Assembly: GCA_963575645.1 (NCBI GenBank)
Contig: OY754476.1
Coordinates: 1,922,001 to 1,986,000 of the forward strand
DNA from: Xanthostigma xanthostigma
Taxonomy: Eukaryota; Arthropoda; Insecta; Raphidioptera; Raphidiidae
Direction of reading: 5' to 3'
Length of the DNA: 64,000 bases
Each line of letters opens with the position of its first letter. Position 1 is the first letter of the stretch. Below, piece after piece: positions 1 through 64,000 of this stretch. The notes beneath the pieces are model-generated. The model did no database searches, was not told where the DNA came from, and saw only the letters and a list, made by a program, of their open reading frames with translations. Position numbers and translations under genes: made by a program.

Positions 1-53
1 CCTATATAATTACTTAGTTTATCTCACTGTGATATCGTTCAAGTTTGAAATAC

Positions 54-107
54 CTCTTTGGTAATAACTTCAATGGCTTCATTTACAAGTATGATCTCAG
101 TGAAGTT
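54..107 (-). other. Possible internal coding exon (18 codons), owner uncertain
   Basis: On the minus strand a strong pyrimidine tract ending in AG (just above 107) precedes 54 bases that are open only in the phase left by the last exon of the neighbouring alpha-2/delta gene, and a GT donor follows at 53-52. The peptide reads NFTEIILVNEAIEVITKE. I cannot align it to the alpha-2/delta segment expected at this point (the Cache region), so it may belong to that gene, be an alternative exon, or be chance. The splice signals and phase fit are the only support. Confidence 0.3.
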
Positions 108-1129
108 CTGTTAAAGTAAAACAAAAAGAGATGTATATGTGTTAAGACAGAACGGGAACAGACTTACGCCGTTTTGGTTTTGTTCTTCATTACTCACAGC
201 ATTTTCTCGACGATCAAACACCGGCATAGAAACAGACGTCATCAATCTATAATATCCTCTTCTGCCGCTCTCGTCGTCTATCTACAATTTAAAATCAATT
301 TGTTATCAAATCTTAATACAAATATTAAGAGCACTGTGGTTGAAACAAAAATAAAAAACAGTTGTGTGGTTTTAAGAAACCACGACGCAAGTGAAACTTT
401 TATTGGATTGTAGACACTTATCCATCACGATTAATTATAAACAACAATATTCACATGAATACACGAATAAAAACATGTAAACACTGTACAGCACTTGCCC
501 GCATGACAGACTGACTATGTGTTATACATACTACACGGTCAGCTGATGCTAATCATGGGCGCCGCCATATTGGCCTTGGCTGCTCTACCGAGCGCCTACT
601 CCGAACGCCTTTCACTTTACCCCTACTCCGCGGCCGCCTGTAATTCGACATGCAACAGACGGCCAGAAAAATTCGGGGCGATAGAATAAAAGTTTCACTT
701 TAAAAATAAAGAAAAGTTATTTCTTACCACAACAGTTTTATTGGCGGATGTACATTTCGGGAGCTATGCTCTCATCTTCAGCAAACTGAAAATGAGAGCA
801 CAGATCCCGAAATGTACATCCGCTAATAAAACTGTTGTGGTAAGAAGTAACTTTTCTTTATTGTTTATTTATCAAATCTTAAAATTGAATGAAAATTTTC
901 AAATATCAAAAATTACGGATATTTTGGCTTGTAAACTTGTAAAAACAAAATATTTTGTTTGGTATTTATTTATTGCAACGAACTGTCTTTTCTATATTGC
1001 TGATACTTAAAAGAAAAGCTAGTAAACCCCAGAAATAATGTTAATTGAAATCGAATACATTTATTTTTCAGTAAAAAGAACGAAACGGTGAACGATTATA
1101 AAAATCAATAATTAAACTACTGAACTTAC
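108..1129. other. Non-coding stretch with a GC-rich patch
   Basis: This is probably intron of the left-hand alpha-2/delta gene. About 540-680 is unusually GC- and CpG-rich for the window and holds a short open frame from ATG 556 with a hydrophobic start, but nothing recognisable. A foldback element at about 705-865 is listed separately. No other coding signal was seen. Confidence 0.4.
705..865. repeat. Foldback element (near-perfect hairpin)
   Basis: Two arms of about 70 bases (about 705-775 and 792-862) are close reverse complements separated by about 17 bases; both contain CTTACCACAACAG-type sequence. It looks like a small MITE. No target duplication was recognised. Confidence 0.7.
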
Positions 1130-4100
1130 GTCTACGGATTTAATGTCGTCGTCGGTTAAATTTTTGTTCCTATTAAATTTTCTGACTTTTTCTTTCTGTT
1201 CTTCGCGCGTTTTCTTATCCCACATTACATCCGTCATTCTTGGGTCCATAATATCTGCGTAAACTGAAGTCCACGATATTGGATGTTCGGTTCTAGATAG
1301 CACAAGTGGTCTAGCCATGACTGGAATATATTGCAGTACTTGTTCTCTTACTTCAGCTAATGTACTTAAATGGACGTAGTAGCCTGAAATAGCCAATTAT
1401 AGATTCACTACTAGCATATTTATATGGTATTACTAAGGCCGTGTCCAGATGAGGTGTTTTACGCGCGAGTCCACTCGCGCGTATTCAAGATACTAGAGCT
1501 ACATATATCCCGTCCAGATGCCCACGCGCGTTTCCTAACTCGCGCGTAAAACGCGTGCAATAAGCGGGACTCTCGACTCGCGCGTTTTACGCGCGAGCGC
1601 CGCGCGAGTCGAGATACTCGGGTGCCAATTGCTGCGTCCAGTACTACGCGCGAGTCCGTTGCGATGTTTCGATCGAGGGTATGCAAGCTACAACACAACC
1701 GCTGTTTTCGAGTCCATGTTTGTAACTGGCGCCACACCGAGCTCAGCGCAGAAACGCGCGTAAAACGCGGTATCTTGACGCAATAGAAATTGAAACGCGC
1801 GAGTGGACTCGCGCGTAAAACGCCTCATCTGAACACGACCTAAAGATCGGCCTTTGAACTAGGGTTGCTCTAATTTCAAGGGAGCACCTCTTACTCATGA
1901 TAAAAATTAACTTTCAGTGGTCAATCCCTTCAATTTCAAGCTGATTATATAACCAAATAGTACACCGAATGCAATAATTATTATAGTACGCGCCACGGAT
2001 CTAAAAGGTTCGAAAGTTAGTCACAAACAGCGTCGCAAAGGCACATTTTAGAGCCGTTTATACTCCCGTCACCTCCCAGCTACCTGCACGGAACGTGCGC
2101 TCGTTGCCTTTGTCGCTTGTCGCTTTCCTGCTTTAAAGTACAGTCGAGTACGCTATTGTCAAGTTGTTATTGCTATTATAGTTTTGTTGAGTTACGAGTT
2201 TGTAGTTTTTCAACAGACTGTACAAGCGCAAGCATTCGCATCTAACTTCCGAGCCCTTTAGATTCGTGGCGCGTACTATACTTTCCTGTGCACCATAAAA
2301 ATGAATGTTACGATGAAGGAAGGTTTTGGTTGAGGATCATAAATAAATAAGCTTTACCAATGTTTCGCTAGTGCCCTAGTGGCCAACGAAACATTGGTAA
2401 AGTATTATTTATTTATGATCCTCAACCAAAACCTTCCTTCATCATAACATTCTATTGGATCAACACTACTTTATGATAAAAATGAATGTAGTCTATCAGT
2501 TAATTAGCTTATTAATAAAACAATATAGGTACCTCGATTGGCACATGCCATCCATTTAACTTCTCTAACGTCTGCTACTTCTCTACCAATTAAATAAGTA
2601 AATACGCGGACCGGCATGCAAGGCAAACTTTTCCAATTATATTCCTCAAAAATTTCCTTGAAATTATAAGGTACCCCGTCTGTTATTAGCATAATCGCTT
2701 GATTACAACGGGCACCCTCTCTCGAAGAGCGGTATTCGTTAAGCAATTCGAAAGCAGATGTAAGTGCAGCTGAAAAATTTGCTATATTTTGTGTCGAAAT
2801 ATCTTCCATTCCCGATTTCAATTCCCGTATATTTGCTAATGTTGCCTAAGAAAAAACGAAATCAATAAGTTGCCCAGCATAGAGCGTTGAGCTTTAGTCA
2901 TGGGAATAAAAATTTTAGTTAAAATACCTGGACAAGTGTTCGTTCAAAACAAGTGACTATTTCTGTTGTCCCGTTTGAAAAAGTAAATATATTAACAAAA
3001 TCATTATTTCCAAGCGTTTCTAAAATATTGTTAACCACATGGCGTGCTATTTCTCGCCTCATCCCAGTCATAGATCCAGAATTATCTACCAGGATTACAA
3101 TATCCTTCGATGAAGAAGCTGCTTCTATGAACCACGACCTAGTTCTACAGTCATACAAATCAACTTTATCATATTTCCATTCGGAGGCTAAAAGAAAAGT
3201 TTTCAATGTTTAACAAATAATTACACTTGCTTAGCTGATCACATAAAATGGAAATGCTTAAAATATTGTATTAATACATCGCTATGATTTTGAGATTTGG
3301 ATGTTCTTTTGTGCATATTAGTTTCCTCTCTTTTTTAAGTTCTTATCATCTTTGTACCTTAGAATTGTAAATCTGAGCAATTTCTTGTTAAAACAGAGGC
3401 CAATTCGAGAGAGAAAATTACCTGGAAATTGTCTCATAAAACCAGTTGCGCTTCCGAAATATTGCCATGAAAGGGATGGATCTTTTTCATAATTATTTAT
3501 AAATATTGAATCTAACTTTTCAGACCAACTAATGGCTGTTCGAACTTCTAATGCTGCAAAGTATTAAAATGGAAATTAGTGATAAATAAAGTCAAAATAG
3601 AATTATACTTTTTTCCATTACTAACATCGATCATACACATTAGCTGGAACATGAACAGCACTATATGACGTATTAACTTTTAAATTATCAAAATTTTCAT
3701 TTCGTGTTAATTTTATGTCCCACGGGCCTTCATATGTATAATTTCTATCACTATCTTCATTTATAACAGTCAAATCGTTTACATTTCGGTATTTAAAATC
3801 TTTGGTTACTTCGTCTTTATTAGACATAGCCATATTCTCTGCATTATCCATTATACGCTAAAAAGATAATTATATAAATACTTATTAATCCGTGATATAT
3901 TGATATTATTTTTATGCTGGAAAATGATTATAATGAAATTCTAACTTGTTTTTGAATAAAAAAAAGACGGGTTGCACTCCGGGAGTGCCGGCAAAAGTGA
4001 AAACTTGAATATTAACGTCTTACGAATTTTCGATCAGGTCACGTGTCCTGACGCGAGTTTAACATTTTTTACCCATTACAAAAAAAGTGTACAAAAGTTT

Positions 4101-5669
4101 TCGTCTTACGAATTTTCGATCAGGTCTTAGGAATTTTCGATCTGACGCGAGTTTAACATTTTTTACCCATTACAAAAAAAGTGTACAACGCCGCTAAAGA
4201 AGTTTTCACTTCAAAAAAGTCCCGTATTTAGAGCAGATCAAGTCTTAGGGTGTGGGGTTATACATACCCTAACAGCCTCAATTTTCAATTCCATCATACT
4301 TTTGATTTCTTTGGCCATATCCCTAACTATATTAGTGCCATCTCGTATTACTACGTTAGCTTGCTGATTGAAGTTCTGGAAATTATTGATCCATTAAAAA
4401 CATTTATTCACTAATAATTTTTATATTTACTTTTTATTATATTTGAGAAATCTATAGCTTACTTTTTGAACCAATTTTCTTCTTGTTACATAATCTCCAA
4501 ATGGAATTAATTCTGCAATCAATTGATCTGCCCATGTTGATACTCTGCAATGCAATTTATTTTATTGAAGGCCATTTCAAAAACAAAAAAATTCAATACA
4601 TTTTAATTTAAATAATTTATTTAACCACATATATTTTGAATTAATATATTGCTTGGTACTAGTGATGTGCCGGATCGTTAAAAATGTATATCCGCGGATA
4701 CGGATCTGAATACGGATATTTGGTTTCAAATTCCGCGGATAGGGATACGGATCTTAACTTTCTTAAAGTCCGCGGCGGTAAATATTGACATCGACCTTTG
4801 GAAAGAGACTATCTGTTATGGGAAAAAGTTATTGACCTCTTTAAGAGTTAACTCTCATAACAGATTGTCTCTTTCCAAAGATCGATGTGCAATATCTCAT
4901 TATAAAGATAGTTTTTTAGTACCTTTGAGTTATGTACTATTGGTATGGTACTCACTACGATAAATGTTTGCAATATAAAGGTGCCAAATACGATTTAAAA
5001 AAAATAAAAAATAATCTGAATGGAATTTAACAGTTTTTCATTATTACCTAATCACCTATATATATAAAATTTCATCTACGAATTGAAAATTAATAAGGTA
5101 AAAGATCCGCCAAAAACTAACGGATATGGATACGGATCTTTCTTCTCCCTCAGATATCCGCGGATACGGATACTGATATCCGGCACATCACTAATAAAAA
5201 TGCACAGTTATCAACAATATTATTCGGTAATTAATTTAATTGACAATAGGTACACAAACAAGATTAGTATTTTGATCGATAAAAAAAACAACAATGCCTG
5301 CAATATTGGAAAACCGTTTTAATTAAATACTGAAATCATTAGATAAGTTATATTTCAATCGGATATAAACTCTAAAAACTTAGCCTTTTTTATGAATAGG
5401 GTTTTGAAAAACAAATTGTATTAATTTTTTTTTTGGTAAATGAATTTGCTAATTAAATTAGTTATTGGTTCGCAAATAATTAAATTTCATTTTAGCACAT
5501 AATAAAAAAAATTGCTTTTGTATTTTCTGACTGATTCACGACATACATAAAAAAATAATTTAAATTGAATTTTTACTTACATTGTAAAGTTAATAAAATC
5601 TTTTGTATGAGTGTTAGTAGTCGTTCCAATTGAAGGAAATATTAGTAAACAAATGAAGGCATGCAACAT
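1130..5669 (-). CDS. Voltage-gated calcium channel alpha-2/delta subunit, copy A (3' part outside window)
   Basis: Extracellular auxiliary subunit that promotes surface expression of high-voltage-activated calcium channels. Eight exons join in frame (490 codons): 5581-5669, 4463-4544, 4268-4375, 3626-3857, 3422-3553, 2928-3187, 2533-2845, 1130-1383. The start MLHAFICLLIFPSIG is a signal peptide. VWA_N follows (about residues 32-205, including [10 protein letters not shown]). The VWA domain has an intact MIDAS: D249, S251 and S253 in VDNSGSM, then AIMLITDG and VFTYLIGRE. The last exon (GYYVHLSTLAEV..., VYADIMDP) enters the Cache region and ends in a clean GT donor at 1129, so the Cache and delta parts should lie to the left. 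Exon sizes match copy B closely (82/82, 108/111, 232/229, 132/132), which supports tandem duplication. Copy A has an intron after TLVQ where copy B has none. The family assignment is firm; which insect paralogue (stj, stolid or CG4587-like) is not decided. Confidence 0.9.
1437..1840. mobile_element. PIF/Harbinger-like MITE, CpG-rich
   Basis: The ends GGCCGTGTCCAGATGAGG and the reverse complement of CCTCATCTGAACACGACC form terminal inverted repeats. They are flanked by TAA at 1434-1436 and 1841-1843, the 3-bp TWA duplication typical of PIF/Harbinger. The interior is packed with GCGCGAGT/ACTCGCGC motifs, very unlike the AT-rich surroundings. It lies in an intron of alpha-2/delta copy A. Confidence 0.75.
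1982..2280. mobile_element. Terminal-inverted-repeat element (MITE)
   Basis: TATAGTACGCGCCACG at the left is answered by CGTGGCGCGTACTATA at the right, with further subterminal matching. The TA at each edge could be a mariner-type TA duplication. No coding capacity. Confidence 0.65.
2303..2452. mobile_element. Foldback MITE (long hairpin)
   Basis: About 70-base arms (about 2305-2375 and 2380-2450) are near-perfect reverse complements around a CCCTAG centre. It is the third inverted-repeat element in the same intron of alpha-2/delta copy A. Confidence 0.7.
3958..4216 (+). repeat. Dispersed repeat with internal ~108-bp units, copy 1
   Basis: It begins GACGGGTTGCACTCCGGGAG and ends CTAAAGAAGTTTTCACTTC. 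Inside it carries TTACGAATTTTCGATCAGG and TTTACCCATTACAAAAAAAG-type motifs. Same family as 17,268-17,545 (plus) and 30,640-31,348 (minus). It sits in an intron of alpha-2/delta copy A. AAGTGAAAACTT near the start and its complement at the end make the ends inverted. Confidence 0.8.
4660..5193. mobile_element. hAT-like non-autonomous element
   Basis: TAGTGATGTGCCGGAT and ATCCGGCACATCACTA are terminal inverted repeats. The interior carries many subterminal copies of a GCGGATACGGAT-like motif, as hAT elements often do. A second inverted repeat (about 4791-4887) is nested inside. No matching 8-bp target duplication was found, so the class is tentative. It lies in the first intron of copy A. Confidence 0.6.
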
Positions 5670-7599
5670 GATCACTACTATTTATTTTGATTTTCAAATG
5701 AAAATGTTTATAAAAATTAAACATAAAACTGAATTTTTGATACGTCTGATTGCAGTAATAATGCACCACCGCATTGGAATCGAACCAGCCGTGTCGCTTC
5801 TCGAATTCACAGACTCTGTACTATCATGTCAGTTGAATTGGGGGGGACCAACAAATCGATTTTCCACCGCGTTTTATACTCCTAGGCAGGCGCGTTGGTC
5901 ACGGAAAATACAGAAATCGTATAATTTACTATGCTAGAACACTGCGCAACTCTTTGCGACAATCAACTTAATGGGTTCATTTTCACAAGACACAATACGC
6001 GAAAAATTATTCCGAGTAATTGTTGCGATCTAGTTCGACGATTCGCTTTTGTAAACTTGCATGAAACTGACTTGACGTAGTTCTTTTAGAGAGTATAACG
6101 AATTGAACGCTTGCGGTCAGTTAATTTTATTCTTAATTGAAACTGATTGATGTTATTTCAGGGGTTATTCTTATTAACCTAAAATTTGCACCTATTGTAT
6201 ATCGTTTGATATACAGTATGTAAACGCGTAAGGTGCACATAGGGAAATTAGCATCGGGAAAAAATACTTGGATCAGAGCTAGCCATGACTGCATTAATTG
6301 TCATTTCTATTGAATTATCGTGGTAATCTTGAGGATTTCTTTTTTATTTTGATTTATTTTTATTTTACTTGGCTTTTAATAAAAAGCTCTTATAAATCAT
6401 TATTTTATTTTTTTTGTACAAAAATAAAACAAAAAAATAACTCCATCTGTTTGGAAACATTTCATTCAAAAATTGTCTGACTGGTATGACGTATGCGCGT
6501 TGGTAAATCAGTGACCCAATGTCTTAAGGTTCAACACGAATAGGCGGAGATATTTGATCTCGCACCATATTTAAGTATTTTTGGGATTTTAATGTCCCAT
6601 TAATAAAAAAAGTCCGATTATGTTGTAATCATTTGAATATTTTCTTCGGTAGTAGGTATACACATTCATTTTGCAAATGAATATTATCTGTCAAATTGAA
6701 AAACAAGATTTCAAGGCTCACTCTGATCCAGTCATTTTTTCCCAATGTTAATTTTCCTATGTGCACCTTATCTGTTTACATACTGTATTATGATTACAAC
6801 GTTTGGGGAAATGCATTTCAAAACCGAGTAAAGTTTTTCGTTTTCTGTTTATTTTTAATTTTATTGAAAATATCCAGATGATTGTTATCATTGTCGGGAC
6901 AATCTAAACAACATATCTTAGAATTGATTATAGAGGTGCACCAGAAGTAAACCACCATACGTCAACCATCGATAGAAAATTCATTGTTGAGTAAAAAATG
7001 AGTGGCCTATTCAGGGCCGGCTGGGCTCAACTATTCCGGCCCGGGAACATAACTGTGTCCACTGATTAATCGATTTGAAATGCTTCTTTTTAAATTTCCA
7101 CACAGTGTTCGCATAATCTCACTATTGTATTTATTATTTTTAATCCATATACGGGTTTCGTTTACAATAAAAAAATTAACTCTTTGGACTGTACAGAAAA
7201 GGGATAGGCGTTTCTTTTTTCTTTTTTATGTAAACGATAGTATAATATTCCACAGGGAGCGTTTAACTCTTATTTAAACATATCGTTCATGTTAGCACAC
7301 CCTGTTTCCTCATGCAATTTACCTAGGCTACACGCACTATTGCATGATTAAGTTGTCTTTAAAATTTTGATGATGTGCGCGTCATAAATTTTATTTTAAT
7401 CTTATTTTTCACATCTACAAAAGATCGAACAAGAACGAAACGTTTGGCTACATTCATCGACAGTGTGAACATTTATGTTTTCGAAGTGAAACTTCTTTAG
7501 CGATATATCTGTTTGAAGTTTTTTGTAACGTTGAAGAGGAAATTATTCAACGACTGCGAAATATAAGAGTAACCTTATGATTTACTGAAAAAAAAATAA

Positions 7600-8065
7600 A
7601 GGCAGATAAGTTACTTCTAAACCAGAAAATATACAGACGTTTGTTTATGCTCATTAGATTCAGCGTGTTTTTTTCTATAAGCATGATGATTTTGCAAAAG
7701 TTCCGAAAGATTTCGGTTTTCGTCGAAATTCGCATTTTTTTAAAGGGGTGTGCCTTGGAAAAATTGCAAAAATCGGATTCTTTAATATACTTTTGATATT
7801 CAGAATGCTTACAGAAAAAAATACGCTGAATTCAATGAGCGTAAGCAAACGTCTGTATCTCTTTTAGTTTGGAAACTACGGCCATTCGAAGGTTTTATAT
7901 GATTTTTTGAAAACTATAAACGCAAATAACTTCTAAACCAAAAAAACATACAGACATTTGTTTGTGCTCATTGGATTCAGCGTGTTTTTTTCTATAAGCA
8001 TGATGATTTTGCAAAAGTTCGGTTTTCATCGAAAATTGCATTTTTTTAAAGAGGTGTACGGTACC
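7600..8065. repeat. Two-copy local duplication (~325 bp apart)
   Basis: About 7600-7750 and 7925-8062 share most of their sequence, including CTTCTAAACCA, CATACAGAC, GATTCAGCGTGTTTTTTTCT and ATAAGCATGATGATTTTGC. The second copy lacks a short segment present in the first (around CCGAAAGATTTC). Confidence 0.7.
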
Positions 8066-8754
8066 TTGAAAAAAGGCAGTAGACCGGGTAAGCTGGGAAG
8101 AAGAGAAGGTTGTATTAAGGAAAAATATATAATTTTTATATAACAACCAATTTATTTCAAACTTTAAAATATTATAACGACATGTATATTTAAATAACTA
8201 AAAGTGCATTTCCGAAATGTAGGGAAATAAATCTCTAGTATAAACGTAGCTTAAAACTAGCAAAACTGAATTTCTGTTTCTTCTGGAAGAAGACCAACAT
8301 TTTCCATTTTCTGGTTTGACGAAATCTTTACATAAGTGACACAAAAATGTTTCTGTAAAATTCTAAACTTTACATACTTAGTTCCTGTTTTAACTGTTCA
8401 TCTAAATGCGATATTTTCATATTTGACTTCTTTTCATTTTGAAATTGTGCATTATTTTTGACTAGAAATATACATTGGTAAATGACGACATTAAGTGACG
8501 TAATTTAGTGACCGTAAGGGAAAAGGTGAAGATTTAATAAAGGCTCGTTTTCACAATGAATATCGATCATAACGCTGAAAACAAGTTTTAAGAACGATAT
8601 TAAATTGCGTTGCTTTGAATAACGTCTAAATTAACCTTTATGCAATATAAATACTTAAGTCATATACTTTTATTCTATACTGAGCATAGGAATAGAATCT
8701 CAATCGAACTATTAGGGTGCAAACATATACGTCTGTCTTTTTTTACGCCGTAAG

Positions 8755-8853
8755 CACTGGCGTATCCAGGAGGGCAAAACAAGCACGGGGGACCCGGCCT
8801 AAGAAATTTCTAATTTGCCCCCTCCTGGGTCAATAGTTGGGTACGCCCATGTT
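8755..8853. mobile_element. Small inverted-repeat element
   Basis: CACTGGCGTATCCAGGAGG is mirrored by CCTCCTGGGT and TGGGTACGCCCATGT. About 100 bases and non-coding. Confidence 0.45.
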
Positions 8854-9260
8854 AACGTCATAGAAAAAGACAAAGTTTTTGAAACAGAGATACTTTATTC
8901 AGATTGAATGCAAGTACCTCAACCAATCCTATCATCAAAGAAATCAGGGAATTACATCGAAGAAGGAGACGCAGATATTTTCGATACGCTTTGTTACGTT
9001 CACTCACCGCACATTGAGTAGATAGACAATGATTCATATAGTTAATTAATAGATATATGACTTAAGTACATAGTATTGACACTATAAATATTCTGTTACT
9101 CTTTAGGGGAATGAATGATTAATTATTAAAATTAAACGTCATTCCATGTTATAAAAATAAGATTTTTGTACCGTGAATTTTTCGTGGAAAATTATAAAAC
9201 AATCAGCACAAGTACCTATCCATTATAATTACGAAAAATCTTACTTTTATATGGAACAAG

Positions 9261-12200
9261 TTATACACATATCCAAGCCATAGATATTACAAATAAGGTT
9301 TGTACTGCTAAAAATATCAGACTGTATTTGATCGAATAGGCACCTCCACATTTTTCTATTTCGTGTTCCTGAACATAAAAAAAATAATAATTAAACATTG
9401 AAAAAACGGGACATCTAAATAACAAAAAAAAAACTTTTGACGTAAATTTGACACCGAATGAATAATTTAATAAATATTTACCAACGGGTGTTCTGTAAAA
9501 CAACCAGATAAACGTCTTCTAGATAGATTGTTCATTGGTAACTTTTGACACGCGTAAAACTGTTCCGAAATATTTATCGCTATTGGACTAGCGCTTAAAA
9601 ACTCGTAGGATGTCTGCTCCATAGATTTTACGACGATCAAAAGTAGATTTGTATGAGGTATGCGTTTCACAAAAAACGGTCTGCAAATTAAATATATAAT
9701 TGATTATTACGATTCTGCATTACTTTTTGCAAGAATTTTATTACAGTTTTTTTTTTCATTCACCTGGAACAATTTTCTACATTCAGACCGCAGGCCGGCT
9801 CAGCATGATACCCACTTTCTTTGACAAACTTTTTCTGCAGGACATACAAATCAACTTTATAATCACAACGAGTCGTAAGGTATTTCTTTTCCTTAGGCAT
9901 TTCTTTTGATATATCAATTTCTTCTTCGTCAACTAAGAAAATTAATACATGTAATATATTAAATGTCGTTATACCTGGACTGATTTAACAGTCGATCATT
10001 TTTTTTTTGTTTATAAAAACATTCCTTTGGAAACTGGCATTTGACAACGTATGGCATAGATAATGATACAATAGAAAGAATTGAATCATAAATAGTGATA
10101 TCGATGGATTATAAATAATAACGCTATTTAAACATACAGGATGAATCATCTTCTTCTTCTTCATCATCGTCATCTAATTCCTCACTGTTCATTTGTGGAT
10201 AAGCATATACCCAATTTGAATCCCATAAATGATACAATTCAGTCTCCCAGGCAATCCAGAGAATCTTTGTTATTATCCAGTCTACAACCCAACTTACGTG
10301 GTGAAACGGCTAAAAAAATATGAAAATTTGTAAATTTTAGAAAGGAAAAAAATGATAAAATACTTTATGGTTTTCATTTTAGGATCCCCTGAAGACATTT
10401 CAGAATTATTTCAGATTGCTTACATTTAATAAATTAATTGCAGCATTTTCAGGATCAATTTCTTGAATATAGAGTCCTTGATAGTCGTAGACCGTTATTT
10501 TTTTAAAAATGTCTAAATTTATTAATTTTTTCATTATTGCCCCTGCAGTTTCTATTTCACCGAAAAACTTTCCTGTGTCATTAAAAGTTTCTGATAAAAT
10601 AACATAGCCAGAATTGTCAATAACATAGCAATCGAGTTCTTCTGCTTCACACGGTAAACAGTTAGGCGAGCCTCCGGGACACTGAAAAAATTAACGTAAC
10701 TGTATTTTTATTAACAACAAATAAAATAGATAACATATAAAATGTCATATTCACAATATATGTACACTCTATAATATTTTATCGTGTATTGATTTCAATA
10801 ATACATAACTGATAGGAAGTAATAGAGATAATACATATGATGTGAACTGACTTTTAGCATCTCTTAAAAATACTTTACAATTGACGAAACGTTCATTTTA
10901 CTGGTTATTTGCATAAATCTTGTATACATTTCCGAATGTTGAAATTGAAACCCGACCACAGATCCAGGGGCTTCTTTACCTCCATCTTTTGGGAACACTG
11001 CATGGCTGGCTGTTATAACAATATCTTCATCATCAATATTAGCTAAATCTTCCAAATGTGGAACGGTGAAAACATACGATTCTGGATCAATTTCATGCTG
11101 TAATACAGCACTTTTATACCAACTTTCATCCACGGCTTTCGAATGATAATCGCCAAACTCACTGGAAAATGAAAATATATGTATTGGGTACAGGGCCCGA
11201 TCCAGCTATTTCGCCGCTCCGGGCAAAATAATATTTGCCGCCTTTTACCCATGCGTTGTTCCACATTCCACATTTTATTATCGACCAATTTTTCAGACAA
11301 TATATTAACAAAAAATATAATTAAAACATTAACGTTTCGATCCGGATTTGGATCTTCTTCAGAACGGATCTAAAAAATAAAAAAAATAACTGATATTTAA
11401 TTTCTAATTCGCTTTATATAAAATTCTTTTAAAAATAATTAATTAGTATCAAAATATTGAAAAAAAAATTAATTATTTTGAAAGAATTTTATATAAAGCG
11501 AATTAGAAATTAAATATTAATTATTTTTTATATTTTTTAGATCCGTTCTGAAGAAGATCCAAATCCGGGTCGAAACGTTAATGTATTAATTATATTTTTT
11601 GTTAATATATTGTCTGAAAAATTGGTCGATAATTTTATTTATTGAATAAATATTTTTCGTATTACGCGTGCAATCAAAAAAAAAATCCAAAAAATGGATA
11701 GATAAGGAGCCTTGAACAGGAAGCAAAAGCAACAAGGAATTTAGCTACAGCACATAAAATATTGGATTAATGTTTTCACATACGATAGGCGTTTGTTTCG
11801 GTAAAAACAGACAATTGTCCGGTCAGTTATTTTTAAAACACTTACGATTTTGAGTCGTCTTCATCTTCGGGACTGATGTACTGCCATCGTGTTAAACCTG
11901 ACATTGTGGCAACAAATCTTAACGTAGCGTTATAAAGTTTGAACAACTCTCTGTTATCCTTGAAGTTCCAATTATTGAAGGAATCGGTAACTTTGGCATC
12001 AAAAACAAGACCTTGAACCAGTTCTTGATTACAATAATAGTCGTCATCTTCCAAACTTTTTCGTCCGCAGTCGACTAAAATGAAAAAAGAGATCAAAGTA
12101 ACCAAAAAAGTATGGGAAGATGTTTTGAAAATGCTTACCGTTTAAATCATATTCATTTTCAACCCAAGAAATAGGAGTGTCCGATTCATATTGTTGAGAC

Positions 12201-15200
12201 CATTTCCAAGTCGATTGATCCGACATTTTTTTTAAAAAGTGTATCAATTCATCTTCAGGCGTTTCAAATTCATGACCTTCTAAGTAATGATATTTACAGT
12301 AAACCCTAAAAAAATAACTTATAAATTAAGAACAGCAGTTTTATTTGGATGTGAAAAAAATTATAAAATATATTTACCAATCCGGATGAACTTTCCAATT
12401 ATTTCCCTTGAAAAATTGTGTAATGTTTTTACTGTTTATTAAGTTCTTCTTAAGTTCATCCCCAACTCTGATCCAATGATTTCCATATCCTTGGGGTAAA
12501 GCTATCCCAATTGAAAACGGCGTGTTTACTAACGGTGCAAAATGAAAGTCGACTTTTTCACGTGAAATGCGTCTCATTTTATCATAGTGAAATTTTACTG
12601 GAACATCTAGCATACTACCATGTACATGGTCTACCAATTTTTGTCTTAATTTTAAAATTGTTTCTCCAGGTTGATAAGGAATCGAATCGTCATCAATCTG
12701 CTCAATTTCGCTCAAATCCACACTGTTATAGTTTTCATTCATAAAGCCTTTAAACTAACAATTAGTTCATTAATACCAAGCTTAAAGTTTACGCTACACT
12801 GGAGGTGAAAAAAGAGTCTTTGTGCAAACGCACTTTTTTTTTTTTTTTTTTTTTTTTTTTATTGACGAACACAAAAAAACAAAAGGTGCATCGACCATAT
12901 GATCATTAGCACTACAAAATTACATCCTGTATATAGTATGAAGGTACATATAATATATAGATATGTTTAATAAAATATAATATAAAATAAAATATAATAG
13001 TTGTTTTTAATAGTAGTAATGGTTAGTTGGTACTGTTTCATTAATATGTTTTTTCAGGGGATTACTGAAGGAGGATGGTTGCTAGACAGGTGTGTGGGTA
13101 GGTGGACATTTTTGTCATATTTTGGGCATTAAATTTGTATCGTGCAGGAACCGTATTAGGTTAAACGCACTTTTTCCTATTTAAGTAATGCATTAAATTA
13201 TGTATTTGGTTGAAATATTATGAGGAGATTAATATTGTGCTTAAAATAATCAGAAAATACGTACCGTTGGTCTTAAATCTGGATGCATCAAAACATACCC
13301 GTTGTTACTAACAATAAAAGCATAAGCATTTGCGCCTAACTGAAAAAAACGAAAAAAAAATAATATAAGGTTAGCTGAATTCAACATGTCGTTTTGTGCT
13401 GTTGAAAAATATCCACAGTTGTCTTTTTTCAGAAGTTTGGAATTTCTCGTCGGTTATTTAAAAGCAAACATGACGTCTCGCGGGAAGAAATAGTGCTAGT
13501 AAAGAAAAAATACTAACCCGATGCGGTAGGGTAAGTTTTTTAATATCATCAATAGGTACGTCGGTTCCCGCAATTCCCAACAAATCTGCAGTTCGGCTGT
13601 CATTTTGTTTATTTACTTTTGTATCAAAAGCCGGTATCGCAACTGATGTTAAAAGTCTATAGTCCTCAGGACCTTTCGATGTTTGTTTATACTATAAAAT
13701 AAAAAAGTTTTTTAACAATCATTGACGCATGACAAATATATTTAAATCGGTAGTCTATCGAATATTTACAGATGTATCTATGTAGGCATGTGTCCAAGTG
13801 ATAGGATGTACGACTCCTTGTAATACTAATGGCTGGGCGATGACATTTATATACTTCAGCACTTGAGTAGTAACCTCTGCTAAAGCTTCAATGTGGACAT
13901 AGTATCCTAAACATAATGTCACACTTAATCATTACATTCTAAAATTCACTTGCAACAGTGCCGGAGTTAGGTTTGTGGAGACAGTAAAGGCCGGCGCAAT
14001 CACGCTACTTTTTGTATCACGATTGTGCGATTAAATCGCTTGTAAATCGTCAGATGCCGCACACTATTCGCTGACATAAGCAATGCTACATATTGCTTAT
14101 GCCCTTTTCTTAAACTTATATAAACATTATTGTAGAAACAGGACCTTAGGAAAGTTCGGCATTGTTTTATAGTAGGGTAACAAAAACAGCCGCTTAATAT
14201 CTCTCAATTAAATGAAAACAGTAAGTTATGAAGTTTTTAATTCAAGGGTATCAGGTATGAGGAGATAGCTCACCTCTGTTTAAACAAGCCATCCACTGAA
14301 TCTCGCGAACCTTTGTCACTTCTTTTCCGACCAAGTATGTAAAAACGCGAACCGGTATCCGCGTTGTGTTATCGAGCTCGGGTCGATTATGCTGAACGAA
14401 TACCTCAGTCAAGTTATCAGGAACACCGTCGGTAACAAGCATAATTGCTTGGTTGCAGTCTGTATTGTTTTCAACGCATCCGCGTTTTATCCGATACTAT
14501 GTAAAACATCATTTAAATAAAACAAGAGCTTTGTTAGTCCTGACTAGAAAATACAATCCCGGGATCCCGAATCTCGGGATCACGGCCGTTTTCTGGTCCC
14601 GAAAATCCCGGGATCGTACTTGGCTAATCTCGGGATTTTCGGGATTGCCAAAAACAGATCTAGTTTGTATTCCGTAATCCGTTGCGCCTTGACAATTACC
14701 TTGCCTAGATTTTATTAATTTTATTTATTACGCATAACGACAAAAAACAATCCTTAAATACGCGGTACGATATGTAAGAATATGAAATCGCCAGATCCTG
14801 AAGTACAAGTACAAAATGAATCAGGGTTGGCAAATAGTATGAGACGTGAAATAAGCCTGTTCGAAAATGGAGGAGTTCGTGGATATCACTTAGAAACGGC
14901 ATATAAGTATCTATTGTCTATTCCTCCAATGAGCGCAGAATCTGATCGAGCGTTTTCAGCTTATGTTGGCAATAAACTACGAAGCAGGCTTGGAAGTCAA
15001 ACATTGGATGCTTTGATATTTCTGCGATTGTATTTCCTAAATTCTAAATAGTTTTTTGTGTTGTCTTTTTGATTTCTTGCAAAAGTAAATTTTTTTTTTG
15101 TTTTGTCTATTTTCTTTCTTACTATATTGTGATTTGTGTTGTGCAACGATTTTAAAAACATTTTTTAAGAAATTACTCACGTTTTTTTTCATTTGAGATC

Positions 15201-18200
15201 AATTAGAAACCACATAGTCTAATCCCGGGATTACGCATCATAAATCCCGTAATCCCGGGATTGAAAAACATTCTCGGTATTGTATTCTCTAGTCCTGACT
15301 GTCGTGACCAATAACAATAATCATATAACATTAATGAAAAAAATCAGAGGTATTCAATCTAGGAATCACATTGGCTTCTATTTGAATTCTAATGCTATTT
15401 TCAGGGCAATATCTCATGGATTTCTATGAATCCAAACTAAACATTGGTTTATTGTAAGCAGCCAGGGACCGGTAACGAAACCGTCACCCGCATGCGCAGT
15501 AGCTAAAACGAAACTGTTTTGGAACACGTTTTAGCTACTGCACATGCGGGTGACGGTTTCGTTATCGTTTGCTGGCTGCTTGGAACAAACTTTGTATGAA
15601 TTTGTATGAACTCCTAAAGTACCATAATATTATTTAAATTTAAAAACATTCGGGTGCAAAGAAATAAGATTTCAGTTAAAAATAGATTGAAATCGACGGA
15701 ATTCCGAAATATATTTTATGAGAATTAGCGGTCCCGTCCGGTTTCACCCGGGTGTAAATGAACGAATGGGGAAGGGAGGAACATGAGTACACACATTCAT
15801 CTTAGTTTACCGAGATGAATGTTGTGTCCAAATTTCATGATCAAAAGTTTTTGTCGATAAAAAGCAGTATTTATACTTTTTTTAACTAATATTTTTTTTT
15901 AAATCAATAATTACTGTAATTTATTAATAAAATATAATAAATATTTAATTGAAAATACTATAGGATAATTTATTTATATAGGTACCTATAACAGTTTTCA
16001 AATGAGCTATTAATTAGATTTATTTAATTTTATTTAGTCGTAAACAAAATTAAAATAAATTTAAATGTAAGCCTTAGAAGAAAGCAATGTAAAAAATAAA
16101 AAAAAAATAAAAATATATTCGCCCAACGTGGGGTTCGAACCCACGACCCTGATATTGACAGTCGCATGCTCTACCGATTGAGCCATCCAAGCTTGTGACC
16201 GTCCAACGCTAATATGAGTACCTATATTTAGTTAGGGCATTTCACCTGAATAGAAGCTTATTTTTTAGATACATTTTGCAACATTTTTCATTGATTCTCC
16301 GCCCCTATTGGTCGTAGCGTGATATTATGTAGCCTATAGCCTTCCTCGATAAATGGGCTATCCAACAAAAAATTTTTTTTCAATTTGAACCAGTAGTTCC
16401 TGAGATTAGCGCGTTCAAACAAACAAACTCTTCAGCTTTATATATTAAGTAGTATAGATCAGGCCTGGGCAAATGGCGGCCCGCGGACCGGATCCGGCCC
16501 GCAGCGCAATTTTATCCGGCCCGCGAAGCATTTTAGAAAATTTTAGAAAAATAGTAGCGGGGACCTTTTTTTTTTGCTCTCCAAATGCGGAAATAGAATG
16601 TGTGGACCTTTTTTTTTGCTCTCCGAATGCGGAAATAGAATGTGAGGATCTTTTTTTCTGCAAATTTTTGGCCCGCGGTCAAATTTTCATCAGCTATGTG
16701 GCCCGCCGGTCAAAAGATTTGCCCACCCCTGGTATAGATGAATCAGCAAATATTCCCAATCCAGCCCTGTATACGAATTATTAAGTACCTTTTCCAATAA
16801 ATCGAATGCTTTGGCGAAAGCTTTTGGAAAATTCGCATAGCCATCTGGCTTAAGTAGCTTTTTTGCTTGAACTTCTTTCATAGCTTCTCTGAAAGCCTGT
16901 AAGTTGTCGTATGTCGCTTGCACAAGGGTGTCTTGAAAGCAGGGTATCAATTCTTTGGTTTCGTTTGTAAATAGAAATATGTTTACGTAATCATTGTTTG
17001 ACAATGTATTTAATATTTCTGATATTGTAACTCTAGCTATGGTGTTACGCATCCCGGTCATTGAACCGGAATTGTCGTATAGAATTACAATGTCCTTCGA
17101 ACAAGTTGCGGCTTCAATGTACCAGGACCGTGTTCGACAGTCAAACAAATCATCGTCTTTGTTTGTCCACGCCATCGCTAAAAATGATTTCAAATTAATT
17201 AGAATTGTTTAAAATTCCAAAACTCGGGTCTGTCTAATATGACCGAGAAGTGGTCAGATTAACGGCTAATAAAAAAAAAGACGGGTTGCACTCCGGGAGT
17301 GCCGGCAGAAGTGAAAACTTGAATATTAACGTCTTACGAATTTTCGATCAGGTCACGTGTCCTGACGCGAGTTTAACATTTTTTACCCATTACAAAAAAG
17401 TGTACAAAAATTTTCGTCTTACGAATTTTGTCTTACGCATTTTCGATCAGGTCTTACGAATTTTCGATCTGACGCGAGTTTAACATTTTTTACCCATTAC
17501 AAAAAAAGTGTACAACGCCGCTAAAGAAGTTTTCACTTCAAAAAATGATGACTTCGATAAAATTCACGATTGTCATTTGGTTAAGTTATGGAAACGACGC
17601 AACGCTCCAAGTGCATCATAATATGTTATCTTTTATCTTTGATTCAGCTCTGTTTCCACTGATAAATTGAAAATTTTCAGGAAGGCTATCAAAAATGATA
17701 ATAATGATAATTTTTATTTTATGTCGCATTTCACGAAACTATCAAAATGGCCGTTGTTGTCATTTTAATGCTCTAGGTAATAAGTCTACCTGGATAATGA
17801 CGAAGAACTCCAGTCGCGCTTCCAAAATATTGCCAAGAAAGTGCAGGATCTGAATTATAATTCTGAACAAAAACACTGTCAAGACTATCGGTCCACATAA
17901 TTGTTTTTTTAATAGTAGGCGCTGAAAACATTAATTCATTAAATAAACACTGGCTGTTTTCATTTGTTTTAAAATTATAGTTATTCACTTCTTTCAAATT
18001 GTGCGAATGACAATTTTATAAAATACTAGCGGTCCGTCCCGGTTTCACCCGGGTGCAAAAGAACGAATGGGGGGGGGGGGGGCATGAACAGAATGTTATG
18101 TTCAAATTTGATGAGGTAGTGGGTAGAGCTGTAACAAACCGTATGTATTCGTTACTGAGTAACGGGTACATCGTCTGACTCGAAGTAACGAATCGTTACT

Positions 18201-19918
18201 TACAAATTCATTTCGTTACTCGCATGTTTCGTATCCATGTCAGTTCGACTCGTTTGATACGGTTATACGAACACGATGTGTTATACTTATAAGTATTCGT
18301 AAAGTACGAAGTCATGACTCATGTCGTATCACGTATGCGACGCGCTTTGATACGAAGCTACATACATGCTTATTGCTTGATGCTGTTAAGTACACTATTG
18401 TATATCGTATGAAAAGTACCGAGTAACGTAACGATACGAAAGTAACGGGTACTGGTTCTTTAAGTATAACGAATACATACGGGTACTCAATTTCTCGTTA
18501 CTTTTACAAATTACAGCTCTAGTAGTGGGTTCTTCGTATTTTTGACCATTTACTGCACTAGCGTCTCTGTATGTCAGTGTCGTAAATAAATCAACAATAA
18601 TGATAATCCGCCATTACATATTTTTAACAATAATTAATCCTTACTCAACGTCGCAATTTAAAATATACGACATAAGCATTCAGCCTCAGGCATACAGATT
18701 ATAAAAATTTCAGTACCTTCCTCATAAATAGTGGTTGGAATATACACAGAGCTGTATTCAGTATTTACAGAGATATTATAAAAATGTGTGTCTGGATTTA
18801 AGGTTAGCGGCAAAAATGTTGTTGCGTTTTTCTTTTTTTTATCGAGGAACATTGGTAATTTTGAACTATAATAACTAATATTGGTATCCATCTCAACAAC
18901 TTCATCAAATTCTTCTGCCGCTTCTTCTACTACTTTTAGTATGCACTGTGAATTAAAAAAACGCAATTAATTTAGAAGTTCTTCAAAGATTTTAATTTAG
19001 AAGTCATAATCGGAAAACTCCTGAAAATTGGTGTTACATACTTTGATGGCATCCATTTTACGACTAAGCATTCTATTAACACTATTGACAACGGATGCCA
19101 ATAATTTCTTTGTATTTTTTGGCTCTACTTTCGCGTTTAATCCTAAGTACCTCTGAAATAATATAAAATATTAGCAACTGACTTAACAACAAATAATAAT
19201 TATCGATTTGATGCTGAGCTAAATTTATAGATTTTTTTTTATTATTATTTAACTGTTTTTGTTTTGTTTTTGCATTAATAATAATCGAAATTTTTGAGTG
19301 TTCTTTGTTTGTATGAAAAAAAGAATTTTCATATAATATTTTTAAAATTTATCAATAAACTGAAGATTGAAACTTCGACAAAATTGTTTCTACATACAGA
19401 ATTTATTTCTGGTGCTTTAGTAATAGATTGACCAAGTGTCCATAATTCTTTTCCGAATTCATCAGCCCATTGTTCTATACTGAAACAAAAAATATTGAAG
19501 CTTTTAGCTAAAACTTTACTTTTTAATCGAACTCATAAATAAAAATAGTTATTAAGTTTTTCATGTAAATTAATACAATATAATGGCTGAGAGTCAGACA
19601 GGGGAAAGATTTTTTCAAATATGCAATAATGTCACATCAGAAACAGCTTTATAATGTCTCAAAAAATAAATCAGAAGTCGTTTGAAATGCACGTAAGAGG
19701 AACCGGAGGTAAAGCTAGTAGTAAATAAGTTGTTGTGCTTCGAACAGCGATCATTTCGTCAGTGAGGTAATTTAACGACATAACAATAAAAATTTAGTAA
19801 TAGTTACTCACATTTTGCCCTGCGTAGTTGCGGACGTTGATCCATTATCAACACCGACAACTAAAAACAAAATAGATAAGACCCAAATTAAAGCCAACTT
19901 GTTGTCGCATGGTCTCAT
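9261..19918 (-). CDS. Voltage-gated calcium channel alpha-2/delta subunit, copy B (complete)
   Basis: Complete gene. Nineteen exons join without a frame break to 1,206 residues plus TAA: 19812-19918, 19398-19479, 19042-19152, 18717-18945, 17790-17921, 16789-17177, 14274-14496, 13770-13906, 13518-13691, 13265-13339, 12378-12754, 12139-12305, 11846-12074, 10879-11161, 10424-10681, 10138-10309, 9764-9932, 9482-9680, 9261-9368. Order: signal peptide (residues about 8-23), VWA_N (about 80-215), VWA with MIDAS D255/S257/S259 in YDNSGSM, then a Cache-type region ([30 protein letters not shown]). The delta part has [21 protein letters not shown] and late cysteine pairs. A hydrophobic C-terminus ([20 protein letters not shown]) suits membrane or GPI anchoring of delta. 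Acidic insert [10 protein letters not shown] at about 10,150. The intron at 14,497-16,788 is largely transposons. Orthology to a named fly gene is undecided. Confidence 0.95.
11192..11268. mobile_element. Truncated copy of the 39,070 hAT MITE
   Basis: ACAGGGCCCGATCCAGCTAT and the following GGCAAAATAATATTTGCCGC and CCCATGCGTTGTTCCA match the element at 39,070-39,268 in inverse orientation. It is broken off where the long inverted repeat begins. Confidence 0.65.
11268..11648. repeat. Long inverted repeat, probably Penelope-like terminal repeats
   Basis: Arms of about 180 bases (about 11,268-11,445 and 11,465-11,648) are near-perfect reverse complements around an AT-rich centre, within an intron of alpha-2/delta copy B. 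The right arm contains CTGAAGA, a possible 5-bp stem and GAAAC (11,548-11,575), a hammerhead-like core seen in Penelope-like retroelement ends; the left arm carries its reverse complement. Confidence 0.65.
12839..13162 (-). mobile_element. Retroposed LINE or mRNA 3' end with poly(A)
   Basis: A run of about 28 T at 12,834-12,861 is a poly(A) tail on the minus strand, preceded in that sense by AATAAA. The insert is flanked by the 13-bp direct repeat AAACGCACTTTTT at 12,826-12,838 and 13,163-13,175, the signature of target-primed reverse transcription. No coding sequence is recognisable. It lies in an intron of alpha-2/delta copy B. Confidence 0.75.
14545..15291 (+). mobile_element. hAT transposon relic with perfect 8-bp target duplication
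   Basis: The ends TAGAAAATACAATCCCGGG and (reverse complement) TAGAGAATACAATACCGAG are imperfect terminal inverted repeats. GTCCTGAC flanks both sides (14,537-14,544 and 15,292-15,299). Subterminal TCCCGGGAT repeats occur at both ends. An open frame at 14,782-15,051 encodes the C-terminal dimerisation region of a hAT transposase. The catalytic part is gone, so this is an internally deleted copy. It inserted 48 bp from a splice acceptor of alpha-2/delta copy B. Confidence 0.9.
14782..15051 (+). pseudogene. hAT transposase C-terminal dimerisation fragment
   Basis: The 89-codon frame contains [18 protein letters not shown], then [20 protein letters not shown], the conserved end of hAT-family transposases. 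The zinc finger, most of the RNase-H-like catalytic core and a native start are missing. The frame is intact to its stop and lies wholly inside the 747-bp relic, so it is a remnant and not a host gene. Confidence 0.85.
15458..15580. repeat. Foldback element
   Basis: About 50-base arms, both with GTAGCTAAAACG/CGTTTTAGCTAC and CGAAACCGTCACCCGCATG, form a hairpin around AAACTGTTTTGGAACA. It lies in the transposon-filled intron of alpha-2/delta copy B. Confidence 0.7.
15726..16459 (-). mobile_element. tRNA-Lys-derived SINE-like element, copy 1
   Basis: The consensus-like edge TAGCGGTCCCGTCCGG on one side and TTCCTGAGATTAGCGCG, CAAACAAACTCTTCAGC, TATAGAT on the other are shared with 60,100-60,726. 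On the minus strand, 16,120-16,192 is a tRNA-like segment with an intact T arm and D stem; its 3' half matches eukaryotic tRNA-Lys(CUU). The acceptor and anticodon stems have decayed and the anticodon position reads GTC, so it is not a functional tRNA gene. Confidence 0.75.
16460..16731. mobile_element. hAT MITE with perfect 8-bp target duplication
   Basis: CAGGCCTGGGCAAA and TTTGCCCACCCCTG are terminal inverted repeats. GTATAGAT is duplicated at 16,452-16,459 and 16,732-16,739. An internal motif with TTTGCTCTCC and ATGCGGAAATAGAATGTG is tandemly duplicated, with CGGCCCGC motifs near the ends. It inserted into the tail of the adjacent SINE. Confidence 0.85.
17268..17545 (+). repeat. Dispersed repeat with internal ~108-bp units, copy 2
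   Basis: Same start, interior and end motifs as 3,958-4,216, with nearly identical sequence over most of its length. It lies in an intron of alpha-2/delta copy B, so both paralogues carry this family in the same orientation but in different introns (here between the VWA_N and VWA exons). Confidence 0.8.
18024..18545. mobile_element. Truncated SINE-like copy interrupted by a hAT MITE
   Basis: TACTAGCGGTCCGTCCCGG, then CACCCGGGTG and GAACGAATGG, is the head of the family at 15,726 and 60,100, here with a run of about 13 G. It is interrupted at 18,124 by the hAT MITE and does not continue to the usual tRNA-like segment. Confidence 0.65.
18124..18521. mobile_element. hAT MITE with perfect 8-bp target duplication, nested
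   Basis: TAGAGCTGTAA and TTACAGCTCTA are the inverted ends; GTAGTGGG is duplicated at 18,116-18,123 and 18,522-18,529. The interior is made of many GTTACT/AGTAAC- and GATACG/CGTATC-like subterminal motifs. It is inserted inside a SINE head, in an intron of alpha-2/delta copy B. Confidence 0.85.
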
Positions 19919-21489
19919 ATTGGCACGCGTGTAATGTGCTATGTAAGCTTGCTTCTTAATATTGCATGGCGTATATTATTCAGTATTTCAGCGCGGAGAC
20001 GCACAGCGTCGCAGGATATTACGTAGAAACTATGATACTATCCCGTACCGAGAGCAACTGACTCCCGGGTATCTGTTATACTAACTAAAACCACCCAACT
20101 AACAATATATGTATGTGTTGCGTATAAAAGCTTACTGTGCTCTTCATAAACGGATATTTTTAGAACATTTTATACAAACATTATTATATTCGCTTTTCTC
20201 TTTTCGCTTCCAACATACAGAGGCGTGGATAGGCATACCGTATGTCCTATTTAAAATAAAACGTAAGTATAAAAATAACATTATTTTTCCATAGCAACCT
20301 AGTCAGAGCTATTATTTGGATCTGGATGTGCAGCTTCTTTTGTTTTTTTTTTATATTTATATCAAATTATTTTTTAAATGGTAACAAACGTTCTAAAACA
20401 GTTTTTTTTTTTGTATTGTTTGGTTCTAGAATAAATTTTTGATAATAATGATGCTGTTTTATCATATACCTAACTTGTAATCGAGCCTATGCCTTTATGT
20501 AATTACCTTTATTCCCTATATTTACATTATGTTGAGACATTCGGTAAACATTGTGTTTATAAAGAAAATAGAGAGTGTTATTTGTCATTTACATGGTATT
20601 CAACCCTAGCGACTACGACGTAGAACTTCAACAAGGCCGGATTTGTTAAGGTTCTGAGGTAACGAAGAAGTGGAGACTTCTAATTATTATTTTTCAACCA
20701 AAATCAAATAGAAATCGTCACAATGTTTAGATTATTTACAACTAAATAACACGTTTTCATGAAGCGACGTACGTTGAGTATGTAAGTTGTAAGAAATAAA
20801 TAACTTTCTAATATTTTTCAAGCCTTGTTGTTGTTCTCTAAATCCAACCCTGAATTGCATGTCAGTGGGACTGAAAGACTTTGTCTCTTTACTTTTGAGC
20901 TTCCTTTATAAACTCACATTGAGGAAAGACTTCGAGCAATTATGTCTGGTCAGTTGTCTTAACGATTATAATCATGGCATAACAATATATTGGAAAAAAT
21001 TGCAAAAGAAAGAAATCACGTCTTTCTTCGTATAATCATTGTTTAAATAGCTGTATCGCTTAATTTCTCAGTGAAGCTTTCCCACACCAAAGCATCCGAA
21101 GACTCGCTCTATGTGGACAGTGCCAAGAACAGATCAACCTCCCTATACAAGATTTGACTCACACAGAGCCAAGATGCCATTTTCTTTGAATGTTCTTAAA
21201 GACTTCTTAACTTATCTTATCATTAAATATGTTTAGTGAATACATATTGTTTTTGATTTAGCCTTGTATACTAGTTATTGTAATAAGGTGTATTATTTTA
21301 AAAAATGAAGCATACTTCAATAGCGTCAGTCGTCCAGAATGCTTGAACTACAAACTTGAAATAATTTCACCAGTTATCGCAAGTAATATATAACGACGGT
21401 TACTAATATGGTTCAGATCGGTCTATCCGTTCCACCTCTAGAAAGTAGAATCTGGGTCGTGCCGTACGTTAATTTTGTTATTTAAATAT

Positions 21490-21655
21490 TTAAAGAAAAT
21501 TTCCGACTAATTTTTCAAACTGCAGAGCTTTATTAATAATCAATAATCAACTTACGCTTCAGTCCGTATTTATTAAAAATTCTGATGATGGTTCAAATTC
21601 GGACTGAAATGTTAAGTCTGGAAAATTAGTCGGAAATTTTATTTGTTTGGACACG
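21490..21655. repeat. Inverted-repeat fragment with hammerhead-like core
   Basis: TTTCCGACTAATTTTTC (left) is answered by GGAAAATTAGTCGGAAA (right). Between them CTGATGA (21,582-21,588), a possible stem and GAAA (21,606-21,609) then GTC resemble a hammerhead core. The right arm is related to the end of the 11,268-11,648 repeat (GTCTGGAAAATTAGTCGG versus GTCTGAAAAATTGGTCG). Confidence 0.5.
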
Positions 21656-23850
21656 TTTAAATAGTTTTATATTTTGCGAAATTTTAAGTAGTAAGTAATA
21701 TCCAACAATAAATTATTTATAACATGCTGACCAGTATCCCAGTGGTTTTGGTTAGCAGTATTGGAAGTGGTAAAACGTGTCTGGGTGTTATCCAACAAGC
21801 TTGACCAATATCTGGTCAGTACCGGACTGAACTATTTGTAAGACAAGATAATCCCGGCAGAACTCAATTTGTATACAAACAATACTGCTTTTATATAATT
21901 GCTTTTGATAAAACTGTGTGATCATTTTCGAGAATAAAGTTGCATAGTGCAGGTATAAGAGGTACATCTCTGGCATTTAAAAAGTTTCGAGTGTTTTGTA
22001 TACAGTAGCTAAGTAATACATAAAGTAAAACTAATACATAACAACAATCTACAAGTTACAACGCTGAGCAAAATGCTGCCTAGACAGTCTCTATACCAGA
22101 TAACCAGTGACCACTCTGTAGGTATGTGAGATCAGTCCACGGTGTATCTGGTCTCTTGGTCCACAGCTACCAAGGTGCTGAAGCTATTGCTACTATACGC
22201 AACACATACATAAGACGGGTCCATTGATGTTTGTCACTTGAACTAAAGATGTCATTAACAATTGACGATCTCCGTGAACTCATCTAACAACAGTGTACCT
22301 ATCATTAATAATTAGTCGTATATAAATGTTAATGTGATGTTGATGCCGATATACAAGATAATGTATCGACAAGTATTAAAGTGATTGATGAATCAAAAGT
22401 GTTCAATGAAGTAAGTTATTATTTATTTTATTTTAGTTTTGTGTTGAACGTATTTTATTTCGAACACTTTTACAGGTTTTTGAAATAACAGTACATTTTT
22501 TTATGAAAATATTATAATGCTATTAAGCGATAATAATACAAGTCAAATCATTGTCATAAATAAATTTTTAAAATTTTTTAACCGGAATTATTTATGATGT
22601 ATCATTTCGCATGAATTTTGATAAATGCATTCTTATTGTAATTTTTTCACTTCGTATAATGTAAATAAAAACACTGCGATAAAACCACGGTTGATAACGG
22701 TCATATTTCACAAAATATTCGTTTTAGTGGATAAACCGGGGGCATTTGGTCGCGGGATATATAAGACGGTTAACATGTTTTTAAACTGCTAAAGTCGAGT
22801 CAATTTTATCGTTATTAAAAAAATTAAATAAGTGTCAACTTTTATTAAATCATATCCGGAACAATATTATTCTTTCAACGAGCCTATAAAAAACGGTTAT
22901 AAAACAAAAAAAAAACTTTGGCGGTGAATTTGAATTGCATGCCAAATGGAATGTAAATAAATATTTTTACACTTTCAAATGTTTAGTAATGAGAATCTGT
23001 GATAAACAACTGATATTAAATGAAATTGATTTTCGGTCATATTAATTTTTCAGTAGAGATATTAATTTAATTGCCACATGATCAATATTCTCCACATTAA
23101 ATTTTTTTGTCATAAATTAATAAAATAAACTTTACGTCAGCGTTATAAAAAACTGTTGCAAATGAAAACTGCAGTACTATTTACATTTTGAGACGACACG
23201 TTGTCTTATCTTTGTTTCTCTTAATTCTTTTCTTTGTCACATTTTATGGTGAAGCGAATATTATTTATTATAGTATATATACAGGGGACCCTCTAAAACC
23301 GCCTCATACTTCGGTAACTTGTGTAATTAAATTTTTAATTTACCCATAAAATTCTAGACGCATTATTAGATATTGCGCGTGTAAAATTGATTGTTTTGGG
23401 GTTTGTATTTTTTGAAAAAATTCTCCTTGTTCCATTTTACATTTTTATATTCTACGCAGTGTTAGCCGTTAGATGATACATAAAATTGGGCAATATTTTA
23501 TTTTAAACGAACATCAAGAATGCCAAGTTTTTAAAAAACCCTGTATAGATACATATATTATTTCATTATATATTATATAAAAACATATATATATTATATA
23601 TATGTAATGTTTAAATGTGTTTGCATACCTGTTTGGCTTTTAGTGGTTTTTATTTGTTTTTTGAAGAGTATAGATAGAATTAAGTATATACTTACTAGTT
23701 GACTTATTTATTTATCGAATTTCTGACCCCCTCCTCTTGCCAGTCGCAAATAATTTATACAGATGATTTTAAGTTAAATATTGCCACCACTTCAAAAATA
23801 TATAAATTCACTATCTACTTTCAATAAATAAAAATATTGAAGTTAAATAT

Positions 23851-23996
23851 ATATGTCGCCGGGATATTGTCAAACCCGTGATATTATAATTTCACTTAGT
23901 GAAATTATAATATCACGAATCTTTGTCAATCGTGATATTGTAATTTCACTAGTGAAATTACAAAATCACGGATTTGACAATATCCCGGCGACATAT
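23851..23996. mobile_element. MITE made of nested palindromes
   Basis: The outer ends ATATGTCGCCGGGATATTG and CAATATCCCGGCGACATAT are inverted repeats. Inside are two more palindromes built from GTGATATT, TAATTTCAC and GTGAAATTA. Almost every base pairs with another, giving a cruciform-like structure. No coding content. Confidence 0.75.
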
Positions 23997-24892
23997 GTAA
24001 GGTAACTTACTGTCCATTGGAATAGTATATTTTTCATTTTAAAATGGGTATTGCTTAAATATCTAGATTAATCTAGATTATAATTCCTAAGAAAATAATT
24101 ATTGTGATAATCGTATGCGGTAAAATTCCTATAACTTAATTCAAACTCTGTGATCACAAATCAAGTTACCTTCACGTCGCGGTACGACTCACATGCCCAG
24201 AAAGCACTTGTAGATACGCTCGAGAAATGGGATATCAAAATCTACTTCACCGATGATTGAACTAATAGAAAAACCTGAGTAAAATATTTTGAATAAAATA
24301 TAGACGCTAAATATATTCTGTATATACCTACTTGTCAATTTTAAAACGTTGTTTTAATCTGTATTTAGAAAAAGGGTGATTTAAGGTAAATAAACAAGGA
24401 ATAAAAATGGAAATTTGGGAAGTAAAAAAACTTATCTCAATTTAAGTAATTTATTATACTTTTCAGTTATTGAAAACAATTTTCAATAATAGTTACGCCA
24501 TACCTGTCTAGTTTAAAACCAAGGAACTCTTCTTATAAAATTTATCATTATTAATTTTCGCGAAGCACATGACTTATTTTTTGTGAGTGACATTTTAACG
24601 ACAAAAAAACATAATGTGTGTATTTTTTTAACATTATTCGATACTTAAGTCAAAGATCAAATTTCTCATCTAAAAAAATACAGTAAAAACAAAAAAAATT
24701 GAAAAATGATAGGTTATTGCCATAAAACATGATCACTGCTGGTAAAGTGTTGTAACAAAGTTGTTTAATATTAATAATAATAATATTAAATAATAATATT
24801 ATTAATAATAAAATAATATTTCACCTAGCTATACTAAGTATAAATGTGAATATAGTCAAATTAAAAGCTTAACAATTTAAATATTCATTTAT

Positions 24893-25115
24893 ACTATAAA
24901 AACAATTTGTACTGAGGTACTTTTTGAGCTCAATTTCAAATTGTCTAATACTTGAACTGTGGCTTATATGCCTTGGCAAATTATTAAAAAGATAAGATCC
25001 CGCATAGATTGAAGATTTTTCATAAGGGTGCTTAGCTATATATATTTTAGATGACTGCCTGGAATTATAGGGATTGATATCAAAAGCTGTCTTATAGCGG
25101 GATATATTCTGAAGA
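24893..25115 (-). pseudogene. LINE reverse-transcriptase C-terminal fragment
   Basis: On the minus strand a continuous frame reads SRYKTAFDINPYNSRQSSKI, then YEKSSIYAGSYLFNNLPRHI and RQFEIELKKYL. This is the pattern seen at the C-terminus of CR1/Jockey-like non-LTR retrotransposon proteins (tyrosine-rich, LFNNLP, then a late KxxL). There is no 5' part, so it is a dead truncated insertion. Confidence 0.65.
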
Positions 25116-27164
25116 CGTACAACCTAAATGAGATATTCACATCTTCGTTCTAAACCTAAGTAATAATATTAATTAATGATCTTCTATTGTAGTGATGATT
25201 ACCGATTACTGGATCAGATGTTTGTTGTCAAGTGCGTGACGTGTCAATAAAAAAGTGGGTACAATACAAGCAAAGCAACTTACGTTGACTACCCATGTCC
25301 AATATATTAATAAGTTGTCTACCTGTCCTTTCTGTCTTGGACATCCGTCATTGTTACCTCCACTGTCTATTCTATCCATTTCTCTCGCTCGTTCGCTAGC
25401 CTGTGCTGTAGTCATGTCATGGTTTTTATTACAGGTTTTTAAGAACCCATGTCGTTAGTATATTTATTATAAGATAAGTAAGCATAACAAAAGCTTTAAA
25501 CTGTCCAATAATAATTATTGTATTTAACAAAATAATTCCGCGTACCTATTATTAAGATGAAACTGTTATTTAATTATTTATTATACCCACATAATGGCTA
25601 TATAAAATGTTTCACTGTTTTATCACTTCTTCGAACGTCTTTTCTCATGGGTATTTTTTTCCAATATACTTTTAGAATTTTATTTATAGGTATTATGATC
25701 GATTGTTGTTACTTTTATCGACGCTGTTCCTTAATACGTATTACAAATGTTACGCGTCGATAAAAATCGTCTTTTAATGACTAGTTTTTTTAAACTGTTT
25801 ATCAAATCAAAATAATAGAAATTGTATTACGCTTTCATTCACTACATAAATTATAAACAGTTTAAAAGTACTAATTTGTTTAATTAGCCGATAAAAATGA
25901 ATTTTACGATTTCTTATCAACGCAATAATTTCGCACAAATATTAAGAAATTGTATATCGATAAAAGTAGATAAAAATGTACGTAATGTTGAATGTAATTG
26001 AATAGGTAGTTACTTATAATAATTTTAAAAGTAATCCCGTAAAAAGAATCCATTGGGAATGGTAGTACGGCCTCATTTATCATATAGGTACCTATATGTA
26101 TTTTGTAAAAAGTACGTGACTTATGCCATACGATTTTTTATAACCTTTTACCTACTACCGCAATGGACTGGTAAGATGAATTTTAAATCTTAGATTTAAC
26201 AAAGTAATAATCGATTACCTACAAAAATATCACCTCTTGATATTTTTATGTGCTGTAATGGTATAATTCAAGTAACTTTATCTTATACAGCAAGCCATCA
26301 ACTAATAAAGCTTTTATACTTTAACATAATACTCAAATCACAAATTAAAATTACCAAAGCTACAGGTAAAATAGAGCCACAAAATACTGAAATTAACACT
26401 TCCAAATTATTGGTTTGCGAACGCAGTTCTTTTGTTATGGGTATATATAAATTATTCCCTGAAATTTATTTTACATTTGTGATAATGCAATGTAAATTAT
26501 TTTTTTTTATTTTTCTTGTGACAAACACGGATATTTCTGTGGTGTATTTGGTTAGTAAGCAATGTGGAAAAACGTTTGAGAACTGCTGGTACAAGGATAA
26601 TAATGATAGGTATACTATTTTATACAACGTATGGACAGGAATACTAATGATATAGCAGCAGGTAGTAAGTCAGGTAAAGCATACAAGTGGCAAAGAGAAA
26701 TGCCATATCGAATACAGTCGACTCTTTTTATAAGCCAGCTTTATGTAGGAGAACGGAGTTCCGAGAAACTTATACTCCCACCACTATGCGAATCTGCAAG
26801 TGTCGTACATGTTTTCTGGGTATGTGAGTCGTATCGCGTTTTTGGTAGGGAGATCACAGAGCAGCACTTCTTCTAGAAATGAATGTAATGTTTATGTTAT
26901 ACACCTCCCGTCTTTCCTCCAAGCTTTGAACTCAGAATCTTTGAACACGCATAACTTCTAAAATAAACTAGAGATGTTTAACGGTTTTCTTTTGCTTTTT
27001 GGCATCGGGATGTCTTTCTATAGATTAAAAATGTTTTTAAAGATTTAAAAAAATTATTATACACGAGACTGAAATTCAAATTTTCCAACATTTTGTATAT
27101 ATTATCGAACATCTTGTATATGTTTGTATTTATTTCGCTTTTTTGAACTCGTTATACTTACAGA

Positions 27165-30100
27165 ATGTTTCCAGATTCTGTCATGTGGAAAACAATACTA
27201 CTGTTTGCAGTTACTGTTCAGGCCAAGACCAATATAAGAAATGATCCTAAGAATGATTTGGCGCTTTGGATAGATGAACAACAAGTTAAAATGTTCAGTG
27301 GTTAGTGATATTTTATTGGTAAAGAGCTTAAATATATATACTCACATTAACTTAACTTAATTCGCGTGTTGCACAATACCTATACAGAGATGCCATCGAA
27401 TGGTTCATTTTTATATGACCGGGGGTGGATTTGGGTAAAACAATAGTGTCTTTTGAGAGCTTCTAATCTAGGGTAAATGCAGCATAAAACATAATATTAT
27501 GTAACTTTTTAGGTTTGTCTATGGAAATTTATGCAATATTTAATGGTAATGTCTTACCATACATATTAGATCCAAATTTGGAGAAATATCTTCCAATAAT
27601 ACCATCAGAAATTGGATACGTTAATTTTACGTGGAAATCCGGAATGAAAAAATATTATTATAATTTTGACAGACTGCAGTCGTTTGACGAATCAATTTTG
27701 CAGCCTCCTGTAATTTCAATTCGAACAAAAGGTCGAATACCAAAGAGGCCTAAAGAATTCAGTGTTCTTTTACCATGCTCAGGTAACAGTTCAGGGATAG
27801 CTGGATTCAGTATTGGACTGTTAATCGAAAGTAGGAAAGGTCGTCCGTTAAACGGTACTCCGTTACGTCTAAGATTGAGGAAGGAATGTGCGCAAAGAGG
27901 TAGTAAGTCAATAAAATCATTCTCTCATCATATAATCTGACTGTCATCTCATTGCAAAGCTCGCTCGCTCGCTCGTCTCGCCTCGCCTCGCTTGTTGCTT
28001 TTGGATGTGATTGCTGGTGCTGTGCCGACCGCAGTGCAAAGACTATGAAGATTGGTTACTAAACACAAACAGCTACCGCAGTTTCTTGTTTCAATTTAGC
28101 GACGCTATGCTACATAATAATATAATATGTACTAAACATTAATTGTTGTAGATGTGTTTATTATTTTACATTATTATATTATATGTATAAATATATAAAA
28201 AAAACTACTGCGTACAGTAAGTGCTGTGTTCTAAGGGATGAATTTATTTTCTGAGGTGCAGGACCAGATCCAGAATGTGACAAGAAATGCGCCAACCAGG
28301 GCTGGTGCAATAGCGAAAAGATATGTCAATGTCAAGAGGGATATATGGGCCAGTACTGTCGAACGGCGCTTTGTTATCCTCAGTGTATGAACGGAGGAAA
28401 TTGCACATCTCCCGGAGTCTGTAGTTGTCCGCCTGGATTTCAAGGTCGTCACTGTGAAGGAGGTGACCATTATTTAATAATTTCCGTTAATAATTTTTGT
28501 AGCATTTATATTAAATCTTTTTAAGTACATAACACTAACATATTTTATATAACTTTAGAAATAGAAATAGCAGTTTTGCAACCAGTTTTAATGATTTGAG
28601 TGATAGCTTCATAGAAAGGAGTTTGCTGTGCTCCTTCATCAATTCCAATATCGTGATGTTCCTGTTCTTCATCCCTGAATTTCTTTATTACATCCAATAG
28701 CTCTTTATTATTCTGGCCCTAATTTCAACAAAACATTCATATAATAATAATAATAATTAATTCTTGACTCGATTATAAAAATCGTACCTTTTCCTCCATT
28801 AAAACCCGCAGTTGATCATTGTAATGTTCCACAATGACTGATTCCACAGCTACAGTACATGCCATTGCAGCTTTTTCACCCAACAAAGCTGTACCGGCCC
28901 CCAATAGAAATCCTGCCACATTCCAAATAGGTACCATAACAGTTGGTCTAACGCGATATTTATGAATCAGTTCTTCAAATTTTGCTTTATGTACTTTCTC
29001 TTGATCCCACATGTGTTGTATTAACGGGCCTTTATTAGTTTTTCCCAGCACAGCCATTTGACCTGCATAAATACGATCAGCTCCCAATTCTCCAGCATGG
29101 TCTACTCTAATAATTGATGAAATTTTTGTTGAATAACTACGTATGTTACATATCGATATTCTCGACATTATTTCCGTTATCTGAAAAAAGTTTTTCAGTT
29201 TAATCCAATTTTAAGATCTCAAAAAGGCATTTAACAGACAAGAGAATTCGGAAACAGACATCATGCAATGCATTTTTTTAAAATTTAAATCGCGACCCTA
29301 TTTTTAAAACCGAATTTACCAATAGGTTAAGTAGGCTAGGAGTAAATGTTTGAGTACATCGAATTTCAAAATTACACTGAAAAGAAAAGAAGCACATAAT
29401 GCAACGTCTCAGGGTTAGTTACACGTAAACATGAGACTCGTATCATCCACTGATGCCGGCTAACAGCTTTCTTCCCACCACACCACGCTGTCTAGTGGAG
29501 TGGGGGTACTCAGATGTTACAATAACTGGTTACTGGATGTATGCAGAAGTATCCTAAGTCCAAAATGTGCTGTTTTGAGTTTTATACACTTATAGATATG
29601 TTTTTGAGCATATTTCAATTCCAAAATATGGTATAATAGATTCTATCATACCATATTTTGGCGGAACAGATTATTCTGCATTGAAATCTGCTCAAAAACA
29701 TATCTCAAAACAGTCATTTTGGACTTGAGATACTTCTACATTCACCCAGCGTATTTATAATTTATATTTGTGTTATGTTATGTTGTAGATTTTATTTTAA
29801 ATTTTTGGGTGGGCATATCTAGCTTTATTTGTAGCTGGTTTCTATCAAAAATATTATTTAATAAGCAATATTTTGTTAACAGGAATCTGTGCTAAAAAAT
29901 GTTTGAATGGTGGAAAATGCATTCAAAAAGATACCTGTGATTGTTCCAAAGGATATTTTGGATTGCGCTGCGAATTTTGTAAGCATTGATTATTACTACA
30001 TTTTTTTTATATATTAAATAAAGTCTTCAAAAAAATAACATCATGAATTGAAATAGCTAAATGCGTGATTTCGTGTTTAAATGGAGGACGCTGTCGGGGC

Positions 30101-30489
30101 GTTAATAAATGTCGATGCGGAGCAGGATTTAGAGGAGACCATTGTGAAGTGGGTCGACGTGTTCCACAAAGAAGTACTTGTATGAGACCCTGTCGACATG
30201 GAACATGTCAGTCCGATGATACTTGCCTTTGTGAGCCAGGCTGGTATGGAAAACTATGTAATCAAAGTAAGTATGTACTCACAGTAAGCCGGTGGTGTTC
30301 GTATGAAATTTTTTATTCTACTAAAAGCTCTTCAAACTTTACAAAAGTACACTGCAAATTATTCTGTTGCACTGATTTCAGCGTAATTGTAGGTACTGAC
30401 AAAAATAACGCGATAATCTAATGTGCCAACTATTATAAAAACTGTTTGTTTCAGAAATGCCACATAGTTCCAGATTACCAAGAAGATAA
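27165..30489 (+). CDS. shf: Shifted / Wnt inhibitory factor 1-like secreted protein
   Basis: Secreted WIF-domain protein. In flies Shifted binds heparan sulfate proteoglycans and helps spread lipid-modified Hedgehog; in vertebrates WIF1 binds Wnts. Six coding exons join in frame to 354 residues: 27165-27300, 27513-27899, 28262-28462, 29883-29978, 30057-30266, 30455-30489. A short signal peptide ([13 protein letters not shown]) is followed by the WIF domain (about residues 28-170: [32 protein letters not shown]). Five EGF repeats follow, each with the CxxxCxNxGxC...CxCxxGYxGxxC pattern, and a short basic tail (SSRLPRRstop). Two in-frame ATGs (27,165 and 27,183) could start it; the first follows a CAG acceptor, so an upstream 5' UTR exon is implied. 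The donor of the WIF exon is ambiguous by one codon (GT at 27,900 or 27,903). COQ7 lies antisense in the third intron. Confidence 0.95.
28545..29168 (-). CDS. COQ7: 5-demethoxyubiquinone hydroxylase COQ7
   Basis: Mitochondrial di-iron monooxygenase that hydroxylates demethoxyubiquinone, the penultimate step of ubiquinone synthesis. Two exons, 28788-29168 and 28545-28718, give 184 residues. The N-terminus [15 protein letters not shown] is short and basic, as for a mitochondrial presequence. All di-iron motifs are visible: E27 in [17 protein letters not shown]57 and H60 in [12 protein letters not shown], the glutamate of [15 protein letters not shown], and EEQEHHDIG in exon 2. Length fits the animal family (about 180-220). 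The gene sits wholly in an intron of shifted on the opposite strand. Confidence 0.95.
29545..29750. repeat. Foldback element upstream of COQ7
   Basis: CAGAAGTATCCTAAGTCCAA and the later TTGGACTTGAGATACTTCT, plus TATGTTTTTGAGCA and TGCTCAAAAACATA, are inverted arms around AAAATATGGTATAATAGATT. It lies within the shifted intron, about 380 bp 5' of the COQ7 start. Confidence 0.65.
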
Positions 30490-30639
30490 TTAATTGTTAG
30501 GGGAATACTAAAAATTACAAATTCCTGGCATTTTCAAACTGCTTATATATAGTAATAATTATTGCATTACATGATTTATCTGGCTATGAATATTTCATTT
30601 AAAATCATAATTTGTTGTTAATTTTTACCAATTTAATTT

Positions 30640-31348
30640 TTGAAGTGAAAACTTCTTTAGCGGCGTTGTACACTTTTTTTGTAATGGGTAAAAAATGTTA
30701 AACTCGCGTCAGATCGAAAATTCGTAAGGCCTGATCGAAAATGCGTAAGACAAAATTCGTAAGACGAAAACTTTTGTACACTTTTTTTGTAATGGGTAAA
30801 AAATGTTAAACTCGCGTCAGATCGAAAATTCGTAAGGCCTGATCGAAAATGCGTAAGACAAAATTCGTAAGACGAAAACTTTTGTACACTTTTTTTGTAA
30901 TGGGTAAAAAATGTTAAACTCGCGTCAGATCGAAAATTCGTAAGGCCTGATCGAAAATGCGTAAGACCTGATCGAAAATTCGTAAGACGAAAACTTTTGT
31001 ACACTTTTTTTGTAATGGGTAAAAAATGTTAAACTCGCGTCAGATCGAAAATTCGTAAGGCCTGATCGAAAATGCGTAAGACAAAATTCGTAAGACGAAA
31101 ACTTTTGTACACTTTTTTTGTAATGGGTAAAAAATGTTAAACTCGCGTCAGATCGAAAATTCGTAACACCTGATCGAAAATGCGTAAGACAAAATTCGTA
31201 AGACGAAAACTTTTGTACACTTTTTTGTAATGGGTAAAAAATGTTAAACTCGCGTCAGGACACGTGACCTGATCGAAAATTCGTAAGACGTTAATATTCA
31301 AGTTTTCACTTCTGCCGGCACTCCCGGAGTACAACCCGTCTTTTTTTT
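30640..31348 (-). repeat. Dispersed repeat expanded into a ~108-bp minisatellite, copy 3
   Basis: Same family as 3,958 and 17,268 but reversed. The GTACAC-T(6-7)-GTAATGGG unit starts at 30,668, 30,776, 30,884, 30,999, 31,107 and 31,215, with a period of 108 and once 115. The other two copies have only one or two units. Each unit carries two or three GAAAATTCGTAAG/GAAAATGCGTAAG submotifs. Open frames here are by-products of the repetition. Confidence 0.9.
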
Positions 31349-31825
31349 AACCTGACTTTAGATAAATATACTAAATGTGTTTTGAAATATGCCACCAACA
31401 GTAAATTGTGGAAGACGCATGAAAGATATGCCAAGATAATTTTGCGCCCCCTTTTTCCCATATATATAAAAAAGTATTTGAAATTTGGACATCCTCTGTC
31501 CGACGACAATGAAAATAGGAATGAAGCTCTGCCTTTAGTTTAAAAAAAGTTAAAGACCCATACAAGGAAGAACAATAAATATTTTTATTAACGCAAATAA
31601 CTGTTTCATAAAGCAATAAAATCAGATTTAATTAACTGGTACTTATTTAAATAATTTTTTACTGTTATCTAACATTCATAAGTAAAATAGCCAATAACAA
31701 ATTAGTGCTAGCTATAAATGTGATAGTAATATTATGGTTGTTTTATTTTATAATTTATAGATTTTTAAATAAATTTTGTATTGTATTTTTAATTAAAATT
31801 CTCTTAATTTTTACTTGTTTATTTT

Positions 31826-32076
31826 TGACGTGATAACGTCTTATAAATTGATGAAACACCAGCTGCACGCACGAAAAAGTGTAACGCCGTAACGTTCCGC
31901 CTGACCCTGTGCGTGCAAGCGAGAGCGCAGTATAAGCGATAGAGAAGCACGATCGGCCCAAGTTTGACAGCTACTAAAATTTAGGTTATGTATTATTAAA
32001 TATGATATTCGAGCGGAATACGTTATCACGTAAAACTATCGTCCGTAAACCGATTTTACAGACAACCAATTTTTTG
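31826..32076 (+). mobile_element. Dispersed element with inverted GTGATAACGTC ends, copy 1
   Basis: It starts TGACGTGATAACGTCTTATA and ends GTTATCACGTAAAACTATCG followed by CCGTAAACCG and TTTACAGACAACCAA. The middle is GC-rich (CACGCACGAAAAAGTGTAAC). Related copies are at 33,430 and 42,579. Confidence 0.75.
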
Positions 32077-33429
32077 GCAGTGGTGATGTCTTAATATCGC
32101 TATTGGTTGCACTGCTGCAATCAGTCTAATGTTTATACAAACATTTTAATTTCACATACATTTTTTAAGACATCTTCTCATCACGGAAAGATGTTTTTAT
32201 ATCAGAGAACAACTAAGTTTTAAATATAGCCAAAACATCAAGGGTTATCCAATCAAAATCATTCAGGGAGTACGTAGAAAATCGGCGAATCACCTGCCAT
32301 AAATTCTAATCCGCTTGGCGGTATTATCGCTAAAAAAGAAACAATGCCGCATCCAATAATGATAGCAGCTTTTGGTCGCCTTCACCAAATTTTGGCCAAG
32401 TTATTTTAGAAGTACAAAAACCGTTATTATTATTTTTTATTTTCTTTAATTCTGCGTCCAGCTGCAAAATGGCTGGTGTCATTGTTAAATGTTATTCCAA
32501 TGAGTCATTAGAATCTAAATATTTTCTCTGCGACAGATAAATTAATTGGCACTAAGCCCACAAAAATAAAGTGTCTATTTTAAATTATCTTTTTATTAAT
32601 TTTTACAGACACCTGAATCCTGATTATAAATATAATAAACATCCTAACCTTACTTTCATGTTTTTAGTCGACCTTATAGTTTAAGAGTTTCTTACCAGTT
32701 ATTATGAAGTTTTTTTCTAAAATCCGCAAAACGAAAAAAACGTCAAAAGGCACAACATTCACAAACAATTTATTCCCATTTAAAATGCATGTAATGCACT
32801 TTAACTTTTGACTACTGTCAACTGTCATTAAAAAAAAACAAAACACTGGTCGCAGTGCCAAATCCTATCAATGGAATAGTGTATCCAAAAGTGGATACAA
32901 GGTCTCATTTGATATTGTCGATCGATGGTTTTTAACGAATAATAAATTGTATATTTAAAATTTCGAACTAAATTGCTATTCCACAATAAATTTGCCACAA
33001 TTCTAGGTATAAGCAAATACTAAAATTACAAAGATATCATGACGGAAAATATTTCCACCATGGGAGTTTCTTACCTACCTATTTTCCAAAAAAACACGCG
33101 TATCATCGGAACTTTTATTTTACGGGATATATTTCTCTGATTGAGATTGCGGATTATAGACGCTGTACAACTGAGTTCATGCATCTAAGCACTGTATGGA
33201 TAAGGAACCTGGATTGAAAAAATGCAACGTTCACAAATACTTTTATTTTCAGAAATTAGAAACGAACATTTAAATCAAACGCAATAATTATTTTAAAATG
33301 CCTATAATTTATAGAATTCATGATTATTTTTATTGGCGTATTATATAATGTCAATGGAAGAAAAAATCTGTTTCATCAATTACTAAGACATATTATAAGT
33401 GAACATTTTACGATTTTCATTTGTTATGT

Positions 33430-33678
33430 TGACGTGATAACGTCTTATAAATTGATGAAACACTGGCTGCACGCACGAAAAAGTGTCACGTTCCGCCTGA
33501 GCGTGCAAGCGAGAGCGCGGTATAAGCGATAGAGAGGCACGATCGGCCCAAGCGTCAACTTGTACGCATTTGTCTCTCTTCTCGCGTGACGTCAGAGAGT
33601 TCATCAATGTTTCTTTATGACGTTATCACGTAAAACTATCGTCCGTAAACCGACTTTACAGACAACCAATTTTTTTTG
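33430..33678 (+). mobile_element. Dispersed element with inverted GTGATAACGTC ends, copy 2
   Basis: Full-length relative of 31,826-32,076. The middle section differs (CGTCAACTTGTACGCATTTG, GCGTGACGTCAGAGAG), while both ends are almost identical. Confidence 0.75.
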
Positions 33679-34885
33679 TTAAAAAAAATGGTCGGTTTAA
33701 TTTTTTTTTTTCGTTTTATTTCAACTAACACGACCAGCAAAGCTGCCATTTCACAAAACATGTTACAAAAATACGGAAATTCAAAAAGATCATAATAAAA
33801 ACATTTTTACAGTAGGTTGGTGATTCTTATATGGTTAATCAATACTGACAAAATATCAGTAACTTTTATTTTAGAATGTATGTATTTAGAATAAAACTGG
33901 GCCATATTGTACTTAAAAATATAGAAAACGGTTTTCATGACTTGATCATGTTGACATTACGAAATTAAAATCCGATATAAAAATAATTCAGCTATTAATA
34001 TTTTTAGTATATAAATGTTCTGTACTAGTTTATCATATTATATACATATTTTGGGTGGATATTACAAATCTAAAAAATTACGATCCAGTTGCAACAATAT
34101 TTTCGTTTTCAATGTTTCAAAAGTAGTAGAAGATCAAATTTTTACTATCCCATTTCTCAAAATTGAAAAAGTACAGATCACTTTTTATATCACTAATATT
34201 TCATCTATTTTTACTTTAAAATATTTAAGTAGTTTCTACAATATGTCCCTGGAATATTTTCTTATTCGCTCTGAAAAATTAAAATTTATTACTATAATTC
34301 GTATTGTAAAATTATTTATTCACTAAAATTACTTATTCTAAGAAAAAAGTTATTTTTAGGCAATTAAAAAATGTCATACGTTAATATTTTATTTTATATA
34401 TATATATATTTTTTTGTTATTTCATAAATATTATTTCTTTATTAATTAAATCCGTAATTTTTTAAATAAAAAATACGCTTCAAAAAGAAACAATACTACA
34501 TAATTATTGAAACTATTTTTTTTTTTAATTTTAACATTAAAAATAGGAATGAAATTTAACGTACTAAAGGTACGCGTTCAACATAAACGTCGAACGAACG
34601 ATATTAGATTTTAGTGCGGAGCAACTTAATCATGAAAATATAAAAATAACTTATGTAGAAAATTGCTTCTGATTGGTTCATCAACTTCATCTGTAATAAA
34701 TTAAAACCTAACTTACCATGCAACACGTTTCTACTTCAAAGTTCACAATACAATACAATCGTCTACTATATTTACATTTTTTGTTTTATCGAAAACTTTA
34801 AACAATTCACTCGTTTTACAGAATGAAATGTAGACATTTTATATCATTATATAATTATTATTTACAAACATAATTATCTTATGCC

Positions 34886-35390
34886 CGCACTTCACATGGC
34901 TATTTGTATTTGTGTATTTGGCAAACAATTACCAAGTGTGGACAGTCTATTTGCAAAGTGTTGGCCTTATTTGCCTATTTGACAAATAAGGCCAATACCA
35001 AATACGCGTTACCGTGCGCTTGTCGGTTTTTCGAGGCACATCAAAGGAGTCAAATAGGCACATACGCAAATAAACCGTCCACGCAATGGCCATATTCAGA
35101 AGCGCACGCGCCGTGAACCTGTACGGACGTGCAGTATTTTTGTGTCTGTGCTGTGAGCGAGAACTGGAACAATTACTATTGAAAATGAATTGGGACAATG
35201 AAACAATGCTAAAATTCCGGGAATTTTGAACCTTGCTGCCAAATGTTTGTGTGTTTGCTATTTGACTGGCATGTGTGGATGGTCGTATTTGCCTCTATTT
35301 TCATGTTTGTCTTGAACGTCATATATTTTGCCAAATACAACAAACACCCAATAGCGAACACAAATAGCCATGTGAAGTGCCACCTTTAAA
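34886..35390. mobile_element. Non-autonomous inverted-repeat transposon
   Basis: GCACTTCACATGGCTATTTG at the left is mirrored by CAAATAGCCATGTGAAGTGC at the right. Internal TATTTG/CAAATA motifs recur many times, and an extra hairpin (GGCCTTATTTGCC...AATAAGGCC) lies near the left end. About 500 bp and hAT-like in character; no convincing target duplication was found. Confidence 0.65.
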
Positions 35391-36535
35391 TATAGTGTCA
35401 ATTTGACTATTGACATAGTTTAGACTCCATCTCTACTGTCCTGTTGACCCCCCTAATAACTGTTATCTTTTCAATAAATACGATGTAATAACTTTTTCAA
35501 ATTTGTCCAGTTTTTTTACGATGATCACTTTCGGTATTTGTAAATCGGCTCTGTAATGTGACAAAATATATACCCAGTGCCTGAATGGGACACGATTATC
35601 ATTATTAATATAAAAAAATAAACATTTAAGGAGTATTTATGCCAATAATTCAATGATCAATTTGTATGACTCGTTTAAAAATTGAAAGAAAATGTACATT
35701 TATTATAATCAGCAAAGGAACTAAAAATCAAGCTCTTGTAATTTATAAATTACTTTAGATAGTCATCCCTCATATTTCCCTAATTTACTTGAATATATTA
35801 CGATTGTGTAAAGGTATTGAAATTTTCGCACTTCAATCTCATAGACAAAAGATTCCAACGCATGTATGTGGGAAAGTATTCAATTCCGTTTGTTTAACTT
35901 TTAGTGTATATGGACTATGGAGTTAGTTTTCATTTATATGTAAAAAATAAAACATAAAAACACAAAAAATGCAAGTATTTTCTTTTATTAAAAAATGTCA
36001 GAATTTGAATAAAAAACATATATTGGACAAGGGCGTCACCAAATGTCCACCGGACAAAATTTAGGTTACTAAAAAAAAGTCATTCGTACTAATAAAACTT
36101 CAAATATTGATTTTTTTACACCCTTGATACGAGAGATACGGGGATGACTCTATCATAATGATAAAACACAATGAATAAAATTTCCATTTTTAAATATTTT
36201 TTTATAATAAAACTAGTTTTAACTTATATTTAGGTATATATATTATTCTTTAAATAAAAACGGTAATAAAAAAATTTCTGTCTTACTTTGGTAAAAATAA
36301 AATATTAATCTGCCTACTAAAACGGTTTTTCTCAAATATAGCCCGTGAAAATTTTTTTAATCTCAAATGAAACGATAATCGTTATTTTGTAAAACACAAA
36401 ATTTCTATAAAATATACGCGATTAAGTTTTTACATAATTAAAATAAAAGAAATAAGTTATATCAGACTCATGCATCAGTTTCATCTACTTGTTTTTAGAA
36501 TCGCTAAATAACTTAAATCACAAATATGCAATGCA

Positions 36536-38507
36536 TCAAACGTCAAGGAAATCTTTCAGAAGAGTCGTTCGCCGTTTTTCAGCTATATCCATTTGATTTT
36601 CTAAATCACCCCTATCAGTCGTTTCAGCACGTTCAATCTTCCATGACAAATTTTCAATTTCCGCCTCCAACTGAGCTTGCTGGTATTCAAACAACTCTTT
36701 TCTGGGACCCGGATCCATATAATAAGCATACGGATACGTATATTGTAATGTGTAACGACAACGGGCTAACAAAGACGCAGCAGCGAACAAATATTGCCAA
36801 TCTATCCAAGTACCTAGATTGTTCATTACTTTTTGATTTATTCTAGCTTTAAGTTTTTCTAACGTTTGTTCTTCTAATTTTAAAGACTTTGAGTGATTTT
36901 CCCATCTTTCATAATAATGAAGGTATTTTTTCAGAGCTTCGCGTGCCTGAAATCAAAATATTTGGATTTTTTACTTTTGATTCCCTAATCTCCTTTGGCT
37001 TATTATTGAATTTGAAGTATACAAACCTGTGCATGCACTGATTCATGAGCAATGTTTGGATTTTCTTTGTAGCGTGAACATTCATAATATTCCGATCCAT
37101 GGGCTTTCCAATCTCCTAAACACATCCAACAAAAATCATGCTTGCAATTGTAACACTGCATATGATTACAACCACCGTTCTTTTCAATGCAAATGTGACA
37201 TTTAGGGCAATCTTTTGTATGGGCACTAATATAATTAGCTGTCTCGCTATCATCGGCGCATTTCGTTAACCATTTTTTAATTATTAAACAATCAGTTGGT
37301 GCATGGTAGTCTGTTCCGCATCTAAAATATTGATCACATTTAATATATATATTTACGATTTCAATAAATTTTCAATTGGATTTATTACTTTACACGCTAA
37401 CGTGACACAAAGCAGACGTACAATTTAGATTATCAATAATAATTATTGATAATCTAAATAATAGAAGCAATGTACAATTTTAAATTTATCCTCTGCAAAA
37501 ATAATCTATTGTTTGGAATTCTAGGTTTTAAAATATCAAACACTATAACTGTAAAAAGACGTACGTACTTAAAACAAAAAATGCTTTTACAGTGGGTACA
37601 GGTTACTCTTTTAGCTTTTGCTTCCTTTGCTCTGACCACCACCTGGCAATTAGGGCCAGGACAAAAACGTAGATGAGGATGAGCCTTCACGTAATCTTGG
37701 AAGGTAAATTGTTGGTACTTATTGCGTATGTTGGGTCGTGTTAACAAAGCTAAAACGAAATCTTCTGGCACAAAAACTTCACAGTCTCTTGCCATGCAGC
37801 TAATGCCTGTTGATACACCCTTTAAAGAAAATTACGAAATATTGGACAAACTATCCTTGATTTTTTATGATGTATCAAATAGATACTAAATATTTACCTG
37901 GTTTATTTGAACTTCAAAATGCATTGCCCAACACTCTTTACAAAACGAATGACCGCAGGACAAATTACAAAACTTATCGCATGGTAATTGTGATACACAG
38001 ACGGGGCATGGAACTGATGTACTTCCACGTGATAGTGCAGAATTTTGATTCATAAACATTTCTGTACCACGTGAATGTAAAAACCCTTTGCCTCCACTGT
38101 AATGCGTCGAAGAAATAAGACTCGCATTGTCGCGATACTTTTTTAATACATCCTGAGTTGCCCAGTTGTGTGCATGAAGTAAAACCTGATCAAAGAACAG
38201 ACATTCAGTATTGACTTTACGTGTTAATTTATTAATTATAAACGATTTGAAATTTTGACACATGGAAGTAAATACATACTTTCGCTAGGGAAGGTGTTAT
38301 TTGAAGATTATTACTAAGCCACTCTACCGATTCATTCAGAAGCCTTTCTACTTCTTCCACACTTAAACAATCATAAACAAAATATTCTGGGTCTGATTTG
38401 CTAGGATCTATCTGTTCTACATCACAGTCATCCACGATGTTATAGTAAGAATCATAATCGTCTAAACAGTCATTGTCTGAATATTCCATATCAGATTCAC
38501 CTGACAT
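36536..38507 (-). CDS. ari-2: Ariadne-2 RBR E3 ubiquitin-protein ligase
   Basis: RING-between-RING ligase of the ARIH2 branch; the family takes ubiquitin from an E2 onto a RING2 cysteine and works with neddylated cullin-5 complexes. Five exons join in frame to 490 residues: 38280-38507, 37898-38185, 37569-37819, 37027-37321, 36536-36946. The N-terminus is acidic and tyrosine-rich ([16 protein letters not shown]). RING1 is [20 protein letters not shown] and onward. The IBR includes [11 protein letters not shown] and [24 protein letters not shown]2 is [19 protein letters not shown], with catalytic C307 (GGCNHM) matching human ARIH2 C310 within a few residues. The C-terminal exon is the helical Ariadne domain ([38 protein letters not shown]). 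The third donor must fall after TTTAA (37,569) because only that phase restores K-C-G-T-D-Y. Confidence 0.95.
37424..37458. repeat. Short perfect palindrome in an ariadne-2 intron
   Basis: TTTAGATTATCAATAAT is followed directly by its reverse complement, giving about 35 bases of perfect dyad symmetry. Possibly a footprint of a tiny foldback. Confidence 0.6.
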
Positions 38508-39069
38508 TTTGTAAGTGTATTCTATTTCTACAACACTGCGCGTTACATAAAAATTAAAACAAAACGTGACAATATCCAAACTTATGCCATTATGCTACGT
38601 AAATAAGAAATTGATATAGTAAATATTTTTCTACACCATGCACCGTAATAAAAATGACGAAGATTAACTACTGTCGTCTTCGTATGATAATAATACACTT
38701 CACAAAATTCAATACCAATCTGAAGTTGGCTGCTACACAGAACGTGTATGTTCTCTGCACAGAACTGCATTCTGCACAGAACCGTAATAACTAACATTTT
38801 GCCATGGATGTACAGAACTATGGAGGGTAGTCCATATATGGAACCACAAAACACATGTTTTGTGTATGGAACTAAAAATGATGTGATGGTGTGAAACCAT
38901 TGAAACTAGTCTCCATATACGAAACTTCGTGGGCATTTAATTAAATGATTTAAAATAATTGTAGGTTTATAGGATTACCATCTTGAGGATTGCCTGTATA
39001 GAATGAACTCAAATTAATTATATATGAACAAAGTTAAAAGATTATAATATTACTATCGAGCCATATAAA

Positions 39070-39268
39070 CAGGGCCCGATCTACGAAGGAGGGGACAAAC
39101 CGGGCAATTGCCTGGGGCGGCAAAATTGAGGGCGGCGCGGCGTCGGCGGCGAAAATTTGAAAGATGGTTAAACAAAAAAAAAATTACACCATCTATGGAA
39201 CAACGCATGGGTAAAAGGCGGCAAATATTATTTTGCCCTGAACAGCGAAATAGCTGGATCGGGCCCTG
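39070..39268. mobile_element. hAT MITE with 8-bp target duplication (7/8)
   Basis: CAGGGCCCGATC and GATCGGGCCCTG are terminal inverted repeats. The flanks CATATAAA (39,062-39,069) and CGTATAAA (39,269-39,276) match at seven of eight bases. The interior is GC-rich (GCGGCGCGGCGTCGGCGGCG). A broken relative lies at 11,192. Confidence 0.75.
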
Positions 39269-39448
39269 CGTATAAATCATAAATTAAATTAGAGCAAAAC
39301 ATTTTATCAAATAAAAAAAACTTAAATCAAAATAGCTGCCTCCGTAAACATAAATTTCATTATTTTTAAATGCAGTTAAACTTCAAATTTATTCATAATT
39401 CGAATCGTGTCGTATTATTATTTAGCAGTATCGAGTATTTACAAACAT

Positions 39449-39557
39449 CATGCTAGTGTAGCGACAGATTTATTAATTAATAAGTCAGAATGATCTCTCT
39501 TTTACTTCAATGCTTTCGACTATCACAAGTCCCAAATCTGTCGCTACACTAGCATGA
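39449..39557. repeat. Foldback in the glycogenin upstream region
   Basis: CATGCTAGTGTAGCGACAGA and TCTGTCGCTACACTAGCATG are perfect inverted arms around about 60 unrelated bases. Probably a small MITE about 300 bp upstream of the glycogenin TATA box. Confidence 0.7.
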
Positions 39558-39817
39558 TCTAATAGAATTGAGTTTGAAATTAAAATGAAGCGTAAAGAGA
39601 AAAGACCCCTAATAAGTCAGTAAAAGTTTCCCTACGGATTCGTAAAGCCGCGTACTTGCGGGTAGTCTACATTTGCAAATCATCTGTCAGCATCTCATAC
39701 AGACAAAAATCAAATCAGGCCTCCTACAGCATTGGACTGCTGTCTGGTCCATAGACTACCAGTATACACTTTACACACACACACACAGCCATACGTACAT
39801 TGCTTCTATACGTACAG

Positions 39818-39825
39818 TATAAATA
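39818..39825 (+). promoter_or_regulatory. TATA box candidate for glycogenin
   Basis: TATAAATA lies about 260 bp upstream of the start codon. Transcription would begin near 39,850 and give a 5' UTR of about 230 bases. Position and sequence only. Confidence 0.4.
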
Positions 39826-40083
39826 GTATATCGTAGCATAGTATACAATATTATGTACATAACATAGCTTTTATTATTGTGTCGTATCGCGTCAGGTTTT
39901 AGCGTTAACAAGTCCCTAGTCTCTTGAATTGCTGGGCATCTGATTCAGTCAGTAATTCAGAAGACGTGGTAGTTAGTAGTGTGTAGACTTGCTTCTTAAT
40001 TTCAAATAAGTACTAATTTAAATATTTGATTTGTGCAATTTCTAACTGAAACTTACAAGAAGCGTAGTTTAAACTGTACGAAA

Positions 40084-43000
40084 ATGGGAGGTAAGCAAGA
40101 TTTAGTATTTATTAATGATCAAATCTGTCTAGATAGATATTATTGAAATACCGACAAGTTTCTAATTGCTAAGCTTTGCAGTTCATCTAATTAGCATGTG
40201 CATTTGGTAAACAGAAAAAATCACGCTGTGTATGACCTCATGACCTTCAAAAGTTGAACAATTTTGTTTTATCTATTTTTAATATAATATTATATCGTTG
40301 AGTTATAAATAGATTTCCCTGTCTTTTAAAGGAATTATTAGAGATAGGGTTAATGGGCTTAAAACATTCAAGTTTACTAACCTATCTTAGCGCTCTGATA
40401 ACGTTGCAACTATAATTTATTAATAAAACTAAGTAATAGAACATACAATGCATATTAATATAAGTATAGTACTATATTATAGTATTAAATTTTATGAATG
40501 AAGGTACATATATACTGATATGTACCTGCACTTTTTGAATTAAACGCTTATATTCATTTAAAATAACGGTTACGGAGAACCTTACACGACTTCCATGTTC
40601 AAAAATCATTTTTAACTTGCAAACTTTCAGTGGAATTTGTCAGATAGCAATTGTATACGAAACAAAATTGCGAATGTCTCCAAAATCAGTGATCCAATTG
40701 ACATACAGATCAATAGAACTGTAGTTCTTATACTATTACTGGCAGAAATATTAAAAAAAAATATTTCGAATGGTGAATTTCTGCAGAAGTAATTGTAATT
40801 TCACAAGCACAGCCGCCACAAGAATAACCACTTTTCTTAACGTTTTGGGGGTAGAACCAGAAGAGTATATTGCCGGTGTTCGTAACATACAGAAAAAAGT
40901 CTGGAAATATGTTCTACCGCCTAGATAGCACAAAATACCCAAAAAACCTCTAAAAACAAAATTAAGGACATAAGATTTCATTAGAATTTAATTTATTATC
41001 ATGATTTTTATTTAATATATTGATTAGATGTGTTTCAATTACTGTTGAAAATGAAACATTTGGTTCGCAAATAAGGAAATGTTTACAGATTTCAAATTCT
41101 CGTTAAACTAACATATGTGTGGAGTGGACGCTAGGCTATTTAGTTTCGGTATTATTTTTTGGCACAAATAACCTAAACTAACTACGTCGTGTCCGTGTGC
41201 TATTCAAGTAATGTAACCATGAACTAACTGCCTGCGAGCTCTTATTTTAAATAGTTTTATACCAAGGATGCGCAAAGTGCATTATTATTATTATTTATTA
41301 AATTGTTAATGAACCATATAATAATAATAAACCATTATATAAGATGGTGATAGTATATTGATTCTCCCTAATACCTAAATGATCAACGACTAGGAACCCA
41401 ATGAGTTCTTTCGTCATAGCTTATCAAGGGCGTAGATATTTTTTTTCCTGGGGGGAGGGGTAAAGCAAAACAAAATTCAATGTTTTTTTAAGTTGTATTC
41501 ATATCACACAGGAATACTCACGAAGGAAGGTGTCAAGCAAAGTATTAATTCCCAAATTAATTTTACAATTTTTTTTTCAAGAAGTATTTCTAAATTTTAT
41601 TTTTTAGCCAGGTATTCGTATTATTTTCAGCTGTAATTACTCCCTTACCCCCCCTTATCTACGCCCTTGTAGCTTATAAATATGAGAAGTTTTTTATCTG
41701 AAGAATTTTTTTAAAAAATATTAGTATTTAAAGTAATTTAATATTATTGAATTCAGAAATTTGGTATTTAATAAAGCATAGAAGACGATATTAGAAAGAA
41801 GCAGTTTTTCTGTAAACATCTTATTTAAAATAGTAACGAGCTATATCGTTGCTATATAATGTAATTTTTAGTAATGTTGTTTTTTTACGAGTTTTTTTTA
41901 CTAGACCGAATTTTTATGAATCTTGATTTTGGTACCCAAATTTGAAGCATACTTTTTATCCGTCAGTTGGGTTAAGAAAGGGTATCAAAACTGATAGACT
42001 TGCGGATAAACTGTGTATTATGCTAGTGTTTTAATATATTATTATACTTCACTAACTTTGACATACCTACATATACCTAAAATCAATTACAAGGATTTTT
42101 GTCATTATTTGTGAAGATTAGAAAAAAACTCACTGTACGGTTAGTCTTCAGTGAGTTTATTTATAAAACGAATACTAGTTCACATTTTAAAGTTTTCTGT
42201 ACTCCCACGTGGCATTCAAAATAGATTATAATTTTCATGGACTAAAATTGAGAAAGAAGAAATGTTACGCTGTGAAGAGCATCAAGAATAACTTCTATTT
42301 TACAAAACAGACGTTAATAATAAACTATTATTATTATTACTTTGCGAGAAACGTCTTTAAAACAGTAAATGCAATAAATGTGAAAATTCCTGTTTATTTT
42401 AACGAAATGATATTCTTTATGCAAATTTATGACCTTGCGTCAATATTGGCAGAATAATTTCTGTATTCACGAGAAGTTTTGATGTTGTCTAATTTTATTT
42501 TTATGGCGGCTGTAACATTTTTTCCGAAATTATTCTTTATTAAGCTCATTACGCAAACATTCGAATTTTTCTATTTTTTGACGTGATAACGTCTTATAAA
42601 TTGATGAATCACGTCAATATAAAAAGATGAAACACCGGCTGCATGCACGAAAAAGTGTAACGTTCCTAAAGTTCCGCCTGACCCTGTGCGTGATTATTAA
42701 ATATGATATTCGAGCGGAATACGTTATCACGTAAAACTATCGTCCGTAAACCGACTTTACAGACAACCAATTTTTTATTTTTTTTAATAGAATGTTCTAA
42801 AATGTTGGTGATGTTCAAATTAAAAAAATATTTTCATTGAACCGTCACATTTTTTATGAGAAGATGACACTTTTTACGTCATGGTAAAATAAATAAGGTC
42901 GACGAATATAAGTTTTAAGGAATGAATTCTAATATTGTAAAACGGGGTCTGCGTCAGTTAAATTAGGACGCATTCTAACCCTGACTTATTTGTCTGCAGG

Positions 43001-46000
43001 CGTCGTTTTGCATTGCTTTGCTATGTATTGCAAAGAAATGCGTCGCAATCTTCAGTTAAGCCACTTTCCATTTAACCGAAGAAGTAGCTTACGAGCAACG
43101 AGTGTTTTATGATTTCGAAATAATCCATTTTCATTTTCTCATATCAGTCTAATACTTTTCGAAAATCATGCAAATTGTCTATTCAAAGTAGATGATTTAA
43201 GATCAGTTTGAAGTTTGTTTTATAATTTAATGGAAAGTAGCTTATTTTATGTTTTAATTTGAAAAAAACATTTTTTACAAAACTTTACCTTTTTGATTTA
43301 ATCAATAAACTATATTATCAAGGAAGAGTCATTAGACTTGTGCATGCTATAAGAATGTTTGTCTTCGTTTTATAAAATACTAGTGGCCCTGGATTTGTAG
43401 ATTGTCACCGTTTTTTCGTCGACGCTTACGTTGCAAAAATGGTCTCCACGAAAAGCGCTTTTATTTTATCGCGATAATATATAGCCTATGTCCATTCTGA
43501 AGGTCCATTCTAAATATGTATACTAACTTTACCTCTTGAGCATATATAAGATTAATTATAGACGCTCGACAACTGAGATCATAAGCGTCGATATTAAAAA
43601 ATATATCGGAACAATCAGGATAAATCGACAGTAAAAAGGAAAGAGATTCTTGTAAATGACGTCTAGTCGCCATCAAGTGCGCGACGAGCCACCGTTGTTA
43701 TACTTAATCTGTGACGCATTTGCTTGTTTTCAAACCTTGATACATCTATCTGCATATAATTTTATGTGCGTAATTTCGAACTAATATTATATCAATAACC
43801 AGTAGCAGTACGTTAAATTTCACCGCATGACCGCTCAAGAAGATTACATTACAATATCTCTTTTCAATAAATAAATTTAAAGAAATCGCCCCTCTCAAAA
43901 GGAAATGTCAGTTAATGAAACCTTGTTTTTTCATTTGTTACAAATTAGCTATATTATAATAGAATAGTTGTAAATGAAGAGATAAATGAATCATTAATTA
44001 TTGTTCATTAATAATTAATTGATTTCTTTTAAACTTGACCCATTTATTTATCCAAACTAAACAGTAAAGTTCACTTTTTCTGTCGTTTTATTATCGTTTA
44101 TTAATAACTTAATGATTAATACATTATTACATATTTGTTTTGTATCAAATTAATAATGATAATCCAAAGGTATATGTCACTTTGGTCGGATGACCGAATC
44201 ATATTTTAGCCCAAAAAATACCGACACACGTTTGAATGTGTAAATATTTTATACATCAATACTGATAGAATTTCTGTTAATTATGTGATTGTTAATAGGT
44301 ACAGCATGGGTGACTTTGGCCACCAATGATTCATATTGTTTGGGAGCATTGGTACTAGCATATTCCCTCCGTAAAGTAGGAACAAAGCATCCTATGGCTA
44401 TATTAGTCACTACAGGTGTTTCGGACGCTATGAGGTATGTGAAGATTATATATTTATTTATTATTATCATTTTATAATAGATTCTATACTCTTTTAGATA
44501 AGTGAGAGCTTTCAGAATAACTAAATAAGCTTTCGGTCAAACGATTCCTTCCCCTGACCTCCTCCTTATTCCTACGCTCCTGATTATTTTGATTTATAGA
44601 CATTCGTGGTAGTGTAGAAGTGATCAAATTATCATTTTTATTGCAATTTTGTGGCAGTTCGCATTTGTTGGGTATTAATTATTGTATTGATATTAAATAT
44701 TATTTTTAATTCAATGCTGGATTTATTTTGTACTTGGTTTTTAAAAAATTTGAACCACAAAACCTCATGCCTGTATACATTACAATCCTGTAATAAGTAC
44801 ACCTCACAGAAAATATTAACGTATACTATTGTTTGGTTATGTAATTTAATACTTACTTGAATATACAGAAAACCGTTATAATTATGAAGTTACTCACCTA
44901 CTCAGCAATATTCATTTTTTCAGTTCGTTTTAATGTCAATATCCAAAACTAAATCTACAACGTTTTTGTCACATTTGTCAATCATAAAAATAACAGCCCA
45001 CAATCCTATATTTGAGTATACTCACGGCTGGATTTTAATAGCGTCGTTTCTGTTTTGCGACCTGTAAAGTTTTATGCACGCCAAAATACAACAATCCATA
45101 TTCGAATTTGTAGAAATATGAATTCCAGTCTATACTCACTAAACATAATAAACTTTTGGGTATACGTATATTGCGAACCACTGAGCGGTAACGTATATGT
45201 TCGAAAGTATACCTATAGTAGTATAGAGAGTAGAGAATAGACCTGGTTGCGTGAGGCTTTGATGTGGAATTAAATCATATGAAAAATGCATTCTTTTTTT
45301 GTTATTTTAGAGCTAAAATAGCTACCGTATTCAATGTAGTTAAAGAAGTAAATGTAATAGATTCAAAAGACCAAGAACGTTTACTTTTATTGAAGAGACC
45401 TGAACTTGGTATTACTTTTACAAAATTGCACTGTTGGCGGCTAACAGAATTCGACAAATGTGTATTTTTGGACGCCGATACATTGGTAAAATATTTATTT
45501 GTTTATATTAATTCTATTAAATAGATTTGGCAGTTAAATAATTTATAGAATAGAATAGATAGAATAGATTTTTATTGTCAATTGGAAATTACAAATATGT
45601 CAGTACAAATAAATTAAAATTTAAAGTTAATAAATTCGTAGATAGAATAGAATCCATTTGAGAGAAGTAAATCCTTATTTTTATTCTTAAAAGCACTCGA
45701 GGTAATAGTGCGATAAGTAATTATCAGGAAGTTTGTTATATAAAGTTGCTCCAAAGTTGTTAGGGTTGAATTTGAAAATATTAATATTAGCCCTTGGGAC
45801 ATCTAAATTATTTTTTCTACGCGTGTTATACTGATGGGAGCTATTGATTTGCTGATAATTATTTAAGTTTTTACGGACCTCTAATAGACAGTAATAAATA
45901 TAAATGCACGGTAAAGTCATAATACGTCTATTTAAAAATGTGCCTTTGCAGGATTCATATCTATTTATCTATTTAGATATATATATATTAGATAGATATT

Positions 46001-49000
46001 CTATTTAGATTCTATTCTATTTAGAATAATAATTCTCCCGAAAAATCAATGCTTGGTTTAAAGTAGGTACTCCAAATGATCAAATCTATTTAATTTACAA
46101 ATACTATTTTCCTTGTTACTCTTGTATAATTTCTAATTTGTATTTATTATCGAAGGTACTTAAAAATTGCGATGAATTATTTGATAGAGAAGAATTATCG
46201 GCTGCCCCTGATGTGGGTTGGCCAGACTGTTTCAACTCAGGAGTATTTGTATACCGCCCGTCTGAGCAAACATTTAAAAATCTTATCCAATTTGCTTTAG
46301 ATCATGGAAGTTTTGACGGTAAGACACCCTGTTTAAATCCTTCATCGTGATATGTGCGTAATTATTTATTTTTTTATTGTTCGTAGGCGGTGATCAGGGT
46401 TTACTGAATATGTATTTCTCAGGCTGGGCTCACACGGACATTAGCAAGCACTTGCCCTATATTTACAATATGGGTTCCGTTGCTGTTTATTCATATCTCC
46501 CTGCATTTAAACAGTAATGCTTAATGTAATATTATCGTCTTTCTCTATGTGGCCACTTGAATCATCTCGCTTAATTGCTCATTGAATTCCTATTATTAAA
46601 AGTCAAAAGGAATCATGGAACGTGCTTGTAAATGTGGGCATTAAGGATTATTGGAACTCTTCCATATTTCTTGATCACTGGACTCATAGAGGGAGTCGAC
46701 TGTACAATATATTAATTTTTATTTTCGTATTTAAAACAATCCTATAATATAATGTCTTCGTTATTTATAAAAGTCTTTATTAATTGATTATGCAATTTTC
46801 AACCGTCTGTATCAATAACATCGTTGTTGCTAAGAAAAACGTATTTTTAGCAATTTATTAGTTTATTACGATGTTTTCGTTGCACGTGTATGATGTATTG
46901 GTCAAATGTCAAGTGTTTACAAAATAAATAATAGTGACTAAAATTAACAAAGCTAATCCCAATTTTTATCTTAATGGAAATTAAATTGAATTTAAATCAA
47001 GGCATAATAAATGCTTAAATTGCAAATTTATTTAGGTTCGGCGAAGGCGTAAAGATCGTACATTTCCTGGGTACAGCAAAACCATGGTTACAGTATTTTG
47101 ATACAGAAACGCGTATTGTCAGACCATCTTCTGGTTGTGAACACTTGCAAAGAGTTCTACAAATTTGGTGGGACATATTCTGCTCACATATTCATCACGA
47201 TCTTTCTCCAACTATGGTAAGTCGCAAGCTTAAAAACTTTTAGCGTATGAAAATGTAATATATTTTATTTTATTAATATTCCCTTAACTGATTGATTTGT
47301 GACTAAATTTTTTTTAATATTTTCGCACTCTCACTAAACACAAAGTGTTTTTTGGACTATTCTAATAATCAAGAGGTGAGCTGAGTTGCACTACATAAAT
47401 AAATCTAACTTCTATAGCTGTTGTGTGTGTTGATTCCGCTCTTTTTATAGCTTTTAAAAATTTTTAAGTAAATATTTACAAATTAAATTGTGCATTTTAC
47501 TGCGTACATTTTTAGCATTGTTTATTTATTGAACATATATTTTGGAATAATGTCAATTCGTGTTCTGTATTCAGTTATTCGATAATAATACTATTTATTT
47601 AAATAATTTAAGATTCTGTAAAATTAGTTCTCAAATAAGTATTGTTTTCGTATTTATTATCTAATAATTGTTTAATATTAGAAAAGCGTTCAGAGATATT
47701 TTCTTTAAATAATAAAAGAAAGAAATAATAATAGCAAATAACGTACAGAAAGAATTTAGATTATTCTAAAATCCATATTAAAGCAAATAAATATACATAA
47801 TATGTTGCATTTGAGACGATGGATTGAGATGCACATGTTTTACTTAATTAACTTTGCGCGCTTGTTAATCGGTTTTAACAGCGTATTATGGTCATTATGC
47901 TAAATAAATCTTCATACAGAAGTCCACTGTTGCATATGTTGCACGATGAATGGAATTCACTGTATAAAGGACTATAAATAAGGCTGATGAAGATTGGTGC
48001 AAGTCTAATATAAAATTAAACAACATTTATTCAGTCGTTTATTATTACAAGATTTGTTGATTCGTTTTTACGTGTAGATAATATTTGAAATAAATTTTGA
48101 TTGCTTCATCAGCCATCGGTGAATGTCGCATTGCCACTCACGATTTAAAAGAGAATCAATACACATATTACTCTCTTATTTAAAAATAAATCACTATTTG
48201 TGTTGCACCTTTTTCTTCTTTTGCATGCACTCGTTTGGCTGTACGATATAGATTCGCTCTGGCACAGGAACAATCCATTCTCTGACCGAATCCTTTCCCA
48301 AAGTCGTCCTGTCCTACGAAACGTACGCTGACGGAGACAACCCTGACTACCCACAATATTCTCCATGGCACGATGGAAGTGTAATTTATAAACCAGATAA
48401 TTGGGATCCTTGGGAAAATTATACGGAAAATCATAATCCTGATGAAAATAAAGAAAATACGTATAAAGGGGAAAATCATGATCAATATTTTGAAAGTAGC
48501 AATCGTATTGATGAGCAAAATAATATTAAACATTTAGAAATCAAGGATCATAGCGATTCGTACGGTATATCTCATCATTATGAGCATCATACTTCCCATA
48601 ATCCCGATGAAACATTCAATCCACAGGATCACCAACATTCTGAACATTCCTATTCAATTCAACAATCTGATCAAAATGAATCTCAACAGCCCACTTATAA
48701 TCATGTGGAACATCATCAGGAAACACACTATCCACATGAGCATATACATCATCACATTCAACCTGACACATCCCAATCTAATGATCATTATCATCATTCA
48801 GAACATTCCTATTCAAATCAATCATTTCATCATAATAATACTCAACAGCCCACTTATAACATTCAACATAATTATCACAGCTCGGTACAGCATCTTGAAC
48901 AAATCAGTACACATGTTCCTGATCCTAATCACAAACCGTACAAGGAAACGTTTGAAGAAGTACATTTTTACAAAAATACGCCCTCAGCTAAAGATAAAAT

Positions 49001-50031
49001 TATAGTAGAGACAGAAACTTTTAACTGTGATGTTCCTATCAATCCTGGCAGAGTAAAGGAATTTGACAAGAGCACAGCTTTTTCTGCTTTGCCTGCACAT
49101 GACAATTCCAACAGCAGTAATAATTCTGTAAGTAAAGTAATCAAAAACATTTTTATGTTTATGTATTTTTATCGACAACGGCTGATGAAGCTTAATCACA
49201 AATCTTAACTTTCGATTTTTGATAATTGAAAACTATGTAGTCAAATAAATTTGAATAGGCAATGAGGCATAATCATTGAGACGAATCATCAAATACAAAA
49301 ATGCTCATATGTATAGTCTTTGTTGAAATGTTGGCGTTGAATGACAAATTGGTTAACGATATTATAATTTATGTCATTATATGGTGACGTAAAATTTTGA
49401 TTTTTTTTACTTAATTTATGGTACAAAAAATGTTTCATCATCCGTTGTCCAGGTTCTTATTGATGCATGTTGATCTGTAATTAATTATTAATTAATTAAA
49501 TTAAACAGCGCAAATTCGTCATCGGTTTTGCAAACTTATTTTTATTCTAATGTAAAAGTAAAACCTATTTTATTTCATGATTTATTAATATATTTTGTAT
49601 ATATATTGTTACAAATTATATATAAACAAAGATTTTATATATATTAGATCTGTAAACTAAGTAAAATATGATTTTTAGACGAAAACACGGCAGTTTAAAT
49701 TAATATTTAAGCAGCAATATTTGATATTTGTAATTATGAATGTTTGTAGGCTGGTCTTGCAGGAGTGTTTGCCCAATTGACGTTGGGAGTTCCTAGAACA
49801 GAAACGCAGAGTGTATTAGAAGATCATTTTAGACGTCAAAATTGGGAAATGGGCAACATAGATTTCTTAGGTCGCGATTCCTTTGCAAATATTTGGGATA
49901 AGATTTGTCAGACACTCTCTTCAACTGCGCCATCTGCCCCAGAAGAGACGGAAAAGGAACCAAAACCAGAGCAAGAGCAAAAGCAAAGCTTAGAGGGTAT
50001 GATTGAAAGTGTAACGATAGCCGATGACTAA
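40084..50031 (+). CDS. Gyg: Glycogenin, short (canonical) isoform
   Basis: Self-glucosylating GT8 glycosyltransferase that primes glycogen with UDP-glucose. Exons 40084-40090, 44299-44434, 45311-45485, 46156-46318, 46387-46513, 47036-47216 and 49750-50031 give 356 residues, the usual family length. The first exon carries only ATG GGA G. The metal-binding DxD is D102-A-D104 in VFLDADTL. The acceptor tyrosine is Y195 in [10 protein letters not shown], the same number as in rabbit glycogenin. [14 protein letters not shown] and [12 protein letters not shown] are typical GT8 segments. The glycogen-synthase-binding motif near the C-terminus is [26 protein letters not shown] at 50,054-50,059 would end this transcript. 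Introns hold a LINE fragment (45,541-45,935) and several MITEs. Confidence 0.93.
41425..41669. mobile_element. hAT MITE, CAAGGGCGTAGATA family, perfect 8-bp target duplication
   Basis: CAAGGGCGTAGATA and its reverse complement TATCTACGCCCTTG (one base off) form the ends. TAGCTTAT is duplicated at 41,417-41,424 and 41,670-41,677. Relatives are at 60,998 and 61,955. Confidence 0.88.
42579..42777 (+). mobile_element. Dispersed element with inverted GTGATAACGTC ends, copy 3
   Basis: A shorter relative of 31,826 and 33,430. Both ends are conserved (GACGTGATAACGTCTTATAA; GTTATCACGTAAAACTATCG), but the middle is deleted and a short segment near the left end is partly repeated. Confidence 0.7.
43378..43500. 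repeat. Dispersed repeat fragment
   Basis: ATACTAGTGGCCCTGG is followed by TATCGCGATAATATATAGCC and TATGTCCATTCTGAAGG. The latter part is the reverse complement of sequence at about 56,560-56,610. Class unknown. Confidence 0.45.
45541..45935 (-). pseudogene. LINE 3' fragment (reverse-transcriptase C-terminus)
   Basis: On the minus strand, frames read [40 protein letters not shown], then (after a frame change) [16 protein letters not shown]. This is the arrangement at the end of CR1/Jockey-type LINE proteins. It finishes with AATAAA-like sequence and a (TCTAT)n tail at about 45,545-45,570. A TAGATAGAATAGATT/ATAGATATTCTATTTAG flank lies on both sides. It sits in a glycogenin intron. Confidence 0.65.
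48252..49127 (+). CDS. Gyg: Glycogenin His-rich cassette exon (292 codons)
   Basis: A single exon between a TATAG acceptor and a TCT|GTAAGT donor. It is open throughout in phase 0 and its length is divisible by three, so it can be included or skipped without changing frame. It would sit between SPTM and [12 protein letters not shown], which are contiguous in ordinary glycogenins. The first third ([20 protein letters not shown]) is unremarkable. The rest is rich in His, Asn, Gln, Ser and Tyr, with an imperfect duplication around [10 protein letters not shown] and [10 protein letters not shown], each followed by QQPTYN. The end ([20 protein letters not shown]) is less repetitive. It is probably disordered; function unknown. 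Its use in transcripts is inferred from splice signals and phase. Confidence 0.75.
49121..49127 (+). other. Cassette exon donor (phase 0)
   Basis: TAATTCT is followed by GTAAGTAAAG, a near-perfect 5' splice site. It leaves the frame at phase 0, matching the acceptor at 49,750. Confidence 0.7.
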
Positions 50032-50053
50032 AATTCAAAATTTATAAATAGGT

Positions 50054-50059
50054 AATAAA
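50054..50059 (+). terminator. Poly(A) signal for short glycogenin
   Basis: AATAAA lies 23 bases after the stop of the short isoform. An alternative end here would fit the read-through of the GT at 49,997. Confidence 0.45.
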
Positions 50060-51733
50060 GAAAGTGTACGAATTAAGTGGCATGAAAATGAAAATTTTCT
50101 TTTTCTGGTAAATAATTTCTGAATAGTTTGTAGAAAAGAATATATATATGTTATTTTTGATATTTCTCTGAACAACTATAAAAAATATTGATAATTAATT
50201 TTTTTTAGTCGGTGCTCAAAATGGGCGAAATCAATAACTTTCAATTTATTATATTATTAATTTTCTTTCAGTATATCTGATAAAATTGTTAGTGAAAATC
50301 ATTAGGTATAACATTCCATAATTTTTTTTTTTTTATTAATATTTTTTATCTATATTTTCTCCCAATTCGAGCACCGAAATTTACATAACTGATCCATTAT
50401 TATATTGTACCTATCTATATGCTAATAAATCATATTAAAATATATCCGTTTTTATTTTCAAAATTCCAGTTCGGTTTGAATAAAAATGTCTCCAATATAT
50501 TTTTTAATACAAAATTGTCTTTTTTATGTGTTAAAACTAGTCGCGCAGCATATTTTCAAATGCTTGTTCTTAATTTTTGCCAATCATTGGTGATTATATT
50601 TAAAAAAATCAAAATTGCCTAAGTTTAAAAACGCATTGGTTTTTTCTGCATCATTCACTATAATTTGACATAATTAAATAAACTTGGCTCTTTAGACCGC
50701 AATCGTGAAAAATGCCGTGGCAGTCAACGTGTAAAGTAAATCACTTTGATAAAAAATAAAGTCAAGTATAAAAAATAAATCGTTATTTTGAAAATTTGTA
50801 TCAGTGTACCCATACTTTAGGGAAAAGAGAATAATCAAAAATAAGCAGCACATCTTCTCGTTCAATTAGATATCGCACAATACATTTAGTAGCATACGAA
50901 GTATTTCAAAATACTTATTTCTTCACTGTTGCATGTTCCACTTAAATATATAACTAGAACACTCGTTTTCATTTGTTTCTTACGGGTCTTGGGCTATCAT
51001 TATATTAATTAGGTATCATTTTTTTAATTTATAATTTAATCAAAATGGTGCATGTAATCAAAATGTATAAACACAATCTAATCAAAAACTGGCTAAATCA
51101 ACTAATATAAAAAACTAAAAAGCATATTATTATATACCCATAAACACACATTTCAGTAATTAGTTGCATTTATTATTGCGAATATTTGCCGCATTTTGCA
51201 AATAATCATGGTTGAATTTATCTAAAAATGCAGCGAAATTTAAATTTGAGTAAATGCGGAAATCAAAACTAAAATGACTTTTTGACTTGTTAAAATTGTC
51301 AGTAATTACGTAAATCGGATTGAGAACTAGGCTGTTCACTATCCATTTTTTATGTAAACCTTGGAATATGCAACCCAATTAACTTTATCAATATCGCTAC
51401 ATTGCAATTGATATAAAAAATGGACTACACGTTCGCAATAAGAAAGTGTGAGCGACATTTTTTCTGGCTTATGTCAATGATTCTGAATGTAACAAACGTG
51501 ACCGCTACTTATTTGTATTTTTTAATATGCTAATGAATATAAATAAAAGTAACATTTTAAATTAACTGGTGGTGGAATATACAAACAATTTTCTATTATT
51601 GTAGTGATCATAGCCAGTGTTTGAAAGCACCAAAACATGTAGTACAATGTAAATAAGTCTGTTTTTTAATGATCAAATGAGCTGATAATAAGTATTCGAC
51701 AGTTAATTTTTTTAACGTGTATTAATTTTTTAG

Positions 51734-53886
51734 CTAGAATAGATGATAAACCTTCAACTACTGAAGAAGTAAAAGAGAAAACACGTGAAATTCCTTCAGC
51801 ATCAGTGGAAGCAGTTGTAGCACCGACACTTACGCCATTAGACGTGGCACCAGTCTCTCCTCCGGCAGACAAACCGACTCCAGTTCCCATTTCACCAATA
51901 ACAGCGCCTATACAGATAACTCCAGCTACTCCACCCGCACCTACTGAAACTGCGGCAACTGCTTTACCAACTCCTCCAGTTCTTGCTGAACCAGTTGCAG
52001 TCGCTTCAGTCATTTCAGAGAGTCAATCTGCAACGCAACCGCCCAAAGAAATATCCCCAACAGCTGGTCAAGTAGTCCCAACTCCTAGTAAAGCAGCAGA
52101 AAAAGCAGTTTCGATTCCTACCGAAACAGTACAAAGTTCTGCTGAAACACCTAAAGACTCAGTCCCAGTCCCAAGTGAAGCTCCTCTAAGTCCTGTTGAA
52201 ACAGCCAAAAAACCAACCTCAGATTTGATTGAGGCTCCTAAGGAATCTAAGGATCTTTCGAAAGTAACAGATGTAACTGTAACACCAAAAGCAACAGCTC
52301 CATTTCCTAGTGAGACACCAAAAACAGCAGCTCCAATTTCTCCTGAGACACCAAAAACAGCACCACCAGTTCCTGTTGAGACACCACAGGCAACTCCAGT
52401 TCCTACTGAAACACTACAATCAATTGTTCCATCCTTAATTGAAACACCCAAAGAACAGGCCCCAGCTGCTACCGAAACTCCAAAAGAAACAGGTTTGAGT
52501 CTTACTGAAACAACTAATGTAACCGTTCCAATTTTTGAATCACACAAAAATGTCGTTTCAGTGTCCGCTGAAATATCAAAAGAAGCTGTCTCAACGCTTA
52601 CTGAAAAAACAAAGGCTCCAGTTCAACCAGTCGCTGAAATACAAACAGAGGCAAGTTCAGCTCCAACTGAAACATCTTCGGTTCCAAAAGAAGCTGTTGC
52701 AGTTACAAAAGAAGTAGTTCTTACTCCTAGTGATGTTTCCAAAGAAGCAGTTCCATTACCTACTGAAACATCAAAACAGGCTGCTCAATTATCCGCTGAA
52801 AAACCAAAAGAGGCACTTTCAACACCGGCTGAAATACCAAAAGAGGCAGTTCCAGCGTCCACTGAAAAACTAAAAGAAGTAGTTCCGCCCACTGAGAAAC
52901 TAAAAGAGGGAGTTCCAACACTCACTGAAAAACCAAAAGAGGAAGTTCTTACATCCACTGAAACACCAAAGGAGACAGGTTCAACACTAACTGAAAAACC
53001 AAAAGAGACAGTTCCGACGCCTACTGAAAAATCGAAAGAGGTAGTTCCAGCATCCCCTGAAAAAACAAAAGAGACAGTACCATCACCTACTGAAAAACCA
53101 AAAGAGGCAGTTCCAACATCTACCGAAAAACCAAAAGAGACAGTTTCAACGCCCAGTGAAAAACCAAAACAGGTCGTTCCAACGCCTACTGAAAAATCAA
53201 AAGAGGTCGCCCCGGCGCCCACTGAAACTCCAAAGGAAGAAGTTCCAAAGCCCACCGAAACTTTAAAAGAAACAGCTCCACCAGCCGTGGAAGCTCCGAA
53301 AGATATGACTTCACCTGCGATCAAAAAAGAAGAATCTCAAGTTTCAAAACAGTCTCCAGCCCCGAAGGAGTCAGCATCAGTTCCTGCTCAAGTAGAAAAA
53401 GAAGAAAGTTCAGTATCAAAAGGTGCGATTTCAGCAGAGGAAGTGTCTGCATCTAAAGACTCTCCGTCTCCTCAAGAAGCAGTTGCCGCATCTAAAGAAG
53501 TACTTAAAGAAGTCTCTCAGGCACCCAAAGAATCTTCTAAGAAGTCTAAGGGTAAATCAGCAAAAGAAGTAGTTGCAACTTCACCTCAAAAAGAAGAATC
53601 TGCAACGGAATCAGTTCCAAAAGAAACTGGTGCTGTTCCAAAAACTAAAGAAACTTCAAAGGAATCTGCCCCAAAAGAAATAAAAGAACCTGGATCAGCT
53701 CAACCTGCTCAAAAAGACTCTAAAGCTTCTAAAGAGGATTCTTCGAAAAGTCAGCCAAAAGAACAGCCTGCTAAAACTCAAGCAAGTGCATCACCTGAAC
53801 AAGTTCCACAACCGCCACCAAGAAAAGATAGAAAAGGTTCTGGTGGAGGTGGTTCCTCCAAGAAATCACAGTCCAAGAAAAAGTAA
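51734..53886 (+). CDS. Gyg: Glycogenin alternative 3' exon: 717-codon Pro/Thr/Glu/Lys-rich repeat tail
   Basis: A TTTTTTAG acceptor at 51,733 opens a 2,153-base exon that stays open to TAA at 53,884-53,886. It starts in phase 1. The short isoform's last exon has a GT donor at 49,997 (after GAG G) that also leaves phase 1, giving Q-S-L-E-A-R-I-D-D-K. With all exons the protein is 1,354 residues. The central part (about 52,840-53,270) is an array of about 13-residue units of the type VPTPTEKPKE. The flanks are looser Pro/Thr/Ser/Ala/Glu/Lys, and the end is basic (KSQSKKK). No ordinary domain is seen. The antisense open frames over this exon are mirrors of the repeat. Confidence 0.8.
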
Positions 53887-54048
53887 CTTGCAGTAGTGGC
53901 AATGGGTTTTAAAGTGCTTAATATATTTTAATTTAACTTTTTTCTATAATAATATGCATGAAGTGATTATAGTGTTTTTATTTGTTTCTTCGTTTATCTT
54001 TCTAGTCTTTATAAAACTGCCTTTGTATTTTCTATTGTTTGTTGCAAA

Positions 54049-54054
54049 AATAAA
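54049..54054 (+). terminator. Poly(A) signal for long glycogenin
   Basis: AATAAA lies 163 bases after the stop of the long isoform, followed by GT/T-rich sequence (TTGTTAGTATGTCATTT). Confidence 0.55.
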
Positions 54055-54679
54055 GAAACAGTTCTTAATAAATATGAAATACTTGTTAGTATGTCATTTA
54101 TTGACCTACATGCGTGTATAATCTATACAAATAAATAAAATTAAAGTGTCTGTTAGACTGTTTGTAATGTCAAAATAATAGCTTTTTACTAAATGCGTAA
54201 GTATATACGGTACTTATGACAAAAAACGGGTTTTAAAATTTTTGTCTGTATGTCTATTTGTTTACTTGTCTGTCTGTTCCTGAATTAATTATTGACACAA
54301 TGATATCAATTTATTGTAACGTATTTATTACATAGCAGACACTGATGAACTTAGGTGTTGAAAGGTACCATTTGCACCCGGACGAAAGCCGGACCGGTCA
54401 CCTAGTCACCATAATATTGTATTGTCATCAAAACTATGTATGCAAAATTTCAACTCAATTGGATAACGAGAAGTGAGTGAAAAATCAGTCGCAAGATTTT
54501 AAATAAATATAAAAAAAACGTGCAGTTAAATAAAAAAAAGCTAAATAATAAAAAAAAAACGTTTATAAAAAACGTCTAAAAAAAGTTCGACAACAACTCA
54601 CGGTTAACCGCAAAAATGTGAAGCGTGACGCCACACTTGACCAGTCTATTGTTGTACCTACTGCTGCGACAAAGTTTTA

Positions 54680-54814
54680 AGCTGTGTCCGACAATACCGT
54701 TCGGCAAATTTTTTACGATCGGCAATGTTTCGCCTTATAAACGAAGATCATGTCCGCACTAGTGCGGCTTTGCCGATCGGTATTGCCGATCGGCGTAGTC
54801 AGGCAGGACACAAT
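54680..54814. mobile_element. Harbinger-like MITE with TTA duplication and an empty site next door
   Basis: AGCTGTGTCC and GGACACAAT are the inverted ends, flanked by TTA at 54,677-54,679 and 54,815-54,817. The second unit of the duplication has the uninterrupted site AGTTTTACAACTGC, which defines the insertion boundaries. Confidence 0.7.
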
Positions 54815-55382
54815 TTACAACTGCAATTGGCTGACTGTAAATACTTTGCAGTGCTCACACTCCTAACTGGCGCCACCAGAAGCTAGTTTATAAACACAAT
54901 AATTTATTATGTAGGTATACTTTAAACTTTTAAAGGGAAACATCAGTAATAGTATGATTGTTAAATTTTTTTTACGAAAATTTTTGTAATCGTAATGACT
55001 TAGTCTATAGGTAAAGTGTTTTTTAACTTCTCGCTATTGAAAATTTTCAAAAATAAAGAGGGGAGTTATTAGTTTTGATCCAATTTTCGAAAATCGACTT
55101 TTCATCATATCTCGACGTTTTGAAGTCGTAGGAAACTATTCTGATTATTTTTGCATGGGCGTACGATATCTTTAAAACTAATCAACGATTGAGATCAGGT
55201 TTGCGGCATCTGAAAGGGTTTGTGGAGACTTAGATCTGATTAGAATTTGGAATCAATTGGTCAAAAAAATTAGAAATTAGACATTGATGACCTCAGGTGT
55301 TCAAAAGTACGATTTACACCTGGACGAAAGCCGGATCGGTCACCCAGTTACCATAATATTGTATTTTCATCGAAACTACACA

Positions 55383-55790
55383 AAAAATAAAATAAATAAA
55401 ACAATTAAGTAAAAAAGATTTTCAATTTAATTATCAAAATATTACATAATATGTTTCGCTGTCACAGCAGCTTCATCAGATATACAGTATTACAGTTCAC
55501 AAAAATAATCTATATAGGTCTAAATTAGGTAGATTTTATACACTAGAGGGGGAGGATGGTGGGGTGGGAAATCTCAACTCATAGAAAAAGAACAAAGGAA
55601 GAACGGTATATTCATTAAAAATTAAACTTTAGGTTTGGTAAAGGTGATGTGGAGATGTCTTTTTGATCATTTAATAGAAGGGATGAATTTTTGCGTTTGT
55701 TAATTTCCAAAGCTTCCAATAGATTTAATTTTAAACCTTTCTGTTCTATATGTAAAATATCAAAATTATTATTACTACCTATTACTATTA
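55383..55790 (-). mobile_element. Penelope-like retroelement 3' fragment with 11-bp target duplication
   Basis: GAAACTACACA is repeated at 55,372-55,382 and 55,791-55,801. On the minus strand 55,767-55,618 reads DILHIEQKGLKLNLLEALEI, then NKRKNSSLLLNDQKDI, matching the C-terminal end of the GIY-YIG endonuclease region of Penelope-like elements, and stops at TAA (55,617-55,615). A hammerhead-like motif follows at about 55,485-55,439. The reverse-transcriptase part is missing. Confidence 0.75.
55439..55486 (-). ncRNA. Hammerhead-ribozyme-like motif in the Penelope-like fragment
   Basis: Read on the minus strand: TATAT, CTGATGA, A, GCTG-CTGTGA-CAGC, GAAA, C-ATATTAT-G, TA, ATAT. This gives a 4-bp stem I (ATAT with ATAT), a CUGAUGA core, a 4-bp stem II, GAAA, a minimal stem III and a GUA cleavage triplet. 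It departs from the textbook core by one extra A between CUGAUGA and stem II. Activity is unproven. Confidence 0.5.
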
Positions 55791-56479
55791 GAAACTACAC
55801 ATGTATGCAAAATTTCAACTCAATTGGATAGAGAGAAAAAAGTGAAAAAACGGTCGCAAGATTCAAAATAAATATAGAGAACGTGCAGCTAAATAAAAGA
55901 AGCTAAACAAAAATTTAAAAAAAACGTCTAAAAATACACGTATAAAAAAGGTAAACAGTTGCGGTTAACCGCAAAAATGAGACGTGCTCGCGTGACGCCA
56001 CTGTTGACCAGTTCGTTGTAGTACATAATAGTTTTACAACTGCAATTGACTGACTGTAAATACTTAACTGGCGCCACAATGGAGGTACTTTAAAGAGGAT
56101 AACTTGATCAGTAATAATCCGAGTGTTAAAATTTTTTTACAAAAATTTTTGTAATCGTAATGACTTAAGTCGATAGGTAACTGTTCCCGCTATTAAACAT
56201 TTTCAAAAATAAAGAGAAGTTATTGATTTCAGTTTGATAATCGAGTTTTCATCAAATCCCGACGTTTTGAAGTTCTATAGGAAGCTATTCTGATTTTGAT
56301 TTTTGGATGGATTCCGTGTGTGTCAAAACTTTTTGTCGTACGATATCTTTAGAACGAATCAATCAACTGGGTTTGCGCGGCATTCGAAACGGTTTAGATC
56401 TGATTAGATTTTGGAGTCAATCGGTAAAAAAATTCAACAATTTTTTTCTTATGATTCAGAAATTCATCTGTATTCTATA

Positions 56480-56650
56480 CCCACTAATATTATAAAGAGG
56501 TAAAGTTTGGATGTAAGAGGTAATCTCCAAAACGATTCATCCGATTTCAAAAATTGTTCACCGATATTTAGAATGAACCTCCAGGATAGACATAGGCTAT
56601 ATATTATCGCGTTAAAATCTACTAAAATATACTAATTCGAACCGCTAGCT
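56480..56650. repeat. Dispersed repeat fragment
   Basis: CCCACTAATATTATAAAGAG is followed by CCAAAACGATTCATCCGATT, GATAGACATAGGCTATATAT and ACTAATTCGAACCGCTAGC. Several phrases recur in reverse at 43,378-43,500. Class unknown. Confidence 0.4.
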
Positions 56651-57042
56651 GTAGTGAATATAAAATTTTATGTCATAATGTTAAATTAGAGCTAACAAAT
56701 TTTTATAATTTATTGAAAAGTGGATATAGTTTCCAGTCAAAAAAGTTATTAAAAATAATAACAAAATTATTATCTATACGCATTGCGCTCTTTTAGATTT
56801 TTAAAATATACACAATTGAATAACGACAGTTTAACTAAAGTTTAGTGATATATTACTTAAACTGCGGTGGAAATATGGGGCGTTAAGAAACAAAGCGATA
56901 GTTCCATTATTATAAATCGACGATAACAGGATTAACAGGGTTCGTAATCATATACATCCTAAGATAATATCATAATATGATTTAATTTTCCTCTACCGGC
57001 GAACCAGTGAAAACATTACAAATTACAAAAAACTTACTTTAA

Positions 57043-57061
57043 CCAATAATCGCCTTCCACA
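57043..57061 (+). promoter_or_regulatory. ERSE-like ER-stress element upstream of PDIA6
   Basis: CCAAT, nine bases, then CCACA: the ER-stress response element CCAAT-N9-CCACG with one mismatch in its last base. It lies about 310 bp before the start codon of an ER chaperone gene of a family known to be induced through ATF6/XBP1. Confidence 0.5.
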
Positions 57062-57190
57062 CATTTGCTGCCATTCGATAGTGCGAAAGAGATAGAAAAC
57101 TGTGTAGTGTATGTGCGCCCACAATAGAGACGACGGAGTGCGCCTACGATTGTATTTTCTCTGGTCTATGCTGTGATATTAGTCTCAGAG

Positions 57191-57199
57191 GGCACGTCA
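57191..57199 (-). promoter_or_regulatory. UPRE-like XBP1 motif upstream of PDIA6
   Basis: The minus strand reads TGACGTGCC, containing the ACGTG core of the unfolded-protein response element TGACGTG(G/A). It lies 160 bp upstream of the start codon, near or just inside the likely 5' UTR exon. Confidence 0.4.
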
Positions 57200-57351
57200 A
57201 GTAAAATTAAGTTTCAGTTCTATAGGTAAATTTCGATTGTAGTTAAAGATATAGGCAAACATTTATAAAAAAAAACAACAGTTACAAAATACATATATTT
57301 AATATAATATACATAGTTATTCTAAATCCCATTTAAAATTGTTTTTCAGTT

Positions 57352-60300
57352 ATGTTACGATTTATAGGTAAGTACAGCTAACAATATATTATTTCGTAGT
57401 GTTGCAAGTCGTATTTTATTATAATTTCACCGGCTTTTTCCGTTTGTCAATATTAACGAATTCCAAATGCTTCATAAGATTACGCCGCAGATTTTTATTT
57501 TTAAAATTAAATATATATCAAGTTTTAGATTTGAGGTTAAGAAATACAAAAATGTGTACGTCAGTATAAAAATACCGATACTATATAGTTTGATTTCATA
57601 AAAATGAATAGATCACGGTATGTAATAGAATAAAATAACAATATCCAAAAAAAGGCTGTAATGCTTAATAATAATAAGCCTTAAACACCGATTACTTATT
57701 TATACTAATAAACGAAAAAGTACTCAAAATATTTCCCAATAAGACACTTGTTTTTATTTCAAAATATGCCAAATATGCCGATGCATATATATGTACAATT
57801 TTTACTTGCCAATTATTTTATAAAACTAAATAATAGTCTGCCCGATTTCAGTTTTATTGCTTGGGTTCTCTGGAGCCTTGGCCCTGTACCCATCGAGTTC
57901 CGAGGTAGTAGACTTAACACAATCTAATTTTGAGAGACTTGTGATTCAGAGCGATTCTATTTGGGTCGTTGAATTCTTTGCACCATGGTGTGGACATTGT
58001 CAATCGTTAGTGCCGGAATATTCGAAAGCAGCTACCGCACTTAAAGTATGTAAAAATAAATTATTGGAGTAATACATGTAATAGGTATATGAAGGTTTAG
58101 AATATTGATAAGTAATGCGAATTTTATAGGGCGTAATAAAAGTTGGTGCCGTAAATGCTGACGAACATAAATCGTTAGCTGCCCAATATGGCATAAAGGG
58201 TTTTCCGACAATAAAAATTTTTGGTGAAGATAAAAATAAACCGGAGGATTTTAATGGTCAACGTACGGCTAAAGGAATTGTAGATTCGGCGTTAGCTGCA
58301 GCAAAAAAAAAAGTAAATGCTCAATTGGGGGGGAAAGCAAAGGTAAAATATTGAAATGATATTATATAAATTAATTAATTACCTACTTATCATCAAATGG
58401 TCAAGTAAGTATTTTTATCTTAACCTTTCAGGACGATGGAAAAGACGTTGTGGAATTGACTGACAGTAACTTTAATAAACTCGTACTGGATTCAGAGGAA
58501 ATGTGGCTCGTGGAATTTTTTGCTCCATGGTGTGGTCATTGCAAAAATTTGGCACCACATTGGGCTCAAGCAGCGAAAGAGCTTAAAGGCAAAGTGTGTG
58601 TTTGTGTATACAGGGTGTCCCATTAAGAATGGGACATAGAACAACCGCAGATTGTCCAATTCAAAATAAAACGATTAAGCGAAATATGCTTAGATAAAAT
58701 GTTACTCGCTCTACCAGTGGCGTACGGCAGGAGTAAGTAATGCTTGTACCCCTTCTAAATGTTACGCCGCTGTCTAAATTTTAATTTTTTTGATATTTTC
58801 TAAGTCAATAATGTACACTTGTTAGTTTGTTGCAAAGTCATTGGTTTTCGAGATATTCGCAGTTTTTTTAAGAGAAAATTGTAAAAATGAATATTATTAA
58901 TAATAATACAAATAAAAAGTACATGTCTATCTATCTTTAACTGCGAATATCTCGAAAACCAATGACTTTACAACAAACTAACAAGTGTACATTATTGACT
59001 TAGAAAATATCAAAAAAATTAAAATTATAGTCAAAATTAAAATTTAGACAGTGGAGTAACATTTAGAAGGGGTACAAGCATTACTTACTCCTGCCGTACG
59101 CCACTGGTAGAGCGTACTGAACTAATTTTTTTGTTAGGTGCATTTTATGATATTTAACAAGTGTGCCGATTTGAATAAAATTATACGGTGTATTAAAAAA
59201 ATTATGGACATTAATAATTTTTCAGTTTTCAACTTCAACACCCCGTATTTCGGAAACGAGTAACATTTTATCTAAGCATATTTCGCTTAATCGTTTTATT
59301 TTGAATTGGAGAATCTGCGGTTGTTCTATGTCCCATTCTTAATGGAACACCTGTATATGGGGATAAAATTTAGTGTTTTTTTTTAAATTTTTTCATTGGG
59401 CTCCCATTTATTTAATTGCAGGTAAAATTAGGAGCTTTGGATGCCACAGTGCATAATTTGAAAGCCAGCGAGTATAAAGTTCAGGGATATCCAACTATCA
59501 AATTTTTCCCGCCTGGAAAAAAAGATTCTAGTTCAGTTGAAGAATATACGGGCGGTAGAACAGCTAGCGATATTGTTAGCTGGGCTTTGAGTAAAATTGA
59601 GGAAAATGTTCCTGCACCTGAAGTAATTGAACTTAATAATGAGAAAGCAATGAAAAAGGCTTGTGAAGATAAACCACTTTGTGTAATATCTATTTTGCCT
59701 CATATTCTTGATTGTCAGTCAGAATGTCGTAATAACTACATTAACGTATTAAGAGAAATGGGCGAGAAATACAAGAAGAAAATGTGGGGGTAAGTTAAAA
59801 AAAAATCTTAACAGAAATTACTCAGTTGAATACCAAATGTTGGTTAAATCATGCAAATTCCACGTTTGCTTATGTGCTTTTAAAATTTTCAGATGGGTTT
59901 GGGCTGAAGCGGGAGCACAGCCTGGTATTGAAGAGGCGTTAGAAATAGGAGGTTTCGGCTACCCAGTTATGGCCGTAGCTAATTTCAAAAAAATGAAATA
60001 TTCGGTTCTTAGAGGCTCATTTTCCAAAGATGGAATTAATGAATTTTTGAGGTAATATTTGTGTTACACTTTAAATAGGTATACGTCAAAACTTATTCCA
60101 TACTAGCGGTCCCGTCCGGTTTCACCCGGGTGTAAACGAACGAATGGGGAAGGGAGGAACATGAGTACACACATTCATATTAGTTTACCAAGATGAATGT
60201 TGTGTCCAAATTTCATGATGATCGGAGTTACCGTTCAAAATTTTTTGTCGATAAAAAGCAGTATTTATACTTTTTTTAACTAATAATTTTTTTTTTAATT

Positions 60301-60909
60301 AATTAAATTAAAATAAATTTTAATGTAAGCCTTAGAAAAAAGCAATGTAGGAAATAAAAAAAAAAAAAAATAAAAAAGCATTCGCCCAACGTAGGGCTTG
60401 AACCCACGACCCTGGTATTGACTTGACAGTCTTGTGCTGTACCGATTGCGCTAGCCGGCGCTGTATTCTTACATCGCTAATAAGAGTATACTTAGTTAGT
60501 GCATTTCACCTGAATAGAAGCTTATTTTTTAGATACATTTGGAACATTTTTCATTAATGCTCCGCTCCTAATGTTCGTAGCCTGATTTTATATAGCCTAT
60601 AGCCTTCCTCGATAAATGGGCTATCCAACAAAAAAATTTTTTTCAATTTGAACCAGTAGTTCCTGAGATTAGCGCGTTCAAACAAACAAACAAACAAACT
60701 CTTCAGCTTTATATATTAGTATAGATAACTGGTTGTGTTTTTATATTAGGGACCTTTCATTTGGCCGCGGTAATACCGCTCCGGTAAAGGGTGCTGCGCT
60801 GCCAAAGATTCATGACACTGTGCTGTGGGACGGAAAAGATGGAGAATTACCTCAGGAAGAAGATATTGATTTATCTGATGTTGATCTCGATGACAAAGAT
60901 GAGTTATAA
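57352..60909 (+). CDS. PDIA6: Protein disulfide isomerase A6 (P5/CaBP1)
   Basis: ER-lumen thiol oxidoreductase and chaperone that forms and rearranges disulfides. Seven exons join in frame to 423 residues: 57352-57367, 57852-58045, 58130-58342, 58432-58593, 59422-59789, 59893-60051, 60750-60909. A signal peptide (residues 1 to about 17, [13 protein letters not shown]) is split by the first intron. Thioredoxin domain 1 has FFAPWC52GHC55. Thioredoxin domain 2 has FFAPWC175GHC178 and [12 protein letters not shown] third, redox-inactive thioredoxin-fold region follows (residues about 270-390, [26 protein letters not shown]). The acidic tail ends in KDEL (420-423) for ER retrieval. Length and order match PDIA6. 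An upstream CAG acceptor at 57,349 implies a non-coding first exon. Two introns hold large transposons (58,611-59,353 and 60,100-60,726). Confidence 0.96.
58611..59353. mobile_element. Long foldback, mariner/Tc1-like ends with TA flanks, in a PDIA6 intron
   Basis: CAGGGTGTCCCATTAAGAAT and ATTCTTAATGGAACACCTG are the ends, each flanked by TATA. Outer arms pair 58,611-58,705 with 59,262-59,353. A second inverted pair, with GTGGCGTACGGCAGGAGTAA and its complement, spans about 58,715-59,115 and looks like one element inside another. The left end starts 17 bp after the splice donor. Confidence 0.75.
60100..60726 (-). mobile_element. tRNA-Lys-derived SINE-like element, copy 2
   Basis: It shares its full layout with 15,726-16,459: TACTAGCGGTCCCGTCCGG at one edge, a tRNA-like segment at 60,383-60,460 on the minus strand, then CCTTCCTCGATAAATGGGC and CCTGAGATTAGCGCGTTCAA. 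The tRNA-like part is decayed, with a small duplication in the anticodon arm. It lies in the last intron of PDIA6, ending 23 bp before the acceptor. Confidence 0.75.
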
Positions 60910-60997
60910 ATTTTTGTTTCAGCTATATTTTCAGTTTAATGTAAAATTTCTATTTTTTAATATTTCAAGACTGTTTAATGTATGTTTCTTTTTCTAT

Positions 60998-61163
60998 CAA
61001 GGGCGTAGATATTTTTTTTTCTGGGAGGGCGGTAATTTTTTTTTCCAAGAAGTATTTCTAATTTTTATATTTAGCCAGGTATTATTTTCAGTTTTTTTTA
61101 TTATTGCGATCCTGGTAGGGGGGTAATTACCCCCTTTAACCCCCACCCTTATCTACGCCCTTG
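60998..61163. mobile_element. hAT MITE, CAAGGGCGTAGATA family, copy 2
   Basis: Inverted ends CAAGGGCGTAGATA and TATCTACGCCCTTG. The flanks TTTTCTAT and TTTTCTAC match at seven of eight bases. It lies 88 bp after the PDIA6 stop, so probably in its 3' UTR. Confidence 0.82.
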
Positions 61164-61269
61164 TTTTCTACAATTTATAATACGATTTAATAAGTACTGA
61201 AAACGCATTTCTACGCCAATTAAAAAAGATATAAATATTTTGTTATAATTATCTTTTCTCCAAGTGTGT

Positions 61270-61505
61270 AGGCTTTCACGGCCGGCCGGTGTTGATCCAA
61301 ATCTTCTTGGTTTCCGGGCTTGTATGTCGTGGTACATTGGTATTCTACCTGACGTTTGGTGTACAACTGCGGTAGACATTATCAAAGGCTTACCTGTAAG
61401 CAGCCTAGAAGGACACTTCGCCCGCTACCACATTGCCTTTGATAACGTCTACCGCAGTTGTAGACGAAACGCCAGGTAGAAATACCAATGAACCACGGAA
61501 ACCAA
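61270..61505. repeat. Foldback with a decayed hammerhead-like core
   Basis: Arms of about 90 bases pair AAATCTTCTTGGTTTCCGG with CCACGGAAACCAAGAAGATT, and GCGGTAGACATTATCAAAGG with CCTTTGATAACGTCTACCGC. In the right arm TTGATAA, a 7-bp stem (CGTCTAC...GTAGACG), GAAAC and GTA follow in the hammerhead order, though the CUGAUGA box is mutated. AGGCTTTCACGGCCGGCC precedes the left arm. Confidence 0.6.
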
Positions 61506-61954
61506 GAAGATTTGAATTATCTTTTCATTTTTGGGAACTATAATTTGGTGCAGATACAGTTTAACGTATAAAAGACTTAATATAATAATAAGAGACCTTT
61601 TTTATTAATCATATTAAAAAATACAAATATATTTTCGAATAAAGATAGATCGCGTAATTTGTAATGTTCTTGACACGTTTTTAGCTATTTCCAAAATTAC
61701 CGTTTTATTTTCATCAAAATAAAATACTATGTACCAAAGTTCTTTTAAAATAAGATAAATACATCATTTTCTGAATTTTAATTTAAAAACTTGTTTTGTT
61801 TTTTATTTTTGTGATGAGTGAATTAAATATATAGAAGTGAATTTTTTTACGCTACAAATATTAGAAAATAAGAAAAAAAGAAATCAGTGACCAGGTCCGG
61901 CTTCGCCTGGATTTATAAGATTACCTATTAAACATAGACATATTACGCTGCATT

Positions 61955-62223
61955 CAAGGGCGTAGATAATTTTTTTTTCTGGGGGGAGGGTAAAACAAAA
62001 AATAATATTTTTTTTGAGTTTTATTAATATCACACAAGAATACTCACGAAGGAAGGGGTCAAGCAAAATATTAATTCCCAAACTAATTTTACAATTTTTT
62101 TTTCAAGAAGTATTTCTTATAGTTTTATCTTTTAGCTGGGTATTCGTATTATTTTCAGTTTTATTTTTTTATTATGTTCCTGGGGGGAATCACTTCCTTT
62201 ATCCCCCCATATCTACGCTCTTG
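61955..62223. mobile_element. hAT MITE, CAAGGGCGTAGATA family, copy 3
   Basis: Inverted ends CAAGGGCGTAGATAA and ATCTACGCTCTTG. The flanks GCTGCATT and GCTACATT match at seven of eight bases. Shares its interior (ACTCACGAAGGAAGG, CAAGAAGTATTTCT) with the 41,425 copy. Confidence 0.82.
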
Positions 62224-62399
62224 GCTACATTTGACTTTTTATAGAATAAGAGCGGACCCGGTATAGGCAATGAATGAAAGGATCATTATTTAAGTCATAA
62301 ATATAAAATAAAATATTGAGAGGTGCTGGCAGACTAAAATTTGGAATTATCTATTTTTTATGTGAGAAATCCAAAAAAAATATATAAAAAAAAATTTGG

Positions 62400-62570
62400 T
62401 CGGAAAAAAAATAATTCAGGATCTCGACAACAGCGCCACCTACCGGGCTCAACTATTGCTAGGAACCATCCAAGTGACCCCGTAAGTACAAAAAAATTCA
62501 TCAAAATCGGTCAAGTCGTTTAGGAGGAGAAGAACTGCGAACACACGGACACCGGAATTTTATACAAAAA
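62400..62570 (+). repeat. Possible RTE-like retrotransposon 3' end
   Basis: GACAACAGCGCCACCTACCG and CATCAAAATCGGTCAAGTCG, then GGAGGAGAAGAACTGCGAAC, are phrases I associate with untranslated tails of insect RTE-like elements. Recognition is from memory of repeat style, so confidence is low. Confidence 0.3.
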
Positions 62571-63504
62571 AAGAAATTTTCCATTTTTTGAAAATCGTAG
62601 AATGGCATTACCCCATAATCCCACCACGGGCTTCAATGATTATAATTAGCGATTTTATTCCCACCAATGTCACCAAATTGCCGTCATCAATGCTCGTTTC
62701 AAAATTCGATTTTCCCGTTTAAAAATAAATCAACAATGAAAGAAACAATCATTGATAACTACCTGTGTTATTTATAAGTTACATCGTAGTGGAGTGTATA
62801 ACTGTGATATTAAAGGGCTTGCTTTGATCCGTAGAGTTTTGTAAAAGCTTTATGTGTAAAACTTGACTAAAATAAAATTTATATGTTTGTGGCTTGTTAT
62901 AATAGATTTCTGTTTCAGTATCTGGGTACAAATGCGTTTAGAAGATCTAGAGTAGATTTTTTTAAAGTGGAACACGGGGGGTTTTCTCATTAATTTTAAC
63001 TTCTCAATAACTGATACAATGAACAAAAAAGCAAGTGGGTGCTTATTTGTACTTATTTACGAAAATTTGATCCAATGAATTTCAACTAAATGCAAAATCT
63101 AATACTCCATATTTTTTAAATATTCATTCAGTTTTTTTATCTTTTAAAATAAATCAGCGCGGTACCTAGGTACACAAACCATGTTATTTGAAAAATCTTT
63201 TGCTAATAAATGCACCATTCAGTCATAAGTGTTTCATTCAGTCATACCATTTAAAAAATTAAATATTATGACCAACAGGTTCTAATGTGCAAATATATTA
63301 TTACTATAGTTACTTCTATTTATATTTTGAAATCACATTTTGTAATATCTGTTGATTTATTGAGATACGTACAAATAACTCTGCAAATAAGTATATTTTT
63401 GGGGCATTAATGTAAACACAGTGTCTACTAGGCTAGAAAATATTTTAAAGATCTCTTCCTTAGATTCTTGCAGAATTGTATAATTATTTATTATGCAATA
63501 TCAG

Positions 63505-63647
63505 GTATAGTCAAAACATTTCCGCAATTTACACTTCTACGCAATGTCGTTGGTAATTGGACACCCGATCAACAACGCGACAGAGAGTCTTATTTCCAAG
63601 TTCATCAAAAAGATAGCAATTTACTATTCTTTATCTACAAAAGATAA
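63505..63647 (+). CDS. Candidate terminal exon of an unidentified gene
   Basis: An ATATCAG acceptor (63,504) is followed by 143 bases open in the phase that begins with two bases (GT), ending in TAA. The 47 residues, including VVGNWTPDQQRDRESYFQVH, then KDSNLLFFIYKR, look like real protein: balanced composition, few repeats, and higher GC than the flanks. I do not recognise the family. No convincing upstream exon was found in the window, so the gene would need a long last intron or lie partly beyond my detection. It could also be a retroposed or decayed fragment. Confidence 0.4.
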
Positions 63648-64000
63648 AAATACTAGACATAACAATTGTGTTGATTCACTTGCAGTAAAGTTGATAAATA
63701 TTTATGTGAAACAAAACAGATTAGACTAGAAAATATGAATGTATGCATTTCTTATTTTTTAATATTATTTTGTATGGATTATCCGAGTATTAGTCAACTG
63801 TACCAAAACTATTTGAAAACAAAATCGATTTTGGAACAGTTTTTTTATAAATTCCCTAGTTTTCTTTTGTATTAAAAAAATGTAATAAAGTAATTTTTTT
63901 CGTATTTTTGTATGTCTTTAAAAAACCACTCCTATCTACTGGCTAACCAAAATCCTAATCGTAACTTGATTTTTTTTTAATTAAATTTTTTGAAAAAACG
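63648..64000. other. AT-rich right edge
   Basis: No gene or repeat recognised. An AATAAA-like ATGTAATAAAGTAA at about 63,880 could serve as a poly(A) signal for the exon above. Confidence 0.35.

Follow-up and report, generated by a model that had tools for sequence, protein, structure and literature searches.

A glycogenin gene of Xanthostigma xanthostigma with a probable composite terminal exon and a distal exon for a predicted 717-residue tail

We describe a complete glycogenin gene from the insect Xanthostigma xanthostigma, rebuilt exon by exon as nine exons (E1 to E9) on the + strand between positions 40,084 and 53,886 of a 64-kb window, the whole stretch of DNA that was analysed. The eighth exon, E8, is most likely a composite terminal exon, and the ninth, E9, an alternative last exon of the same gene. 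Proximal polyadenylation and splicing to E9 probably act on this single gene as the two outcomes that choose between a short and a tailed form of the enzyme. The expression and function of the E9 form are put forward here as proposals from the DNA sequence. A tailed glycogenin of this sort combines two known kinds of thing, glycogenin and the composite terminal exon, and is no new kind of system. It bears on what determines the size of glycogen particles and the position of granules in the cell.

Gene structure and the conserved enzyme

Every glycogenin intron in the rebuilt model is bounded by GT and AG, and every exon join is in phase; the placement of E1 was made by eye, not by homology. 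The features of the locus are as follows.

40084..40090, + strand: E1, start codon and MGG, the last codon split; ATGGGAG followed by gtaagc, in phase with E2
44299..44434, + strand: E2, catalytic domain; in phase, its protein aligned to glycogenin-1 (1ll2)
45311..45485, + strand: E3, catalytic domain with FLDADTL, from the alignment to 1ll2
46156..46318, + strand: E4, catalytic domain, from the alignment to 1ll2
46387..46513, + strand: E5, containing the tyrosine that aligns with the priming region of 1ll2
47036..47216, + strand: E6, end of the catalytic domain, from the alignment to 1ll2
48252..49127, + strand: E7, a 292-codon exon rich in His, Ser and Asn, phase 0/0; open over 876 nt, with AG and GT at its borders
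49750..50031, + strand: E8, probable composite terminal exon with the predicted synthase-binding motif (phmmer), the internal donor and a stop codon (TAA, 50,029-50,031)
49997..49998, + strand: internal 5' splice site AGG/GTATGA, phase 1, second of 97 GTs
50054..50059, + strand: proximal AATAAA after the E8 stop, for the short form
51734..53886, + strand: E9, predicted 717-codon tail exon with stop TAA; 2,153 nt in an open frame
52741..53260, + strand: array of 33-nt (11-aa) repeats, VPTPTEKPKE-like, 15.8 copies, from repeat analysis of E9
54049..54054, + strand: distal AATAAA that would serve the tailed form, with further copies at 54,067, 54,130 and 54,134

The product of E1 to E6 joined to E8 is 356 aa long and aligns over residues 4-315 with the solved glycogenin-1 structure 1ll2 (phmmer, E 2.9e-108). 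It matches the Pfam family Glyco_transf_8 (PF01501) at 3.6e-21 and, more weakly but likewise above the cut-off of that family, PF11051 at 2.8e-5, so that phmmer and Pfam both identify a GT8 catalytic domain homologous to that of glycogenin. The segments DADTL and YSYLPAFK are identical to 1ll2 in the alignment, which indicates that the DxD motif and the priming tyrosine are conserved; a passage of PMC12267440 names Tyr195 as the autoglycosylation site. Residues 27-56 of E8 match the GYG-1 peptide 4qlb_G (phmmer, E 0.0031) and its residues 3-52 match the C-terminus of glycogenin-1 (phmmer, 4.9e-5). E8 is thus predicted to carry the C-terminal glycogen-synthase-binding motif, and to carry it upstream of the donor at 49,997.

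Catalytic domain, DxD motif, priming-tyrosine region and synthase-binding motif all align with those of animal glycogenin (GYG1/GYG2; GT8). Those glycogenin-1 PDB chains that reach the motif are 333-353 aa long and end soon after it, and glycogenin-2 in the PDB is 501 aa long with the motif at 467-498; in the tailed form, by contrast, the motif would be internal and followed by 717 residues, and the linker that precedes it can grow by 292. A search of viral and prokaryote contig collections with the short protein returned no relative, a result that is uninformative on conservation among insects.

E9 as coding sequence and the character of its tail

The frame of E9 runs for 737 codons from stop to stop and is the longest of the six frames in the window, the second-longest being the 318 codons of E7 and its run-on. 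Base shuffling of E9, repeated 300 times, gave at most 213 codons over all six frames, and the other two forward frames of E9 itself hold 26 and 57 stops. Read in this frame, E9 shares its codon choice with E1-E8 (r 0.61 over 43 codons), an agreement that is absent off frame (-0.32 and -0.06). The 3-base periodicity of the whole exon is 68; its less repetitive ends give 20 and 26, and two flanks give 0.23 and 0.69. Together, the open frame measured against shuffles, the in-frame codon usage and the periodicity lead us to read E9 as coding sequence. The open frame extends 61 nt 5' of 51,734 before it closes; residue composition, judged by eye, shifts at 51,734. The ratio pN/pS among the repeat units was dropped as a coding test, for it came to 0.51 in the E9 frame and 0.55 in the +1 frame; the unit pattern had found 17 units, 14 of them in the core; the +1 frame left 12 of these 14 usable, and the +2 frame left too few to compute the ratio.

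E9 has no match in Pfam or the PDB and is single-copy in the 623-Mb, 28-contig genome, a search of which returned two matches, E9 itself included. The other, at 27% identity, falls in a protein that carries repeats of the NRPTERPQ type and is taken as unrelated; that weak match is in a frame of more than 1,000 codons in the same genome (contig C4, L002), which holds many NRPTERPQNNY-like repeats.

The predicted tail of 717 residues (74.6 kDa) has two aromatic residues and no Cys, and it is composed largely of P (15 percent), E (13), K (12), S (12), T (12), A (11) and V (10); P, E, V and K make up 50.1% of it, and A, S and T bring the sum to 85.1%. The preliminary description called it an array of VPTPTEKPKE-like units, a name that suits the middle of E9 and not the whole, because repeats fill roughly 30% of the exon. 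Outside the main array the 33-nt period recurs at 52,282-52,414, in 4.1 copies of 11-aa units. Five decamers in E9 come within one residue of VPTPTEKPKE, and 12 within three; the exact decamer is absent from E9, and a degenerate DNA pattern for it has zero matches in the genome. The charge-hydropathy score of the tail is -0.008, just on the disordered side, compared with +0.222 for the catalytic part and -0.333 for E7, and we infer from the repeats and the composition that the tail is disordered. Its share of P, E, V and K resembles that of the PEVK-rich segments of titin and projectin, a likeness by composition alone. The tail bears 34 SP/TP sites, and its C-terminus is a basic stretch after PQPPPR, which fits PxxPx[KR], a pattern of SH3 ligands of which PQPPPR may be an instance.

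The predicted splice junction and competing explanations

The donor GT at 49,997-49,998 divides E8 so that its first part, E8a (49,750-49,996, 247 nt), ends in phase 1, and the AG at 51,732-51,733 opens E9 in the matching phase. We scored donors with two matrices, one general and one derived from the seven donors of the gene itself; the 49,997 donor ranks second among the 97 GTs of 49,750-51,733 by each, with a score of 1.9 by the general matrix. An equally good phase-1 donor inside E8 has a chance expectation of about 0.23, given that 7 of the 13 GTs in E8 are phase-1 and that 3.3% of the 3,394 GTs in the window score as high. The 51,734 acceptor is weak by a mammalian-type matrix (-6.5, 80th of 266 AGs), but it falls within the range of the seven acceptors of the gene (-7.3 to 5.1); a matrix built from those seven places it 15th of 257, below six of the seven leave-one-out values. 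Other in-phase acceptors near the start of E9 lie at 51,743 and at twelve positions from 51,767 to 51,884. The best of them by the mammalian-type matrix is 51,869, and we prefer 51,734 because a start at 51,869 would lose 45 residues that resemble the rest of the tail; 51,743 may be an alternative start.

The phases of the upstream exons narrow the possible partners of E9. Among eight exon ends (E1-E7 and E8a) three are compatible with it, those of E8a, E1 and E4, and splicing from E1 would leave out the whole catalytic domain, from E4 about half of it. A direct join of E6 or E7 to E9 was rejected, since phase 0 reads CTA GAA TAG. The sole in-frame ATG of E9, at 53,305, is residue 525 of the tail, so E9 needs joining to an upstream coding exon, and all identified + strand coding exons between a - strand IBR-domain gene and E9 belong to glycogenin. 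The claim of the preliminary description that E9 is an alternative last exon of one gene is thereby supported by the sequence, and its coordinates for the donor GT (49,997) and for the start and end of E9 (51,734 and 53,886) are correct to the base.

Past the E8 stop an AATAAA stands at 50,054, and past the E9 stop others stand at 54,049, 54,067, 54,130 and 54,134. Twelve such hexamers occur in the 4.4 kb of 50,033-54,400, and their density near 50,054 is 0.41 per 100 nt, so an AATAAA near a stop is little evidence alone. As previously proposed, then, the canonical last exon does hold an in-frame phase-1 donor (49,997), its own stop (50,029) and an AATAAA (50,054), the last of these not above chance by itself where hexamers are so common; the exon at 51,734 likewise is open for 717 codons in the matching phase, with a poly(A) signal of its own from 54,049 on. 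Composite terminal exons are a described class, and a passage of PMC5928244 gives the IgM heavy chain as the best known case of intronic polyadenylation. In the account given there, an exon whose donor is unused runs on to its own stop and poly(A) signal, and use of the donor joins it to a coding exon farther 3' that has a separate signal, which is the arrangement of E8 and E9. The distal exons of IgM add a membrane anchor, however, whereas E9 would add a long, repetitive, soluble tail.

In this model, splicing at 49,997 would compete with cleavage a short distance past 50,054. Were cleavage and polyadenylation at 50,054 to win, the mRNA would end there and encode the 356-aa enzyme (648 aa with E7); were 49,997 spliced to 51,734, the 717-residue tail rich in P, E, K, S, T, A and V would take the place of the final 11 residues, giving products of 1,062 aa or, with E7, 1,354 aa. 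The gene presumably produces both mRNAs, and both the short and the tailed forms would retain the catalytic domain and the synthase-binding motif. The preliminary description put the enlargement at nearly four times, a figure that applies to E7 and E9 together (356 to 1,354 aa, 3.8-fold); E9 alone gives a 3.0-fold increase (356 to 1,062 aa) or a 2.1-fold one (648 to 1,354 aa).

The first explanation to be weighed against this regulated choice overlaps with it, and the two are not exclusive: E9 may be the usual last exon, with the form that ends at the E8 stop rare and no choice regulated. We regard this as possible, if rather unlikely. The 49,997 donor is fair, the 50,054 hexamer could be chance, and the architecture alone gives no isoform ratio; on the other hand, 356 aa is an ordinary size for a glycogenin, and the short form stops a little past the synthase-binding motif, in the manner of full-length vertebrate glycogenin.

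Improbable, in our judgment, is a second explanation in which E9 ends a different gene, one that has a promoter of its own and a small first exon within 50,032-51,733. Nine of the 84 GTs in that interval could end a phase-1 exon started by an ATG, and the best candidate (51,420-51,447, MDYTFAIRK) has a donor that outscores that of 49,997 by the general matrix (2.7 against 1.9). This exon would encode only nine residues before an intron of 286 nt, however, and its donor falls outside the top six by the gene's own matrix; the next candidate donor scores -1.9. The stretch between E8 and E9, moreover, is 26% G+C and holds no frame of 100 codons, and a match to the phase of E8a would be accidental. 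That E9 is unused, or that the 49,997-51,734 junction is rare noise, is very improbable: the weak acceptor speaks for it, and 717 stop-free codons, whose usage agrees with the rest of the gene in no other frame, speak against it.

Linker length, granule placement and other features of the window

E7 sits exactly between the catalytic domain and the synthase-binding motif, and its 0/0 phase means that it could be included or skipped. No Pfam family matches it at an E-value of 1 or below. An internal duplication of 73 nt is found within it, with copies at 48,628 and 48,787 that are 82% identical. The glycogenin linker normally varies in length and sequence between species, and its length from the catalytic domain to the synthase-binding motif is reported to govern particle size in vitro, both according to passages of PMC9188544. 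Inclusion of E7 could extend the arm on which glycogen synthase is held. The preliminary description ascribed a possible effect on granule size to the tail; since the size rule concerns the linker and E9 lies beyond the synthase-binding motif, the idea fits E7 better. Because the motif precedes the 49,997 donor, the long form keeps it and E9 is an outboard tail. Lying beyond the granule core, it would either tether the particle to cell structures, the role that the preliminary description had suggested, or link one granule to another.

Human cells use GYG1 and GYG2 jointly to shape glycogen particles, as a passage of PMC12267440 has it. We raise, as a doubtful idea, that two independent exon choices yield four primers, E7 setting the reach of the synthase arm and with it granule size and E9 placing or clustering granules, so that the splicing of one gene would do the job of the human pair. 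Particle size and placement would both find a natural experiment in a gene whose linker exon and outboard tail can each be exchanged. Clustered (alpha) particles are occasionally seen in insect flight muscle, according to a passage of PMC8116748, which makes that muscle the first tissue of interest. Among the matches listed in our search of the glycogenin literature (insects, isoforms, splicing, linker), the titles and opening lines of abstracts mention no tailed insect glycogenin; automatically annotated databases may already contain isoforms of this kind.

Elsewhere in the window, a WIF domain (1.7e-37) and EGF-like exons lie at 27488-30418 (+) and are perhaps parts of one + strand gene; this pairing resembles that of Drosophila shifted. 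A COQ7 exon (1.6e-51) at 28776-29210 (-) stands between the WIF and the EGF-like exons and would be a nested gene if those are one gene. A tandem array at 30660-31260 consists, by eye, of roughly 120-bp units of GATCGAAAATTCGTAAG-like pieces, and the stretches at 39090-39270 (+) and 11043-11369 (-) look, again by eye, like copies of one interspersed element.
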